Part shown: positions 1-64,000 of the stretch, piece after piece
Layout of the letters: every line of letters starts with the position of its first letter
Numbering within the stretch: the first letter of the stretch is position 1
Source of the DNA: Geitlerinema sp. PCC 7407
GTDB taxonomy: Bacteria; Cyanobacteriota; Cyanobacteriia; PCC-7407
DNA length: 64,000 bases
Direction of reading: 5' to 3'
Assembly (NCBI RefSeq): GCF_000317045.1
Contig: NC_019703.1
Location: 1,600,501 to 1,664,500, forward strand
Position numbers and translations under genes: made by a program
The notes under the pieces: model-generated
The model's database searches: none
What the model saw: only the letters and a program-made list of their open reading frames with translations
What the model was told of the DNA's origin: nothing

Positions 1-278
1 TCGACCACCCCCGACAGGTCAAAGGTCACAGTCACGCTGGCCTCGACCGTCGAGCGGCCCCGCCCGCTGTGGGTTTGGTTGACCAGGTCCGGCAAGCGCT
101 CTGCCCGCATTCCTTTGGAGCTAGAGAGGCCCAGGGCAAACAGCAGTGCATCCAGAATATTGGACTTGCCTGAACCATTAGGTCCCGAAATGACCGTAAA
201 GCCATCTAGCAGCGGCACCGCCGTCGTGCCGCCAAAGGATTTGAAATGAGACAGCTCAACCCGTTTAATATGGACCAT
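1..278 (-). CDS. smc: SMC chromosome-partition ATPase, N-terminal fragment cut by window edge
   Basis: Only the first 92 codons lie in the window; the gene continues beyond the left edge. Translation opens [15 protein letters not shown] and carries the Walker A loop GPNGSGKS at residues 32-39, followed by the [11 protein letters not shown] segment. This is the ATP-binding head of SMC, the coiled-coil ATPase that compacts and segregates the chromosome as a dimer with ScpA/ScpB in the nucleoid. The ATG at 278 is chosen because the SMC homology begins at that codon. RecN and RecF share the fold, but the N-terminal wording (HFKSFGG) is that of SMC. Confidence 0.9.
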
Positions 279-658
279 TCAGGCCAGCCAACCAGACGCT
301 AACAGATTCAATCACCCTTGCGATCGCGCCCCAAGACGCTGGAGCGCTCAGAGTTTTTATATTAGTACAAAAATACTTCTATTTGTCCCTGGCCAAGGAT
401 GCCCCTCAGGTTAGCACGAGGCTCTGTCAGAAAACACGAGCTTTCTCCGCTAGACCAGACAATTTTGGGACAGCTTGCTGGGGTGCTCTCTGGAAACCCG
501 CCAAACTCCGCCAACATAGAAGATGATAGGAAATGCTCAGCGGCGATCGCGCTGTAGCGCTGAGTTGAGACCGTGACGACAATGCGGCGATTAGGATTGC
601 GATCAATACTCAAGAACTTGGCGGCAGGTCATTCCGTAGGATTTCTGGGAGATGTTTG
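279..658. other. Intergenic gap between smc and the EndoU gene
   Basis: This 380-base gap separates divergent genes, so both promoters should lie here. An 83-codon reading frame on the minus strand (362-613) has no recognisable domain, and part of it is translated HIP1 sequence, so I do not call it a gene. A Shine-Dalgarno-like GGGAG at 647-651 precedes the ATG at 659. Confidence 0.5.
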
Positions 659-1471
659 ATGAAGCCTTTTTCGGTTCTAGGGGTGTCCTGGGCGCTAATG
701 GCGGTTCTGGGAGCCTGCACTCTGCCTGCGGATCTGGCGGCCCAGTCTTCTCAGCTGCTGCCGTTCTTTGACACAGTCCAGAATCCGGTTCAGGTGCGCT
801 TCCCCCGCAGCCGGCCGGTAGACGTCACGCCGCCGCCCCCTCAGCTCAATGGGTTTGATCAGGCGGTTTTGGCGGCCTGCGGTCCCTTTGGGAGCGCTGT
901 GCCCGGGAGCCGCTTTCGCAAACTGCTCCAAGACCATCCCCAGGTTTTGGCCCAAGTCCAGCAGGCGGTGGGCGGGGAGCTGCGGCCCGGTCGGCGATCG
1001 CGCGAGGCGTTCCTCGACGATCTCACCCGCGCCTGGAGTCAGCGCCGGGGCTTTACCCACATTTTCTGCGGTGAGCCCAAGGAGGACGGCCAGGTGGGCG
1101 GGCTGCACTATGTCGGGCGCTATTGGCAGCTACAGCAACAGGGCAAGGGCGGCCGCTTGCCCAACAACACCCAGCAGGAAGAAGTGGTTCCCGGCGCGGT
1201 GTACACCGTCGGCGTTGTGATCCGGGCGGGCGATCGCACCTACACCGACACCATCAAAGGCTATCCCTACCCAAGTAATGCCCAGGAGCTGCTGACGGAC
1301 GCGACGCGCCTGCTCAAAGCCCAGGGCAACCGGGAGGGTGCCTGTACCGCCAGCATTCAGGATCGCGATAGCCGCGCTGGGTTTTCGGCCGTCTTTGTGA
1401 GCAACGGCTCAGCTATCGTCACCTACTACCCAGACGCCACGCCCCGGGGCAATGCGTGCCGCAGCCGCTAG
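659..1471 (+). CDS. Exported EndoU-family nuclease, probable lipoprotein
   Basis: A 270-residue protein with a hydrophobic N-terminus ending in LGAC (Cys20), a plausible though not ideal lipobox, so it is probably exported and lipid-anchored. The C-terminal half matches the bacterial EndoU fold: His134 in THIFCGE, His150 in GGLHY, and Lys200 in IKGYPY, followed by a beta-rich end with Tyr256/Tyr257. The two histidines are 16 residues apart, as in XendoU (His162/His178), and the lysine follows at a similar distance. EndoU enzymes cut RNA after uridine; bacterial members are often toxin tips such as CdiA-CT, but here the domain is free-standing behind a Pro-rich linker. No immunity gene adjoins it. 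The ATG at 659 is preferred to the in-frame TTG at 656. Its stop overlaps that of the convergent amidase. Confidence 0.75.
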   Translation: MKPFSVLGVSWALMAVLGACTLPADLAAQSSQLLPFFDTVQNPVQVRFPRSRPVDVTPPPPQLNGFDQAVLAACGPFGSAVPGSRFRKLLQDHPQVLAQVQQAVGGELRPGRRSREAFLDDLTRAWSQRRGFTHIFCGEPKEDGQVGGLHYVGRYWQLQQQGKGGRLPNNTQQEEVVPGAVYTVGVVIRAGDRTYTDTIKGYPYPSNAQELLTDATRLLKAQGNREGACTASIQDRDSRAGFSAVFVSNGSAIVTYYPDATPRGNACRSR

Positions 1472-2904
1472 GACGCTTCGAGGGCTTGTAGGGCCGTTGG
1501 CCGCTGACGAGGAACGGTGGGCAAGGTGGCTTCGAGGTGCGCGGCCAGAGCGATGATGGTGGCTTCGTCGCCCGGTTTGCCGACCAGCTGCAGGGCGATC
1601 GGTAAGCCCTGCTCGTCTAGGCCGACGGGAAGGGCGATCGCTGGCTGACCCGAAGCATTGAACGGGGGGCTGAAGGCGATCCACTGGGTCATCTTCTCGA
1701 GCACGACCTCGGGCGCTAGATCAGCCCACGCGCCCACTCGAATGGGGGAGTGCAGATAAACCGGCGTGATCAGGACATCTAGGGATTCAAACAGCCCGAC
1801 AATTTGCCGCGCGATGACTTGCATCTGGGCGACGGCCTGGAGATAGCTGGCGCAGGAGCCGCTGCGCTCCAGAAGCCAGCGATTGACGGGGCTCAAGATT
1901 TCTGGGGGGAGTCCGGCGGCGGCGACGCCGGCCTGCCAGACAGTGGTGAAGGGTTCCACGAGACCGGCCAAGTCTAGCTGGGTGGGGATCAGCTGATGCC
2001 CCAGCCCCTCAAGGTGCTGGGCGACGCGCTCGACGGCCTGCTGATAGGGCGCTACGGCCTGACCGATGGGCTGAATCTCTGAAGAAAACCCGATCCGCAG
2101 CGATCGCCCTGCGCCCCGCTGAGCGCCTTCGAGGGCCGTTTTGACAAAAGGCTGGGCGGGATTGGGCAGCCAGTAGGGGTCCCCAGTCACGTAGCCCGAC
2201 AGCACGTCTAGCAAAGCCGCCGCATCTGCCACCGATCGCCCCAGGGGACCATTGGTGGCGATGCCGCTCAGGCGATCGCCCACCGGGGCGTGAGTAATTC
2301 GTCCCCGCGACGGCTTGATCCCCACAATGCCGCAGCAGGCGGCGGGTCCCCGGATCGACCCGCCGCCGTCGGAGCCCTGAGCCAGGGCGCACAGTCCGGC
2401 CGCCACCGCCACCGCTGCGCCGCCGCTGGATCCCCCGGGTGTGTAGTCCAGATCCCACGGATTGCGCGCAGGCGGCAGACCCTCGGGCTCGGTGTAGGGA
2501 AAGGAGCCTAGCTCAGAGGTCGCCGTTTTGCCGAGCAGGACGAAGCCTGCCCCCCGAATGCGCATGACCACGCCGTCGTCGTAGGGGGCTTCTTGCTGGA
2601 GCAGAGCCCGGTTACCGTAGCTGCACGGCACCCCAGCCACCGGATTCAAATCTTTGATCGAAATCGGCACCCCAAAGAAGGGCGGGAGTGCCGACGGATC
2701 GCTCTGGGCCAGCGTTTCGGTTTGGGCGGTTGCCTGGGCGATCGCCTGCTCTCCCATCACCGTAAAGTAGCTGCCTAGATGGGGATTGAGGCGTTCGATG
2801 CGATCGAGGTACAGCGTTGTCACCTCCAGGGGTGACAGCTGTTTTTGGCGAATCAGGTCAGCCTGGTGAAGCGCAGACGCAAAGGCTAAATCCGTTGGGT
2901 TCAT
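1468..2904 (-). CDS. Amidase signature family hydrolase
   Basis: A 478-residue enzyme of the amidase signature family, which hydrolyses carboxamides. The Ser-cisSer-Lys triad is visible: Lys84 in PISIKD, Ser159 in GGSSGG, and nucleophile Ser183 in GGGSIRGPA. The spacings of 75 and 24 residues match GatA. Length fits GatA, indoleacetamide hydrolase and general amidases; with no gatB/gatC nearby and a generic C-terminus, I call it a general amidase of unknown substrate. The frame extends upstream to 3042, but homology begins at MNPTDLAFA, so the ATG at 2904 is used. Gene lies 245 bases behind the Trypco1 gene on the same strand. Confidence 0.9.
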   Translation of the reverse strand: MNPTDLAFASALHQADLIRQKQLSPLEVTTLYLDRIERLNPHLGSYFTVMGEQAIAQATAQTETLAQSDPSALPPFFGVPISIKDLNPVAGVPCSYGNRALLQQEAPYDDGVVMRIRGAGFVLLGKTATSELGSFPYTEPEGLPPARNPWDLDYTPGGSSGGAAVAVAAGLCALAQGSDGGGSIRGPAACCGIVGIKPSRGRITHAPVGDRLSGIATNGPLGRSVADAAALLDVLSGYVTGDPYWLPNPAQPFVKTALEGAQRGAGRSLRIGFSSEIQPIGQAVAPYQQAVERVAQHLEGLGHQLIPTQLDLAGLVEPFTTVWQAGVAAAGLPPEILSPVNRWLLERSGSCASYLQAVAQMQVIARQIVGLFESLDVLITPVYLHSPIRVGAWADLAPEVVLEKMTQWIAFSPPFNASGQPAIALPVGLDEQGLPIALQLVGKPGDEATIIALAAHLEATLPTVPRQRPTALQALEAS

Positions 2905-3149
2905 TGTTAGGTTATCCCGTCCCATGCAACAGCGGAGCGCAGCTTTGAGCATACAGCGGTTGGATGCTGTCGCTGTATGCCTCGGGTCGTTTGCACAGCC
3001 ATTGCGCAGTCTTTGCAAACAATCCCGCCTGCTTTGCTCCACTGCTCATTGTGGCGAAAAGTCCCCAAAGGGCGATCGCCGTGGGACACCTTTTCCATCG
3101 GTCCCCTCAACTAGACCAGTTCGGCGGCTCGATTGGGCAGCGCGCTTTG

Positions 3150-3590
3150 CTAGGCCTCTCGCTGGGGAAAAGAGCACTCCACCGTGATTTTGATATTGCT
3201 CTCGGCGGTGCCCTTGGTGATGTAGGGGACCCCCATTTCACCCCCGACTTTCAGGCCAAACTCCATGGTCACTTTGTCAATGTTGGCCACGGCGACTTGC
3301 CGAAAGGCATTGAGGGTATAGGCGGTGTAGGTGCGAATGGTGTGCTCGATGGCCTGGAAATTTTGCAGGGCGGCCTCTTGCGGAGGGCGATCGCCATTGG
3401 CGACTGGCGCAACGCTGGCCCGTCCCCAGCCTTTGTCCCCTGCGCCATAGTCTGCCCGAGTCAATTCCCGGGGCACTTCGCTGGCTCCTTGGGAACTGGG
3501 TGTCTTGACCGCCGGAGCCTGAATGTTTTCTGTGGTCTCCATGTAGATCACGGTGCCATCTTCTAGGCGAATGGGGGTGAGCTGGGCCAT
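3150..3590 (-). CDS. Trypco1-domain (CU044_2847 family) protein
   Basis: A 146-residue cytoplasmic protein with no signal or membrane segment. It opens with LEDGTVIYMET and ends with TMEFGLKVGGEMGVPYITKG followed by ESNIKITVE, the two conserved blocks of the CU044_2847 family, also named trypsin-co-occurring domain 1 (Trypco1). The middle (residues 30-75) is a low-complexity Pro/Ala insert. From published comparative genomics, Trypco1 domains accompany trypsin-like peptidases and effector-associated domains in bacterial conflict systems; solitary copies are frequent in cyanobacteria. Here neighbours are an amidase and divergent folD, with no peptidase or NTPase adjacent. The biochemical role is unknown. 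Confidence 0.75.
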   Translation of the reverse strand: MAQLTPIRLEDGTVIYMETTENIQAPAVKTPSSQGASEVPRELTRADYGAGDKGWGRASVAPVANGDRPPQEAALQNFQAIEHTIRTYTAYTLNAFRQVAVANIDKVTMEFGLKVGGEMGVPYITKGTAESNIKITVECSFPQREA

Positions 3591-3890
3591 AGCGCGCGCT
3601 TCCTTAATGACTCGGTTGGCAAATGCTTTCCTACGCTAGCGGCTTCCTGGGAGGCCGTTAAGGTGGGTGAGAGCCCTCTAGGGGAAAAGTGGGCCGCTTT
3701 GGCTGGCTGGGAGCAAAAGTGGGGCCTGTGCCCCTTGACCTGAACCCGCCGAGAAAGCTGGAGAAACCCTGAACTTGGGAGTCGTGCGCGGGAACTGCTG
3801 CCCAAAATGCGGCCGGATCTGAGACACTGGTAAGGTTTGGCGTATCCGCCGATTCCAACTCTATTCTTTTCGCTCGCTAGTGTTCTGCTG
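3591..3890. other. Divergent promoter region, Trypco1 gene / folD
   Basis: These 300 bases between two divergent genes must contain both promoters. I see no confident -10/-35 pair, operator or RNA fold. The folD frame is open back to 3837, but only through a TTG, so that part is treated as untranslated. Confidence 0.4.
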
Positions 3891-4772
3891 ATGTCTTCCC
3901 AAACTGGCTCGATTTTGGACGGAAAGACCTTAGCGCAGCGGATCCAAACCGAACTGCGCGATCGCATTCAAACGCTTCAGCCTCGCGTCGGCAGACCTCC
4001 GGGGCTAGCGGTGCTCATGGTCGGTGACAACCCCGCGAGCGCTGCCTACGTTCGCAACAAGGAGCGCTCCTGCGAACGCGTTGGCATTGCCTCCTTTGGC
4101 AAGCACTTCCCGACGCAAACCAGCCAGGCCGAGCTCGAAGACACCATTCATCAGCTCAACGAAGACGATCGCGTCGATGGCATCTTGGTCCAGCTTCCCC
4201 TGCCGGCTCACCTCGAAGCGGTGCCGCTGCTCTACCAGATTCACCCGGACAAAGACGCAGACGGTCTGCACCCGGTGAACCTGGGCCGCCTGGTACGGGG
4301 TGAGCCGGGACTGCGGAGCTGCACGCCCGCTGGCGTGATGAAGATTTTGTCAGCCTACGACGTGGCGATCGCCGGTAAGCAAGTCGTCGTTGTCGGTCGC
4401 AGCATCCTGGTCGGCAAGCCCCTTGCCCTAATGCTGCTGGAGGCCAACGCCACTGTGACCATTGCCCACTCGCGGACCGCCAACCTCGCCGAGGTGACCC
4501 GCAGCGCCGACATTCTGGTCGCCGCCGTCGGCAAGCCCGACGTTATCACCGGCGACATGGTCAAGCCCGGCGCTGTCGTGATCGACGTTGGGATCAACCG
4601 AGTAGATGGCCCTGACGGTCAGTCTCGCCTCGTGGGCGATGTCGAGTACGATACAGCCCGCCAAGTTGCGAGCCTCATCACCCCGGTGCCCGGCGGCGTT
4701 GGCCCCATGACCGTCGCCATGCTGCTCGAAAACACCGTCTGGAGCTACTGTCAGCGCCACGGCCTTGCCTAG
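3891..4772 (+). CDS. folD: Methylenetetrahydrofolate dehydrogenase / cyclohydrolase
   Basis: A 293-residue bifunctional enzyme that interconverts 5,10-methylene-, 5,10-methenyl- and 10-formyl-tetrahydrofolate, using NADP, in one-carbon metabolism. Diagnostic features: Tyr53 and catalytic Lys57 in [14 protein letters not shown] in the substrate site, the nucleotide-binding GRSILVGKP, and the C-terminal PGGVGPMT signature. The ATG at 3891 gives the usual start ([11 protein letters not shown]); the longer frame starts at TTG and adds a non-homologous hydrophobic stretch. It is followed 152 bases later by crtE on the same strand. Confidence 0.97.
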
Positions 4773-4779
4773 AAGGCCC

Positions 4780-4840
4780 CAAAGAGGGGGCCGGGGTCTG
4801 GCAACCTTGGCTTCGCCTGACCTGAACCCCTCTTTGTGTT
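4780..4840 (+). terminator. Possible folD terminator hairpin
   Basis: CAAAGAGGGG at 4780-4789 can pair with CCCCTCTTTG at 4827-4836, a perfect 10-bp stem with a long, partly structured loop just after the folD stop. The following TGTT is a poor U-tract, so termination may be partial. Confidence 0.45.
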
Positions 4841-4924
4841 CAATGTGGACAGCTAGCCCCGTAGAATGAGTTACAGGAAACCCCGCTCCAGGCTGCACAG
4901 CATGACGAGGGGACCCAGCAGGAC

Positions 4925-5878
4925 ATGTCAATGACCAGTACAAGGGATCAAAGAGTGATAGCGGATGAGGCGATCGCGCCCCAAAGGGAGACCCCGTTTG
5001 ATTTGAAGGCCTACCTGACAGCGCGTCAGGTCCAGGTCGAGGCAGCTCTCGACGCATCGGTGCCGATGAGCTACCCCGAGACGGTATACGAAGCGATGCG
5101 CTACTCGCTGCTGGCGGGTGGCAAACGCCTTCGACCCATTCTGTGCTTAGCGACCTGCGAGCTAGCTGGCGGCACGTCCGAAATGGCCATGCCCACAGCC
5201 TGTGCGCTGGAAATGATTCACACCATGTCCTTGATCCATGACGACCTGCCCGCCATGGACAACGATGACTACCGTCGCGGTAAACTTACCAACCACAAGG
5301 TTTACGGTGAGGACGTGGCGATCTTGGCAGGGGATGGTCTGCTGGCTTACTCCTTCGAGTACATCGCAAGCCAAACGCGCAATGTTCCGGCGGAGCGGGT
5401 GCTGCAAGTCGTGACTCAAGTCGCCCGTGCTGTGGGTGCGGCGGGCTTGGTGGGTGGCCAGGTCGTCGACCTCGAATCCGAGGGTCGCAGCGATGTTTCC
5501 ATCGAAACCCTGAACTACATCCACACCCACAAAACTGCTGCGCTACTGGAGGCGTCGGTGGTGTCCGGGGCCGTGCTGGCAGGTGCCTCGGCTGAGCTAC
5601 AGCAAAGCCTCTCGCGCTACGCCCAAAATATTGGCCTTGCGTTCCAGATCGTGGATGATATTCTCGACATCACAGCGACCCAAGAGGAACTGGGCAAGTC
5701 TGTGGGCAAGGATCTCCAAGCCCAAAAGGTGACCTACCCCAGCCTGTGGGGAATCGAGGAGTCCCAGCGCCAAGCTGCCCAGCTCATCGAGTCTGCCAAG
5801 GCTGAGCTGGACGCGACCAATCCCAACGCCCAGCCGCTGCTGGCGATCGCCGATTACATCGTTGCCCGGACTCACTAA
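4925..5878 (+). CDS. crtE: Geranylgeranyl diphosphate synthase
   Basis: A 317-residue trans-isoprenyl diphosphate synthase. It condenses isopentenyl diphosphate with allylic primers to make GGPP, the precursor of carotenoids, phytol and prenylquinones. The first aspartate-rich motif is DDLPAMD (residues 106-112) and the second is [16 protein letters not shown] carries the IPP-binding Lys/Arg. The wide DDx4D motif is typical of bacterial and plastid GGPP/FPP synthases; in cyanobacteria the single enzyme of this type is GGPP synthase. Two close ATGs (4925, 4931) are both possible starts. The next gene, a DUF212 protein, follows after 71 bases. Confidence 0.93.
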
Positions 5879-5949
5879 GCACCTGGGGCTTGCGGTAAAC
5901 CTCTCCGTGGATTCGCTTCTCACGTCATCCTTCTTCATTCGTAGAAATC

Positions 5950-6414
5950 ATGCAGGACATTGGCGATATTCTCAGCAATCGGACTCTCCTGGTTGCCCTT
6001 TTAGCCTGTCTCATTGCTCAAGTGCTCAAGGTGATCGTTGAGTTTGCGCGTCATGGCAAGGTCAATCTGCGGGCCCTGGTCGAAACGGGAGGGATGCCCA
6101 GCGCTCACTCTGCCCTGGTAACGGCCCTGGCAACCGGCGTTGGCCTTAGCGTGGGCTGGGCCAGCAATGAGTTTGCTGTTGCCCTGATTTTCGCCATCAT
6201 CGTGATGTACGATGCTGCCGGAGTGCGCCAGGCTGCGGGCAAGCAGGCCAAGATCCTCAACCAAATCATCGATGAGGTCTTCCGAGACGAGTACCAGTTC
6301 AACGAAGACCGTCTCAAGGAGCTGCTGGGGCATACTCCGGTACAGGTGATTATCGGCTCGATGCTGGGAGTGGCGATCGCCTGGCTCTCGACGGTAGCTG
6401 CTCCTGCCTACTAG
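5950..6414 (+). CDS. Divergent PAP2 / DUF212 membrane protein
   Basis: A 154-residue membrane protein of the DUF212 family (divergent PAP2, distantly related to acid phosphatase / vanadium haloperoxidase). Hydrophobic segments lie near residues 10-28, 50-80 and 130-152. The conserved TGGMPSAHSALV and GVRQAAGKQAKILN stretches are present. PAP2 relatives remove phosphate from lipid phosphates or prenyl diphosphates, and the position directly behind crtE suggests a prenyl-phosphate role; that is inference only. A strong bidirectional hairpin follows. Confidence 0.85.
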   Translation: MQDIGDILSNRTLLVALLACLIAQVLKVIVEFARHGKVNLRALVETGGMPSAHSALVTALATGVGLSVGWASNEFAVALIFAIIVMYDAAGVRQAAGKQAKILNQIIDEVFRDEYQFNEDRLKELLGHTPVQVIIGSMLGVAIAWLSTVAAPAY

Positions 6415-6488
6415 GCGCTGACCGTTTTTTGTCAGACCCTGCGATATTCAAGAGCTCCCAATAGCTCCCGAGTGATCTGTAACTAATG

Positions 6489-6529
6489 CGAACACCCCCC
6501 CGCACGTTTCTTATGCGGGGGGGTGTTCG
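6489..6529. terminator. Strong bidirectional terminator hairpin
   Basis: A perfect 16-bp stem (6489-6504 with 6514-6529) encloses a 9-base loop and includes seven consecutive C:G pairs. It lies between the convergent ends of the DUF212 gene and the exported-protein gene, so it can stop transcription from both sides, although U-tracts are short. Confidence 0.8.
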
Positions 6530-6569
6530 TGTTTGAAGATTTCGGCCCGATCGCCGGGTGTGCTGGGAG

Positions 6570-7274
6570 CTACGGAGCAGGAGAGTCGGCGGGCTCGGAC
6601 GTCTCTGGGGACTCTGCCGCTGAGGTTGCGGACTGCTCGGCAACTTCAGCCGTCAAGACGACCACGCGACTGCTATCGACCAAAATCGGCCAGAAGCCCT
6701 GACGGGTCAGGCGCTGTAGCAGCTCCATTGCAGCCTGCTGATCGCGGGTGCTGTTGGCCAAGAGGTAGGGCTTTTGGCCGTAGACGGCTAGCCCCACGGG
6801 GCTGTTGGTAGCTTGAGCCAGCCGGGTCGCGGTTTCGGGCTGGCTGAAGTACTCCACCAGAACCACGTAGCCTGTGGGGAGCGATCGCGGTCCGTAGTCT
6901 TGGTCTTCTGCCGGTGCCTCCGAGGAAGTGACCTCGGGCGATCGCGCAATGAAAGCAGGCAGCGCCAAGTTGTCGTAGACATAGCGCGCCCAGCTGCTGG
7001 CCTCCGAATCCGTCTCAAACCCCGAGACCCGCACTACCACATCCTTGAGATAGCGGCACGGGGTGGCCGCCAGCTTGGCAGGGATGGCGCGACGGACCCG
7101 CTGCTGCCCTTCGGCGGTCGGCGCGACCACCAAAACCAAGGGCTCTTGGCCCTGGGGTGGCTGGCACTCCGCATAATTGGTCGTCTGGGCCTGGCTCGGC
7201 GCGATCGCGCTGCCCACCATACCGAGCCCAAGGCCGCCAGCCACCAGCGATCTTTGGAATCTACGAATCCACAT
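6570..7274 (-). CDS. Exported protein with SPOR-like segments, function unknown
   Basis: A 234-residue protein with a signal peptide (RRFQRSLVAGGLGLGMVGSA, then cleavage near APSQAQ). The mature part has two segments, about residues 45-110 and 130-210, each ending in patterns such as CRYLKDVVVRVSGFETDSEA and QGFWPILVDSSRVVVL that resemble the beta-alpha-beta units of SPOR peptidoglycan-binding domains. The C-terminus is an Ala/Ser/Glu/Pro tail. It is last in the minus-strand run behind pdxJ and ycf54 (69 bases after ycf54). I cannot name a function; a periplasmic or envelope role is inferred from the signal peptide. Confidence 0.65.
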   Translation of the reverse strand: MWIRRFQRSLVAGGLGLGMVGSAIAPSQAQTTNYAECQPPQGQEPLVLVVAPTAEGQQRVRRAIPAKLAATPCRYLKDVVVRVSGFETDSEASSWARYVYDNLALPAFIARSPEVTSSEAPAEDQDYGPRSLPTGYVVLVEYFSQPETATRLAQATNSPVGLAVYGQKPYLLANSTRDQQAAMELLQRLTRQGFWPILVDSSRVVVLTAEVAEQSATSAAESPETSEPADSPAP

Positions 7275-7343
7275 TACGCCTTCCTCCTGAGCATTGAGCG
7301 AGAGATCCGCAGGCTCCCGCCAGTTGGTTCAAGCTGATGCCAG

Positions 7344-7670
7344 CTACACCGACGCCAAAGAGGCCAGCGGGTCTGCAATGGTGGCCGAGGGCGCCTCAAA
7401 GGAGCCAGTCGCCACAAACTCCAGCCGCAGCTTGAGCCAGGTGATGAATTGGGGATTGGTGGAGACGATCGCAGCCGCAGGCTGGGGGCACTTGGCCTTG
7501 ATCTCGGCCAGCTCGGGCGCATCCAAAAAGGCCGGCTGCTTGATCAGCCAAAAGTCAATTTCCCGCTCCTGCTCTTGATAGTTGCGGGTCCGTTCCTTGA
7601 GCACCTCGTCGAGGGGTTCCTCTTCGAGCAGAAAGCGCTGGCTAGCCGCCAAGAAATAGTAGGTTGTCAT
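7344..7670 (-). CDS. ycf54: Ycf54 family, MgPME cyclase-associated protein
   Basis: A 108-residue protein matching Ycf54 (DUF2488) along its whole length: TTYYFLAASQRFLLEEEPL, then EIDFWLIKQPAFLDAPE, KCPQPAAAIVST and FITWLKLRLEFV. Ycf54 is needed for a stable and active aerobic Mg-protoporphyrin IX monomethylester cyclase (with AcsF/CycI), which forms ring E of chlorophyll. The frame is open to 7712, but family homology starts at the ATG at 7670. It lies 73 bases behind pdxJ on the same strand. Confidence 0.93.
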   Translation of the reverse strand: MTTYYFLAASQRFLLEEEPLDEVLKERTRNYQEQEREIDFWLIKQPAFLDAPELAEIKAKCPQPAAAIVSTNPQFITWLKLRLEFVATGSFEAPSATIADPLASLASV

Positions 7671-7743
7671 CGTTGATAGCCCTCCCAATGGTTTTGAAAT
7701 TCTCGTTGTCAAACTCAGTCAAAATCTGTGGCTGTTGCGGGGA

Positions 7744-8466
7744 CTAGGCTTCGCCGCGAATAATTTGCCGCATTTCCCGCACAGCGCGCTCTAGGCCCAC
7801 CAAAGCCGCTCGGCTGATGATGGTGTGGCCAATGTTGAGCTCTTCCATACCGGGCAAACAGGCCACAGGGTAGGTATTCCAGTAGGTCAGGCCGTGGCCT
7901 GCGTTGATCCGTAGACCTGCCCCCAGCGCTTGCTGACAGCCTGCTTCTAGCGCGGCTAGTTCCTGGGCCTGGGCTTCGTCGGTTTTTGCTTCGGCGTACC
8001 GGCCGGTGTGCAGCTCAATAAACAGGGCACGGGTGTCCGCAGAGGCCTGGATCTGGGCCGGGTCGGCGTCGATGAAGAGGCTGACGGGAATGCCGGCGTC
8101 TTGCAGCGTGCCTACGACGGTTTTCATGCGCTCTAGCTGACCGGCGATGTCGAGGCCCCCTTCGGTGGTGACTTCTTCGCGACGCTCGGGCACCAAGGTG
8201 ACATAGTCGGGCTTGATGTCGAGGGCGATCGCCACCATTTCATCGGTTGCGGCCATTTCGAGGTTGAGATGGGTCCGCACGGTCTGGCGCAGCAGCCGCA
8301 CATCGCGATCCTGGATGTGACGGCGGTCTTCGCGCAGGTGGACGGTAATGCCATCTGCTCCGCCCAGCTCTGCTAAAACAGCTGCTGCGACCGGGTCAGG
8401 CTCCACAGTGCGGCGAGCCTGGCGAATGGTTGCAATGTGATCGATGTTGACACCGAGGGTAGGCAA
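7744..8466 (-). CDS. pdxJ: Pyridoxine 5'-phosphate synthase
   Basis: A 240-residue PdxJ. It condenses 1-deoxyxylulose 5-phosphate with 3-amino-2-oxopropyl phosphate to give pyridoxine 5'-phosphate in the DXP-dependent vitamin B6 route. Conserved blocks are [55 protein letters not shown] and [12 protein letters not shown]. The homology begins exactly at a TTG (8464-8466), so a TTG start is assigned; no ATG fits. Same-strand neighbours are ilvD upstream (165 bases) and ycf54 downstream. Confidence 0.96.
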
Positions 8467-8631
8467 ACTTCGTTCTCCCTTTTGCCGTGCACAGTCCGCC
8501 CCCTATTCTACAGCGGTTTTCGGGCCGATTTGGGTTGATCGGGGGCGGGGATGGGGCGATCGCAGCGCCTGCCTCGCTGGAAGCAAAGCCAGCGCGCGAT
8601 CGTTCATTTGAACTTCAGAGGCGAGACGTCT

Positions 8632-10317
8632 CTAGCCCAGGTTCAGGTCCGTCACCGCGCCGATGCTGCTCGAGGACACGAGCTGAGCGTACTTCGCCAG
8701 GACGCCCCGCTGATAGCGAGGAGCGGGGGGCTGCCACTGGGCGCGGCGCTGGGCCAGCTCTTCCTCGGAGACGTTGATCTGGAGGAGGCGCTGGTGAGCG
8801 TCGATGGTGATGGAGTCGCCTTCTTTGACTAGGGCGATCGCGCCGCCCACGGCCGCTTCTGGGGCCACGTGGCCAACGACCAGACCAAAGGTGCCGCCCG
8901 AAAAACGGCCGTCAGTGATCAAGCCGACGGAGTCGCCGAGACCGGCACCAATGATGGCGGAAGTGGGGGCCAGCATTTCTCGCATTCCCGGACCGCCCTT
9001 GGGACCTTCGTAGCGCACCACCACCACGTCACCGGCCTGGATCTTGCCGGCCAAGATGGCGTCTAGGCACTCTTCCTCGGATTCGAACACGCGGGCAGGA
9101 CCGGTGATGCTGGGTTTTTTGACGCCGGTGATTTTGGCGACAGCCCCTTCGGTGGCTAGGTTGCCCTTCAAAATGGCCAGGTGACCTTGCTGGTACATGG
9201 GATTTTCCCAGGGGCGGATCACGTCTTGATCAGGGCTGGGGGTCTCGGGAATATCGGCGAGGAGCTCTTCGACCGTCTGGCCGGTGATGGTCAGGGCGTC
9301 GCCGTGGATCAGGCCTTTCACCAAGAGCATCTTCATCACTTGCGGGATGCCGCCGGCCCTGTGGAGGTCGGTGGCGACGTAGCGACCGGAGGGCTTGAGG
9401 TCGCACAGGACGGGGACTTTGCCCCGGATGGTTTCGAAGTCATCGAGGGTGAGGGGAACGCCGATGGCGTTGGCGATCGCCAGCAGGTGCAGCACGGAGT
9501 TGGTCGAGCCGCCCACCGCCATGATCACGGCGATCGCATTTTCAAAAGCCTTGCGCGTCAGGATCTGGCTCGGCAAAATCTGCTTACGAATTGCCTCTAC
9601 CAGCACCAGCGCCGACTTTTCAGCGCTGTCGGCTTTCTCTGCATCCTCGGCCGCCATGGTCGAGGAGTACATCAAGCTGATGCCCATTGCCTCAAAGGCC
9701 GAAGACATCGTGTTAGCGGTGTACATACCGCCGCAGGAGCCCGCCCCCGGACAAGCATTGCGCTCGACCGCCAAAAGCTGCTCTTCGCTGATCTTGCCAG
9801 CGCTGTACTCGCCCACCGCCTCAAAGGCGCTCACCACCGTGAGATCGCGGCCGTCAAGATGTCCCGGCTTGATCGTGCCGCCGTAGACAAAAATCGCCGG
9901 AATATTCATGCGGGCGATCGCCAGCACTGCTCCCGGCATATTCTTGTCACAGCCGCCGATCGCCAGCACCCCGTCTAGACTCTGGCCATTGCACACCGTC
10001 TCGATCGAATCGGCGATCACCTCCCGCGACACCAGGGAATATTTCATTCCCTCAGTCCCCATCGAGATGCCATCACTAATGGTGATCGTCCCGAAGATCT
10101 GTGGCATACCGCCAGCCGTGCGCACAGCCGCCTCAGCGCGCTGCGCCAGGCCGTTGAGCCCCATATTGCAAGGCGTAATGGTGCTATAGCCGTTGGCAAC
10201 CCCCACAATGGGCTTGGTGAAATCATTGTCACCAAATCCCACAGCCCGCAGCATCGCTCGGTTAGGGCTCCGCTGCACGCCTTGGGTCACCGCTTGGCTT
10301 CTAAGATTCTCAGGCAT
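8632..10317 (-). CDS. ilvD: Dihydroxy-acid dehydratase
   Basis: A 561-residue IlvD, the Fe-S dehydratase that converts 2,3-dihydroxy-isovalerate (and methylvalerate) to the 2-oxo acids of valine and isoleucine synthesis. Cluster and active-site blocks are visible: [27 protein letters not shown], and the C-terminal [22 protein letters not shown]. Length and order are standard. It heads the minus-strand run ilvD-pdxJ-ycf54, with a long upstream region shared with the divergent pentapeptide gene. Confidence 0.97.
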
Positions 10318-10664
10318 CCCGTGTTCTTCCCGTCAAAGCAATGAAATCGTGGACAACTGGCCCCTAGAGCCCAGAACGGTCCGCTCTGGAACCCCCGCTT
10401 TGGCCAGTCACTGAAGCGTCATTGTTCTGATTTTCGCAGAATGCTATCCCTTTTTGGGGGCCGAATCTGAAAACCCAAATTGGGGACCTTAGCTCCCCTG
10501 CGATCGCCCTCTAAGTTCCGAGCGTCTCTCACTTCAAACAAGAAAAAATCCACCAGTCCCAAATCGCGTCTCAAAAGCATTAAGATTAAGCGCTTTGGCC
10601 CCAAAGGCGCTAAATTTAGGAAGCCTTTGGGCATGCTGATGGAGAAGGGGATGAGACCGAACCT
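10318..10664. other. Divergent control region, ilvD / pentapeptide gene
   Basis: These 347 bases lie between divergent genes. The sequence contains short G/C-run symmetries around 10480-10500 but no convincing operator, terminator or RNA, and no good coding frame. Confidence 0.4.
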
Positions 10665-11519
10665 ATGGATGCTGGCGAGTTATTGAGGCGGTATGCAGCC
10701 GGCGAACGTGATTTTCGAGAAATCAAACTGACCCGAGTCAATTTGGTCAATGCTGATCTGCGGGATGTGAACTTCCGCGAAGCTCATCTAATAGAAGTGA
10801 ACCTGAGCGGCTCTAACCTGACTGGCGTGAACTTTCGCGAAGCCAACCTCAGCGGCTCCAACCTCGGGGGAGCCATGCTCCAAGAATGCAACCTAATCGG
10901 GGCAAATCTCCTGGGGGCTAACCTCATGGGCAGCGATCTGAGCGGCTCGAGCCTGCGCAGCGCCAACCTCAGCGAAGTCAACCTTCGTAGCGCCAACCTC
11001 TCCGATGCCATTGTCGGCGAAGCCAACCTCAGCGGGGCAAATCTCTACGGCACCAACCTCACCGGCGCTCACCTCAGCCGCGCTCGTTTGGTTGAAACCT
11101 GCCTCGAGCACGCCATTCTCGACAATGCCAACCTGTCCGGCTCCGTTCTGAACGGTGCCAATCTGACGGGGGCTCGCCTCAGCCAAGCCGTGCTGAGCGG
11201 TGCGTCTCTTGAGGGCGCAAATCTCTCGGACGCCGACTTGACGCGCGCTAACCTCGGCAGCACTAACCTTCGTCGCGCCAACTTCACCAACGCCAAGATG
11301 CGGGGCGCTAGCTTGATCTGGAGCAGTCTCCGGGGCGCCAAGATGATCCGGGTGAATCTTTATCGGGCCAAGCTCAACTGGTCGAACCTCAGCGAGGCAG
11401 ACCTGAGTGAGGCGATTTTGATCGATACCAATCTGCGGCGGGCCAATCTCCGGGACGCCAATTTGCAGAATGCGAACCTGAGCGGGGCGACGATGCCCAA
11501 TGGTCAAGTTTTCGCTTAA
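10665..11519 (+). CDS. Pentapeptide-repeat protein
   Basis: A 284-residue protein made almost wholly of A(N/D)LxX pentapeptides (for example VNADLRDVNF, GANLLGANLMG, RRANLRDANLQNANLSGA) from about residue 20 to the end. Such repeats fold into a right-handed quadrilateral beta helix. An N-terminal cap of about 18 residues (MDAGELLRRYAAGERDF) is common in cyanobacterial members. There is no signal peptide or membrane segment, so it is probably cytoplasmic. The molecular role of this group is unknown; a gyrase-mimic (Qnr/MfpA) role would be speculation. Confidence 0.88.
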   Translation: MDAGELLRRYAAGERDFREIKLTRVNLVNADLRDVNFREAHLIEVNLSGSNLTGVNFREANLSGSNLGGAMLQECNLIGANLLGANLMGSDLSGSSLRSANLSEVNLRSANLSDAIVGEANLSGANLYGTNLTGAHLSRARLVETCLEHAILDNANLSGSVLNGANLTGARLSQAVLSGASLEGANLSDADLTRANLGSTNLRRANFTNAKMRGASLIWSSLRGAKMIRVNLYRAKLNWSNLSEADLSEAILIDTNLRRANLRDANLQNANLSGATMPNGQVFA

Positions 11520-11726
11520 CCCTCGCAGTCTTAACAAGCAGCCTTTACTAGAGTCCCGTGGGCTAAGCGCCAATGGCTGTGACGTGGGAGAGCAAATTTT
11601 GTGGGGGTGCCCAGTGGTCAGGCTTGGGAGTATGTCACGATATGTAACAGAGCGTGAAATGCCTCTGGAGCACTCCACGCCTCCGACTTAATCTTTGGTT
11701 TTCAGCGACCTCTAGTTTCTCCCATC

Positions 11727-12143
11727 ATGCCTGCAACTTCTTCTCAAACCTACAGCGTGCAGTACTCTGAGCGATCGCTTCACCGAGCGGCGCGGGCGAT
11801 TCGCTGCTCGCCGTTTCGGCTGCACTTGTTTAATACGATGTGCTACCAGAGTGTCGGTTTGAAGGCGATCGCGGGTCGGGCGGGCCTCCAAAACCAGTAC
11901 ACCCAGCGTGTCATCTCGGATCTGGCGGCGGAAAATGGCATGCTGTGGCTGATCCAGGTGGGCGTGCTGCGCCGGGAGGTCGATGGCCAAGGGATTACCG
12001 ATAGTTTTCGCCTGACGCCGCTGTGCCGCTACCTGCTCGACAATGCCAGCCAAAGCCGTCAGCGGGGCGATCGCCTGACCCAGCCTTCGATCGCCGACCA
12101 CCTGCTAAACTTCTTGACCCGCTGGTTGCGCCGTCCTTTTTAG
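11727..12143 (+). CDS. Npun_F0494-type cyanobacterial protein
   Basis: A 138-residue cytoplasmic protein. The central text CSPFRLHLFNTMCYQSVGLKAIAG, YTQRVISDLAAENGMLWLIQVG and LRREVDGQGITDSFRLTPL resembles the Npun_F0494 family, which is confined to cyanobacteria and has no assigned function. Its helical, winged-helix-like layout (helix, SVGLKAIAGRAGLQN, helix, then LTPL) hints at a DNA- or RNA-binding fold; that is inference. It stands alone between the pentapeptide gene and cobQ. Confidence 0.65.
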   Translation: MPATSSQTYSVQYSERSLHRAARAIRCSPFRLHLFNTMCYQSVGLKAIAGRAGLQNQYTQRVISDLAAENGMLWLIQVGVLRREVDGQGITDSFRLTPLCRYLLDNASQSRQRGDRLTQPSIADHLLNFLTRWLRRPF

Positions 12144-12422
12144 GGCTGCTGGATAACCCGGATCGATGACCCTGGCATGTGAGGCTACATGACAGAAGCG
12201 TCCGCCCTAGGCCACCCTGGGATAAAGTAAAATGTCGAACTCTCTGTCAACTCAGGGGGTCGTACAGGAAGCATCCGCCAAAACAATATCCACCCAGTTT
12301 TGCGATCCAGCAGCCAGCGGCAGACGTTGAATCTTGATTTCTCTGTCCTGGGTCCCCAGCTTTGGCGAGGCGCTGTTGGCCCAAATTGGGACTCGCACGC
12401 ACGGGATTTCTCGGAGATTTAG

Positions 12423-13910
12423 ATGAAAGCCATCATGGTTGTGGGGACAACGTCCCATGCAGGCAAATCCCTGATTACGGCTGCTCTGTGCCGTATTTTG
12501 TCGCGCCAAGGCTGGCGTGTGACTCCCTTCAAGGGCCAAAACATGGCGCTGAATGCCTACGTCACGACCAGCGGCGGCGAAATTGGCTATGCCCAAGCGG
12601 TCCAGGCCTGGGCGGCGGGGGTGACCCCGCGGGTCGAAATGAACCCGATTTTGCTCAAGCCCCAGGGCGACATGACCTCTCAGGTGATTCTCAAGGGGCG
12701 GCCCGTCGGCCGCGTGGGCGCCGCGGACTATTACAGCCAGTATTTTGAGGTGGGCTGGCAGGCGATCGAAGAGTCCCTGCGACGTCTGCGCGAAGAATTT
12801 GACCTGATCATCTGCGAGGGCGCCGGCAGTCCCGCCGAAATCAACCTCAAGCATCGCGACCTGACCAACATGCGGGTTGCCAAGTATCTCAATGCGCCGA
12901 CGATCTTGGTAGTGGACATCGATCGCGGGGGAGCTTTTGCCCACGTCGTCGGTACCCTGGAGCTACTGGATCCTGACGAGCGTGCCCTGGTGAAGGGCAT
13001 TGTGATCAACAAGTTTCGCGGTCAGCGATCGCTCCTAGAGTCCGGCATTACGTGGCTCGAAGAGCGCACCGGTATCCCGGTCATTGGCGTGGTGCCCTGG
13101 CTCGACCAGGTCTTCCCGGCTGAGGACTCCCTGGACCTGATGGACCGGCGACCCCGCAAACCCAACACCGACACCACTATTGCGGTGATTCGCCTGCCCC
13201 ACATCTCCAACTTCACCGACTTTGACCCGCTCGAGTCCGAGCCCAGCGTCAACGTCAAATACCTCGGCCTCAAGGACCCCCTCGGCTACCCAGACGCCGT
13301 CATCTTGCCGGGCACCAAAACCACGATCGCCGACCTGCTGGCCATGCAGAAGCACGGCATGGCAGAAGCCCTCCAGAACTATGTGGCGGCGGGCGGCACC
13401 CTCCTGGGGATCTGCGGCGGCTTCCAGATCATGGGCAAAATCATCGCCGATCCAGAGGGCATCGAAGGCCAAGAGGGCCGCTACAAAGGCCTAGAACTGC
13501 TGCCGCTCAAGACGGTCATCACTGGCCAAAAAGTCGCTCGCCAGCGCCTGGTTTCTTCCCACTATCCCCAGCCGGGCCTGCCGGTGGCGGGCTACGAAAT
13601 TCACCAAGGCCGAACCCAGTTCTTAGAATTAGATAAGGACGGAACGGGAGAATCGGAATACAAAGCGCTGTTTGAGGAGCCGATGCTGGGGATGGTCGAC
13701 AGCACCCAGTCCATCTGGGGCACCTATCTCCACGGACTGTTTGACAATGGCCCCTGGCGACGGGCCTGGCTCAACCGCCTGCGCCAGCAGCGGGGATTGG
13801 CGTCTCTGCCCACGGGCATTCCCAACTACCGAGAGCAGCGGGAGGCCATGCTGGATACCTTGGCCAAAAACATCGAGCCCTACCTCAATCTCGAGCCGAT
13901 TCTGTCTTGA
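12423..13910 (+). CDS. cobQ: Cobyric acid synthase
   Basis: A 495-residue CobQ, the glutamine-dependent ligase that amidates four side chains of adenosylcobyrinic a,c-diamide in corrin synthesis. The N-terminal half is a dethiobiotin-synthase-like ATPase (GTTSHAGKSLITAALCR, then FKGQNMALNAYVT). The C-terminal half is a class I glutamine amidotransferase with Cys in GICGGFQIMG and His in GTYLHGLFDN. The 279-base upstream region shows no cobalamin riboswitch box. The only corrin gene in the window. Confidence 0.96.
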   Translation: MKAIMVVGTTSHAGKSLITAALCRILSRQGWRVTPFKGQNMALNAYVTTSGGEIGYAQAVQAWAAGVTPRVEMNPILLKPQGDMTSQVILKGRPVGRVGAADYYSQYFEVGWQAIEESLRRLREEFDLIICEGAGSPAEINLKHRDLTNMRVAKYLNAPTILVVDIDRGGAFAHVVGTLELLDPDERALVKGIVINKFRGQRSLLESGITWLEERTGIPVIGVVPWLDQVFPAEDSLDLMDRRPRKPNTDTTIAVIRLPHISNFTDFDPLESEPSVNVKYLGLKDPLGYPDAVILPGTKTTIADLLAMQKHGMAEALQNYVAAGGTLLGICGGFQIMGKIIADPEGIEGQEGRYKGLELLPLKTVITGQKVARQRLVSSHYPQPGLPVAGYEIHQGRTQFLELDKDGTGESEYKALFEEPMLGMVDSTQSIWGTYLHGLFDNGPWRRAWLNRLRQQRGLASLPTGIPNYREQREAMLDTLAKNIEPYLNLEPILS

Positions 13911-13924
13911 TTTGGACAAAAAAA

Positions 13925-13955
13925 TAAGCGCCCAGCGATTCGCTTGGTGCGCTTA
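13925..13955 (+). terminator. Weak hairpin after cobQ
   Basis: AAGCGC and GCGCTT flank an inner CCAGCG...CGCTTGG pairing with a one-base bulge, 15 bases after the cobQ stop. No U-tract follows, so its role as a terminator is uncertain. Confidence 0.35.
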
Positions 13956-14058
13956 ATATCCCTAACCCTTTCGGTGCAACGTACCCGTTTGTCCTTGACC
14001 TAAACAGTAAACGCCATCTCTGCCAGATCGCCTTTTCATTTAGACAATCTTTAGAATT

Positions 14059-14298
14059 ATGGGTGTCCAGATTCGCTTCCTTCCTGATGATGTCACGGTT
14101 GAGGCAGAGCCCGGCGAGGCTTTTTTGACGGTGGCAGAACGCGCGGGCGTGATGATTCCCACGGGCTGTTTGATGGGCTCGTGTCACGCCTGCGAAGTGG
14201 AAATTGAGGGCGGGCCAACGCTGTGCGCCTGCATTTCATCGGTGCCAAGCGGGGCGGAACAGCTCACGGTGAACCTGTTTGTGGACCCGACTTGGTAA
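14059..14298 (+). CDS. Small plant-type 2Fe-2S ferredoxin
   Basis: A 79-residue ferredoxin-like protein. The cluster ligands follow the plant-type order: Cys in TGCLMGSCHAC (C-x4-C-x2-C) and a fourth Cys in LCACISS. It is shorter than photosynthetic PetF (about 97 residues), mainly at the N-terminus and the ligand-loop flank, so it is a minor ferredoxin of unknown partner. It sits 36 bases before ureE on the same strand and may be co-transcribed with ureEFG. A link to urease maturation is only positional. Confidence 0.85.
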   Translation: MGVQIRFLPDDVTVEAEPGEAFLTVAERAGVMIPTGCLMGSCHACEVEIEGGPTLCACISSVPSGAEQLTVNLFVDPTW

Positions 14299-14334
14299 GG
14301 TGGATCTCGGTTTGTTGGTTTGGGAGCCGTGACT

Positions 14335-14778
14335 ATGGTGACTCTGGTGCGGCGATCGCCCCCGGATGCGGCGGCAGAGGTGCACTGCACGCTGGCCCTG
14401 ACGGCGGAGGAGCGATCGCGCAGTCGCTATCGCCTGACCCTCGACGATGGCTCAGCCGTTCATTTGCAGCTGCCTCGGGGGACGGTGCTGCGTGAGGGAG
14501 ATTTGCTAGAAGCGGAGGATGGCCAGTGCTGGGGCCGCGTGGTGGCCAAGCCGGAGCCGGTGCTGACGGTGCGGGGCCAGACGCCCTTCGATCTTTTGCG
14601 GGCGGCCTACCACTTGGGCAATCGCCACGTCGCCCTGGAGCTGCAACCGACGCTGCTTCGGCTGTCCCCCGATCCGGTCCTTCAGGCCTTGGTGGAGCAG
14701 CTGGGCTTGCTTGTAGAGCCGGAAGTCGCTCCTTTTCAGCCAGAGGCGGGGGCCTACCATGGGACCCATGAGCACTGA
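14335..14778 (+). CDS. ureE: Urease accessory protein UreE (nickel metallochaperone)
   Basis: A 147-residue UreE. Family members dimerise and deliver Ni(II) to the UreG/UreF/UreD-urease complex. The N-terminal beta domain ([35 protein letters not shown]) and the metal-binding core ([13 protein letters not shown], with His in HLGNRH) are present. The His-rich tail of some UreEs is reduced to GTHEH, so storage capacity for nickel is likely low. The ATG at 14335 is used; an upstream non-ATG extension is not homologous. The 3' end overlaps the start of ureF by 20 bases. Confidence 0.9.
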
Positions 14779-15454
14779 GGTGGGGGGGCGATCGCTCCTG
14801 AGCCTGCTACAGCTAGCCAGCGCGGCTCTGCCAGTGGGGGCCTATAGCTATTCCGAAGGTCTAGAAAGGCTCGTGGAACAAGGCATCGTGACCGATGCAG
14901 CACAGTTGCAGGAGTGGCTGCGCCAGGAGCTACAGGTGGGAGCGATCCGGCTGGAGGCGGCCCTAATGGTGCGAGCCTATGGCGCAGCGCAGGCGACGGA
15001 CTGGGAGCGGCTGCAAGCCTGGAACCAGTGGCTGTCGGCAGTTCGCGAAACCGAGGAGCTGCGGCAGCAGAGCTGGCAAATGGGGCGATCGCTCCTGCGC
15101 TTGCTGCAAGTCTTGGCCCCGGATCTGGGCGGGGCGATCGCCCCGCTCCAGGAAACCTGCAACTTTGCCGTGGCCTTTGCGCTGGCGGCAGCCCACTGGC
15201 AAATTCCCCTAGAGGCGGCCCTCCTGGGGTACCTCCACGGTTGGTCAAGCAACCTGATCAACGCCGGGGTCAAGCTGATTCCCCTCGGCCAAACTGCCGG
15301 TCAGCGCTTACTGCTGGAGCTGCAGCCGATCCTCGAAGCCACCGTCCAGTCGGCGCTGACTTTGGAGGACGATGCGCTGGGGAACTGCGGCTGGGGGCTG
15401 GCCTTGGCCAGTATGCAGCACGAGACCCAGTACACGCGCCTGTTTCGCAGCTAG
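14759..15454 (+). CDS. ureF: Urease accessory protein UreF
   Basis: A 231-residue UreF, the helical factor that bridges UreD-bound apo-urease and UreG and couples GTP hydrolysis to nickel insertion. Diagnostic stretches are [21 protein letters not shown] near the start and [24 protein letters not shown] in the C-terminal half. Two starts are possible, ATG 14759 (overlapping ureE) and ATG 14768. The overlap implies translational coupling with ureE; ureG follows after 132 bases. Confidence 0.94.
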
Positions 15455-15586
15455 CGGGCGATCGCCCTTGTCAGGAGCCTTCGAATCAAGCAAATACTTG
15501 CTAAAAGCCAGAATGTAGAGATATTTGCTCTAATGGCCTAAGAAGTCCTTAAAAAGCAGCTAAGACAGTTTGTCAGGAGGCGCTGA

Positions 15587-16189
15587 ATGAGTACCTTACG
15601 CATCGGGGTTGCAGGTCCTGTGGGGTCCGGCAAAACGGCCCTCGTGGATGCACTGTGCAAGGCTTTGCGCGATCGCTATCGCCTCGCTGTCGTCACCAAT
15701 GACATCTACACCCAGGAAGACGCGCAGTTTTTGGTGCGCAGTCAGGCCCTAGAGCGCGATCGCATCATCGGCGTCGAAACCGGCGGCTGCCCCCACACCG
15801 CCATCCGCGAAGACGCCTCCATCAACCTAGTCGCCATCGAAGAGCTAGAGCAGCGTTTTCAGCCCCTAGACATCATCTTCGTCGAGAGCGGCGGCGACAA
15901 CCTGGCCTCTACCTTCAGTCCCGAGCTCGTCGACCTCACCCTCTACGTCATTGATGTGGCCGCCGGCGACAAAATTCCCCGCAAAGGCGGCCCTGGCATC
16001 ACCAAGTCTGACCTGATGGTGATCAACAAAATTGACCTCGCACCCCACGTAGGCGCTGACCTAGGGGTGATGGAACGCGACACGCAGCGGATGCGTGGGG
16101 AAAAACCCTTTGTCTTTACGAACCTGAAAACGCAGCAGGGACTGTCAGAAATCATTCACTTTATTGAGCTCTACCTCCTGAAGCAGTAG
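15587..16189 (+). CDS. ureG: Urease accessory GTPase UreG
   Basis: A 200-residue SIMIBI-class GTPase. The P-loop is GPVGSGKT (residues 10-17); the family blocks [22 protein letters not shown] with the nickel-binding Cys-Pro-His, [10 protein letters not shown] and the NKID base-specificity motif follow in order. It drives nickel loading into urease together with UreE, UreF and UreD. A good Shine-Dalgarno (AGGAGG) precedes the ATG at 15587. Urease structural genes and ureD are not in this window. Confidence 0.97.
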
Positions 16190-16291
16190 TCGATTTACAA
16201 AATCTCTAGCAAAATCATCCGTAATTTTTCGGAAACTGAGAATTTCCGATGTTGCTTTAGGAAGTTCACTTCCGTTCTCAAGGCTTCACTG

Positions 16292-16864
16292 ATGCTCAGG
16301 AAATCTCTCACCTTCGCGGCTACGACGGCTCTGCTCGTGTCTGCCTACGGCCTTCAGGCTGACTCGGCCCAAGCCGCAACCTTTAACTTTTCCTATGCGT
16401 TTTCTTCGGGAGAAACGCTGTCGGGTCAGATCGAAGGAGATTTGGCAGATGACAAAGACAGCGTCCTCAATCTGCGCAACCTAAAGGCTGCCTACTCGGG
16501 CTTGCCAGGTACGTCTTTTTCTTTCTTGACACCCTTCAAGTTTTCTCACTTCTCCTTGTCTGGTCGGGGCCTCAATTTCCTTGGCTTCAATCTGTCTCCC
16601 AAGACGGATAGTATCAATCCCAATATGGGCTTTTCGCTCCGAGATGAGTTCTTCTTGAACAGTGCAACCCTTGGCCTGTTTCAGACGAACTCTACAACTG
16701 TTTATTACTCTAATCGAGAAAATTCAGAGGAGTTTGAGGTCTTCTCCCGCGATCGCTGGAACGCCGCAGAAGCGAAGGACGTCCCTGAGAGCAGCGCGAT
16801 CGCTGGACTGGCGCTGCTGGCGGTTGGTGGATGTCTGCTCAAGCGAAAGGCTGCTTGCAGCTAG
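16292..16864 (+). CDS. PEP-CTERM sorted exported protein
   Basis: A 190-residue secreted protein. The N-terminus is a signal peptide (KSLTFAATTALLVSAYGL, cleavage near AQAA). The C-terminus has the tripartite sorting signal read by exosortase: VPESSAIAG, then a hydrophobic helix ALLAVGGCLL, then a basic KRK end. The motif is a PES variant of Pro-Glu-Pro. The mature domain (residues 28-160) is beta-rich with many Ser, Phe and Asn, common for exosortase cargo, and I recognise no enzyme fold. No exosortase gene is in the window. Confidence 0.8.
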   Translation: MLRKSLTFAATTALLVSAYGLQADSAQAATFNFSYAFSSGETLSGQIEGDLADDKDSVLNLRNLKAAYSGLPGTSFSFLTPFKFSHFSLSGRGLNFLGFNLSPKTDSINPNMGFSLRDEFFLNSATLGLFQTNSTTVYYSNRENSEEFEVFSRDRWNAAEAKDVPESSAIAGLALLAVGGCLLKRKAACS

Positions 16865-16877
16865 ACCCACTTGATAA

Positions 16878-16924
16878 GGCGATCGCGGTCTATGGGCTGG
16901 CTTGCTGTCCCGACCGCGATCGCC
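16878..16924. terminator. HIP1-containing inverted repeat after the PEP-CTERM gene
   Basis: A perfect 13-bp inverted repeat (16878-16890 with 16912-16924), each arm containing GCGATCGC, encloses a 21-base loop just behind the stop codon at 16864. No U-tract follows, so it may act as a transcript-end stabiliser rather than an intrinsic terminator. Confidence 0.55.
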
Positions 16925-17329
16925 TCCCAAAGATACTGCTGCTAGAAAAATTTACTGTGACCTGATTAAATGATTTTTTTACTTCTAGTCGTTGACTTTT
17001 ATAAGTAAAAATCTAGATAAAATATCTTCTAATCTGCTAAACAAATGTCTAGATTTTAGATATTAGCAATATAAAATAAACTTTAAAAATCATGATTTGT
17101 TTTGCATGAAAATTCTCGAAAATGACTGAAGATTCATGCTAAATTTCCTGATTTAAATCAATTTAAACCCAATCAAGAAACGCGTGAATTTGATTGGTCG
17201 TAAAATCTGCACTTCGCCAAAAGATGAAGTCTGCGATCGCCCAGAAGACTTTAACAAAGCCGATCGAACTCTGCTCAGGCTCTCCGAGAACTGCGAAAAT
17301 AAAAGTAGATTCAAACATAAAGTCGAATA
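16925..17329. other. AT-rich intergenic stretch
   Basis: About 400 bases with much lower GC than the flanking genes and with many A/T runs (for example around 16970-17110). No gene, tRNA or clear repeat is seen. It probably holds the promoter of the lumenal pentapeptide gene at 17330. Confidence 0.5.
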
Positions 17330-17860
17330 ATGTTAACGCTTCCTGTGACATCCCTAAAAACGATTCGGAAACGGCTCCTAGGCCTGCTTTGGCTGCTGGG
17401 GCTCGTCTGCCTGTGGCTGCTGCTCACGGCCCAGCCTGCCTTGGCGGAGGAGCCATCGGTGATCAACTACAGCAATATTCGCCTCAACGATCACGACTTT
17501 TCTCATCAGGATTTGTCGGGGGGTGTGTTTGTCAGCGCTGAGATGCGCAACGCAAACTTCGAGGGCGCAAACCTGAGTAACGCCATCTTGACGAAGGGCG
17601 TGCTGCTCAATGCCAATCTGGAAGGGGCAAACTTGACGGGCGCCCTAGCCGATCGCGTTTTCTGGCTGGATGCCAACCTGCGCAACGCGATTTTGGTGGA
17701 TGTGACAGCGACCCGCACGAGTTTTGAGGGCGTGGACGTGACGGGAGCTGATTTTAGCGACGCCATCCTCGATCGCTACGAGCTCAAGGAGCTCTGCAAG
17801 CGGGCGGAGGGAGTCAATCCGGTGACAGGCGTGGCGACCCGCGATAGCCTGGGTTGCTAG
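17330..17860 (+). CDS. Exported (probably thylakoid-lumen) pentapeptide-repeat protein
   Basis: A 176-residue protein with a long N-terminal hydrophobic segment ([17 protein letters not shown]) ending in ALAEE, a typical signal-peptidase site. Pentapeptide repeats run from about residue 55 to 145 ([29 protein letters not shown]). The tail [23 protein letters not shown] with two Cys resembles that of plant lumenal pentapeptide proteins, where a disulfide caps the helix. Lumen or periplasm location is inferred from the signal peptide. The role is unknown. A PNPOx-like gene follows after 65 bases. Confidence 0.8.
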
Positions 17861-17925
17861 AGAGGGTTGCGGTCGGGGACAGCCCCGACCGACGGCCTGG
17901 GACCCCTGATGAGAGGAAAACTCGG

Positions 17926-18471
17926 ATGGCAAAGTTTTATGAGGAGCTGACGCCGGAGCTTCAGAGCTTTATTGCTCAGCAAAAAATTTTTTTCACGGCG
18001 ACGGCTCCCGCAGCGGGACGCATTAATCTCTCGCCCAAGGGAATGAGTACGTTTCGGTGCCTAGACGCTCACACCGTGGCCTATCTGGACTTGACGGGCA
18101 GCGGCAACGAGACGGCGGCCCACCTACAGCAAGACGATCGCATCACGGTGATGTTTTGCAGCTTTGATCACAAGCCCCTGATTTTGCGGCTCTATGGCCG
18201 AGGCAAAGTGGTGTTTCCACGAGACGAAGCCTGGTCGGCGATCGCCCCTCACTTCGAGCTGTTTCCGGGGACGCGCCAAATCGTGACGATGCAGGTCGAG
18301 AGCGCCCAGACCTCCTGCGGCTACGGTGTGCCGGTGTGCGACGAAATGCGCGATCGCGACACGCTGTATCAGTGGGCCGAGAAGAAAGGCGAAGACGGCA
18401 TTCGCGAGTATTGGCAGACCCGAAATCTGGTCAGCATTGACGGGCTGCCAACCAACCTGTTGGCGGACTAG
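17926..18471 (+). CDS. Pyridoxamine 5'-phosphate oxidase-like flavin-binding protein
   Basis: A 181-residue protein of the PNPOx-like split-barrel group, which binds FMN, F420 or heme. Typical text is AQQKIFFTATAPAAGRINLSPKG, YLDLTGSGNETAAHL, ITVMFCSFDHKPLILRLYG and TSCGYGVPVCDE. It lacks the C-terminal substrate block of true PdxH, so vitamin B6 oxidation is unlikely; a flavin-dependent reductase is more probable. The ATG at 17926 is used rather than the longer frame from 17854, which reads through the intergenic region. Its stop overlaps that of the convergent SGNH gene. Confidence 0.85.
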   Translation: MAKFYEELTPELQSFIAQQKIFFTATAPAAGRINLSPKGMSTFRCLDAHTVAYLDLTGSGNETAAHLQQDDRITVMFCSFDHKPLILRLYGRGKVVFPRDEAWSAIAPHFELFPGTRQIVTMQVESAQTSCGYGVPVCDEMRDRDTLYQWAEKKGEDGIREYWQTRNLVSIDGLPTNLLAD

Positions 18472-19175
18472 CGATTGAGCGGGGCGATCGCCTCCCAGGC
18501 CAGCACATCGTCGAGGATGGCCCGGTAGCCCAGCACATTGGGGTGGAGGCCGTCTTCACACAGGCGAACCTGACCCCACGCTTCGCCCCGGCTCATCCAC
18601 AGATCAAACAGATCCAGGTAAGGAATGCGGTGATCTGCGCAGGCTTGGCGCGTGGCTTCCTTGTAGCGGTACTGGTCTGCGTGGCTGTAGTAGAGGCAGT
18701 CGAGGAAGGGCATTTTCGCTTCATTCACCGGGATCATGCCCACAAAGATCACCGGACAGAGCTGCTGCGCCTGGGTGAGCAGCGCTGAGATTTGCGTCTC
18801 AAAGGAGTCGATGGGAGTGTAATTCTTGACCTGCGATCGCCCCACCTTGGCGGAGTCATTCACCCCGATCGACAGGATGATGGCGTCCGGGACCCGATTG
18901 CGGAGCTCTCCCCGGTGGCGAAACTCCACTTCGAGGCGCTGGGAAACCTGCTTGACGCCGTCGCCCCGCACTCCCAGGTTGTAGAGAATGTGGCCAGCGG
19001 TCCCGGGCTGCATCCACTGTCGCCGCAGCCGCTCGACCCAGCCGCCCCCCTCAGGGTCGCCATAGCCGTAGATGAGGCTGTCACCGAGCGCAACGATTCG
19101 CTTTGGCTGCGGAGCGATCGCTGCGGAGCGCGGGAGTGAAGACGGATGTGCCAGTGTTTGCATATCAACAATCAT
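18468..19175 (-). CDS. SGNH/GDSL-family hydrolase
   Basis: A 235-residue SGNH hydrolase (esterase/lipase superfamily). The four family residues are visible: Ser in GDSLIYGYG, Gly in NLGVRGDG, Asn in SIGVNDS and the Asp/His pair in EDGLHPN. There is no signal peptide, so it acts in the cytoplasm. Substrates of this group are acyl esters or thioesters and cannot be told from sequence. ATGs at 19175 and 19163 are both possible starts. Confidence 0.9.
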   Translation of the reverse strand: MIVDMQTLAHPSSLPRSAAIAPQPKRIVALGDSLIYGYGDPEGGGWVERLRRQWMQPGTAGHILYNLGVRGDGVKQVSQRLEVEFRHRGELRNRVPDAIILSIGVNDSAKVGRSQVKNYTPIDSFETQISALLTQAQQLCPVIFVGMIPVNEAKMPFLDCLYYSHADQYRYKEATRQACADHRIPYLDLFDLWMSRGEAWGQVRLCEDGLHPNVLGYRAILDDVLAWEAIAPLNR

Positions 19176-19645
19176 GACCCTGTGCGGAACTGTAACATTC
19201 CGGCGAGGATGTTTTCAAATCTTAAAAGAAGCACATGATTTGCAACCCTGGCGCCACTCTGGGGCAGGCGATCGCGCCCTGGGTGCTGCCAAGCTGCGAA
19301 AGCGCGTCTAAAAGGTAGAAGATTGCTAGCTAGTCTGAAGCGCTCTGATAGCGCTTCGATCTGTCTTTGCTTTCGGGTGCTCGCGCGTCTGCCCAGGATG
19401 GTTTGGGAGTCGGCGGCGGGGAATTTGGCGGGCGGAACCTGCAAGGGCGATCGCGCCGTCGAGCTATTCAATCGACTCGGATTTGGTGCATGATGCGTAC
19501 AGTAGGCAAATTGTATCCACAAGCGGCGATCGCCCAAATTTCGACCGTAAGAGCCACAATTTCACCTCAATTTCTGAACCATCCCTACCAACCCTCGATC
19601 CACTCTGGCATGACTCAACGGCAACTCAAGGTCAAATCGACATCC
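19176..19645. other. Divergent region between the SGNH gene and rpoZ
   Basis: A 470-base gap. The frame of rpoZ is open far upstream, but the family homology begins only at 19646. A perfect 8-bp inverted repeat with a 5-base loop lies at 19337-19357. No gene is supported. Confidence 0.5.
19337..19357. repeat. Inverted repeat upstream of rpoZ
   Basis: GAAGCGCT at 19337-19344 and AGCGCTTC at 19350-19357 form a perfect 8-bp dyad with CTGAT between. It could be an operator or a hairpin in a long leader; nothing decides between these. Confidence 0.5.
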
Positions 19646-19873
19646 ATGCAAAAACGCAATAGCTTTGACAACACTCAGCTCATGTACCGAGCTGAGGATC
19701 TGATCAGTGCTGCCTCCAACCGCTATCGCATCACGGTGCAGGTGGCCAACCGAGCCAAGCGCCGCCGCTACGAAGACTTCGAAAATGGCGATGATCCCAT
19801 CATGAAGCCGGTGCTGCGCGCCATTATCGAAATGTCGGACGAGCTCACCCAGCCCGAGATTATCGGAGAGTAA
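19646..19873 (+). CDS. rpoZ: RNA polymerase omega subunit
   Basis: A 75-residue omega subunit. Omega binds the beta-prime tail and helps core polymerase assembly; in cyanobacteria it is also reported to favour association with the primary sigma factor. The sequence [20 protein letters not shown] followed by [14 protein letters not shown] and [14 protein letters not shown] is the cyanobacterial form. The ATG at 19646 gives the usual N-terminus; ATG 19610 is an alternative. The next gene starts four bases after the stop, so they are probably one operon. Confidence 0.95.
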
Positions 19874-19877
19874 ACCG

Positions 19878-20489
19878 GTGGCGATCGCACGTTCTACTCA
19901 ATGGGCCTTGCTGCTGGCTTTCGGGCTGGCAGTGAGCCTCTGCTTTGGTGCGGGGCCGCTGTCCCCGACCGCCACTGCCCAAATTCCCCCACCGCCTGCC
20001 GCCACCTCAGGGCGGCTGGTCTACCGGGAGGCAGGGGCCGCGGTGTATCAGGCGCTGCCTACCCTGCCGCTGGAAAACCAGTACAAGAGCCTCAGCTCGG
20101 GCCAGGTTGCCGAAGACAATACCTTGGCCGATCGTCTGGTTCGCTATCACCTGTTTGTCAAAGATCGCCCGCCCCAGTACCGTCTGGACTGGAAACTCAC
20201 CCTGGCGGACTACCTGGGGGCCAACGAGCTGATCGAAGAGGCCCGCTACCCTGGCCGTGAATCCTTGGCGATGAACCCGCTAGAGGGCGATCGCGCCGCC
20301 ATTGCCAAGCTGACGCGAGCGGAGCGAGAGGCCCTAGTGCAGGCACTGGTCAACTACTTCGATCCGAACCGGCAGGCCCGCCTGACCGAAAGCCAGTCCC
20401 CCACTCCCGCCCCAGCAACCCCGCGGCCCAATCGGCCCCAAGGCCTGCCAGGGCTGCCCCAGCCGGGCTCGGCGGATTTGCTGAAGTAG
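19878..20489 (+). CDS. Exported protein of unknown function behind rpoZ
   Basis: A 203-residue protein starting at GTG (19878). The N-terminus is a signal peptide (WALLLAFGLAVSLCFGAG, cleavage near ATAQIP). The mature part has a helical core with LADRLVRYHLFVKDRPPQYRLDWKLTLADYLGAN and a Pro-rich tail. I recognise no domain. Its spacing (4 bases after rpoZ, 6 before the DUF1818 gene) indicates one transcript. Confidence 0.7.
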   Translation: MAIARSTQWALLLAFGLAVSLCFGAGPLSPTATAQIPPPPAATSGRLVYREAGAAVYQALPTLPLENQYKSLSSGQVAEDNTLADRLVRYHLFVKDRPPQYRLDWKLTLADYLGANELIEEARYPGRESLAMNPLEGDRAAIAKLTRAEREALVQALVNYFDPNRQARLTESQSPTPAPATPRPNRPQGLPGLPQPGSADLLK

Positions 20490-20495
20490 GGCGCC

Positions 20496-20861
20496 ATGGA
20501 ACGCTTGATCAAGCAGGGGCCGGGCTGGCGCCTAGGCTGGGACCCCAGCGCGTCTGACTTTCAGGGACTGGTGGGTACCGATGACTGGTCCATCGAGCTA
20601 ACGGCGGCTGAGCTAGAGGATTTTTGTCAGCTGCTGGGCCAGCTAGCTGGCACGATGCAGGCGATGGCGACCGAGCTGATGGACGAGGAGCGCCTCGCCT
20701 GCGAAGCCGAAAGCGATCGCCTCTGGATGGAAGTTGAGGGCTTTCCCACGGCCTACAGCCTGCGCTTCATTTTGGCCTCGGGCCGCCGCGCAGAGGGTTT
20801 TTGGCCTGCTAAGTCGGTGCCCGACCTACTGCGGGCCAGCCAGACGCTAAAGGTTTTTTAG
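20496..20861 (+). CDS. DUF1818 family protein
   Basis: A 121-residue protein of the DUF1818 family, found in cyanobacteria and some plastids. Typical blocks are KQGPGWRLGWDPSA, WSIELTAAELEDFCQLLGQL, ERLACEAESDRLWMEVEGFP and YSLRFILASGRRAEGFW. It is cytoplasmic, with no catalytic motif visible. Function is unknown. It is third in the rpoZ group; the tRNA-Pro gene starts 50 bases later. Confidence 0.85.
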   Translation: MERLIKQGPGWRLGWDPSASDFQGLVGTDDWSIELTAAELEDFCQLLGQLAGTMQAMATELMDEERLACEAESDRLWMEVEGFPTAYSLRFILASGRRAEGFWPAKSVPDLLRASQTLKVF

Positions 20862-20909
20862 GAAAAAGTTTTGTTTCTTTATGAAACGTGTGTTACTATT
20901 GAATTCCGC

Positions 20910-20985
<76 letters not shown>

Positions 20986-20990
20986 TCCGG

Positions 20991-21026
20991 AAAAAGGCAC
21001 TTCAGACTTCTGAAGTGCCTTTTTTG
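20991..21026 (+). terminator. Strong intrinsic terminator after tRNA-Pro
   Basis: A near-perfect palindrome GGCACTTCAG / CTGAAGTGCC with flanking A and T runs (TTTTTT from 21020) follows the tRNA by five bases. It should end the tRNA transcript and any read-through from the rpoZ group. Confidence 0.9.
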
Positions 21027-21131
21027 CATTTTTCACCTTTTTAAATGCTTTAAACAAAGCTCTGTGAGAGGCGGAGGAGCCCAAGGAGCTACCTGCCAGC
21101 CATCTCCGAATTTTCTGTGGCGCGATCGCCC

Positions 21132-22577
21132 CTAGGTGAGCTTCACGATGCAGCCGGTTCGACCGGGGAGGCGAAAAACGCCTGATGAGCCCGTGTCCTT
21201 GACGGTGATGGGCTGAGTGGCAAAACACACCTCGGGGGCTGGGCTGCCGGGCAGCTCGACATCAGCTGTCTCGGTGCCCGCATTGACGGCGATCGCCAGG
21301 GTTTGGCCCTCGAGGGTGCGCTCAAAGACGTAGAGCATTCCCTCGGCCTGGCGAATGTGGTAGTGACCGATGCGCAGGGCCGGAAACTGCTGGCGCAGCT
21401 GGATCAGGCGGCGGTGCAGCTCGAGAAACTCTTGGTCCCAGCGGCTCGAATCTGGGAAGGTGCGGCGGCTGTCGGGGTCGAGCCCGCCCGCCAAGCCAAC
21501 CTCGTCGCCGTAGTAGATGCTGGGAGCGCCCGGAAAGGTCATCAGCAGCAGAGTCGCGAGGGCCACACTGGCGCGATCGCCCCCCGCGATGGAGAGCATT
21601 CGCGCGGTATCGTGGCTGGCCAGCAAATTGAGCTGCGCCAGCTGGATCTCCCAGGGATACAAGTCTATTAAGGCCTGCATCTTGGCCCCGTAGCTGTGGG
21701 CGTCCAGCGGCGGATAGGCTTCGTAGTCCGGCGTGGTCACCTGCTCCATCACCACGCGATCGCCCACCGTAAAGGCGATCGTCGGCCCCGTAAACAGATA
21801 GTTCATCACCCCGTCAAACTGCGTCCCGTCGAGCCACTGGCGGGCATCCGTCCACACCTCTCCCACGATGTAGGCCTCGGCATTCAGCGTCTTCACCCGC
21901 TGGCGAAACTCCTGCCAAAAGCCCTCCGCCGTCACGCAAAAGGGAACATCCAGCCGCCAGCCATCAATCCCAAAGCGAATCCAGTACTCCGCAATGTTCA
22001 TGATGTACTCGCGCACCGCCGGATTGTCGTGATTGAACTTCGGCAAGGCCCGGTTGTCTGCCCAGCCCTCATAGTTCGCGGGCTTGGAGCCGTCATAGGC
22101 CGAGAGGGGCCAGCCCTCGATGATGAACCAGTCGAGCCAGGGGGAATGGGGGCCATTCTCCAAAATGTCGTTGAAAAAAAAGAAGCCCCGGCTCGCGTGG
22201 TTAAAAACGCCGTCCAGGACAACCCGCATGTCCCGGCGGTGGGCTTCGTCGAGGAGCGATCGCAAGGCTTCGTTGCCGCCCAGCAGCGGGTCGACCTGAT
22301 AGTAGTCGTGGGTGTGGTAGCGGTGGTTGCTGGTCGACTGAAACACCGGCGTAAAGTAAATCGCCGTAATCCCCAGATCCTGAAGATAGTCCAGCTCATC
22401 AACCACGCCCCACAGGTCGCCGCCTTTGTAGCCCTGGAGGGTGGGCGGTGTTTCCCAGTCTTCCATCGGCCCGGACACCAACACTCGCTGATGAGGCGAC
22501 TGGGCGCGGGCAAAGCGATCGGGAAAGATCTGGTAAAAAACCGCGTGCTTCACCCAATCAGGCGTGTGAATCTGCAT
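21132..22577 (-). CDS. GH13 alpha-amylase family glycosidase
   Basis: A 481-residue glycoside hydrolase family 13 enzyme. In the TIM barrel the catalytic set is nucleophile Asp210 in GWRLDVP, acid/base Glu240 in VGEVW and the stabilising Asp323 in ASHDTAR. YQIFPDRF at the start and RYHTHDYYQVDP are typical of the cyclomaltodextrinase / neopullulanase side of the family, but the extra N-terminal dimerisation domain of those enzymes is missing. There is no signal peptide, so it probably acts on glycogen-derived maltodextrins in the cytoplasm. The ATG at 22577 is preferred to GTG 22586. Confidence 0.9.
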   Translation of the reverse strand: MQIHTPDWVKHAVFYQIFPDRFARAQSPHQRVLVSGPMEDWETPPTLQGYKGGDLWGVVDELDYLQDLGITAIYFTPVFQSTSNHRYHTHDYYQVDPLLGGNEALRSLLDEAHRRDMRVVLDGVFNHASRGFFFFNDILENGPHSPWLDWFIIEGWPLSAYDGSKPANYEGWADNRALPKFNHDNPAVREYIMNIAEYWIRFGIDGWRLDVPFCVTAEGFWQEFRQRVKTLNAEAYIVGEVWTDARQWLDGTQFDGVMNYLFTGPTIAFTVGDRVVMEQVTTPDYEAYPPLDAHSYGAKMQALIDLYPWEIQLAQLNLLASHDTARMLSIAGGDRASVALATLLLMTFPGAPSIYYGDEVGLAGGLDPDSRRTFPDSSRWDQEFLELHRRLIQLRQQFPALRIGHYHIRQAEGMLYVFERTLEGQTLAIAVNAGTETADVELPGSPAPEVCFATQPITVKDTGSSGVFRLPGRTGCIVKLT

Positions 22578-22662
22578 CGGCGTCACCTTGGTTCTTCATT
22601 CACCAGGGTACTGGCTGACGCAAATTTTGGACGGTCAAAAGGAATTCTCGGAGGCTGATTGT

Positions 22663-23880
22663 TTAGCTGCTGCGCAGGGCCACAATGGGGTCCAAACGGG
22701 CGGCCTGGCGGGCTGGCACCACGCCAAAAAATAGGCCAATGCCGCCGGACACCGTGACGGCGATGACAATGGCGCTAAGGGAAACGCTGGCCTTGAGGGG
22801 GGTGAAGTTGCTGACTAAGACAATCCCGCCAATCCCCAGCCCCGTACCGATCAGGCCCCCCGCTGCGGACAGGATTACCGCCTCGATGATGAATTGCAGC
22901 AGGATATCCTGCTGGGATGCCCCAATGGCTTTGCGCAGGCCGATTTCCTGGGTCCGCTCGGTGACCGACACGAGCATGATGTTCATGATGCCGATGCCGC
23001 CGACTAGGAGCGAAATCCCGGCGATCGCCGCCAGCATCAGGGTGAGCGCCCCGGTAATTGCTCCAAAGGTCTCCAGCAAGTCCTTCTGGTTGCGGACGGT
23101 GAAATCGTCCTCGTCGGTGATTTGGTGGCGCTGGCGCAGCAGATTTTCGATCTGGAACTGGGCCGCCTCCATGCTGTTTTCGTCCCGCGCCGACGCGAAA
23201 ATCCAGGTCACCTCCAGGCCGTAGGGCGAGGTGCGCCCCACCACGCGATCGGCCATGGTGGTGATGGGCAAAATCGCCGTATCGTCAAAGTCGGTGCCGA
23301 GGCTGGAGCCCTTGGGCTCCATCACGCCGATCACGGTCAGCCGAACGTTGCGAATCCGCACGGTTTTGCCGATGGGATTTTGACCCTCAAAGAGTTTCTG
23401 GGCCAGCGCCGACCCCAGGACCACCACCTCATCGGTGCGCCGGATGTCTAGCTCGGTCAGAAACCGGCCCCGCTCGACCTCGAAGTTGCGAACCGCCGTG
23501 AAAGGCGGGGTTGTGCCGATGACTAGGGACGATGAGTTCTTGTTGCGGTACTTGACCAGCTCGCTGGAGGTGATTTCGGGGGCGACGGCTTGGACCGAGG
23601 GCACCTGGGAGGCGATCGCCTCGGCGTCGGCCAGCACCAGCGTCTTGGGCGGAATCACCGGCCGGTTCACCGCGTCGGGGCTGCCCGGCAGCACAAACAG
23701 AACGTTGGGGCCGAGGGCCTCGAACTGGTCCTTGATGAAGCGCTGAGCCCCCTCTCCCACGCCGATCATGGCGATCACCGACGCGTTGCCAATCACAATC
23801 CCCAGCATCGTCAAAGCGCTGCGGGTTCGGTTGGTGACCAGGGTCTTGACAGCCATTTTGAGGCTTTCGGCGAGATCCAT
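22663..23880 (-). CDS. ABC transporter permease, MacB/FtsX type
   Basis: A 405-residue permease with one N-terminal membrane helix (SALTMLGIVIGNASVIAMIGV), a large extracytoplasmic MacB_PCD domain (about residues 45-245), and three C-terminal helices forming the FtsX domain. GIMNIMLVSVTERTQEIGLRKAIGA is the hallmark loop. Such permeases work with a LolD/MacB-type ATPase in mechanotransmission or efflux. No ATPase gene is adjacent, so its partner is elsewhere. The ATG at 23880 (MDLAESLKMA) fits the family start. Confidence 0.9.
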   Translation of the reverse strand: MDLAESLKMAVKTLVTNRTRSALTMLGIVIGNASVIAMIGVGEGAQRFIKDQFEALGPNVLFVLPGSPDAVNRPVIPPKTLVLADAEAIASQVPSVQAVAPEITSSELVKYRNKNSSSLVIGTTPPFTAVRNFEVERGRFLTELDIRRTDEVVVLGSALAQKLFEGQNPIGKTVRIRNVRLTVIGVMEPKGSSLGTDFDDTAILPITTMADRVVGRTSPYGLEVTWIFASARDENSMEAAQFQIENLLRQRHQITDEDDFTVRNQKDLLETFGAITGALTLMLAAIAGISLLVGGIGIMNIMLVSVTERTQEIGLRKAIGASQQDILLQFIIEAVILSAAGGLIGTGLGIGGIVLVSNFTPLKASVSLSAIVIAVTVSGGIGLFFGVVPARQAARLDPIVALRSS

Positions 23881-24012
23881 GGGCAAGCTCCGGTAACGAG
23901 CGTGGACAACAGGGGCAGGTAAGCCAAGGCGCAAAATCGCGAATTTTGAGGCTCAACAGCGCTGATCTTCCGCTTCCTCTGGGTAAGTTAAGGAAGACGC
24001 AGAGGACGCACC

Positions 24013-24924
24013 ATGAGTCGTGGAATCTATATCACCGCTAACGATCGCGTAATGGATCAGGCGATCGCGCTGCTCAACAGCCTTCGTCTCTATGACCCTG
24101 ATACGCCTATTATGCTCATTCCCTACGACGACAACTACCAGGCGATCGCCCAGTTGCTCGCTCAGGCCTACGGCGTTCAGGTCTATCCCGATCTCGACTT
24201 TATCCATCGCATCGCCGACAACCTCCACGCGATCTTTGGCGGCGAATTCTTTGCCCGACCCAACCAATTTCGCAAGCAGGCCTGCTGGTTTGGCCCCTTT
24301 GATGAATTTCTCTACATCGACACCGACATCGTGGTGTTCGAGAAAATCATCGACAACCTCAACTACCTCGCTGACTACGACTTCCTGTGCTGCGACTACC
24401 AGCACGCCGGGGGCATCACCAACGTCTTTACCCCCAAGGTGCTCGAAACCGGCGTGTTTAGCGAGGCGACCCTCAAAGACATGTTCAATGGTGGCTTTTG
24501 GGCCTCCAAAAAAGGCCTGCTGTCAGAAGAAGACCTCTACGAAACCTTTCGGGAGTGTGCCGCCCACCCAGACTACTTTGACTTCTCCCAGAAAACCTCA
24601 GACCAGCCCATCATCAACTACATGATCTTGCAGCGGGTGGCGCGCCGCTTCAATATCGTGCGGCGGCCTGGCAAGGCGCCGGGCAACTGGGCTGGCAGTC
24701 CCCAGTTTCAGCAGGAGGGGCATCGCTTGGTCGACCCCAATCTGGGCCAGCCCCTCCAGTATCTGCACTGGGCGGGGATTCGCATCGAGCCCGGTTGCCC
24801 CTACTGGGAGGTGTGGGAGTACCACCGCAACCTGAACTCGAGCGTGCCCGCCTACCAGCCCAAGCCGCGCCCCAAAGAGAGCCTGTGGCAGCAGTTCAAG
24901 CGATCGCTCAAAAGCCGCTTCTAA
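24013..24924 (+). CDS. GT-A fold glycosyltransferase-like protein (Npun_R2821/R2822 type)
   Basis: A 303-residue cytoplasmic protein. The text GIYITANDRVMDQAIALLNSLR at the N-terminus and DEFLYIDTDIVVFEKI, with a DxD-type metal motif in DTDIVV, match glycosyltransferase family 8-like proteins; the whole resembles the Npun_R2821/R2822 group. Later conserved parts are FNGGFWASKKG and SDQPIINYMI. Donor and acceptor sugars cannot be told. It stands alone, divergent from the ABC permease. Confidence 0.75.
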   Translation: MSRGIYITANDRVMDQAIALLNSLRLYDPDTPIMLIPYDDNYQAIAQLLAQAYGVQVYPDLDFIHRIADNLHAIFGGEFFARPNQFRKQACWFGPFDEFLYIDTDIVVFEKIIDNLNYLADYDFLCCDYQHAGGITNVFTPKVLETGVFSEATLKDMFNGGFWASKKGLLSEEDLYETFRECAAHPDYFDFSQKTSDQPIINYMILQRVARRFNIVRRPGKAPGNWAGSPQFQQEGHRLVDPNLGQPLQYLHWAGIRIEPGCPYWEVWEYHRNLNSSVPAYQPKPRPKESLWQQFKRSLKSRF

Positions 24925-24927
24925 CGC

Positions 24928-26289
24928 CTAGATCAGGCCCTCGATCGTGTCGCGGTACTGGCTCTTTTGCTTCATGCCCTTGATCTCAGCTACTTTGGCT
25001 TTGTCCTTGAAGAACTGAACCGTGGGTGTCCCCACGATGCCCGCAGCTTCGGCGATCTCGGGATCTTGCTCGATGTCGATTTCGATGTAGTGGACCTTGG
25101 GGTCAAACTCGTCGATCACCTTGCTCAAAATCGGCTTGAGGGTGTGGCAGGGGCCGCAGGTGGGCGAAGCGTATTTCACCACAATCAGGCGATCGCTCTC
25201 GTGGTAGAGCTTCCGTAGAGCAAAGCCGCCCTCGTGACGAGTCACGCTCACGTCAAAGGTCTCGGGAGAAGCCGCGCTGCTGGCGGGCGCTGCCTCGGCG
25301 CTGCTGGCCTCCTCGCTGGCCTGTTGGTGGAACTCTTGGACCAAGCCCTTAGACGACAGCCAGCGCTCTGCCAGCATGGCTGACATACAGCCGGTCCCCG
25401 CTGCCGTGATGGCCTGCCGGAATTCGTGATCTTGGACATCGCCTGCTGCGAAAACGCCCTCGACGTTGGTTTCGACAGAGCCGTGGGTGACGATGTAGCC
25501 GACCTCGTCGAGCTCGATTTGCCCCTGGAAAAGCTGGGTGTTGGGCGTGTGGCCGATCGCGTAGAACAGCCCCTTGGCGGGAATGTCTGACTCGACATTG
25601 GTCTGGATATTTTTCACGCGCACCCCTTCCATGAGGCCGTTGCCGTAGACGTCCACCGCGACGGTGTTCCAGTGGACGGTTATCTTCGGATTCTCAAGGA
25701 CGCGGTCCTGCATGGCCTTGCTGGCGCGCATTCCCTCCCGGCGCACGAGCAGGTGGACGTGGGAGCCGTACTTGGTCAGGTAGATCGCTTCCTCGGCCGC
25801 GGTGTCGCCGCCGCCGATCACCACCAGGTCTGCGCCCCGAAACAGGGGAGTCGCGCCGTCACAAATGGCGCAGGCCGAGATGCCGCGACTCCAGAACTGA
25901 TGCTCGCTAGGCAGGCCAAGGCGCTTGGCGGTGGCGCCGGTGGCGATGACGACGCTGTGGGCCTTGATTTCGCGATCGTCGGAGCGGATCACGAAGGGCC
26001 GCTGACTGAGGTCGACGTAGGTGACGTCTTCGGTGTAGAGCTCAGCGCCCCAGCGGACGGCCTGGGCTTTCATGCGGTCCATGAGCTGGGGGCCGGTGAT
26101 GCCGTCGGGGAAGCCGGGGAAGTTTTCGACTTCGGTGGTGGTCATGAGCTGTCCGCCGGGCAGTCCGCCTGCCTGATAGCCTTCGAAAACCACTGGCTTC
26201 AGGTTGGCGCGGCCTGCATAGATGGCTGCTGTGTAGCCCGCAGGACCCGATCCGATGATGACAAGATTTTCTACGGCTGGGTGCGACAT
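24928..26289 (-). CDS. trxB: NADPH-thioredoxin reductase fused to thioredoxin (NTRC type)
   Basis: A 453-residue fusion. Residues 1-315 are thioredoxin reductase with FAD loop GSGPAG, redox pair Cys140/Cys143 in CAICDG, and the NADPH loop [10 protein letters not shown]. Residues 345-453 are a thioredoxin domain with Cys378/Cys381 in CGPC. The linker is Ala/Ser/Glu-rich. This is the NTRC layout of plastids and many cyanobacteria, which reduces 2-Cys peroxiredoxin with NADPH, so thiol control persists in the dark. The ATG at 26289 starts the family sequence. An unrelated regulator also named NtrC exists; this is not that protein. Confidence 0.95.
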
Positions 26290-26324
26290 GGATCTTTATA
26301 TAAACTCATAACGACTACGACTAG

Positions 26325-26337
26325 TATAGTATAACCA
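26325..26337 (-). promoter_or_regulatory. Possible -10 region of trxB/NTRC
   Basis: On the minus strand the bases read TTATACTATACTA about 40 bases before the ATG at 26289, giving two overlapping TATACT -10-like hexamers. No clear -35 hexamer precedes them. Confidence 0.35.
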
Positions 26338-26393
26338 TTGAGCGATCGCGGTGCCTTGGCCAAAGATCTGGCGATCGCGGGTCTTGGGCTGTC

Positions 26394-28766
26394 CTAGCGG
26401 GGTGGGGCTTCGGGGCTTTGGGGACTGGGGGTGGGCTTCGGGGCTGGCTGGCTGGCTGGCAGCAGCTGATATCGATACTGGAAGCCGCCTGGCTCCTCGA
26501 TGGAGGCGACGGTGACGAGCTGGACACCGCCGTCGCGATCGCCCGACTCTGTGAAGCGCAGGGAGCCGGTCGCCCCTGCGACACTAAAGTCGGGATTAGA
26601 AAGCGATCGCTGAATGCCGCGACGGCTGGAGTCTTGCTCGAGGCTGACTAGGATGGCCTGGGCTGCGTCGTGGGCCATGGCCGATCGCCAGGTGATTTCC
26701 TTCAGACCGCCCCAAGTCTGGGTTGCCTGGGCCTTGAAGGCGTTGCTGGTGTTGCTGAGCACGGCGTCGGCGGGAATGGCGATCACCATGCCGACGGCGT
26801 TCTCGGCTCCCACCTGGAGGGTCTTGGGGGTGTAGATGCTGTCGCCGGCCAGGATGGGCAGACGGCGCTGATTGAGCTGGATGACCTGGAGGGCGCGATC
26901 GGAGACGCCGCTGTGGGAGGCGATAAAAATAGCCTCTGCGCCTTGGGCGATCGCCTCCTCAACGTTGTCGTAGGCGTTGAAAACGGGGCTGGAGAGGTCG
27001 TACTCGGCCACAATTTTGCTATCGGTTCGATAGAACAGGGCGTTCTTGAACTCGTCGGTGATGGATTTGCTGTAGGCGCTTGAGGCGTTGTAAAAAAGCG
27101 CCACGCGGTTTTTGCCGAGGCGATCGGTGAGGTAGCTACTGAGGGCGCGGGCCATCAGGCGATCGCTGGGCATGGTCCGAAAAATGTAGTTGCCCAGCTC
27201 GCTGATCTGCACGGCGGAGCTGATGGGCGTGATCATGGGGAGCCGACCGTTTTGGTAAATCGGTCCGGCGGCCAGGCTGGCATCGCTGCCCCCGTGGCCA
27301 ATCACGGCCAGGATTTCGGGCCTGCTCACGAGGGCGCGCGCCACCTGCTGGGCGAGGCCCGGTTGGCTGTTGTCGTTGGCGATCGCCACCTTCAGCGGCG
27401 TCCCGTTGATGCCGCCCGCCTGGTTAACCTGGTCTTGGACCTGGGCGATACCCCGCAGCATCTCCAGGGCCGAGAAGGGCGTATCGCCCAAGGGCACCAC
27501 CGCCGCGATGGCGTAGGCGTTCTTGTTGCCGATTCGGGCATTGTTCAGATAGATCAGGGTCTCTGGGTCGTCTGGGGCTTCGCGGCGCGCCGCCTCTAGG
27601 GCCTGGACCGCCTGATCATAGTTACCGGCAGCAATGCGATCGACCCCCTCCTGCTTGCGCAGATTTGCCGGCCCTGGAGTCAAGATGCGATCGCCAAAGC
27701 TAATCTGACTGCTGACTTCTTGCAAAGAAGTATTGGCCACTTGGGGCAAGTCCAGGGGTGCCAAAGACGGCCCCCAGTTTTTTAGTGCGATCAGGGCCAC
27801 AACCGTGGCGATCGCCGTCGCGCCGACCCCCGTCACCACTCTCCACGAAGGACGACCCCGCCCTTGCTGCGCCAAAAGCATTGAGGCGCTGCCCTCCGGC
27901 GGAATCTGCGTGACCGGTGGCAGCGTCATCTCCAGCGCCTCGTGCTGGAGCGTGTACAAATCCTGGAGCACCGCTGCCGCCGACTGATAGCGCTCCGTGA
28001 AGGAATAGCGCACCATTTTGGTCAAAAGCGCAGCAAAAGCTTCACTGACCGGCGGCGCGGCTTCCCGCCAGAGAATTTCCCCTGTCTGGACATCGATGGG
28101 TAGCTTGATGGGCGATCGCCCCGTGAGCGCCTTGACCCCGATCATCCCCACCGCGTAGATATCGCTGCTAAACTGCGGCCGCCCCGCGATTTGCTCATGG
28201 GTCATGTAGCCCTGGGTGCCAATGCCCACCGTCAACTCGCCATTCTCCGGCAGGCTGGCAATCTGGCCGTGAATCTCCTTCACCGCCCCAAAGTCAATCA
28301 GGACCAGCTTGCCATCGCTGGTGCGGCGAATTAGATTACTCGGCTTAATGTCTCGGTGAATGACCCCTTCCGAGTGGACGTACACCAGCAGGTCCAGCAG
28401 CTCCTGAAACAGCTGCACCACCTGCTCTTCGCTCATCTGCTGGCCGTCGCTGATTTCCTCGGTCAGCGACTTCCCAGCGATAAACTCCTGAACCAGATAA
28501 AACTCTTGATTTTCCTCAAAATAGGCTAAAAGCCTAGGAATTTGCGGATGATTGCCCAGACGCTCCAGCGTTTCGGCTTCCGTCTTGAACAGGCGACGAG
28601 CCACCTGCAAAAACGCCTCATCCTGCCGAGCAGGCTTGAGCTGTTTGACAACGCACGTAGGATCTCCGGGGCGGAGCGTGTCTTCTGCCACGTAGGTTTG
28701 GCCGAAGCCGCCAGCGCCCAGCATACCGACGATTCGGTAACGTCCACCCAACTGTTTCCCTAACAT
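26394..28766 (-). CDS. Receptor-like Ser/Thr kinase with extracytoplasmic ligand-binding domain
   Basis: A 790-residue chimera. Residues 8-275 are a Hanks-type kinase with G-loop GAGGFGQTYV, Lys41, HRDIKPSN (catalytic Asp139) and DFG at 158-160. A single membrane helix lies at 309-329. Residues from about 380 to 425 are TPR-like (NYDQAVQALEAARREAPDDP). Residues about 430-765 are a type 1 periplasmic-binding fold like LivJ or ANF receptors (IAAVVPLGDTPFSALEMLRGIAQ, VIGHGGSDASLAAGPIYQNG). The tail is Pro-rich. This suggests ligand binding outside and phosphorylation inside. The ATG at 28766 starts the kinase homology. It ends 104 bases before the NTRC gene on the same strand. Confidence 0.9.
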   Translation of the reverse strand: MLGKQLGGRYRIVGMLGAGGFGQTYVAEDTLRPGDPTCVVKQLKPARQDEAFLQVARRLFKTEAETLERLGNHPQIPRLLAYFEENQEFYLVQEFIAGKSLTEEISDGQQMSEEQVVQLFQELLDLLVYVHSEGVIHRDIKPSNLIRRTSDGKLVLIDFGAVKEIHGQIASLPENGELTVGIGTQGYMTHEQIAGRPQFSSDIYAVGMIGVKALTGRSPIKLPIDVQTGEILWREAAPPVSEAFAALLTKMVRYSFTERYQSAAAVLQDLYTLQHEALEMTLPPVTQIPPEGSASMLLAQQGRGRPSWRVVTGVGATAIATVVALIALKNWGPSLAPLDLPQVANTSLQEVSSQISFGDRILTPGPANLRKQEGVDRIAAGNYDQAVQALEAARREAPDDPETLIYLNNARIGNKNAYAIAAVVPLGDTPFSALEMLRGIAQVQDQVNQAGGINGTPLKVAIANDNSQPGLAQQVARALVSRPEILAVIGHGGSDASLAAGPIYQNGRLPMITPISSAVQISELGNYIFRTMPSDRLMARALSSYLTDRLGKNRVALFYNASSAYSKSITDEFKNALFYRTDSKIVAEYDLSSPVFNAYDNVEEAIAQGAEAIFIASHSGVSDRALQVIQLNQRRLPILAGDSIYTPKTLQVGAENAVGMVIAIPADAVLSNTSNAFKAQATQTWGGLKEITWRSAMAHDAAQAILVSLEQDSSRRGIQRSLSNPDFSVAGATGSLRFTESGDRDGGVQLVTVASIEEPGGFQYRYQLLPASQPAPKPTPSPQSPEAPPR

Positions 28767-28920
28767 GGCCTTCCCGCAGCGCAGCAAAGCCGAATGTTGC
28801 AACCTGATGTGATGTTCCAACAGACGGCGATACTGGCATTGTATGGGCTAGGGATAGCCTCGCGGCACTCCTGGGCCGGTATTCGCTCTGGCACCCAAAA
28901 TTTTCGAGGAGCGAACCTCC

Positions 28921-29430
28921 CTAGTATGGCCAGGTCGTCACCAGGAAAACGATCACGGCGCCCAAGGCCAGCGCGCCCTGGATCAGGTTGCCCAGCAACG
29001 TGCCGACGACGATGCCGATGCCTGCCTTGACCGATCGCTGAAAGTCTCGGCAGTAAAAATATTCGCCGATGATGGCGCCCAGCAGCGGGCCGACCAGCAT
29101 GCCCAGCAGGGGGCCTCCCAGCAAAAAGGCGGGCAAAAGACCAAAAAATCCCAGGAAAAAGCCGATAATGGCGCCGATTTGGCCCCAGCGGCTGGCGCCG
29201 GCCTGTTTCGCCCCCAGGTAAGCAGCCAAAAGATCTACCCCGACGCTGAGCAGCAAGACTAACACCGTGACGATGAGGGCGGTGCTGATGCTCGCGAAGC
29301 CATTCACAAAGCCCCAGATCAGGACGCCAACCACGATCAAGCTGGAGCCTGGTAGCCCGGGCACGACGGCACCGATGATGCCGACGACCATGAGCAGCAC
29401 GAGAAGCCAGTAAAGGGTGAGGGTAGGCAT
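28921..29430 (-). CDS. DUF456 membrane protein
   Basis: A 169-residue integral membrane protein of the DUF456 family with about four to five hydrophobic helices and the glycine-rich repeats (GIIGAVVPGLPGSSLIVVGV, IGFFLGFFGLLPAFLLGG, LVGPLLGAIIGEY) that mark it. Function is unknown. Its ATG directly abuts the stop codon of the upstream CCB-type gene, so the two are translationally linked. Confidence 0.9.
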   Translation of the reverse strand: MPTLTLYWLLVLLMVVGIIGAVVPGLPGSSLIVVGVLIWGFVNGFASISTALIVTVLVLLLSVGVDLLAAYLGAKQAGASRWGQIGAIIGFFLGFFGLLPAFLLGGPLLGMLVGPLLGAIIGEYFYCRDFQRSVKAGIGIVVGTLLGNLIQGALALGAVIVFLVTTWPY

Positions 29431-30096
29431 TTAGGCGGGGGGGTGAGCGGGGACAAGGGACTGACTGAGGGTGTGGTCGAGCTTGGCGGCGATCGCCTCT
29501 ACCCAGTTTTCGTCCTGCTGGGTATAGCTGCGAGGCGCGTTGGCTCCCAGGATCAGCACACCGCGATCGCCCAAGGGCTGACAGATCACGCCCTGGGTAT
29601 TTTCGGGCAAATAGTCAAACTCAATGCGGCCCGGATAGACCTTGAGGTCCACTAGATAAACGGGCCGCTGCTTTTGCTGGACCCGCTCCAGGATCGGGCC
29701 TGGCTTCACGCCTGCGACCGGCCCCAGAATGCCCCGGCGCAGCAGCACTTGGCCGTCGTACCACACCACCAGGGACTTGGTGACGGTGTTGGTCAGCAGA
29801 ATGTGGGAGGCCCAAGCGAGTTCTGTTTTGACTGGCTCTGGCAAATCGGAGGCCAGATCGAAGCCCTCGGGGCCGACCAGATCGACAGCATCGGGCGATC
29901 GCGGCTGGACCCGCTGCCACAGCAGCCCCGTCAAGATCAGCAGCGCGCTCAGGATCACCCCCAGAGCATCGGAGCGGGCCTGGGAGTCGGTCAGCAGCGG
30001 AGTGAGCAGCCGGTTGGTGAACAAAAGAACCCCACCCAGGGCTCCCACCACCAGCGGTAAGCGTCGTAAAACTTGATTTTGGTCTGGTTTTGCCAT
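29431..30096 (-). CDS. Complex C (cytochrome b6f heme) assembly protein, CCB2/CCB4 type
   Basis: A 221-residue protein with two N-terminal membrane helices (VVGALGGVLLFTNRLL and ALGVILSALLILTGLLW) and a soluble GAF-like C-terminal part (ESILTNTVTKSLVVWYDGQ-like text, then IEFDYLPENTQGVICQPLGDRGVLILGA). It resembles the CCB (cofactor assembly, complex C, subunit B) group, which in algae and plants attaches heme c-i to cytochrome b6 on the stromal side. Family assignment is from recognition of this pattern. The ATG at 30096 is used; the longer frame has a non-homologous basic N-terminus. Confidence 0.8.
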   Translation of the reverse strand: MAKPDQNQVLRRLPLVVGALGGVLLFTNRLLTPLLTDSQARSDALGVILSALLILTGLLWQRVQPRSPDAVDLVGPEGFDLASDLPEPVKTELAWASHILLTNTVTKSLVVWYDGQVLLRRGILGPVAGVKPGPILERVQQKQRPVYLVDLKVYPGRIEFDYLPENTQGVICQPLGDRGVLILGANAPRSYTQQDENWVEAIAAKLDHTLSQSLVPAHPPA

Positions 30097-30336
30097 TGGG
30101 TTGGTGAGACAGCCGCCATTCTTCCACACTAGCAGCGATCGCCCCCTTCGACCGGCAAGGCGGTCTCCCCAATTTTGGCTCTGTCCGCTACTATCAACCA
30201 TCAGCAGTCCCAGCCCAAAGCGCTAGCGTTGTCGAGAGCTTGCTTGGGCAGCGCTGCTACTGCCTGGCGGCCCAGGGTGGCGCTCTCCCAAGGCACCGGC
30301 CCCAGTCCATCGTCTATCCAAGGAGATTTACAAGGC

Positions 30337-31668
30337 GTGCTAGAACTCTTCAGCTCTGGAATCCTGGCGCTCTGGTTAGACGCCACGGGGGTTTCCTCCT
30401 CCTTGCCCTCCGTGAACCAGTACGCCCTCGACGGCACCCCCTGGATTGTGCTGCTAAGCAAGCCGGACCCCAAAGCCCAAACCACCACCCAGCAATATCT
30501 CCAGGGCTTGGCGACCCGTGGCCTAGAGCTGCAGCAGCAGGGGGTTTGGATTCAGGCGGGGCCTAACTTGCTCTCCAATCACCAGGGCACTACGCCCCTG
30601 CCGGCGGCTTCGCTGACCAAGGTGGCCACCTCCCTGGCCTCTCTCAAGACCTGGGGACCAGACCACCGCTTTGAGACCCTGGTGAGCGCCACAGGGCCGG
30701 TGGAAAACGGCACGCTGCGGGGAGACTTGGTGATTCAGGGGGGCGCGGATCCTTTCTTTGTCTGGGAGGAGGCGATCGCCCTGGGCAACAGCCTCAACCA
30801 GATGGGCGTGCGCCAGGTGACCGGCGACCTGATCATCTTGGGCAACTTCTACATGAACTATGAAGAGAACCCGCTCAAGGCGGGTGAGCTGTTGCGCGAG
30901 GGCCTAGATGCTCGGCGCTGGCAAAGCGAGGCGGCCTTCCAGCACGGCACCCTGCCGCCGGGCACCCCCAAGCCCCAGGTGGCGATCGCCGGTCAGGTTC
31001 GCGCGGCCCAAGGCGGCCTCGACCAGGCCCAGCCCCTCCTGCGCCACCAGTCCCTGACCCTGGCCCAGATCCTCAAGCAGCTCAACATCTACAGCAACAA
31101 CCCCATGGCCGAAATGCTCGCCCAAAACCTGGGAGGCGCAGCCCAAGTGGCCCAAAAAGCAGCGGAAGGGGCGGGGGTGCCTCGGGAAGAAATTGTGCTG
31201 AAAAACGGCTCGGGCCTCGGCGAAGAAAACAAAATTTCTCCCCGGGCCGTGTGCGCGATGTTTGCGGCGATCCAGCGGGAGCTCCAGCCCCAGGGAATGA
31301 ACGTAGCGGACCTGTTTCCGATCTCGGGGCGAGACGTGGGCACCCTGATCGATCGCAAAATCCCCACCGCCGCCGCCGTGAAGACCGGCACGCTGTGGAA
31401 TGTCAGCACCCTCGCCGGGGCGATTCCGACGCGCGATCGCGGCCTGGTGTGGTTCGCCATCTTCAATCGGGGCGAAGACCTCGACCAGTTCCGCAAACAG
31501 CAAGACCAGCTCTTGCAGGCTCTCGTCCAGCAGTGGGGATCCGCAAACACCCTGCCGCTGCCGCTGCAGCCGACCTCGCCCAAGGACGACCCCAACGCCC
31601 GCCTCGGTGACAGCCGCCGCAACCAGCCCCTGAGCAGCAACGTGGCGAAGGCCCAGACGTCGAGCTAG
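30337..31668 (+). CDS. dacB: D-Ala-D-Ala carboxypeptidase/endopeptidase, PBP4 (S13) type
   Basis: A 443-residue S13-family penicillin-binding protein. Active-site motifs: SxxK with Ser92 and Lys95 in AASLTK, SxN with Ser253-Asn255 in YSNN, and KTG at 349-351 in VKTGT. It trims or opens peptidoglycan cross-links. An N-terminal hydrophobic stretch (FSSGILALWLDATG) may anchor or export it. The start is a GTG at 30337, preceded by AAGGAG; this fits the family N-terminus, whereas the frame open from 30175 begins with a TTG and non-homologous sequence. The C-terminus is a Pro/Asn-rich tail. Confidence 0.88.
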   Translation: MLELFSSGILALWLDATGVSSSLPSVNQYALDGTPWIVLLSKPDPKAQTTTQQYLQGLATRGLELQQQGVWIQAGPNLLSNHQGTTPLPAASLTKVATSLASLKTWGPDHRFETLVSATGPVENGTLRGDLVIQGGADPFFVWEEAIALGNSLNQMGVRQVTGDLIILGNFYMNYEENPLKAGELLREGLDARRWQSEAAFQHGTLPPGTPKPQVAIAGQVRAAQGGLDQAQPLLRHQSLTLAQILKQLNIYSNNPMAEMLAQNLGGAAQVAQKAAEGAGVPREEIVLKNGSGLGEENKISPRAVCAMFAAIQRELQPQGMNVADLFPISGRDVGTLIDRKIPTAAAVKTGTLWNVSTLAGAIPTRDRGLVWFAIFNRGEDLDQFRKQQDQLLQALVQQWGSANTLPLPLQPTSPKDDPNARLGDSRRNQPLSSNVAKAQTSS

Positions 31669-31689
31669 CCCAGGGCGCAGGGCAAGGCC

Positions 31690-32877
31690 TTAGTTGAGCT
31701 CCGTGGGGTCAATTTCGGTGACGACCTGGCCGCCCTGCACCACGACGGTCTGGTCGTTCAGATTGCCTGCGGCGGTGGGGCCTGTCAGCTCAAAGGCGGG
31801 ATCGATCTGCCGATACACCACGTTGCCATTGGCCTGAACCTGGCCGCTGGAGAGGTTCCAGTCGAGGGTGTTGGACTGGAGACGAGACTGGTTTCGCTGG
31901 GCTACGGCCAGGACGTTGGTCCGCAGATAGAGCATGTCTTGGGGAATGTTGAGGTCGCCTTGATTGGCCGAGAGGGTAACCTGCTGGGTCTGGTGGTAGG
32001 CGGTGAAAGGCTGGGTGGAGGAAGCAATCTGGGTGTCGAAGTTCCAGGTGATCAGGCTGCCCGTGACCTGGAGGGGCGGCTCGCTAAAGTTCATTTGCAC
32101 TTTTTCTTTGAGCAGCGCCACTTTGGTTTTGACGTTGACTTCGATGCGGCGAGCGACGGCGGTGTCCGAGAGCTGATTGTTGATATAGCGATCGATTCTC
32201 ACCGTGCGATCGCCCGCTTCTGCTGGCACCTCTGCCACAATTAGGCTTTCCTTGACTTGCCAGAGTGCCTGATCTGCCTTGAGCTGCGCTTGCGGATCTT
32301 TGGTGGTTGCGACTACGCCGCCCACCAGCTTGATTTCTTGCTTACGGGTGGTCGCTTGCGCCTCTTGGGCGACCACATTGGCGTCGGTATGGGTGCCCGT
32401 GATGCCGTTGCGCACCACGAGCAGATCTTCTTTGGGCTTCCACTCCATCTCTTTGCCCTGGAGCACGACCCCGTTGCGCAGATCCGTCGCCACGATGTCG
32501 CCCCGCAAAAAGATCTGATCGCCGTCTTCCCGCACCTCACCCTTTGAGGCTTTGACGTTGAAAACGGCCTTGCCATCCTGGAATAGCTCCCCAGTGGGGT
32601 TTTGAATCTGAGCGACTTTCTTGTCTTTGTCGTAAGTTGCGCTCTTGGCTTTGATTTTCCAGAGGGTGCGACCTTGCTCGTCTGCCTGCTCGAGGGTGAT
32701 GTTCTCGAAGGTCAGGTTGCTGCTAAAGCGCTGGGCCGTCGCGCTGTCTTCAGCCAGCTGTTCGGCGGCTCGATTGCGGCTGCTGCAGCTGCTCAGCCCC
32801 AGAAGAACGACAATGGCGCTGCTCAAAATAAGGGGAGCGAGGCGAGGAATCCGGGACGCAGGGGAGAAGATGGGCAT
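31690..32877 (-). CDS. lptC: LptC-like lipoprotein of the LPS export bridge
   Basis: A 395-residue protein with a lipobox-type signal (VVLLGLSSC, then SSRNRAAEQ). The body is a repeated beta-jellyroll of the LptA/LptC/OstA kind: ENITLEQADEQGRTLWKIKAKSA is the LptC domain, and two further OstA-like segments follow (around residues 150-260 and 270-390). E. coli LptC is only 191 residues, so this cyanobacterial form is elongated and may span more of the periplasmic bridge. It converges on dacB with 21 bases between. Confidence 0.85.
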   Translation of the reverse strand: MPIFSPASRIPRLAPLILSSAIVVLLGLSSCSSRNRAAEQLAEDSATAQRFSSNLTFENITLEQADEQGRTLWKIKAKSATYDKDKKVAQIQNPTGELFQDGKAVFNVKASKGEVREDGDQIFLRGDIVATDLRNGVVLQGKEMEWKPKEDLLVVRNGITGTHTDANVVAQEAQATTRKQEIKLVGGVVATTKDPQAQLKADQALWQVKESLIVAEVPAEAGDRTVRIDRYINNQLSDTAVARRIEVNVKTKVALLKEKVQMNFSEPPLQVTGSLITWNFDTQIASSTQPFTAYHQTQQVTLSANQGDLNIPQDMLYLRTNVLAVAQRNQSRLQSNTLDWNLSSGQVQANGNVVYRQIDPAFELTGPTAAGNLNDQTVVVQGGQVVTEIDPTELN

Positions 32878-33323
32878 GGACAGTCACTCTTCGGAGGCCT
32901 TGAATGTGAAGACTGGGTGGGGGGGTGGTTGTTTCCGCTGGGACTGTCTCAATTGGAACAGATCGCGGCTCGAAATGGCGGTGGTTGACGGGGAAGATAA
33001 AGAGGGCGATCGCAGTCTCGCCAAAATACTGTAGCCAAGAATACAAAATTTGCGAGACAACTCACCTAACGTAGCTTTTTGGCAGGCTATGGCGCAGCAA
33101 CGCCCGTTGTTGAGAAAACAATCGGCGTCCAGAACTGCGTTTGCTAGTTTGATGGTGCTGGAGGAAGACCGCGAAGGGTTAAATACCTAGGAACATCCAG
33201 TCTGCTCCTTTGCCAGCGAAACGCAGCCGATAGCAGTGTCCCTAATGGTCAAAGTTCGAGTGACCAGCAGCCAGGCCGTACGGAAACTGCTAGCGCTGCT
33301 GCCATCCGTTATCTAGAAACAAG
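32878..33323. other. Divergent control region lptC / ntcB
   Basis: A 446-base gap without coding frames of interest. It contains a full NtcA-type promoter at 33031-33072 oriented toward ntcB, described separately. The transcript would have a leader of about 245 bases. Confidence 0.6.
33031..33072 (+). promoter_or_regulatory. NtcA-activated (class II) promoter for ntcB
   Basis: GTA at 33031-33033 and TAC at 33042-33044 enclose exactly eight bases, the NtcA consensus GTA-N8-TAC. After 22 bases comes TAACGT at 33067-33072, fitting the TAN3T -10 box at the standard spacing of 20-24. This is the arrangement of NtcA-activated promoters and points to nitrogen-starvation control of ntcB. Confidence 0.8.
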
Positions 33324-34280
33324 ATGCGTCTAGAACAGTTGCAGGCATTTTTGGCGGTGGCGGAGACCGGCAGTTTTCAGAAGGCGGCGCGCCAGTGCAA
33401 AGTCACTCAGTCCACAGTTAGTCGACAGATCCAGGGCCTGGAAGCGGACTTGGGGGTGTCTTTGTTTCATCGAGGGGCCCAGGTCAAGCTGACGATTGGC
33501 GGAGAACGCTTTTTGCCCCGCGCTCGGCGCATTTGCCAAGAGTGGAAGCAGGCGGTGGAAGAACTGGCGGATCTGATGGCTGGAAAGCAGCCTGAGCTGT
33601 GCATTGCGGCGATCCATTCGGTGTGCGGTCAGTATCTGCCGCCGGTGCTGCAGCGGTTTTGCCAGGACTATCCGGATGTGCAGCTTCGCGTGACGTCTTT
33701 GGGGAGCGATCGCGCCCTGAAGGTGCTGCGCGATGGCTTGGTGGATCTGGCGATCGTGATGGACAATCGTCTGCTGACGGCCAATGCGGAGCTGGTGGTT
33801 GACCCCCTCTATGACGAATCCATTGAGATTCTGATGGCGGCGGATCATCCGTTGACCCAGTTTGATCCAGTGCCGTGGTCGGAGCTGGTCAAGTATCCCC
33901 AGGTGGTCTTCAAGGATGGCTACGGGATGCAGCGGCTGGTGCAGGAGCAGTTTCAGCGTCAGGGGGCCACGCTCAATGCGGTGCTAGAACTCAACACGCT
34001 GGACGCGTTTCGGGGCATTATTCGCCAAGGGGAGCTGATTGCGCTGCTGCCTCGGGCGGCGATCCTAAACGCCCTGAGCGATCCGCTGCTGGCGGTGCGA
34101 TCGCCCGCTGCGCCGGGACTGACGCGCCAGGTGGTGCTGGTGACGACGCGCGATCGCCTGAATATTCCCCCCATTCAGCGGTTTCGTCAGCTCGTCCACG
34201 AGCTGATCGCCACTCCCAGCCCCAAGGCGTCTGGTGGGGCTGGGGGCGCCTCTGACACGGTCTACTACGCCATGGCCTAG
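33324..34280 (+). CDS. ntcB: LysR-type nitrogen regulator NtcB
   Basis: A 318-residue LysR-family activator. The winged helix-turn-helix is at residues 1-60 (LEQLQAFLAVAETGSFQKAA, then VTQSTVSRQIQGLEADLG), followed by the periplasmic-binding-like effector domain (from about 90: LCIAAIHSVCGQYLPPVL, LRVTSLGSDRALKVLRDGLVDLAIVMDN). These stretches match my memory of NtcB, which activates nitrate assimilation genes in response to nitrite. Other cyanobacterial LysR proteins (NdhR, RbcR) differ in the effector domain. The NtcA promoter upstream supports the call. A TrpD2-like gene follows 24 bases later. Confidence 0.85.
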   Translation: MRLEQLQAFLAVAETGSFQKAARQCKVTQSTVSRQIQGLEADLGVSLFHRGAQVKLTIGGERFLPRARRICQEWKQAVEELADLMAGKQPELCIAAIHSVCGQYLPPVLQRFCQDYPDVQLRVTSLGSDRALKVLRDGLVDLAIVMDNRLLTANAELVVDPLYDESIEILMAADHPLTQFDPVPWSELVKYPQVVFKDGYGMQRLVQEQFQRQGATLNAVLELNTLDAFRGIIRQGELIALLPRAAILNALSDPLLAVRSPAAPGLTRQVVLVTTRDRLNIPPIQRFRQLVHELIATPSPKASGGAGGASDTVYYAMA

Positions 34281-34304
34281 CCTCTGACCAAAAGGGAGGT
34301 TTTG

Positions 34305-35384
34305 ATGAGCGATACTTTTCGTGAACTGCTGAAGAAAGTGGGCAGCGGTCCCCACACCAATGAGCCTCTGAGCCGGAGCGAAGCGGCCCAGGCAATGGCG
34401 ATGATGCTGCGCCAAGAGGCAACGCCTGCCCAAATTGGGGCGTTTTTGATTGCTCACCGCATTCGCCGTCCCACGGGGGAGGAGCTGGCGGGAATGCTGG
34501 ATGCCTACGACCAGTGGGGCCCCAAGCTGCAGCCGGAGTCTTTCGACCATCCGGTGACGGTCCTGGGCATTCCCTATGACGGGCGATCGCGCACGGCGCC
34601 CATCAGCCCCCTAACCACGCTAATGTTGGCCGCGGCGGGGTGCCCGGTGGTGCTTCACGGCGGCGATCGCCTCCCCACCAAGTACGGCGTCCCTCTCACC
34701 GAGGTCTGGCAAGGCTTGGGCGTGGACTGGACCCAGCTATCCCTGGCTCAGGTGCAGCGGGTCTTTCGCCAAAGCCGCATTGGATTTGTCTATTTGCCTC
34801 ACCACTTTCCGCTAGCTCAGGGGCTGGTGCCCTACCGCGAGCAGCTCGGCAAGCGCCCCCCCATTGCCACCCTAGAGCTAATCTGGGCTCCTTACGCTGG
34901 CGATATGCAGATTGTGGCGGGCTACGTCCATCCGCCTACGGAGCGCATGTTTGAGGATGCTCTGACCCGGCGCGGCGTGAAGCGCTATCTGACCGTCAAG
35001 GGCTTAGAAGGAAGCTGCGACCTGCCCCGCGATCGCACCGCCATTCTGGGGGTCTACCAGACCCAGGCCGAACCCTACTTTGAACGGCAGCTCTTAGTGC
35101 CTCGGGACTACGACCTGGCTGGGCGAGAAGCGCCCCTCGAAGATCTCCCCAAGCTGACCGAAGACCTGCAAAGCGTCTTGCAAGGTCAGCCTGGCGAACT
35201 CATGGATGCGGCTATCTGGAACGGGGGCTGCTACCTGTGGCACTGCGGCGCCTGCCCGGACTTGAATGCGGGACTGGCCCTTGCCGAAAAGCTGCTCGTC
35301 CAGGGCGCAGCAGCCCGCCAGCTGGCAGAACTACAGCGGGCGATCGCCCACTCCCCAGCCGAGCAGCCAGTGCAAAACCCTTAA
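34305..35384 (+). CDS. Anthranilate phosphoribosyltransferase-like protein (TrpD2/YbiB type)
   Basis: A 359-residue protein related to TrpD. The N-terminal helical domain (SRSEAAQAMAMMLRQEATPAQIGAFLIAHRIR) and a nucleoside-phosphorylase-type fold are kept, but the PRPP-binding GTGGD of true TrpD is replaced by GIPYDGRSR, and LMLAAAGCPVVLHGGDRLPTKYG follows. Relatives such as E. coli YbiB bind nucleic acid and lack TrpD activity. A good Shine-Dalgarno (GGGAGG) precedes the ATG at 34305. It is 24 bases after ntcB, so co-transcription under nitrogen control is likely. Its stop overlaps the convergent MBL gene. Confidence 0.85.
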   Translation: MSDTFRELLKKVGSGPHTNEPLSRSEAAQAMAMMLRQEATPAQIGAFLIAHRIRRPTGEELAGMLDAYDQWGPKLQPESFDHPVTVLGIPYDGRSRTAPISPLTTLMLAAAGCPVVLHGGDRLPTKYGVPLTEVWQGLGVDWTQLSLAQVQRVFRQSRIGFVYLPHHFPLAQGLVPYREQLGKRPPIATLELIWAPYAGDMQIVAGYVHPPTERMFEDALTRRGVKRYLTVKGLEGSCDLPRDRTAILGVYQTQAEPYFERQLLVPRDYDLAGREAPLEDLPKLTEDLQSVLQGQPGELMDAAIWNGGCYLWHCGACPDLNAGLALAEKLLVQGAAARQLAELQRAIAHSPAEQPVQNP

Positions 35385-36286
35385 GAAACGTGCAATCTCA
35401 TTCCCTCTCGGGCCACAAGCCCCTTGGGGAATGCCGCCTGTAGCTGCGCAGACACTTGGTCGAGATAGGCATCATCGTAGGCGGGGCTGTGGTGCATCAG
35501 CACAAGCTGCTTGGCCCCAGCGGCCTGGGCCACTTCGACACCGGTCCGCCAGCCATCTTGCCAGCAGTCGTTGGTGCGGTGGGGGCCATAGCATTCCTCG
35601 GCAGTGTCAGCAATGTCATAAATGAGCAAATCAGCGCCCTTAGCCAATCGGGCTAGGGCGCTGTTTGGTTGACCAATCTCGCACTCCGTATCGGTCGCAT
35701 AGACAATGGCATGGTCTTGCCAGCTGACCCGAAAGCCCAGAGCCCGCGTGGGGTAGTTGAGGGACGCTGTTTCCACCGTCACCTCTCCCAGGCAGATCAT
35801 GTCGCCCGGCAGCAAATCGTGAAACTCTAGCGTGGCCTGCATGATCTGGAGCTGGAGCGGAAAATGAGGCCGCAGCATCTGGTCAGACAGGCGCTGCTTC
35901 ATCGACGCGCCGTTGACAGCAGCGGTGCCGTAGATGTGAAAGTGGTTTCCTTCAATGAAGGCTGGAGTGAAAAAGGGAAATCCCTGAATCCGGTCCCAGT
36001 GGGAGTGAGTGAAGAAGAGATGGGCTTCGAGGGGCATCTCGGACAGCAATGATTGACCGAGGACCCGAAGACCCGTACCGCCATCAAAAACCAGACGCTG
36101 CCCGTTCACCAACACCTCGACACAAACGGTGTTGCCACCGTACTGGACGGTGTTTTTGCCGGGGGTCGGAATGCCACCGCGCACCCCCCAAAAGTTGACG
36201 ACGCAGGCAGCAGCAGGGCTAGTTGGGGAGGATTCGCGATCGCTGGTAATGGTGGGAATTGAGGCTGACGACTCTAGGTTCGGCAT
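35381..36286 (-). CDS. Metallo-beta-lactamase-fold hydrolase
   Basis: A 301-residue MBL-fold protein. The metal motif is FFTHSHWDRIQGFPFF, the HxHxD variant with Trp (HSHWD) seen in a cyanobacterial and sensor-linked group; further ligands are in YATDTE and LMHHSP. The opening VNFWGVRGGIPTPGKNTVQYGGNTVCVEV is typical. It may be a cyclic nucleotide phosphodiesterase-like or other phosphodiester hydrolase; the substrate cannot be told. It starts 13 bases after the panD stop on the same strand. Confidence 0.85.
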   Translation of the reverse strand: MPNLESSASIPTITSDRESSPTSPAAACVVNFWGVRGGIPTPGKNTVQYGGNTVCVEVLVNGQRLVFDGGTGLRVLGQSLLSEMPLEAHLFFTHSHWDRIQGFPFFTPAFIEGNHFHIYGTAAVNGASMKQRLSDQMLRPHFPLQLQIMQATLEFHDLLPGDMICLGEVTVETASLNYPTRALGFRVSWQDHAIVYATDTECEIGQPNSALARLAKGADLLIYDIADTAEECYGPHRTNDCWQDGWRTGVEVAQAAGAKQLVLMHHSPAYDDAYLDQVSAQLQAAFPKGLVAREGMRLHVS

Positions 36287-36298
36287 AGCTCGCTTAAA

Positions 36299-36697
36299 CT
36301 AGCCCGTGGGAATGAGATCGTTGGAAAGTAGATCGTCGTAGTGATGGATACTGGTAAGCCGATTGTGCTCATCCACCAAGACGACGGTCGGAGAGTGAAG
36401 CTTGAGCTCGGTTGGGGTGAGTTGGGCGTAGGTCATGATGATGACGCGATCGCCCCTCATGCCGAGTCTTGCAGCAGCGCCATTGAGCTCCACCGCCCCA
36501 GACTTGGGTGGCGCGGGGATCGCATAGGTTGTCAGGCGTTCACCATTGGTGATGTTGACGACCTGAACCTGTTCGTAAGGCAAAATTCCTGCCGCCTCCA
36601 TAAGACTCTGATCAATACTAATGCTACCCACGTAGTCTAGGTTGGCATCAGTAAGACGGCAATTATGAATTTTGGCTAAAAGAACGGTTCGCTGCAT
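36299..36697 (-). CDS. panD: Aspartate 1-decarboxylase
   Basis: A 132-residue PanD, which makes beta-alanine for pantothenate and CoA. The self-processing site is Gly24-Ser25 in YVGSIS, where serinolysis yields the pyruvoyl cofactor. [22 protein letters not shown] at the start and [21 protein letters not shown] are characteristic. The C-terminus is slightly extended ([15 protein letters not shown]). The MBL-fold gene follows directly, which may mean one transcript. Confidence 0.95.
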
Positions 36698-36875
36698 GGT
36701 GCCCAGGGACTCACAAGGGAAGAGAAGGAACGGCTGCTAACACCCCCATTGGATCTATGTTCCACTCTGTTATATACCGGGAAACCGACGGAAGATCGGG
36801 ACTTTTTGGGGGAGTTTCAGGAGTGGTGCGGCTGAGAGACGTTTTGAGCGGCCCTCAGCCAAAGGCTTTACGAAG

Positions 36876-37385
36876 TTAGCCAGCAGCCCGGATGCACTGC
36901 TCCACTAGGGCACTGACTGCGGCCACATCTTGCCAGCCCAGAATCTCGGTGGTTTTCTTTTCGAGGTTCTTGTAGGTGCGGAAGAATTCTGCGATTTCGT
37001 CGAGCCGATGGCGCTCGATGTCATCGAGGCTCTTGACGTTGGCAAAGCGCGGATCTTTGTCCGGAACGCAGAGCAGTTTCTCGTCGCGATCGCCCCCGTC
37101 GATCATCTCGAGCATCCCAATGGGGCGAGCAGCAATCACGCAGCCCGGGAAGGTCGGCTGATCGATGATCACCATGCCGTCAAGGGGATCGCCGTCATCG
37201 GCCAGGGTGTTGGGAATAAAACCGTAGTCGTAGGGATAGTGGACCGAAGAGTACAGAACTCGGTCTAGCGCAAAGGCTTGCAGGTCTTTATCAAACTCGT
37301 ACTTGTTCTTGCTGCCTGCCGGAATTTCAATCAAAACATTGACTACTCCAGCTTTCGGTTGTGCCGGAATCCGAGATAAGTCCAC
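36876..37385 (-). CDS. ppa: Inorganic pyrophosphatase
   Basis: A 169-residue family I soluble pyrophosphatase that hydrolyses PPi to phosphate. Metal and substrate residues are seen in [42 protein letters not shown] and DEKLLCVP. The family start [10 protein letters not shown] falls on a GTG at 37385, so a GTG start is assigned. It is alone on its strand here. Confidence 0.95.
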
Positions 37386-37688
37386 AGTCGTTCTCCAAGC
37401 TTTGACAAAACACGAGGGTGCGACCCCTGGCTCTGAACCCTATGACATAGTTCCCAGGCAGAGGCCTAGATCCTACCCCCGAGTAGCATTTTAGAAGATG
37501 GCGGGTAGCAGAAATAACTTGAGCGCTGAGTCGAGGGCTAAACGGTGCTTTGGTGAGCTCCTCGAAGCGATCGAGACACCTTCTCAACGGGGCACCGGCT
37601 GCCCCAAAATCTGCAAGGGCAGCCGGTCTCCCAGTTCCGAAGGCGATCGCCTGCTCTGATAGGGTCGCTCAACGCTAGAAAAGCTGCT
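37386..37688. other. Gap between ppa and a small membrane-protein gene
   Basis: About 300 bases that hold the ppa promoter region and an inverted repeat at 37594-37627, described separately. No coding frame is convincing. Confidence 0.4.
37594..37627 (-). terminator. Inverted repeat behind the small membrane-protein gene
   Basis: A perfect 11-bp stem (37594-37604 with 37617-37627) with a 12-base loop, lying about 60 bases after the stop of the minus-strand gene at 37689-37877. It lacks a U-tract, so it could be a terminator aided by Rho-like processes or an RNA 3' end stabiliser. Confidence 0.5.
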
Positions 37689-37877
37689 TTACTCTCTCAT
37701 GCGTCCTAGCCGATAGGTGGGTGATGGCGCGGTTTGTGAGTTGCTGTCGGACGAGTAGTACGCAATGATGACTACCGGCAGAATCAACGTCACAAGGGCG
37801 ACCAGGGTTCCAAGAACGGCTGCGAATCGGTTAGCAGGTCGGTCGGGAACGTTGGCAGACGGGCTACCTGATTCCAT
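37689..37877 (-). CDS. Small single-helix membrane protein
   Basis: A 62-residue reading frame with one strongly hydrophobic segment (FAAVLGTLVALVTLILPVVIIAYY, residues 18-41), a polar Ser/Pro N-terminus and a Ser/Thr-rich tail. ATG at 37877. Small one-helix proteins of this kind are common in cyanobacteria; no family is recognised. The hydrophobic stretch and its own terminator-like repeat favour a real gene, but homology evidence is missing. Confidence 0.5.
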   Translation of the reverse strand: MESGSPSANVPDRPANRFAAVLGTLVALVTLILPVVIIAYYSSDSNSQTAPSPTYRLGRMRE

Positions 37878-37991
37878 AAAAGAAATAAAAAGCAGTTGTA
37901 TGAGGCTAAGAGGCTAAGGCCTACTATCATAGGCCCTTCAATTTCCATTTTAATGATTCCGCGGAGGGATACTGTTGTCAGGAAAACAGTC

Positions 37992-38351
37992 CTAGCCTAC
38001 GCTGGAGCGCGATCGCAGTAATTGATGAATGCTTTGGAGCTCCCCCAAAATTGCCCGCAACAACTCTTCGGTTGCATTGGGGGGCGGTTCTTGCACCTCA
38101 ATTGTCACCTGCTTGATGCGCAACACATCCCGCGCAAACCGGGCTACTTCATTGGGATGAAACAGCAGCGGCTCATCGCGGCTCATCCGGAACTCCGGGT
38201 TGAGCAGCTTGGGGTTGTAGGGCGGATTCAAAATGTCAGGGCTGGTATTGGCATATCGATAGACCGAGGCTCGGGAGCGGTTGAGTGCCTTCTGCACCGC
38301 CTCGATATCCATCAACCCTTCGGGAGTAGAACTCCCTTCCATCATGCTCAT
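37992..38351 (-). CDS. Small helix-turn-helix-like cyanobacterial protein
   Basis: A 119-residue cytoplasmic protein. Residues 14-36 (MDIEAVQKALNRSRASVYRYANT) read like a MerR/resolvase-type helix-turn-helix, with EPLLFHPNEVARFARDVLRIKQVTIEVQ as a second conserved part and a helical C-terminus (ATEELLRAILGELQSIHQLL). I know no function; DNA binding is inferred from the N-terminal pattern. Three nearby ATGs (38351, 38345, 38342) are possible starts. Confidence 0.65.
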   Translation of the reverse strand: MSMMEGSSTPEGLMDIEAVQKALNRSRASVYRYANTSPDILNPPYNPKLLNPEFRMSRDEPLLFHPNEVARFARDVLRIKQVTIEVQEPPPNATEELLRAILGELQSIHQLLRSRSSVG

Positions 38352-38461
38352 GGATATGGATTCAGTATCATGCTTAGTCTCGCGTGAGACTATCCTAGCA
38401 CGCCCTGAAAATCAGGGGGGAAGCTGGCCTCGCACCCCTGGCGATCACTGCCCCCCGCGCC

Positions 38462-41086
38462 CTATTTCTCTGTCAAGCTCCAGGAGCCATCCCATTCGGC
38501 GGGCGGCGGAGACTGGAGCCAGTGCTGGCAGCGCTCCAGGTGCAGGGCCGCCGCCTTGTCTTGGTGATCAACCTCCAGGACGCGGGCAAACTCTCCCATC
38601 GCCAGCGCAAACTTTTGGTGTAAATAGTACTCGCGGCCTTTCTGGTAGTGCTCAATTACTTCCAGCTTGGGCGCTGGAACATCGTCAAATCCAATGCTGA
38701 CCAGCTCATAGATCGCGACCGGATTAGTCTTGCCCTTGACCCGGATATAGTCCAGCTCACGCACGCACAGCTTGTGGTGGTGGTCGGAGCAGAGGCGGTA
38801 GGTGTTTTCGCTCAAGACAACATCGCAGCCATACTGCTTGCTGGCTCCCTCCAGGCGCGAGCCCAGGTTGACGCCATCTCCGATGGCCGTAAACTCCATC
38901 CGCCGGCTAGAGCCGATGTTGCCGCTGATCACGCTGTCGGAGTTGATGCCGACCCCGATGCGGATGAAGGGCTGCTGGCGAGCAGACCGGCGCTGATTGA
39001 ACTCGAACAGGCGCTGGCGCATTTCGATGGCGGTCTGGACGGCCATCCAGGCGTGGTCCTCTAGGGGCAGGGGAGAGCCATAGACGGCCATGATGGCGTC
39101 GCCGATGTACTTGTCCAGGGTGCCCTTGTACTTGAAGACGGCCTCCACCATGGACTCGAAGTACTCGTTGAGCATGCTGACGACCTCTTCGGCCTGGAGG
39201 CTTTCGGTGAGGGTGGTGTACCCCCGGATGTCCGAGAACAGGACCGAAACCTCTTTGCGATCGCCCCCTAGCTTGGCATCACCCAAGCGCAGCAGCTCCT
39301 CCGCCAGCTCCTGGGTCATGTAGCGATACATCGTGCTCTTGAGCCGCTTCTCATCGCTAATGTCGTCCATCACCACCAGCGCCCCGTAGATCGTCTTGCC
39401 ATCGGTGGCATCGGCAATGGAGTTGATGGACAGATGGATACTGTGCTGCTCAGCGCTATGGGAAATCAGGGTTTGGTCAGGATAGTACTGCTGTCGAGAT
39501 TTCTCCGTGCCTCCCTCCAGCGCCTGGTTAAACCACTTCGAGAAATCGCCTTCCTTGATCTTGATCAGATCGCAGATCGATTGACCCTCAAGGCGCGAGG
39601 CTTCATGGATGCCCAGAAGGCGCTGAGCGCTGTCGTTGAGGGCAATGATCCGGCCATCTTTGTCTGTGGAGATGACGCCATTGGAGAGGCTGCGCAGGAT
39701 GTCCCGCTGCATCTGCTCCTGCTGCTTGACCGTGGCGAAGAGCTTGGCGTTTTGGAGGGCCACGCCCGCCTGAATGTTGAACGCCTGCATAAACTCTTGG
39801 TCAGAGCGATTGAAGCTGGCTTTCCAGCAGTCCGGTGCCTCCGGCCAGTCCTCTGGGTTGTAGGGCGAAAATTCTCCCTGGCGCTTTTTGTTGATCAGCT
39901 GGGTGACGCCGATCAGCTCGCCGTCTGCATTAAAAACGGGCATGCACAGCAGGCTGCAGGTGCGGTATTTGGTTTTTTGGTCGGTTTCTTTGGACTTGCT
40001 GGAGCGGGGATCGTCGTAGAGGTCGAAGGGAATCAGCAGCGGCTGCCCAGAAACTGCCACCTCGCCGACAAACCCAATCCCGATCGGGACCCGAAGCTCG
40101 CCGACGCCAGGAATTTTGGTCCACAGATCATTGCGATCGCGATCGACGAGCCACAGCGTGCTGCGATCGGCGCTCATCAGCTCCTGGGCCTCCTCCATCA
40201 CCCGCTTGAGGGTTTCTTCCAGGTCGAGGCTGCTCTGGCTGAGGGAGCGGGTGGCCTTCATCAGGGCCGAAGCGGCTCGCTGGCGCTGGGTCGCGATGTA
40301 GAACGATCGCGAGCTCTCCAGGATGAGCCGAATCGAGGGAGCAAATTCTGCGAATAACCGCTCGTCCTCAGCGCTGAAACCGTGCTGATCGATCCGCTCT
40401 TCGAGGCTGCTGTCTGGGTCGTGGGGGCTTTTGAGCTTGTTTAAAAGTTGTACAACTGCCACCAAATCTCCCTGATCGTTCAGCAGAGGCAGTGCAAGAA
40501 GGGTATAGGTACGATAGCCCGTTTTTTTGTAGAGTTTCTGGGATTCGGCAGAGCGGGGGTCATCAAAAAAGTCGTAGGGAATGTTGATGACTCGCTTGAA
40601 GGTGGCGGCTTCGCCCGCGATGCCCCGATCGGCTGGAATCCGAATCTCTAGACAGGCACCGCCCTCGCCGGTTGCCACCTTGGACCACAGTTCGTTTTTG
40701 TCCTCGTCCAGCAAAAAAATAGTGGTGCGATCGGCCCCCAGCAGTTCTCCCGTTTTGAGGGTGATTGATTGCAGCATCTCGTCGAGAATGGCGTCAAAGC
40801 CCTGGCTGGAGAGCAAGTTGTCCAGCATCGACAGGGTCTGATTGACGACGCGCAGCTTGGACTCGACGTCGGAGACGACCTGCTTGAAGGTGTCCTGGGT
40901 GAGAGGGGCGAGGAAGGCGGCAAAGGTTCCGCGTGCAGCTGCCAAGCCTCCGCCAGCTGCTCGGATGGTCGATCGAGGAACCATCGCTCCGGCTGTGTGC
41001 TCGGGTTGAGCATTTACCTCGATCACGTTGCTGAACGGGGCATTGGCGGATTTATCGACAGGCAGATGCGAAGGCGAGGATGTCAT
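38462..41086 (-). CDS. Adenylate cyclase with two GAF domains and a PAS domain
   Basis: An 874-residue class III cyclase. GAF1 spans about residues 85-265, GAF2 about 280-460, and a PAS domain about 470-590 (SNGVISTDKDGRIIALNDSAQRLLGI). The cyclase domain begins near 610: metal ligands Asp619 (LFSDIRGY) and Asp663 (YIGDAI), adenine-selecting Lys659 and Thr733, and transition-state Asn740 and Arg744. The Lys/Thr pair predicts ATP rather than GTP as substrate. The order GAF-GAF-PAS-cyclase is that of Anabaena CyaB1 and CyaB2, in which GAF domains bind cAMP and give positive feedback. A helical TPR-like tail (residues 800-860) follows. Confidence 0.92.
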   Translation of the reverse strand: MTSSPSHLPVDKSANAPFSNVIEVNAQPEHTAGAMVPRSTIRAAGGGLAAARGTFAAFLAPLTQDTFKQVVSDVESKLRVVNQTLSMLDNLLSSQGFDAILDEMLQSITLKTGELLGADRTTIFLLDEDKNELWSKVATGEGGACLEIRIPADRGIAGEAATFKRVINIPYDFFDDPRSAESQKLYKKTGYRTYTLLALPLLNDQGDLVAVVQLLNKLKSPHDPDSSLEERIDQHGFSAEDERLFAEFAPSIRLILESSRSFYIATQRQRAASALMKATRSLSQSSLDLEETLKRVMEEAQELMSADRSTLWLVDRDRNDLWTKIPGVGELRVPIGIGFVGEVAVSGQPLLIPFDLYDDPRSSKSKETDQKTKYRTCSLLCMPVFNADGELIGVTQLINKKRQGEFSPYNPEDWPEAPDCWKASFNRSDQEFMQAFNIQAGVALQNAKLFATVKQQEQMQRDILRSLSNGVISTDKDGRIIALNDSAQRLLGIHEASRLEGQSICDLIKIKEGDFSKWFNQALEGGTEKSRQQYYPDQTLISHSAEQHSIHLSINSIADATDGKTIYGALVVMDDISDEKRLKSTMYRYMTQELAEELLRLGDAKLGGDRKEVSVLFSDIRGYTTLTESLQAEEVVSMLNEYFESMVEAVFKYKGTLDKYIGDAIMAVYGSPLPLEDHAWMAVQTAIEMRQRLFEFNQRRSARQQPFIRIGVGINSDSVISGNIGSSRRMEFTAIGDGVNLGSRLEGASKQYGCDVVLSENTYRLCSDHHHKLCVRELDYIRVKGKTNPVAIYELVSIGFDDVPAPKLEVIEHYQKGREYYLHQKFALAMGEFARVLEVDHQDKAAALHLERCQHWLQSPPPAEWDGSWSLTEK

Positions 41087-41551
41087 GGAGATTCACGCAG
41101 GCTGGCTGTGTAGGAATGGCAAAAGGCAGATGCGATTTTGATGCTTGGGCGACGCTTTGGGCCGTTGCTAAAAAGCGTCCTGCCGGGATGCTGAGCCAGG
41201 GGAACAGGGAGAAGGCCAAGATCTCTTGGGTGATGAGCGAATCTGAGGGCTGGAAACCTAGTCAAATTTTGGCATTTTGGGGCTAGGGGAGATGTGTCCT
41301 ACTATTCACTGCTCAGGATTCCCGGGTTGGGTCAGTTTGCTGCATTGGCCCTAATGGGCTCTTTGAAGCGGAGAATACCCAGACGAAACTTGCACACTGC
41401 CATTGCGAGGATGGGTTAAAGATTCTACGAATCTTTGCGGAGATAGAGGTGGATAGTTTGACATTAGCACTCTCGCCAGAAAAACTTCTCGGGCGATCGC
41501 GTCGAATTATGACCTGTGGCTAGAGGGTTTGGCCGCAATGATGAGAAAAAT
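41087..41551. other. Gap between the adenylate cyclase gene and the recN terminator
   Basis: About 465 bases hold the cyclase promoter. A TTAGCACTC half-site near 41465 has no mirrored partner. No gene, RNA or repeat is supported. Confidence 0.4.
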
Positions 41552-41579
41552 CGCGTGGGAGGCGATCGCCTCCCACGCG
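41546..41579 (-). terminator. 28-bp HIP1-centred palindromic terminator of recN
   Basis: A perfect 28-bp palindrome (41552-41579) is centred on GCGATCGC. On the minus strand, starting 34 bases after the recN stop, it is followed by ATTTTT, which makes a good intrinsic terminator. Confidence 0.85.
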
Positions 41580-41612
41580 GGGGATGAATAGACTGGTTTT
41601 ACAAGGCTGGGC

Positions 41613-43412
41613 TCAGCGGCGGCTGCGGGACCGGGCTTTGCTGGGCTTGCCCAAAACCGCTGCTGCGTCTGGCATTGCCTTGGCTTGCCGCAGGTCGTTG
41701 GCCTGACTGAGGAGGGAGTCGGCGAAGGCGATCGCCTCTTGGGCAGACTGACCGCCCGCTAGCTGGGCTAGCTCCTCTCGCCGCTGCTGGCTATCGAGCT
41801 GGCTTACCCGTACGACGGTGCGCACGTCTTCTTGCTCCGCTTCGGCGCTGGCGCGCGAGGGATCAATGACTTCTTTATTGACCTGAAAGTGGTGATCGGC
41901 CATGGCCGCCACGAGGGGCTGGTGGGTAACGCAAAGCACCTGATGGTGCTGGCCGAGGTGATGGAGCTTTTCGGCGATCGCCTGGGCAACGCGCCCCGAA
42001 ACCCCCACGTCGATCTCGTCGAAGATGAGGGTGCCGATGGGATCAATCTGGGAAAAACAGGCCTTGAGGGCTAGCAAAAACCGGCTCATCTCGCCGCCGG
42101 AGGCGATGTCGGCGAGGGGCTGGAGGGGCTCGCCGGGGTTGGGACTCAGGAGAAACGTGATGCGATCGGCGCCGCTGGCGCTGGGATCGCTCGGGGTGAG
42201 CCCCACCTGGAACTGCACTTTGTCCATGGCCAGGGGCTTGAGCTCGCTGATCAGGCGGCTTTCGAGGGCGATCGCCGCTTCCCGCCGCAGCTCGGTGAGG
42301 CGATCGCAGACCGTTCGTAGCTGGGCCTGATGCTTGGCGTAGGCGCTCTCGAGGGCCTCGATGGACTGGCCTTCGCCCTCCAGCTCGGCCAGCTCCGCCG
42401 AAATGCGCTCGTAGTGGGCGATCGCGTCTGCCAGGGTCGGACCGTACTTGCGGCAGAGCTGCTTTAGCTCCACGATTCGCGACTCGACTTCTTGCAGGCG
42501 TTCGGGATCGGTGTCGAGATCGTCGCCGTAGGCACTCATTTCCCGGCCCGCTTCTTCGATCTGGGCCAGCGCGCCGCTCACCAGCTCCAAAATCGGCTGA
42601 ACCTGGGGATCGTAGCGCACCATATCCTGAAGAATGGCCTCCGCCTTGCCCACCAAATCCGCCGCTGCCTCTCCCCCAGCCTCGTTTTGGTAGAGCCGCT
42701 GATACACGTCGTAACTTTGCTGCTGCAGCTCCACGCTGTGGCCCAGCCGCTGGCGCTCTTGCTCGAGCTGCTCGAGCTCGTCAGGTTCCCCAAGGCTGGC
42801 AGCGGCCAACTCCTTGGCCTGGTACTGGAAGATATCTCGCTGCTGTAGCCGCTGACTCTCGGCTTGGCGGCGCTTTTCGAGGGCTTTGAGGGCGCTCTGG
42901 GCCTGGCTAAAGGCTGCGCTGACCTGCTCTCGCTGGTGCAAGAGGCGATCGCCGCCAAAGTTGTCGAGCCATTCTCGCTGAATGGTGGCTTTGCCCAGTT
43001 GGACAGTCTGGCCCTGGGCCGTGATAGACACCAGGCGATCGCGCAACTCCTCCATCTGCTGCTTGTTTACTAGCACCCCATTCACCCGCGATCGGCTGCG
43101 CACCCCGCTACTGCTGAGCGTCATCTCCCGGCTGCACACCAGCCAGTCGTCTTCGAGACTGTCGATTTCCTGAAGCTCGAGCCAGGCGCTGAGGTCGAGA
43201 TTTAGCTTGAAGGTGGCCTCGATGACCGCGCGACCGGCACCCGTGCGAATGGCTCGCCCGGTGATCCGCCCCCCCAGCACCGCGTCAATGGAGTCCAGAA
43301 TGATGGATTTGCCCGCACCGGTTTCCCCCGTCAAAACATTGAGACCCGCACCAAAGGGAAGCTCCAGCTGGTCAATCAGGGCAAAATTTTCGATGCGCAA
43401 AGAAATTAGCAT
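41613..43412 (-). CDS. recN: DNA repair ATPase RecN
   Basis: A 599-residue SMC-like protein. Walker A is GETGAGKS (residues 29-36); the coiled-coil arms occupy about residues 160-380; the ABC signature region (LQPLADIASGGEMSRFLLALK) and Walker B (LIFDEIDVGVSG) come next. RecN gathers and tethers DNA ends in double-strand break repair by recombination. The ATG at 43412 starts the homology (MLISLRIENF); the longer frame adds a short unrelated stretch. The last 20 residues form a basic Arg/Ser tail. Confidence 0.95.
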   Translation of the reverse strand: MLISLRIENFALIDQLELPFGAGLNVLTGETGAGKSIILDSIDAVLGGRITGRAIRTGAGRAVIEATFKLNLDLSAWLELQEIDSLEDDWLVCSREMTLSSSGVRSRSRVNGVLVNKQQMEELRDRLVSITAQGQTVQLGKATIQREWLDNFGGDRLLHQREQVSAAFSQAQSALKALEKRRQAESQRLQQRDIFQYQAKELAAASLGEPDELEQLEQERQRLGHSVELQQQSYDVYQRLYQNEAGGEAAADLVGKAEAILQDMVRYDPQVQPILELVSGALAQIEEAGREMSAYGDDLDTDPERLQEVESRIVELKQLCRKYGPTLADAIAHYERISAELAELEGEGQSIEALESAYAKHQAQLRTVCDRLTELRREAAIALESRLISELKPLAMDKVQFQVGLTPSDPSASGADRITFLLSPNPGEPLQPLADIASGGEMSRFLLALKACFSQIDPIGTLIFDEIDVGVSGRVAQAIAEKLHHLGQHHQVLCVTHQPLVAAMADHHFQVNKEVIDPSRASAEAEQEDVRTVVRVSQLDSQQRREELAQLAGGQSAQEAIAFADSLLSQANDLRQAKAMPDAAAVLGKPSKARSRSRR

Positions 43413-43649
43413 GCAGGAAAACGATTCTGGGAACAGATGTCGACCGGGCAAGATCTAGGCGACACTGGGAAGCAATCGGGATGTTTTGCGAAAAAAACAG
43501 CCGAAACGCGCGATCGCCGCTCCAGCTATCAAAAGATTCACCTGTAACAAACCTAGCGGAGCAGGCCGGGTCTACTCCTTCCTCATCTTAGCGATTAGGC
43601 TAATCGTTACAATTGTTAATAAATAGCCGCATCCTCAAAACCATCGTCC

Positions 43650-45704
43650 ATGAATGCTAAACCTGTCTCATCAGATTATCCGCGGACCGCAGAGTCAGTG
43701 GCTATCCCGGTTATCCCGATCGAGCCGCCAGAACTCGTGGAGACAACTGACTTGATGGCTAAGGAGACGCCAATGGCGCGGGAGCGGGCGATCGAGCAGA
43801 TCTCGCTCACAGAGGCCGAGGCGATCGCCCTACGCTACGACCCCCAGGTCATTGCCGCCTACTATCGCCGCCGCCCCCTCCAAGTTTGGTGGCGCATGCT
43901 CAGCATCATCTGGCCTTTCCTGACCTTTGGTGTGGCGATCTGGTGGGACAAGCGAACCCGGCGAGTCAAGGCCAATGAGCGCAAGCGGGCCGTTCGTCTT
44001 CGGGAGATGCTAACGACTTTGGGACCGGCCTACATCAAGGTCGGTCAGGCTCTGTCAACCCGTCCGGACCTGGTGCCGCCCCTCTACCTCGAAGAGCTGG
44101 CCCAGCTCCAGGATCAGCTCCCCCCTTTCCCCAATGAGGTAGCCTATCGCTTCATCGAAGAGGAACTGGGCGATCGCCCCGAGTACATCTACGCTGAGCT
44201 GAGCCCCAACCCCATTGCGGCGGCTTCCCTGGGCCAGGTGTACAAAGGCCGGCTCAAGAGCGGCGAAGTCGTCGCGGTCAAGGTCCAGCGCCCTGGCCTG
44301 GCCCAGCAGGTCACTCTAGACCTCTACATTTTGCGGGGTTTATCGGCGTTTATTCAGCGCACGGTTGGCCGGGTTCGCAGCGATCTGGTTGCCATCATGG
44401 ACGAGTTTGGCAGCCGCATCCTGGAAGAAATGGACTACACCCAGGAAGGCCGCAACGCCGAGCGCTTTGCGGAGCTCTACGGGCATCTCAAGGACATCTA
44501 CGTGCCCCAGATCTATTGGCAGTACACCAATCGGCGTGTCCTGACCATGGAGTGGATCACCGGCACGAAGCTGACGCGGCCCCAAGAGATCCGAGAGCAA
44601 AACATCGATGCCGGATATTTGGTCGAAGTGGGGGTCCAGTGCTCCCTGCGACAGCTCCTGGAGCACGGCTTTTTCCACGCCGATCCCCACCCTGGCAACC
44701 TCCTGGCCACACCAGATGGCAAGCTGGCCTATCTCGACTTTGGCATGATGAGCGAGGTTAAGCCCTATCAGCGCTATGGCCTGATCGAAGCGGTGGTCCA
44801 CATGGTCAACCGAGATTTTGAGGGGCTGGCCCAGGACTACGTCAAGCTGGAATTTTTGACGCCGGATACGGATTTGACGCCGATTATTCCGGCCCTGGCG
44901 AACGTGTTCACAAACGCCCTAGGGGCGAGTGTTGCGGAGCTCAACTTCAAGAGCATCACGGATCAGCTCTCGGAGCTGATGTACGAGTACCCCTTCCGGG
45001 TGCCGGCCTACTACGCGCTGATTATTCGCTCTTTGGTGACCCTAGAGGGCATCGCCATCAACGTGGATCCAGAGTTCAAGGTGCTCAGCAAGGCCTATCC
45101 CTACGTGGCCAAGCGCCTGCTGACGGACCCGGCACCGGAACTGCGCACTTCTCTGCGAGATTTGCTGTTCAAGGAAGGCAGCTTCCGCTGGAATCGCCTG
45201 GAAAACCTCCTGCGGAATGCGCGCGGCAGCGATGACTATGACCTAAATAAGGCGGTCAATCAGGCGACGGAGTTTCTGTTTTCGGAGCGGGGGACCTTCA
45301 TTCGCGATCGCCTGGTCGAGGAGATCGTCAAGAGTGTGGACGTCTTGGGACGCAACGCTCTCTATCGCTTTACCCATGCGCTTCAGGAGCGAGTGGGCCT
45401 GGCGGTGAGCACGACGGCCCCTGACCCAGCCGATCAGCAGACGTTGGAGCATATTCAGCGAATCATCGGAATTCTGCGTGAAACCCCGGGCTTCAACCCG
45501 GTCCAGACCGCGTCGGCGCTGTCGCAGGTGCTGGCAAAGCCGGAGCTCTACCAGATGGGCCAGCAAATCGCGGGCGGACTGACCCAGCGCTTGGTGGCGC
45601 GGCTGATCCGGGAGATGCTGGTGGAGTCTCTCTCCGATGAGCCGATCTCTGCCCGCAAGGGGCCTGTGCCGTCGGTGCCGAGGCTGCCCGCAGCTCAGCG
45701 CTAG
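43650..45704 (+). CDS. ABC1/UbiB-family atypical kinase
   Basis: A 684-residue member of the ABC1/ADCK/UbiB family. Diagnostic text is LGPAYIKVGQALSTRPDLVPPLYLEELAQLQD, AAASLGQVYKG (the Ala-rich nucleotide loop), VAVKVQRPG and FHADPHPGNLL with LDFGMMSE. An N-terminal extension of about 80 residues and one hydrophobic segment (WWRMLSIIWPFLTFGVAIWW) precede the kinase-like fold. In bacteria and plastids such proteins support prenylquinone or tocopherol metabolism by ATP-dependent lipid extraction. Cyanobacteria carry several paralogues and I cannot say which this is. Confidence 0.92.
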   Translation: MNAKPVSSDYPRTAESVAIPVIPIEPPELVETTDLMAKETPMARERAIEQISLTEAEAIALRYDPQVIAAYYRRRPLQVWWRMLSIIWPFLTFGVAIWWDKRTRRVKANERKRAVRLREMLTTLGPAYIKVGQALSTRPDLVPPLYLEELAQLQDQLPPFPNEVAYRFIEEELGDRPEYIYAELSPNPIAAASLGQVYKGRLKSGEVVAVKVQRPGLAQQVTLDLYILRGLSAFIQRTVGRVRSDLVAIMDEFGSRILEEMDYTQEGRNAERFAELYGHLKDIYVPQIYWQYTNRRVLTMEWITGTKLTRPQEIREQNIDAGYLVEVGVQCSLRQLLEHGFFHADPHPGNLLATPDGKLAYLDFGMMSEVKPYQRYGLIEAVVHMVNRDFEGLAQDYVKLEFLTPDTDLTPIIPALANVFTNALGASVAELNFKSITDQLSELMYEYPFRVPAYYALIIRSLVTLEGIAINVDPEFKVLSKAYPYVAKRLLTDPAPELRTSLRDLLFKEGSFRWNRLENLLRNARGSDDYDLNKAVNQATEFLFSERGTFIRDRLVEEIVKSVDVLGRNALYRFTHALQERVGLAVSTTAPDPADQQTLEHIQRIIGILRETPGFNPVQTASALSQVLAKPELYQMGQQIAGGLTQRLVARLIREMLVESLSDEPISARKGPVPSVPRLPAAQR

Positions 45705-45749
45705 ACGGGGCGATCGCCTGTGTCTCTGCCCAGCACGCACTGAAATAAC

Positions 45750-45777
45750 AAAGCCAGGGAGTCTTCCCTGGCTTTTT
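45750..45777 (+). terminator. Intrinsic terminator of the ABC1/UbiB gene
   Basis: AAGCCAGGGA pairs with TCCCTGGCTT around a GTCT loop, followed by a T run, 45 bases after the stop. On the minus strand the A-flank also makes it usable in reverse for the convergent HmpF-like gene. Confidence 0.9.
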
Positions 45778-45895
45778 GATTGTTTGGTTCTCAGGCAGAT
45801 CGGCCAGAGCAGGGCCTTGGGCTGAGATGGGGGGCGGGGATTGTGAACGGAACCGGCGATCGCTAGTCCGGATCGCCCCGTCGAAGCGATCCGGA

Positions 45896-46387
45896 TTAGC
45901 GATCGTCTTCCTCGTCCAGATCCAGGGCTGGAAACTCGAGCTGGATGTTGAACTGGGCCGCGACGTCTTCGAGATACTTCTTTTGTCGCTTGAGCGTGTC
46001 TTCGAGGATCTGGATTTGCTCGCGGCGGGCTTCCACTTCCAGGGCTTTGCGACCGATCTCCTGGCTTTGGAGGGTCAGCTCCTGACGCCACTGCTCAGCG
46101 CGATCGCTCTCTTCCTTGAGAAAGCTTGGCGTGACGCCATTGGTCAGAAACGTCTGGAGAACCTCCAGAACCCAGTCCTTGGCATCGTCGACGCGCAGCA
46201 CTTGGCGATCGCTCGACAGGTCCACCAGCACCAGCACCCCTTCATTGACGACGACCGTCTCGCTGGTTAGGACCAGTTCGTCTGCGCTCAAGACAGTCCA
46301 AGTGTGCTCAGATTCTTGCTGCGCCAGCAGCCGCAGTTCTGTCTTACCCAGGAAGCCCTTTTTCTGCACTTGGGCTAAATACAGCAT
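45896..46387 (-). CDS. Short HmpF N-terminal-domain-like protein
   Basis: A 163-residue protein. Its N-terminus (MLYLAQVQKKGFLGKTELRLLA and VLVLVDLSSDRQV) resembles the start of the pilus-motility taxis protein HmpF, which continues into a long coiled coil of several hundred residues. Here only about 90 residues of that domain and a short coiled coil (WRQELTLQSQEIGRKALEVEARR, then IQILEDTLKRQKKYL) are present, ending in an acidic DEEDDR tail. It may be a paralogue or regulator of HmpF; this is inference from resemblance. It lies 144 bases before the valS 3' end on the same strand. Confidence 0.6.
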   Translation of the reverse strand: MLYLAQVQKKGFLGKTELRLLAQQESEHTWTVLSADELVLTSETVVVNEGVLVLVDLSSDRQVLRVDDAKDWVLEVLQTFLTNGVTPSFLKEESDRAEQWRQELTLQSQEIGRKALEVEARREQIQILEDTLKRQKKYLEDVAAQFNIQLEFPALDLDEEDDR

Positions 46388-46489
46388 TGCCGACTCCTAC
46401 CACATTCCGCAAAACGGCTTTGAACAAAGAGAGGACGGATAGCTGACCCATTCAAGAGAATGCACCCTCATTGATGGCTGCCGTCCAGA

Positions 46490-46518
46490 AACCAGAAGCG
46501 CAAGGCGTGCTCCTGGTT
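46490..46518 (-). terminator. Hairpin between valS and the HmpF-like gene
   Basis: On the minus strand AACCAGGAGC can pair with GCTTCTGGTT (10 pairs, one G:U) around a 9-base loop, 14 bases after the valS stop. No U-tract follows. Confidence 0.4.
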
Positions 46519-46531
46519 CCTGCTGGCTCAT

Positions 46532-49258
46532 TTACAGGCGGCTGAGGCGATTTTTGAGAATCTCGGCCTGGACTTGCAGCTCGCTGAGGCGATCGCGCGC
46601 ACCCTGCACGACATCCGCCGGTGCCTTGTCTACAAACTTGGCATTTCCCAGGCGTCCAGCGAGGGCGGTCGCCTCTGCCTCGATTTTGCCCAGATCCTTC
46701 TCCATTTTTGTCCGCAGAGCGTCCACGTCCACAATGTCGCTCAGGGGCATGATGACCTGTACGGTGCCCGTCACCCCCACAATGGTGCGCTTCAGGGCCG
46801 TGTCGTCCTGGGTCTGGACAATGCTTAGCTCCTCTACCCGAGCCAGATCGCGAATATAGGTCGCTCCTTGCTCGAGGGTTTGGCGCTCGGCCGCCTGCTC
46901 ACTTTGGAGAATCGCCTGAATCTTGAGACCGGGCTTGACGCCGGTTTCGGCCCGCAGATTGCGCAGGGTCCGGATCACGCCAATGATGCGCTCAAACTCC
47001 TCCTCCAGGGCTGGGTTGAGCAGGCCCGCTTGAACAACCGGGTATGGCTCCACGGCCAAGCAGCGATCGTCGCCCGTCTGGTTGAGGGTGTGCCAAATCT
47101 CCTCCGTGATGTGGGGCATGAAGGGATGGAGCAGCTTGAGAATGCCGTCGAGGATGTGGGCGAGGGTCTGCTGCGCGACGCGGCGGCCCGGCCCTTCGGT
47201 TTGGAGCCGCGATTTCGCCAGCTCGATGTACCAGTCGCAGAAGTCGCCCCAGATAAATTCGTACAGCTCGCGGGCGGCTTCTCCCAGGCCGTGGTGATCG
47301 ATGTTGTGGCTGACGCGCTGCACCACCCCATTAAAGCGGGACAAAATCCAGCGATCGCACAATTCCAGCGCTGCCTCGTCCGGTGCCCCCAGCTGAGCCG
47401 GGGTTTGGCCGTCCAGGTTCATCATCACGAAGCGAGACGCGTTCCACAGCTTGTTGGTGAAGTTGCGCGCTTCCTCCACCGTGGAGGACTCGTCGGTCTT
47501 GCGGTTGTACTCCAGCCGGATATCTTGACCCGCGCCGGTAATCTCCCGAATCAAGGCGTAGCGCAGGGCGTCCGTGCCGTATTTGTCGATCAGCACCAGC
47601 GGATCAATGCCGTTGTTGGCCGACTTCGACATTTTCTTGTTGTTTTCGTCCCGGACCAGGCCGTGGATGTACACCGTCTTGAAGGGCATCTGGCCGGTAA
47701 AGTGGCCAGCCATCATGGTCATCCGCGCCACCCAGAAGAAGATGATGTCAAAACCGGTCACCAGGGTACTGGTGGGATAGTAGGTCGCCAGATCCGCAGT
47801 CTTCTCAGGCCAGCCGAGGGTCGAGAAGGGCCACAGACCCGAGGAGAACCAGGTGTCGAGGACGTCGGGATCCTGGACGAGCTGGGCACCTGCGCCGTAC
47901 TTTTCTTGGGCCTGGGCGATCGCCGCCTCTTCGCTGCGCGCCACCACAAAGGGCGTGTGGTCCGTGATCTCGCCCCCCGTCTCGCTGACAACGTACCAAG
48001 CCGGGATCTGGTGTCCCCACCAGAGCTGCCGCGAGATACACCAGTCCCGCAGGTTCACCAGCCAGTCGCGGTAGACCTTGGTCCAGCGCTCCGGCACAAA
48101 AGCCGGCTCCTGACTGCCGTCTAGGGCCGTCAGCGCTCGCTGAGCCAGGGGCTCGATCTTCACAAACCACTGGGTCGACAGCAGCGGCTCGACCGGCACC
48201 TTGCCGCGATCGCTGTAGGGCACTGAGTGGCGGTAGTCTTCCACCTTCACCAGTGCCCCCTCCTCTTCGAGGCGAGCCACCACGTTCTTGCGCGCCACAA
48301 AGCGGTCCTGGCCTTCGAAAGGACCGGCATTCTCGTTGAGCGTGCCGTCCTTGTGCATCAAGTTGATAAACGGCAAATTGTGGCGACGCCCCATCTCAAA
48401 ATCGTTAGGGTCGTGGGCTGGCGTCACTTTCACACAGCCCGTCCCAAACTCAGGGTCCACCAGCTCATCGGCAATAATCGGAATCTGGCGGCCCATGATC
48501 GGCAGCGTCAGCGTTTTGCCAATGAGGCTCTGGTAGCGCGGGTCTTGAGGATTGACGGCCACAGCCGTATCGCCCAGCATCGTCTCGGGGCGCGTCGTCG
48601 CCACCTCAACAAAGCCCGATCCATCGCTGAGGGGATAGCGGAAGTGCCACAGATGGCCGTCTACTTCCTTGGGTTCCACCTCCAAATCCGACACGGCTGA
48701 CTGGCTAGCAGGGCACCAGTTCACCAGATAGTTGCCCCGATAGATCAGGCCCTCGTCGTAGAGCTGAACAAATGCCTCTAGAACTGCCTTCGACAGCCCT
48801 TCGTCCATGGTGAAGCGCTCGCGGCTCCAGTCCACGGACACGCCCAGCCGCCGCAGCTGCCGCACAATTGTGCCGCCAGACTCTTGGCGCCACGCCCAGG
48901 CCCGCTCCAGAAACTTCTCGCGGCCGATGTCGTAGCGCGTCTTGCCCTCCGCCTTCAGCTGCTTTTCCAAAATGGTCTGGACTGCGATGCTGGCGTGGTC
49001 GGTGCCGGGTAGCCAAAGCGTGTTGCGGCCCCGCATCCGCTGGTAGCGCGTCAGTACGTCCATGATGGACATGTTGAGGGCGTGGCCCATGTGCAGGCTG
49101 CCCGTCACGTTGGGGGGCGGAATCACGATGCAGTACGGCTCGCCTTCCTGCTCGGGATCGGCCTGAAAGACCTGATGGGCTTCCCAGTACTGCTGCCATC
49201 GGGCCTCAGTGTCCACAGGATCATATTGGGTTGGCAGGGAGGGAGTCGTTGCAGTCAT
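46532..49258 (-). CDS. valS: Valyl-tRNA synthetase
   Basis: A 908-residue class Ia synthetase. HIGH-type motif is HMGH in [15 protein letters not shown], the KMSKS motif is complete ([13 protein letters not shown]), and the C-terminal coiled coil ([22 protein letters not shown]) is present. The CP1 editing domain lies between about residues 180 and 350. In some cyanobacteria ValS carries a CAAD membrane domain; none is found in this copy, but a free-standing CAAD gene lies at 55253-55705. ATG at 49258. Confidence 0.97.
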
Positions 49259-49377
49259 GGAAGATTTTAGTGCAATGAAAAAGTGCTTGCCGGGAGTTTC
49301 CCTAACGATTGTGCCACACAGGTTTGCGTCCGGCGGTTTGAGCCGGTGCTCTTGAGGGCTGCGGGCGGCCCGGATCG

Positions 49378-49414
49378 AAAAAGGGCGATCGCCCTCAAAA
49401 CGCGATCGCCCCCT
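49378..49414 (-). terminator. Terminator of prk made with two HIP1 octamers
   Basis: Two GCGATCGC copies (49385-49392 region and 49402-49409) can pair with each other, or the first can fold alone as AGGGCGATCGCCCT. On the minus strand the fold is followed by five T. It lies about 25 bases behind the prk stop. Confidence 0.75.
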
Positions 49415-49437
49415 TCTTCGGACACCTGAACGGTAGT

Positions 49438-50448
49438 TTAAGCGTTGGCAGGCGTAGCTACCTTTGCCTCCCTCGAAGTCAGGCGCTCATAGGTCGCCCG
49501 CATCTTCAGACCCGTTAGCACCTGGAACAGGCCGGTACCATTGTTCGAGCCGGGGTAGTCGCGGTGCTGAAGCAGCAGGTGAGTCATTTCACCGTAGTAC
49601 TTCGTCGAAGTGTTGCTCAGGTGATTCTCGATGTAGCTCACTTCCTCTAGGTTGTCGAACTGGCCGTCAACCTCCAGGATCGAGACCTCGTGACCGTAGT
49701 ACGAGTCCGGACCGTAGTACATCTTGATACCCGGATAGGAGCAGGTCAGCTTGCGACCGCAGGGCGTCCAGTGGATCGTCGAACCCTCGTCAAAGAGGTA
49801 GACCGGATCAAACCCTTCAACACCGTCGCGCTGGATCATCTGCACGCGGAGCACCTTCCGCTCAGTGTCATCCTTGATCAGCTGAGTCGGCAGCACGCGG
49901 ATCACGACATTAGCAAATTCCTTCTGAGGATCGATGTAGGCCGTGAAGTCCGGTTTGCGGGAGTTGATCGACGCAATCACGTCATCGTAGGTGTGGCCGC
50001 GCTCAGCCATGTCGCGCTGGATCTTCCAGGCGATCTTCACCTCGTCGCTGATGTCGAGATAGACGCTGAAGTCAAGCAGTTCACGCACCCGCGCATCATA
50101 GAGAGGATGAAGACCCTCTACCACGATGATGTGGTTCGGCTCGATCCGCTCTGGCGGATCAATCTCGCCGGTTTCGTGATTGTAGATTGGTTTATCAATC
50201 GCCTGACCGTTCTTGAGCGCTTTGATTTGCTCATACATCAGGTCAAAATTGTTTGCCTTCGGATTGAGGGCGGTCACCCCTGCTTCCTTGCGCTGCTTCC
50301 GGTCGAGACTGTGATAGTCATCCAAACAGATGACCGTGATGAAGTCCTTCCCGAACAGATCTTCCAGTCGGCGCAGGAAAGTCGACTTGCCGCATCCAGA
50401 GTCTCCGGCAACGCCAATCAGAACCACACGGTCCGGCTTACTGGTCAT
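49438..50448 (-). CDS. prk: Phosphoribulokinase
   Basis: A 336-residue PRK, the Calvin-Benson enzyme that makes ribulose 1,5-bisphosphate from ribulose 5-phosphate and ATP. The P-loop is GDSGCGKS (residues 15-22). Redox cysteines are Cys19 and Cys41 (VICLDDYHS) plus the C-terminal pair Cys230 and Cys236 (TPCGRKLTC); the same four positions control the enzyme by thioredoxin and by CP12/GAPDH complex formation in Synechococcus. ATG at 50448. It is divergent from petH, so a shared control region couples two photosynthetic genes. Confidence 0.98.
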
Positions 50449-50660
50449 AGGTTCCCTCTAAACGATAAAAACAGTTCACTAAAAAGAAAATCTTGCGGAT
50501 GCCCAAAACAGTCCCAAGGTCTTCTAAGCAGCTTTCAATGGATACACTGGAACCCCAGTTGAAGCACGCAGAAACCAGGACAGCGGCCGCGATAAGTAAC
50601 CCTACCGCCGCCTGCAACGGAAGATCCGAGCCAGCGTAACTAGGTATTAATACTACCCAT

Positions 50661-50676
50661 GTAGGATAGATCCTAC
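50661..50676. promoter_or_regulatory. Perfect dyad upstream of prk
   Basis: GTAGGAT at 50661-50667 and ATCCTAC at 50670-50676 are exact inverted repeats two bases apart, 213 bases upstream of prk. It could be an operator; no regulator can be named. Confidence 0.4.
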
Positions 50677-50964
50677 CAGACTCGGAATTCCCCAACAAGT
50701 TTGTCGCGCTTCGAATCATCCCGCTTAAATACTAATGCTAAGGTTTCGCGGTGCATTTTTATTAAAACTGCGTCATCAACAACAGCAGAGAGATGGCTTT
50801 TCTGGGTATTGTGACCCCACGGCCCGGAGCGAGGCACCTGTAGCCCTCTGTGGGCCTCGAAGCCAAGGACCGATGGGTGCAGCTTCCCAATGCTACGCTA
50901 AATTATGAACCTGGCTCTTGTCGCCTGATTAAGTTCTGGTGACAAAACTGGTTTAGGGTGATAA

Positions 50965-52251
<1,287 letters not shown>

Positions 52252-52370
52252 AGCAAGGGCGAATTTTGAAAGTCGCTTGCGCTTTTTGAGGTGGCAAATT
52301 GACTGAGTTTGGGCAGCGATCGCAGGTAGGTTCCTGAGGTGCTGATCCCGATAGCTCAAAAATTTTCCAG

Positions 52371-52416
52371 AAGGGATCGCTGAAGGGGAAATGCCTCTTT
52401 GGCGATCCCTTTTGTC
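52371..52416 (+). terminator. Terminator of petH
   Basis: AAGGGATCGC at 52371-52380 pairs with GCGATCCCTT at 52402-52411, with further pairing inside and a TTTTG after it, 120 bases after the petH stop. Confidence 0.65.
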
Positions 52417-52517
52417 GCGATCGCGGCTTGACCCAAAAATTTTGCTGGGGGAAATGGGCGGGGAGGCCGTCTGGGCTAGCCCTAAACCCCTACAATTGTC
52501 TGTGTTGAATCGTTTGC

Positions 52518-53867
52518 GTGGACCAAGAGACTGTGGCTTTTCAGGTAGGCTTGTTGGGTTTGGGAACGGTGGGAACTGGGACCATGCAGATTTTGCTGGA
52601 TCCGGATCAGCGCCATCCGCTGCTGCGCGAGCTGGAGGTCTATCGGGTGGGGGTGCGCTCCCTCGATAAGCCGCGAAGCGTGGATTTGCCGCCTGAGAAG
52701 TTCACGACGGATTTGGAGTCGATTGTCACGGATCCGGCCGTGGATGTGGTGATCGAGGTGATTGGCGGTTTGGAGCCAGCGCGATCGCTGATTTTGCAGG
52801 CGATCGCCCACGGCAAGCACGTGGTGACGGCAAACAAGGCCGTGATTGCCCGCTATGGTGACGAGATTTTCACGGCGGCCAATGCGGCTGGGGTCTATGT
52901 GCTGCTAGAGGCGGCGGTGGCGGGCGGTATTCCGGTGATTGAGCCGCTCAAGCAGTCCCTGGGCGTGAACCGGATCCAGGCCGTGACGGGCATCGTAAAC
53001 GGGACGACCAACTACATCCTGACGCGGATGCAGCGCGAGGGTGGCGACTTCGCCGAGATTTTGGCCGATGCCCAGCGCCTGGGCTACGCGGAGGCCGATC
53101 CCACCGCGGATGTGGACGGCCTGGATGCAGGGGACAAGATCGCGATTTTGGCCTCTCTGGCCTTCAATGGCCGGATCAATCTGGAGAAGGTGCACCGAGA
53201 GGGCATTCGCAGCGTCAGCGCGGCGGACATCACCTATGCGGAGCGGCTGGGCTTTGTGATCAAGCTGCTGGCGATCGCCCGTCGCTTGGAGGGCGTGGCC
53301 GCCGATGGTCAGCCCCAGCTCGAGGTGCGGGTCCATCCGACCCTGGTGCCGACGACCCACCCCTTGGCCAGCGTCAGCGATGTTTACAACGCGATTTTGA
53401 TTGAGGGCGATCCCATCGGTCAGGTGATGTTCTTTGGGCCGGGAGCCGGGGCAGGCCCCACCGCGAGCGCTGTGGTGTCGGACGTGCTCAACATCGCGGC
53501 CATTCTCAAGGTGGGCCGCGAAGCGGCGACCTCCGACGAGACGCGCAAGCACCTGCCCCTCGATCCCCTGCTGGCCTGCTCCCACCAGCACTACTGCGCC
53601 ATCGCTCCCATGGAGGACTTGGTGACGCGGTTCTACGCGCGCTTTTTGACCCATGATCAGCCTGGGGTGATTGGCAAGCTGGGGACGTGCTTTGGCGATC
53701 GCGGCGTGAGCCTAGAGTCCATCGTTCAAACGGGGCTCCGGGACTCCCTGGCCGAGATCGTGGTCGTGACCCACGATGTGCGGGAGGGCAACTTCCGACA
53801 GGCGCTGGATGACATCCGAGCCATGGGCGCTGTGGAGAGCATCCCCAGCGTGCTGCGGGTGCTCTAA
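52518..53867 (+). CDS. hom: Homoserine dehydrogenase
   Basis: A 449-residue enzyme that reduces aspartate semialdehyde to homoserine, the branch point to threonine, methionine and isoleucine. NAD(P) loop is GLGTVGTG (residues 14-21); catalytic region VNGTTNYILTRM, EADPTADVDGLDAGDKIAILASLAF; a C-terminal ACT domain (from about 365: QPGVIGKLGTCFGDRGVSLESI) predicts feedback control by threonine. Homology starts at GTG 52518, so a GTG start is used. ldh follows after 96 bases. Confidence 0.95.
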   Translation: MDQETVAFQVGLLGLGTVGTGTMQILLDPDQRHPLLRELEVYRVGVRSLDKPRSVDLPPEKFTTDLESIVTDPAVDVVIEVIGGLEPARSLILQAIAHGKHVVTANKAVIARYGDEIFTAANAAGVYVLLEAAVAGGIPVIEPLKQSLGVNRIQAVTGIVNGTTNYILTRMQREGGDFAEILADAQRLGYAEADPTADVDGLDAGDKIAILASLAFNGRINLEKVHREGIRSVSAADITYAERLGFVIKLLAIARRLEGVAADGQPQLEVRVHPTLVPTTHPLASVSDVYNAILIEGDPIGQVMFFGPGAGAGPTASAVVSDVLNIAAILKVGREAATSDETRKHLPLDPLLACSHQHYCAIAPMEDLVTRFYARFLTHDQPGVIGKLGTCFGDRGVSLESIVQTGLRDSLAEIVVVTHDVREGNFRQALDDIRAMGAVESIPSVLRVL

Positions 53868-53963
53868 TTCCAGAATTGCGCTGAATCCGTCCTGAGCACG
53901 ACAAACTTTTGGGGGGAGCTAAAGTAGCCTAGACCTTGAGTTGCGATGTCTGGGTAGTTGCCT

Positions 53964-54962
53964 ATGTTTGACACTCTGTTTTCCAACACCTTTGAGGCCT
54001 CGAGCCAGCGTCGCCCCTTGCCCCGCCGCAAGGGCGTGATCATCGGCACTGGACAGGTAGGGATGGCGATCGCCTACGCCATGCTGATCCAGAACACCCT
54101 GGATGAAATGGTGCTGGTGGACGTCAACCGCGACAAAGCCGAAGGCGAAGTAATGGACTTGGTCCATGGCCTTCCCTTTGTCGAGCCGACGCGCATCATG
54201 GCCGGTACCCTGGCTGACGGCAGCGACGCCGACATCGTGATCATCACAGCCGGTGCCAAGCAGCGACCAGGTGAGACGCGCCTGGATTTGGTGCAGCGCA
54301 ATGTGGCCATCTTCAAGGACATGATCCCAGAGATTGTTCGCCACTGCCCAGACGCCTTGCTGCTGGTGGTCAGCAACCCCGTAGACATCATGACCTACGT
54401 GACGCTGCGCCTGTCCGGCTTCCCGAGTCACAGCGTCCTGGGCTCTGGGACGGTGCTCGATACGGCGAGATTTCGCTATCTGCTGGCCCAGAAGCTGACA
54501 ATCGACCCGCGCAGCCTGCACGCCTACATCATCGGTGAGCACGGTGATAGCGAGGTGCCGGTGTGGAGCAAGGCGAATATTTCGGGAATGAACCTGTGTG
54601 AATCGGGCCTGGTGGCCTGTGACGAGGGCGATCGCGCGCTGCTGGAGTCCATCTTCGAGCAGACCCGCAACGCCGCCTACGAGATCATCCAGCGCAAAGG
54701 CGCCACCTGCTACGCCATCGGTCTGGGAGTCACCCAAATCGTTCAGGCGATTTTGCGCGATCAAAATCGGGTCATGACCGTCAGCACCCTGCTCCAGGGG
54801 CAGCACGGCCTAGAAAACCTGTGCTTGAGCCTGCCGGCCGTGGTCAACCGTTCGGGGGTGAGCCGCATTCTCAACTTGTCTCTGCCTGAGACTGAGCTTG
54901 CCCAGCTTCGTCACTCTGCGGAAACGCTGCAAGCGGTGATTCGTGAGCTGGATCTTTCTTGA
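53964..54962 (+). CDS. ldh: L-lactate dehydrogenase
   Basis: A 332-residue NAD-dependent dehydrogenase of the LDH/MDH family. The Rossmann loop is GTGQVGMA (residues 28-35). Substrate specificity: Gln100 in [11 protein letters not shown], the position that is Gln in LDH and Arg in MDH; the catalytic His is in [14 protein letters not shown]. This fits lactate formation in dark fermentation. The start is ATG 53964 rather than TTG 53958. Its position behind hom may be coincidental. Confidence 0.9.
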
Positions 54963-55252
54963 TCTGCGCGCCAAATGCGATCGCCCTTTGCACACCTTAG
55001 AAACCTGGATGAAAGGGTGATTTCTCAATACGAAAAAGCGCGAATGTCCTAATGCTCAGAGAGCTTAATTCTTCTTTACAATATTGAGCTTTCCTTCCGA
55101 GATTGCCTTGCAATTTGTAAAGCTCTGCACTAGTGTCAGGTATGTTTGAGAAAGAGCCGCCCTTTGGGCGCAGCAGCGTGGTGCTTTGACTGGAAACTGG
55201 TTCCAAACCAAGCCAGTAAGCACCTTTCAGTCGTTATTATTCGGGCAAAACG

Positions 55253-55705
55253 ATGGATCCTGAAACCAACAAAACCGAATTTCAAACTGCCGAGGTTGCA
55301 ACCCCAACGGAGTTCGCGACGATGGATGTCAATGCTGATCGTCCTGGTGCGATCGCCCCTATCTCCCGCACCAAAAATAAAGAACAGTGGGAGGAAATTC
55401 GTGATCAGGTTTACGAAGTACTCGCCCAACTTCCGGAATACATTTCGAGTTTCTTCGCAGACAATCGTCGCCCGCTGATCACGGTGGGTCTCATCTTAAC
55501 TGCCTTCGTGACCGCCAAGGTGACTCTGGCTGTGCTATCGGCCATCAATGAAGTTCCTTTGCTGTCTCCGTTCTTTGAAGTTGTCGGCATCGCCTACTCT
55601 GGCTGGTTTACCTATCGCTATCTCCTGCGCGCCTCTAGCCGCAAGGAATTAGCGGACGAAGTGAGCTCCCTCAAAGACCAAGTCATTGGTGGTTCTCAGC
55701 GCTAA
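55253..55705 (+). CDS. CAAD / CURT1-type thylakoid membrane protein
   Basis: A 150-residue protein with a soluble N-terminus, two close membrane helices (RPLITVGLILTAFVTAKVTLAVLSAI and LLSPFFEVVGIAYSGWFTYRYLL), and an amphipathic helical end (SSRKELADEVSSLKDQV). This is the cyanobacterial aminoacyl-tRNA-synthetase appended domain, homologous to plant CURT1. Free copies (Synechocystis CurT) shape thylakoid curvature and photosystem II biogenesis centres. A strong terminator follows. Confidence 0.9.
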   Translation: MDPETNKTEFQTAEVATPTEFATMDVNADRPGAIAPISRTKNKEQWEEIRDQVYEVLAQLPEYISSFFADNRRPLITVGLILTAFVTAKVTLAVLSAINEVPLLSPFFEVVGIAYSGWFTYRYLLRASSRKELADEVSSLKDQVIGGSQR

Positions 55706-55810
55706 CGGTTGTCGATGGTGCTCCGTTCAGGAGTCTGTCGTTTTCGCTCCCCACTGAACCGCTGGCGAAGGCCGTGCTTGGGTGCGACTTTGCCCTCTAA
55801 ACCGTCTATC

Positions 55811-55844
55811 AGGGGAGAACAAAGCATCGTTCTCCCCTCTTTTG
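55811..55844 (+). terminator. Intrinsic terminator after the CAAD gene
   Basis: AGGGGAGAAC pairs with GTTCTCCCCT around an 8-base loop, followed by CTTTT. It lies about 105 bases after the stop. Confidence 0.85.
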
Positions 55845-56094
55845 CGGTCCTGCTTGTGAAGACTCTCAAGGCCAACCGTAGACTCAAAATTTCGCCTAGG
55901 CTGCATGCTGAGACCAGGCCCTAAGACGCTAGATTGGGCGGAAGGCGATCGCCTCATGGCCCTGCCTGCTAGCCCTACAAGCCGCTTGGGCTAATGGCTC
56001 GTGTACCAAAAAATAACCCCAGAGCTGCGTCTGGGGCTGAGAGCGTGCTTGGAAACAAGGTTGAGATTGCTCGCGAAGGGGCGATCGCTGCGGT

Positions 56095-56748
56095 CTAGCT
56101 GCGCAGCAGACAGTACTGGGCGACGGGAGCCAGCTTGGCTGGCGCAGTCGATGGACGCCGGTCGGGGGCCGGGGCTGCTGGGCTCGCGGTCTCGCAGTGC
56201 CGATCGAGAATTTGGGGCACCTCGCTGGCCGAAATGCGGCTGTAGCGCGTTTTGTCCGGCATGACGATATTGGGACCTGCTTTGCAGCGCTTCATGCAGC
56301 CGGTTTCCTTGATCGTCACCTGTTCGTCCAGCCCGCGATCGCGCAAGTTTGTCTGTAGCGCGGCGCTGACTTCGCGGCCCCCCCGCTTCCAGCAGTCGGA
56401 CTTGCGGCACACCAGGATACAGGCTGGCTTGGCTGTGGCTGGAGCAGGAGGCTGAGCCGCAGCGGGACTGGTCGCTCCTCCTGTCTGCTCGACAGAAGTA
56501 GGCACAATCGTGTGGGCCTTGTGCTTGACGAGGCCCTTTTTGAAATCGACTTTGCGCTCGCCTTCGACGTGGACCCAGACGCCCAGACTCAGGACCTCCG
56601 GTAGCCGGAAGCGATCCTCTTTGGGAATCTTGATCAAAAGTTCGCTATCGGCAGTTTGCAGCCGCAGGTACTTTGGCTGGTCGCCGACCAAGAAAGCCAC
56701 GAGGCGACCGCTGAGGGCAAATTCGGAGACGTACTTTGACTTAGCCAT
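56095..56748 (-). CDS. Thioredoxin-like 2Fe-2S ferredoxin domain protein
   Basis: A 217-residue protein. Residues 1-85 are a small beta-rich domain (SKYVSEFALSGRLVAFLVGD...). After an Ala/Pro-rich linker, residues 108-190 form a 2Fe-2S thioredoxin-like ferredoxin with the cluster cysteines in CRKSDCWKRGG and CMKRCKAGPNIVMPDKTRYS. Such domains occur in NuoE/HoxE-type subunits and as free electron carriers. The tail is Pro/Ala-rich. The ATG at 56748 (MAKSKYV) is preferred to an upstream start. Partner is unknown. Confidence 0.85.
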   Translation of the reverse strand: MAKSKYVSEFALSGRLVAFLVGDQPKYLRLQTADSELLIKIPKEDRFRLPEVLSLGVWVHVEGERKVDFKKGLVKHKAHTIVPTSVEQTGGATSPAAAQPPAPATAKPACILVCRKSDCWKRGGREVSAALQTNLRDRGLDEQVTIKETGCMKRCKAGPNIVMPDKTRYSRISASEVPQILDRHCETASPAAPAPDRRPSTAPAKLAPVAQYCLLRS

Positions 56749-57162
56749 AGAAAAAAGTGTCTGGGGTGGGGTGAGCAATCGAAGGCTGTCTGGGACATTA
56801 ACTGCCAATGATTCCTGACTGCGATCGCCTACAAGAGACGTTGGCAAGGGAGAGAGTCGGCTTGACCCTCGTCTTCAGGCGCGCTCGATCTGGAAAAAAC
56901 GCTTGAAAGTCAGTCTTGATAAAGGTTCTAGGTGAAATTGAGAAAATTAAATCTCGGTCTGTAGAGATGGCTCTGGGGTGATAGCGATGCCCCGAGGAGA
57001 AAATCTGACTCTATTATTGCAAATAATATTCAATAAATCAGGAGACTCTGCCAGTCCAGTGCGCCAAAATGGCGGAAAAAGCCATGGCTAACCCGGGCGA
57101 TCGCCGAAGCACATCGCCAACAAACGGGACAATAAAAGCAGAAAACAGAGGACCGAACGCCT
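56749..57162. other. Divergent region between the 2Fe-2S gene and sipA
   Basis: A 414-base gap, AT-rich in its middle (56930-57040). Promoters of both genes should lie here; no clear site or RNA is seen. Confidence 0.4.
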
Positions 57163-57435
57163 ATGAGTGACGAATTTTCGCTGGGAGACTGCGTCAAAGT
57201 CCAAACCCTGCCGCCCTACTACAAAACCGCCGATCCGATGCCGATGCTGCGTCCCCCCAACGTGATCCCGCTGGGTGAAAAAGGCATCATTATGGACCGG
57301 CGGCCGGGAGGCTACTGGGTGGTGCACTTCGCGCGCGGGGCCTATCTGCTTGATAGTCAGTATTTGGCGCTGGTGACGGAGGAAGAGGCAGTGGCGACGC
57401 CAGAGCCGCCTGCCGGAGACCGTTCTGCGCCCTAG
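57163..57435 (+). CDS. sipA: NblS-interacting protein SipA
   Basis: A 90-residue protein of the SipA/DUF3148 family. The wording FSLGDCVKVQTLPPYYKTADPM followed by MLRPPNVIPLGEKGIIMDRRPGGYW and FARGAYLLDSQYL is diagnostic. SipA binds the sensor kinase NblS (Hik33) and stimulates its activity in high-light and stress responses. It is a small SH3-like beta barrel. Its stop overlaps that of the convergent M16 gene. Confidence 0.92.
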   Translation: MSDEFSLGDCVKVQTLPPYYKTADPMPMLRPPNVIPLGEKGIIMDRRPGGYWVVHFARGAYLLDSQYLALVTEEEAVATPEPPAGDRSAP

Positions 57436-58757
57436 AGAACGGCGGGACTGGCGATCGCGCTGACGGCGCTTTCGGGACCGACCAAGGAGCGGTAGGGCTC
57501 GAGGAAATAGCGCTGGGCGACTGCCAGAGCGGCTTCGGGGGTCACAGCGGCGATCGCCTCCTGGAAGGCCCCATCAAACTCCACCCCCAAGCCTAGGGTT
57601 TCGTACCAGCCGTAGACCTGGGCAATCTGGGCATTGGTTTGCTTGCCCAGAGCGTACTGACCGAGCAGCTTGTTCTTCGCCGCCTGGAGCTCTTCTTCGC
57701 TCAGGCAGAGGTCCCGCAGCCGCCGGACTTCGCGCTCTAGGCCTTCCACAGCGATCGCCGTATTGCTCGGAGCGGTGCCCATATAGACCACAAACTGGGA
57801 GACATCCAGGCGCGTCGGATAAAACGCCGAAACGTCGTAGGCCAGGCCCCGCTTTTCTCGCAGTTCCACAAACAGGCGGCTAGAGAGACCGTTGCCCAAA
57901 TAGGTATTGAGTAGCTTGAGGGCAGGGTAGTCGATCGGGCCGCTGAGCAAGTCCGCGGCCGTGGGCACTGGGGCTGCCAAATAGCCCAGCATCACCACCG
58001 ATTGCTGCGTGGCCTGGGGCGTGATGCTGGTGCGGGGTTGGGTTTGGGGCGGGTAGAGGTCCAGCGTCGGCAGGGGCTGCTCGGGGATCGCCCAGTCGCC
58101 AAAGACCCCCTCGATCAGGGCGATCGCCTCCGTCGGCGTAATCCGCCCTGAGAGGCTGATCACCAAATTGTCGGGCCGGAAAAACTGCTGATGGTAGCGC
58201 AGCAAGTCTTCTCGGCCAATCCGAGAGACGGTTTCCTCCGTGCCTAGGGTCGAAAAACCGTAGGGGTGGTCGTGGTACATCAACCGGCGCAGCTGGTCAA
58301 AAGCGACCGAAAAGGGCTGCTCCTGCTGCGATCGAATATTTTGGAGCGTCAGCCGCTGCTCCAGCGCCACCTCGGCTTCGGGAAACGACGGCGATCGCAT
58401 CAGCTCGGCGGCCAGCGCCAAAATGCTCGAAAAATCCGCCGAAACGGTTTTCAGGTTGATCAAAAAATAATCGCTCGTGGCGTCTGCTCCCAAGCTCGCC
58501 CCCACCGACTCCACCTGCTCAGCGATGTCCATCGAGGACAGCTGGTCGGTGCCTTTGGTCAGGACCGCCGCCAGCAGCGACGCCAGCCCCATCTGTTCCG
58601 GGGGATCCCACCGGCTGCCCGCCCGGACAAACAGGCGAGCGGCGATGATGTCGGTAATGGGATTCTCGGACACAAGGACAACAATTCCGTTGTCCAGGAC
58701 AGCGCGGAACGGTTTGTGGCTCTGGGAGGGAGACAGTCCAGTTTGAATCACGGGCAC
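57432..58757 (-). CDS. M16 peptidase, non-catalytic subunit type
   Basis: A 441-residue M16 (pitrilysin) family protein with two homologous halves. The zinc motif HxxEH is missing: the corresponding stretch reads GLASLLAAVLTKGT where the partner gene has AHFLEHMIFKGT. It should therefore be the structural partner of a heterodimer. The C-terminal half keeps the R/Y motif region (RGLAYDVSAFYP). Start is GTG at 58757. The catalytic partner gene lies 135 bases upstream on the same strand. Confidence 0.9.
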   Translation of the reverse strand: MPVIQTGLSPSQSHKPFRAVLDNGIVVLVSENPITDIIAARLFVRAGSRWDPPEQMGLASLLAAVLTKGTDQLSSMDIAEQVESVGASLGADATSDYFLINLKTVSADFSSILALAAELMRSPSFPEAEVALEQRLTLQNIRSQQEQPFSVAFDQLRRLMYHDHPYGFSTLGTEETVSRIGREDLLRYHQQFFRPDNLVISLSGRITPTEAIALIEGVFGDWAIPEQPLPTLDLYPPQTQPRTSITPQATQQSVVMLGYLAAPVPTAADLLSGPIDYPALKLLNTYLGNGLSSRLFVELREKRGLAYDVSAFYPTRLDVSQFVVYMGTAPSNTAIAVEGLEREVRRLRDLCLSEEELQAAKNKLLGQYALGKQTNAQIAQVYGWYETLGLGVEFDGAFQEAIAAVTPEAALAVAQRYFLEPYRSLVGPESAVSAIASPAVL

Positions 58758-58892
58758 AAAGAATCCTTACTCTCTAAAGTCAATCAGTCTTGGGAAATCA
58801 GCAAAGCAAAGCAGGGAAAGAGAGGCTCTCCGGGGCGATCGCGCTGAGTCAGCTAAATCAAAGGACGCTTCAAACGCGATCGGAGTGCCGCT

Positions 58893-60158
58893 CTAGAGCG
58901 ATCGCAAAATTGTCACAGCATAGCGGTAGGGCGACAGGTATTGCTGAGCAATCTGCTGCAAGTCACTGGCCTGGAGCGCCTGGATATACCTGGGATAACT
59001 CGTGGACAATGCCGCGTCTGCGATGGTGCCATAGTACCCATATAGACCCGCCAACTGCCCAGGCGTCTCCGTCGAAAACGCATAATCATTACACAGGAGT
59101 CGCTTGCAGCGGGCCAGCTCGGCCTCCGAGATCGGGCCGTGGGCCAAGGCCGCTAGGCGATCGCCCACGATCGCCTCAACCCGCTCCAAATGCTCAACTT
59201 CGAGCCATGCACTGATCGTAAACAGGCTAGAATCGCGCTGCAAAGAAAAATCGCAGCTAACGCCCTGGACCAACTGCCGCTCTTCCCGCAGCTCGCGCAC
59301 CAAGCGGGACGATCGCCCCTCTCCCAGCAGCACCGCCAGCAAGTCTAGGCCGTAGGCGTCTTGGAGCTGATCCACCCCTGGCCCCGTCCACGCCATCAGC
59401 AGTCGCGCCTGCTCTAGGCGGGGCAGCCGGATCTCTTGGCGACGAATGTAGGTCAGCGGCGGATCCGCACTGTAAACCAAAGGTGAGCAGTCTCCCGGCG
59501 GAACAAAGTCGCGAAAATTTTCCTCGACCAGCGCCCGCGTCGCCTCGTACTCCACACCGCCCGCCACGACCACCACCATGTTCTCGGGCTGGTAGTAGCT
59601 GCTGTGAAACTGCCGCATCTGGGCAGGGGAATTTTGCAGCAGTGTCTCCTCCGTGCCCAGGACCGGCCGTCCGTAGGGATGATCTTGGTAGATGGTCTCC
59701 ATCAGGGCCTGAAAGCCTAGCCAGTCCGGGTTGTCCTGGGTTTGGCGGATTTCCTCGAGGACCACGTCTCGCTCCCGCCCAAATTCATCGTCCGGGATTG
59801 CCGCGTGGAGCAGCAGCTCGGAGAGATAGGGCAGCGTCGCCCCCAGCTGCTGGGCTGCGGTGGTGATGAAAAAGTGGGCGTAATCGTGGCTGGTCGCGGC
59901 GTTGGTGATCCCACCCTGGGTCTCGATCGCCTGGTCAAACATGCCTGGGCGCAGCTGATGTGTTCCCTTGAAAATCATGTGCTCCAGGAAGTGGGCCATA
60001 CCAGACCACTCATTGGGCTCAACCCTTGCGCCTGCCTTCACCCAAACATCTACGACGGCAACGGGCGTGGCCGGGATGTGTTGATGGATCAGCGTAAGAC
60101 CGCTGCTGAGCCGATCAATGTTGGCGCCGAAACTTGAGGAGATAGCGATGGTTGACAA
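58893..60158 (-). CDS. M16 zinc peptidase, catalytic subunit
   Basis: A 421-residue M16 family peptidase. The inverted zinc motif is HFLEH (His56, Glu59, His60), with the third ligand in the ERDVVLEEI helix. No signal peptide is evident. With the downstream HxxEH-less paralogue it forms the alpha/beta pair known from bacterial and mitochondrial processing peptidases; its substrate here is unknown. The frame opens with a TTG at 60158 and contains no suitable ATG, so a TTG start is assigned. Confidence 0.9.
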   Translation of the reverse strand: MSTIAISSSFGANIDRLSSGLTLIHQHIPATPVAVVDVWVKAGARVEPNEWSGMAHFLEHMIFKGTHQLRPGMFDQAIETQGGITNAATSHDYAHFFITTAAQQLGATLPYLSELLLHAAIPDDEFGRERDVVLEEIRQTQDNPDWLGFQALMETIYQDHPYGRPVLGTEETLLQNSPAQMRQFHSSYYQPENMVVVVAGGVEYEATRALVEENFRDFVPPGDCSPLVYSADPPLTYIRRQEIRLPRLEQARLLMAWTGPGVDQLQDAYGLDLLAVLLGEGRSSRLVRELREERQLVQGVSCDFSLQRDSSLFTISAWLEVEHLERVEAIVGDRLAALAHGPISEAELARCKRLLCNDYAFSTETPGQLAGLYGYYGTIADAALSTSYPRYIQALQASDLQQIAQQYLSPYRYAVTILRSL

Positions 60159-60407
60159 TACGATGGGGAACTCACTCTGCGGCCGATGTTAGACCATTGT
60201 AATGCCTGGCCTTGGGTCTGCGGCGTCGGCTGTTTCTACGAAAATTCTTAAGAAGTTTGGCTGCCTTGGCCGGGGCGATCGCGCTTCAGACGGCGACAGG
60301 CGCGATCGCGTCCGGACGGGCCGTGGCAAAAGTCAAGCGGCGCTGATATTGCTCTCTCGGGCCGCTCTTTCGGGCCAACCAGGGAGACTTCATCCAAAAA
60401 TTGCCAT

Positions 60408-60440
60408 TAAAAAATCCCCTATCGCTTCGACAAGGGACTT
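60408..60440 (-). terminator. Terminator of the 6S RNA transcript
   Basis: On the minus strand a 13-bp stem (60428-60440 with 60412-60424, including three G:U pairs) has an AAG loop and runs into six T. It can end the 6S transcript or read-through from purK. Confidence 0.85.
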
Positions 60441-60452
60441 CTTAAAAAGATT

Positions 60453-60643
60453 GAGCTTCACCGCAACGCCGTCTTACCTCAGTTTTTGACCTGGCTAATG
60501 CCAGGTGGGTGTCTTGGCTTCAGGCTTAGAAGTTTCCGGGTACATGCCCGGTCTACTGCCGCCGAAACTGGCTTGACTCCCTAATTCAAAAAGCATAGAT
60601 CATAAAACGCTATTGGCAGTCACCAACGCCGCAGTGAAGCTTA
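60453..60643 (-). ncRNA. ssrS: 6S RNA (ssrS / ssaA)
   Basis: About 190 bases on the minus strand fold as 6S RNA. The ends pair: AGCTTCAC near 60634-60641 with GTGAAGCT at 60454-60461, continued through a wobble. Inside are the hairpin CCGGG-N6-CCCGG (60536-60551) and the hairpin ACCTGGC-N4-GCCAGGT (60489-60506), with an intervening AAGCC...GACACCCACC string that parallels the AAGCC...GACACATTCACC of E. coli 6S. 6S mimics an open promoter and binds the RNA polymerase holoenzyme. The gene lies 80 bases behind purK on the same strand; a purK link is known in cyanobacteria as far as I recall. The ends are approximate. Confidence 0.75.
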
Positions 60644-60649
60644 GTGACT

Positions 60650-60655
60650 ATTTTA
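60650..60655 (-). promoter_or_regulatory. -10 box of the 6S RNA gene
   Basis: The minus strand reads TAAAAT, 6-7 bases before the predicted 5' end. A weak -35 candidate (GTGCAA) lies 17 bases farther upstream. This would allow 6S transcription apart from purK. Confidence 0.5.
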
Positions 60656-60723
60656 AGCGTGGGTTTGCCGGATTGCACACCCCACAGCTCAGATTTTCTG
60701 ACGGGCGATCGCCTTGAGAGGGC

Positions 60724-61932
60724 CTAGCTTTGGACCAGGGCCGGATACCAGATGGACTCGACGGTGTGGGCGATCGCCATGGCGCGCGATCGCACCTCTT
60801 CGGGGGGAGCGTCGATCAAGACGGTGACGTGGCCCAGTTTGCGGCCCGGGCGGGACTCGGTTTTGCCGTACCAGTGGACGTGGGCCTGGGGCAGCTCGGC
60901 CAGGCGCTGGCGAACGCTGCTGTAGTCGCTGGTGGAGCTCTCGTAGCCCAGAAGGTTGATCATCACGGCGCCGTCGCTGCGCAGGGCGGGGCTGCCGAGG
61001 GGGCGATCGCCCACGGCCCGCAGGTGCTGCTCAAACTGGGAGGTGGCGCAGGCGTCCAGGCTGAAGTGGCCGGAGTTGTGGGTGCGGGGGGCGACTTCGT
61101 TGACCAGCAAGCGGCCATCGGTGGTCAAAAAGAGCTCGATGCCGTAGACGCCGACGGCGTTGAGGCCCGTCAGCAGGGTGCGGGCGATCGCCTGGGCGTC
61201 TTGGGCAACGGCGGCGGCGATGGGTGCTGGCGCGATGACCCGCCGACACACCTGATCCTCTTGCTGGGTCTCGACGATGGGATAGACGGCGATGTCGCCG
61301 CTGACCGAGCGACAGGCGATCGCGGCCAGCTCCCGCTCGAAGGGCACAAACTCCTCCAGCAGCACCGACGCGCGGCCCAGGCGCTCCCAGAGCTCTGTGA
61401 GGGCAGCCAGGGACTTGAGGACAAAGGTGCCCTGGCCGTCGTAGCCGTGGCGGCGGGTTTTGAGCACGACGGGGAAGCCGAGCTGGCTGAGGGCTTCGGG
61501 CGGGGACTCCGGCTCGAGGGCGATGAAGCGAGGCACCGGCAGCCCCAGGGACTGGAGATAGCAGCGCTGGTCGTACTTGTCGAGCAGCGGTCGCAAGCTG
61601 GCGATCGCAGGCCGAAAGCACACCCCCTGCTGGACGAGCTGCTCCAGGGCATCGAGATCCACAAATTCGTTTTCGAAGGTGATGACTTCGCACTGCTGGG
61701 CCAGCTGGGCGGTGGCGGCGGCGTCATCAATGGCGGCCAGCACCCGATCAGCGGCGATCGCCACCGCAGGGTCGCTGTCTTTGGGGGTTTGGACCACCAG
61801 CTCCATCCCCAGCTTGCCTGCCTCCTGGGCCATCATCCATGCCAGCTGACCACCGCCTATGACGCCGATGCGCTGGGCCGATGAAGGGGCTAGGGTTTCA
61901 CCACTAGAGGCGATCGCGGGATCTGAAGCCAT
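60724..61932 (-). CDS. purK: 5-(carboxyamino)imidazole ribonucleotide synthase
   Basis: A 402-residue ATP-grasp enzyme that carboxylates AIR with bicarbonate to N5-CAIR in purine synthesis. The N-terminal loop GVIGGGQLAWMMAQEAGKLGM, the ATP-grasp core (FPVVLKTRRHGYDGQGTFVL) and the EVAPRTHNSGHFS metal/substrate region are present. ATG 61932 (MASDPA) is used; the frame also opens at TTG 61950. The 6S RNA gene follows on the same strand. Confidence 0.95.
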   Translation of the reverse strand: MASDPAIASSGETLAPSSAQRIGVIGGGQLAWMMAQEAGKLGMELVVQTPKDSDPAVAIAADRVLAAIDDAAATAQLAQQCEVITFENEFVDLDALEQLVQQGVCFRPAIASLRPLLDKYDQRCYLQSLGLPVPRFIALEPESPPEALSQLGFPVVLKTRRHGYDGQGTFVLKSLAALTELWERLGRASVLLEEFVPFERELAAIACRSVSGDIAVYPIVETQQEDQVCRRVIAPAPIAAAVAQDAQAIARTLLTGLNAVGVYGIELFLTTDGRLLVNEVAPRTHNSGHFSLDACATSQFEQHLRAVGDRPLGSPALRSDGAVMINLLGYESSTSDYSSVRQRLAELPQAHVHWYGKTESRPGRKLGHVTVLIDAPPEEVRSRAMAIAHTVESIWYPALVQS

Positions 61933-62023
61933 GGAACGGGTCTCCGACAAAAACAGGATCTCCTATTATCCGATGCAATTTCCCTGGCGATCGAACCAGT
62001 CCCGGAGGCGATCGCCCCTCAAG

Positions 62024-62050
62024 CCAAAAAAGCAGGGCGATCGCCCTGCT
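62024..62050 (-). terminator. HIP1-centred terminator of the arsA-type gene
   Basis: A perfect 20-bp palindrome (62031-62050) with GCGATCGC in the middle; on the minus strand it is followed by five T. It lies 37 bases behind the stop of the ArsA-type gene. Confidence 0.85.
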
Positions 62051-62086
62051 CTTGCTCAAAAACCCGCTTGCGGTCAGGCTCGAACC

Positions 62087-63268
62087 CTAATTCATCGGCG
62101 CAAACCGAATTTTGAGATAATCCTCTTCCATCTTGGCCCCCGACGGCTGCAGCGCCGCCAAAGCCTGGGGCAGCACCAAGTTGCGGCGATGGTTGCCGAT
62201 GCGAATATTCAGCTCATCGCCCGACTTGCTCAGGTCGATTTGGCTCTTGGGAATGCCGGGGAGATAGACCTCCAAGCTGTACTGATTTTGCTCCTGCACG
62301 ACCCGCAGCGTTGTTTCCTTGTAGTAAACCTGGGCCGGGTCTTCGTCTGCGTAGAGCGTCTCCTTTAGGCGCTCCAGCGCTTCGAGGCCGCACATTTCCT
62401 CGGAGTAGAGCGGCACCTCTTTGATCGGCAGCGGCCGGAAGTTCTCGTGAATCTCGTCGCGATACTGCTTCTGGTTCTCTTTCCAGCGCTGGAAAAAGGG
62501 ATCTTGGACCTGATCGGGGATGATCCGGTTTGCGACGACTAGGTCAGTGCCCACGTTGTAGAGGCTCAGGTATGCGTGGGCGCGCAAAGACTCTTTGATC
62601 ACCATTTTCTCGGGGTTGGTGACTAGGCGCACCGAGGTTTGGGTGGGATCGGTCAGCACCTTCTCCAGGGCCTCGATCTGCTCGTAAAACTCGTAGGGCG
62701 CGTCCATCACTTCCTTGTTGGGCAGCGAGAAGCCCGCGATCGGCCGGAACAGGGGCTCAAACACCGGACGCAGGGCGACGGACATGGCCTGAAGCGGCTT
62801 GTAGAAGCGGCGCATGTACCAGCCTGCGACTTCGGGCAGGCTCAGAAGGCGCAGGGCGGTCCCGGTGGGGGCCGAGTCGATGATCAGCACGTCGTACTCG
62901 CCTTCGTCGTAGTGCCGCTTCATGCGCACCAGGCTGAAGATCTCGTCCATGCCCGGCAAGATGGCCAGCTCTTCGGCCTCCACGCCCTCGAGCCCCCGGG
63001 CCTGCAACACCTGGGTGATGTAGCGCTTGACGGCACCCCAGTTGTTTTCGAGCTCCATCAGGGCGTCGAGCTCGGCGCCCCACAGGTTGGGCTTGACGAG
63101 GCGGGGCTCGTGGGACAGCTCCATGTCAAAGCTGTCGGCGAGGGAGTGAGCTGGGTCTGTGCTCAGCACCAGGGTCTTGTAGCCCAGCTCCGCACAGCGG
63201 AGACCTGTGGCGGCTGCAACGGAGGTTTTCCCAACGCCGCCCTTGCCGGTCATCAGAATTACGCGCAT
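62087..63268 (-). CDS. ArsA/GET3-type ATPase with C-terminal HSP20-like domain
   Basis: A 393-residue ATPase. The deviant P-loop GKGGVGKT (residues 8-15), [13 protein letters not shown], and [17 protein letters not shown] mark the ArsA/GET3 family. Residues about 310-393 ([23 protein letters not shown], then [22 protein letters not shown]) form an HSP20-like beta sandwich. There is only one P-loop, unlike true ArsA with two halves, and no ars genes adjoin it. Its role may be membrane-protein or client handling as in GET3; arsenite pumping is unlikely. ATG at 63268. Confidence 0.92.
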
Positions 63269-63574
63269 GGAGAGTCCTGCTCTGTCTGAGAAGTGTTTAT
63301 ATTTGTTTACATGATAGTACGGGACCGCAAAAGCCTATCTACTCTGGGCATCAGATAAAAATCGGGTGCTCCGAGCGCGACTCAAGGGCCAGAGAAAAGC
63401 GCGATCGCCCCTCAGCGGTTTCTAAGGCTCTGGCCCGCAAAATGAAAACATCCTTAGCAAGGATATTGGGCTGCTAGCTTTATCGCTTCGCTTTCAGACA
63501 AATTTAAAATTCAGCAGATATTTTCTGTTGCTGTGGGGATAACTAGAGTTAACGCTGTTTACCAGATCTAACTT
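63269..63574. other. AT-rich gap before the orphan ORF
   Basis: About 306 bases between divergent genes, becoming AT-rich from about 63480. No RNA gene, repeat or clear promoter can be named. Confidence 0.4.
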
Positions 63575-63973
63575 ATGCCCATATCAACTCTTGAAATTAT
63601 TACATTAGTCAAAGTATCTATGGAGTCTTATAAGGCCGCTAGATATGCTGGTTATGCTGTGAAGAGCATCTATGAAGATTTAGTTCACTCTGGAAAAAAG
63701 GAGCTGGGTGAATTCTATCTCAAGGATGGAAACTATATAACTTGGAAAATTAAAGTCAGAGTTACAGGTAATAGAGGCAGGTATTTAAAATTAAAATCCA
63801 ATCTCTCAGACGACACAATAAGAGTCTCTGCCGATGGCTATAAACCGAGTAAGTATCTTCAAATGCGTTTAGAAGAATGGATGGCTTTTGCAGCCTATGT
63901 GAAAACCCGAGATAGCCGCTTGAAATCCTGTCTTGAAGATGTGCTTGATAGACTTGTAGCTGATGTACGCTGA
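63575..63973 (+). CDS. Orphan AT-rich protein of unknown function
   Basis: A 132-residue protein that I do not recognise. It starts with a hydrophobic stretch (MPISTLEIITLVKVSMESYKA), has Lys-rich, beta-prone middle text (YITWKIKVRVTGNRGRYLKLKS) and a helical C-terminus (RLEEWMAFAAYVKTRDSRLK). Codon use is clearly more AT-rich than in the rest of the window, with many AAA, ATA and TTA codons, which suggests recent acquisition or relaxed selection. It lies at the window edge, so its downstream context is unknown. Confidence 0.6.
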   Translation: MPISTLEIITLVKVSMESYKAARYAGYAVKSIYEDLVHSGKKELGEFYLKDGNYITWKIKVRVTGNRGRYLKLKSNLSDDTIRVSADGYKPSKYLQMRLEEWMAFAAYVKTRDSRLKSCLEDVLDRLVADVR

Positions 63974-64000
63974 TCAGAAATAATTGAGCGTCTAATTTTT

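Follow-up and report, generated by a model that had tools for sequence, protein, structure and literature searches.

A perfect 28-bp palindrome that begins 33 nt past the stop codon of recN in Geitlerinema sp. PCC 7407 is probably the hairpin of an intrinsic (Rho-independent) terminator, grown by selection from a copy of HIP1 (Highly Iterated Palindrome 1; the core here is the canonical octamer GCGATCGC) that was put to this use for its availability. The palindrome lies in a stretch of 64,000 nucleotides (positions 1,600,501 to 1,664,500 of NC_019703.1), the whole of which was analysed and is referred to here as the window. The original prediction for this DNA, that HIP1 is recruited repeatedly to seed terminators and so gains a possible function, appears half right, in that HIP1 does seed hairpins at the gene ends of this genome, and this looks like the reuse of abundant raw material. 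Transcription termination in cyanobacteria is an open problem, to which these results add a concrete, testable link between HIP1 and terminators in at least this lineage. The link involves no more than a few per cent of HIP1 sites, and termination therefore cannot account for the abundance of HIP1.

To our knowledge, HIP1 has been without an agreed role for about three decades, and we know of no role for it in DNA uptake. It has been treated as a motif with a link to DNA methyltransferases, in an article whose main text does not contain the words terminator, termination, hairpin or stem-loop (PMC4390886). According to the available part of a study of strain PCC 7002, HIP1 was always among the top matches when the sequences on either side of open reading frames were searched for motifs, and its role was left unexplained (PMC7406221). 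Cyanobacteria are described as lacking Rho in a 2026 study of termination in S. elongatus, in which 22% of transcription units look intrinsically terminated, and the accessible portion of that study mentions neither HIP1, nor GCGATCGC, nor GATC (PMC13289151). Among the matches listed from a search of the open-licence literature there was no report of HIP1 in terminators.

Materials and Methods

HIP1 copies were counted over the whole genome of 4,681,111 bp, which holds 11,975 of them against 106 for a reversed control pattern. Counts by type of intergenic gap (tandem, convergent or divergent) come from an 864-kb sample, equal to 18% of the genome and made up of the window and 40 stretches of 20 kb spread evenly over the first 3.24 Mb. 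Genes in this sample (n = 696) were called with a purpose-built codon log-odds caller in place of standard annotation, and errors of this caller are expected to blur the contrast between gap types rather than create it. HIP1 totals vary from 2,188 to 2,225 between analyses, as sites near stretch ends or without flanking called genes were left out. Throughout, k denotes the number of pairs by which a HIP1 palindrome extends beyond the octamer. Terminators were also predicted blind to HIP1, as a stem of ≥7, a loop of 3–10 and ≥5 T in 8 nt.

The same analysis was applied to 400 kb from each of four HIP1-rich genomes (G011, G023, G024 and G021) and one HIP1-poor genome, all of the same class. A covariance model of the centred hairpin, R1, was trained on 15 palindromes of the present genome and is partly biased towards it; as the training sites had been selected for their palindromic form, its pair counts are circular and were left unused. 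At R1 loci in foreign genomes, gene calls rest on codon models taken from other genomes, and the T-rich tail of R1 determined which strand was matched.

Results

The palindrome at 41552-41579 reads CGCGTGGGAG-GCGATCGC-CTCCCACGCG, with ten further pairs flanking HIP1, and is followed on the recN strand by ATTTTTCTC (Table 1). Ten of the twelve base pairs in the stem are G-C, the loop has four nucleotides and the predicted minimum free energy (MFE) of the hairpin is −27.7 kcal/mol. Downstream of recN there is thus the GC-rich stem with a short loop that characterises an intrinsic terminator, and a T-tract comes directly after the stem, as it does at the hairpins of the ArsA-type and prk genes and does not at that of the PEP-CTERM-like gene. 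A perfect, HIP1-centred 28-bp palindrome with a T-tract after recN was what the original prediction had described, and over 41546-41579 that description is exact.

Such length is exceptional among the 158 HIP1 sites of the window (2.7 expected from shuffling). Ninety-one of them are not extended at all, three are extended by five pairs or more and only the recN site by more than six; with the intragenic step rate, the window would be expected to hold 0.0004 sites as long as the recN palindrome. The third site with five pairs, at 15134, lies inside the UreF gene.

Table 1. Features of the recN hairpin and of other HIP1 hairpins in the window, with adjacent genes.
Feature	Position	Strand	Basis
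Perfect 28-bp palindrome, 12-bp stem with GATC loop; predicted recN terminator hairpin	41552..41579	-	sequence, MFE
HIP1 octamer at palindrome centre	41562..41569	.	motif search
T-tract, ATTTTT on the minus strand, directly 3′ of stem	41546..41551	-	sequence
recN	41613..43412	-	Pfam RecF/RecN/SMC N-terminal domain; start codon as chosen by gene caller
HIP1-centred 20-bp palindrome, then TTTTT; predicted terminator of ArsA-type gene	62031..62050	-	MFE −18.5 kcal/mol
ArsA-type ATPase gene	62087..63268	-	Pfam ArsA_ATPase
Predicted prk terminator hairpin, loop 9, tail TTTTTCG	49383..49411	-	MFE −25.8 kcal/mol
Phosphoribulokinase gene (prk)	49438..50448	-	Pfam PRK
Hairpin 3′ of PEP-CTERM-like gene, 14-bp stem with two HIP1 copies, 21-nt loop	16877..16925	+	
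PEP-CTERM-like gene (C-terminal VPESS, hydrophobic stretch, basic end)	16292..16864	+	translation

HIP1-centred folds had also been proposed for the ends of the ArsA-type, prk and PEP-CTERM-like genes. This stands for the ArsA-type gene, with its centred palindrome and T-tract. After prk, HIP1 instead provides the two arms of the hairpin (49385-49392 and 49402-49409), though a T-tract is present, and after the PEP-CTERM-like gene (a family name that we assume from the motif at its C-terminus) HIP1 copies are again the arms, around a long loop, with no T-run after the hairpin at 16877-16925. Strong inverted repeats without HIP1 also occur in the window, at 20991-21024, 6489-6529 and 45750-45775 (stems of 16, 16 and 11 bp); these are candidate ordinary terminators, the last of which scores as terminator-like on either strand.

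Across the sampled genome, HIP1 sites near gene ends are more often extended than intragenic ones, as the original prediction required, and this remains so when a T-run is demanded as well. Up to 80 nt past a stop codon, k ≥ 6 was reached by 12 of 175 sites against 4 of 1706 in genes (p = 4e-10), and k ≥ 6 together with ≥5 T in 8 on either side by 5/175 against 0/1706 (p = 7e-6). By type of gap, palindromes with k ≥ 5 are found at 7/59 sites in convergent gaps and 14/254 in tandem gaps, are absent from divergent gaps (0/169) and occur at 11/1706 sites in genes, where some of the 11 may be miscalled genes. Tandem and convergent gaps taken together (21/313) differ from divergent gaps (p = 2e-4) and from genes (p = 1.4e-10), and the repeated recruitment of HIP1 to gene-end hairpins accordingly holds in this genome. 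Leaving out the window gives 19/284 for tandem and convergent gaps, 0/158 for divergent gaps (p = 3e-4) and 10/1589 for genes; at k ≥ 4 the figures are 24/313 and 3/169 (p = 0.006) for tandem plus convergent and for divergent gaps, respectively. Strong predicted folds around HIP1 (40 nt, MFE ≤ −18) were seen at 11/59 convergent, 23/250 tandem, 6/250 intragenic and 2/169 divergent sites.

Long palindromes in tandem gaps show a weak T-tract asymmetry. For k ≥ 4 the downstream side has a mean of 3.06 T in 9 nt against 1.88 on the opposite side (n = 17, p = 0.018); the difference is not significant at k ≥ 5 (p = 0.056) or k ≥ 6 (p = 0.11). A slight asymmetry is also present at ordinary HIP1 sites within genes (k < 4; 1.93 vs 1.80, p = 0.003). 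In tandem or convergent gaps, a downstream side with ≥4 T in 9 nt is found at 12 of the 24 palindromes with k ≥ 4 and 10 of the 21 with k ≥ 5, and the half without a strong T-tract may be weak terminators or hairpins that protect 3′ ends.

These counts bear on an alternative that we take seriously, though it is less likely than termination: that HIP1 hairpins are mainly 3′-end stabilisers or RNA-processing boundaries in the manner of REP elements, with termination taking place further downstream and the recN T-tract incidental. The 12 of 24 long palindromes (k ≥ 4) at gene ends without a clear T-run, for example L009:6813, L019:481 and L001:10641, are consistent with such a function, as is the hairpin of the PEP-CTERM-like gene, but T-tracts lie on the correct side at recN, ArsA and prk, and the downstream excess of T in tandem gaps at k ≥ 4 likewise argues for termination. 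A search of the genome for the Rho family gave no match above the curated cut-off; the three sub-threshold matches that remain are probably related RecA-fold ATPases.

Terminators predicted blind to HIP1 were found at 32 places among 460 gene ends with room for them and at 2 of 515 mid-gene controls, a depletion inside genes such as intrinsic terminators should show. Eleven of the 32 hold HIP1 (seven at the centre, three in the arms, one off-centre) against 3.04 expected from the density of HIP1 at gene ends without a terminator, and against 60/340 among background hairpins in genes (p = 0.03). HIP1 stands at the centre in 7/32 terminators and 12/340 background gene hairpins (p = 4e-4); for HIP1 arms with loops ≤10 nt no enrichment was found (3/32 vs 26/340). 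When loops of up to 40 were admitted, two-arm HIP1-HIP1 stems of ≥10 bp, counted per HIP1 site, occurred at 22/313 tandem and convergent sites and at 26/1710 intragenic ones (p = 4e-7), the comparison with divergent gaps (4/169) reaching only p = 0.03. A compact double-HIP1 candidate terminator was seen at L011:13108-13139, 6 nt past a stop, where two HIP1 copies share one 32-nt palindrome that ends in a T-run (AAAAAGGGGCGATCGCGCGATCGCCCCTTTTT). Terminators without HIP1 are also somewhat commoner here (21/460 gene ends vs 23/913 in the four HIP1-rich genomes, p = 0.05), and this lineage may rely more on intrinsic termination generally.

HIP1 itself is not enriched at gene ends over other gaps, its density in gaps ≤600 bp being 3.98 per kb in convergent, 3.84 in tandem and 3.62 in divergent ones. 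A positional enrichment near stops (4.96 per kb within 80 nt, against 2.50 in genes and 3.36 upstream of starts) was largely gone once gap types were compared. A preference for HIP1 over all other palindromic octamers (21/313 vs 6/362, p = 0.001) was discarded too, this comparison not being matched for GC content. When the controls were restricted to other palindromic octamers with ≥6 G/C lying away from HIP1, k ≥ 5 was reached by 3/74 in tandem and convergent gaps (p = 0.59 against 21/313 for HIP1), a small control set with which a modest HIP1 preference over GC-matched octamers may be compatible. This similar rate of extension points to availability, and HIP1 makes up the bulk of GC-rich palindromic octamers in these gaps. 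Long centred palindromes in tandem or convergent gaps involve 21 of 2188 HIP1 sites (~1%), to which the 22 two-arm stems add at most 44, so that 12,000 copies cannot owe their presence to termination; the role of HIP1 in termination concerns a few per cent of copies at most and leaves the abundance of HIP1 unexplained.

Among the four HIP1-rich genomes, k ≥ 4 within 80 nt of stops gave a weak signal in G011 alone (3/64 vs 3/922 in genes, p = 0.0045), the corresponding counts being 1/21 vs 2/628 in G023, 0/31 vs 1/552 in G024 and 0/17 vs 0/448 in G021. Centred palindromes with k ≥ 5 in tandem or convergent gaps were absent from G023, G024 and G021 and numbered 1/105 in G011, or 1/272 over the four against 21/313 here (p = 3e-5). 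Two-arm stems recur in the pooled genomes (10/272 vs 25/2557 in genes, p = 0.001), the signal coming mainly from G024 (3/71 vs 0/555) and G023 (5/56 vs 16/629).

In the present genome 150 of ~22,000 candidates were scored in the R1 search, which found 10 of the 15 training sites again, so its counts are lower bounds; it gave at least 53 strand matches at 32 places (E ≤ 0.001), an indicative figure, ten of the places being training sites. Across 38 relatives it gave at most 13 matches in any one and none in 14, again as lower bounds from a model biased to this genome. Over a class-wide sample with stricter filters, R1 matched at E ≤ 0.01 in 103 of 195 genomes, this one counted, and at eight of the nine foreign best-scoring loci the matched strand has a called stop 18–97 nt before the palindrome. 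HIP1-centred gene-end hairpins are present elsewhere in the class, rare in the sampled genomes and unusually frequent here. The longest palindrome found lies around the HIP1 copy at 1521-1528 of L187 (genome G037): it is perfect over 54 bp, with 23 further pairs, and is 60 nt past a called gene end.

A dedicated role for HIP1 in termination or polymerase pausing, for which its over-representation would be partly maintained, appears improbable. In S. elongatus, ChIP of RNA polymerase shows an excess of peaks at HIP1 (41 sites, P < 1e-10), although just 41 of 7,402 HIP1 sites have one, according to the available part of the source report (PMC3219970). HIP1 terminators also exceed expectation here (11 vs 3.04), but the density of HIP1 hardly varies among the three gap types, only 21/2188 sites lie in long centred palindromes in tandem or convergent gaps, and the centred form is nearly missing there in the four HIP1-rich relatives. 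The suggestion that seeding terminators gives HIP1 a possible function is not supported for the same reasons, the near-equal gap densities, the 21/2188 sites and the 1/272 in HIP1-rich genomes, and for the similar rate at which GC-matched octamers are extended (3/74 vs 21/313).

Of the 14 intragenic HIP1 sites extended to k = 4 or beyond, 11 continue to k ≥ 5, above the expectation for a constant step rate, and this intragenic excess could possibly reflect miscalled genes or palindrome-perfecting mutation. Mutational template switching that perfects quasi-palindromes from HIP1 anywhere, without selection for termination, would produce such a run of extensions and may act alongside selection; as the whole explanation it is as doubtful as a dedicated role, since palindromes with k ≥ 5 depend on place (0/169 divergent, 11/1706 in genes, 21/313 tandem plus convergent) and a place-blind process would not produce this.

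The recN palindrome lacks orthologous conservation: among 41 other recN loci, in which the same genome may occur twice, a palindrome centred on HIP1 follows recN within 160 nt at a single one (L042). There, in a cyanobacterial metagenome-assembled genome, a 28-nt palindrome at L042:4216-4243 lies between convergent recN and putative infB genes (the latter presumably infB, as we read its translation), with arms and neighbour that differ from those here, and it looks like an independent case. It has a T-run on the infB side and is a candidate bidirectional terminator. That the palindromes are copies of a mobile or repeated element with HIP1 in its middle was already disfavoured and is highly improbable, for although several have short purine-rich arms in common (GGGG or GGGAG beside HIP1), the eight HIP1 positions are the only invariant columns among 15 aligned palindromes, which leaves no common sequence beyond the core of the kind that a REP-like family would have, and the L042 palindrome follows recN with other arms and another neighbour gene.

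Discussion

In the explanation that we favour, a HIP1 octamer would have come to lie by chance at the end of recN, and the stem would then have been lengthened outward under selection for a strong hairpin. In RNA, HIP1 would give the loop, GATC, and the two G-C pairs next to it, and a perfect palindrome could fold on either strand, which would suit convergent gene pairs. We infer both that HIP1 preceded the long stem and, from the sequences, that HIP1 hairpins terminate transcription. Extrapolation from our sample suggests that dozens more gene ends of this genome may have followed the same path. There would be two routes to such hairpins, one with a single HIP1 as centre and one with two neighbouring copies pairing as arms, which two copies can do because any two are mutual inverted repeats. 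What would favour HIP1 at gene ends is its supply, no other GC-rich palindrome being nearly as common in intergenic gaps; termination would not be its purpose.

More speculatively, and with low confidence, HIP1-built hairpins might be a sizeable class of terminator, bidirectional in many cases, in a lineage without detectable Rho; a self-complementary GC-rich octamer kept every ~400 bp would then be a stock of hairpin seeds from which intrinsic terminators arise faster than they would without HIP1. If this is true, a supply of terminators would be a side benefit of HIP1 that varies among lineages.

The nearest parallel is found in the uptake sequences of Neisseria and Haemophilus (DUS and USS), which like HIP1 are abundant short motifs, kept for another reason, that have been built into gene-end terminators. 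As described in the available part of one source, DUS and USS often occur in terminators as closely spaced inverted pairs (PMC2397512), an arrangement like that of the HIP1 arms at prk. Most copies are unpaired in both systems, and termination as a general role of uptake sequences is disputed, as many copies lie in open reading frames and ~10% form inverted repeats, according to the part of the literature source available (PMC1939737). The two differ in symmetry: DUS and USS are non-palindromic and need an inverted pair, whereas HIP1 is palindromic in itself, so that one copy can be the centre of a hairpin and any two can pair in either orientation.

HIP1 hairpins resemble canonical intrinsic terminators in their GC-rich stem, short loop, T-tract and position tens of nucleotides past the stop, and differ from them in having a perfectly palindromic centre, a GATC loop set by HIP1 and, in about half of cases, no strong T-tract. 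They also resemble REP elements in E. coli, which form GC-rich palindromic hairpins downstream of genes and can protect RNA 3′ ends, but REP elements are a repeat family with a longer common sequence, whereas HIP1 hairpins share the octamer alone.
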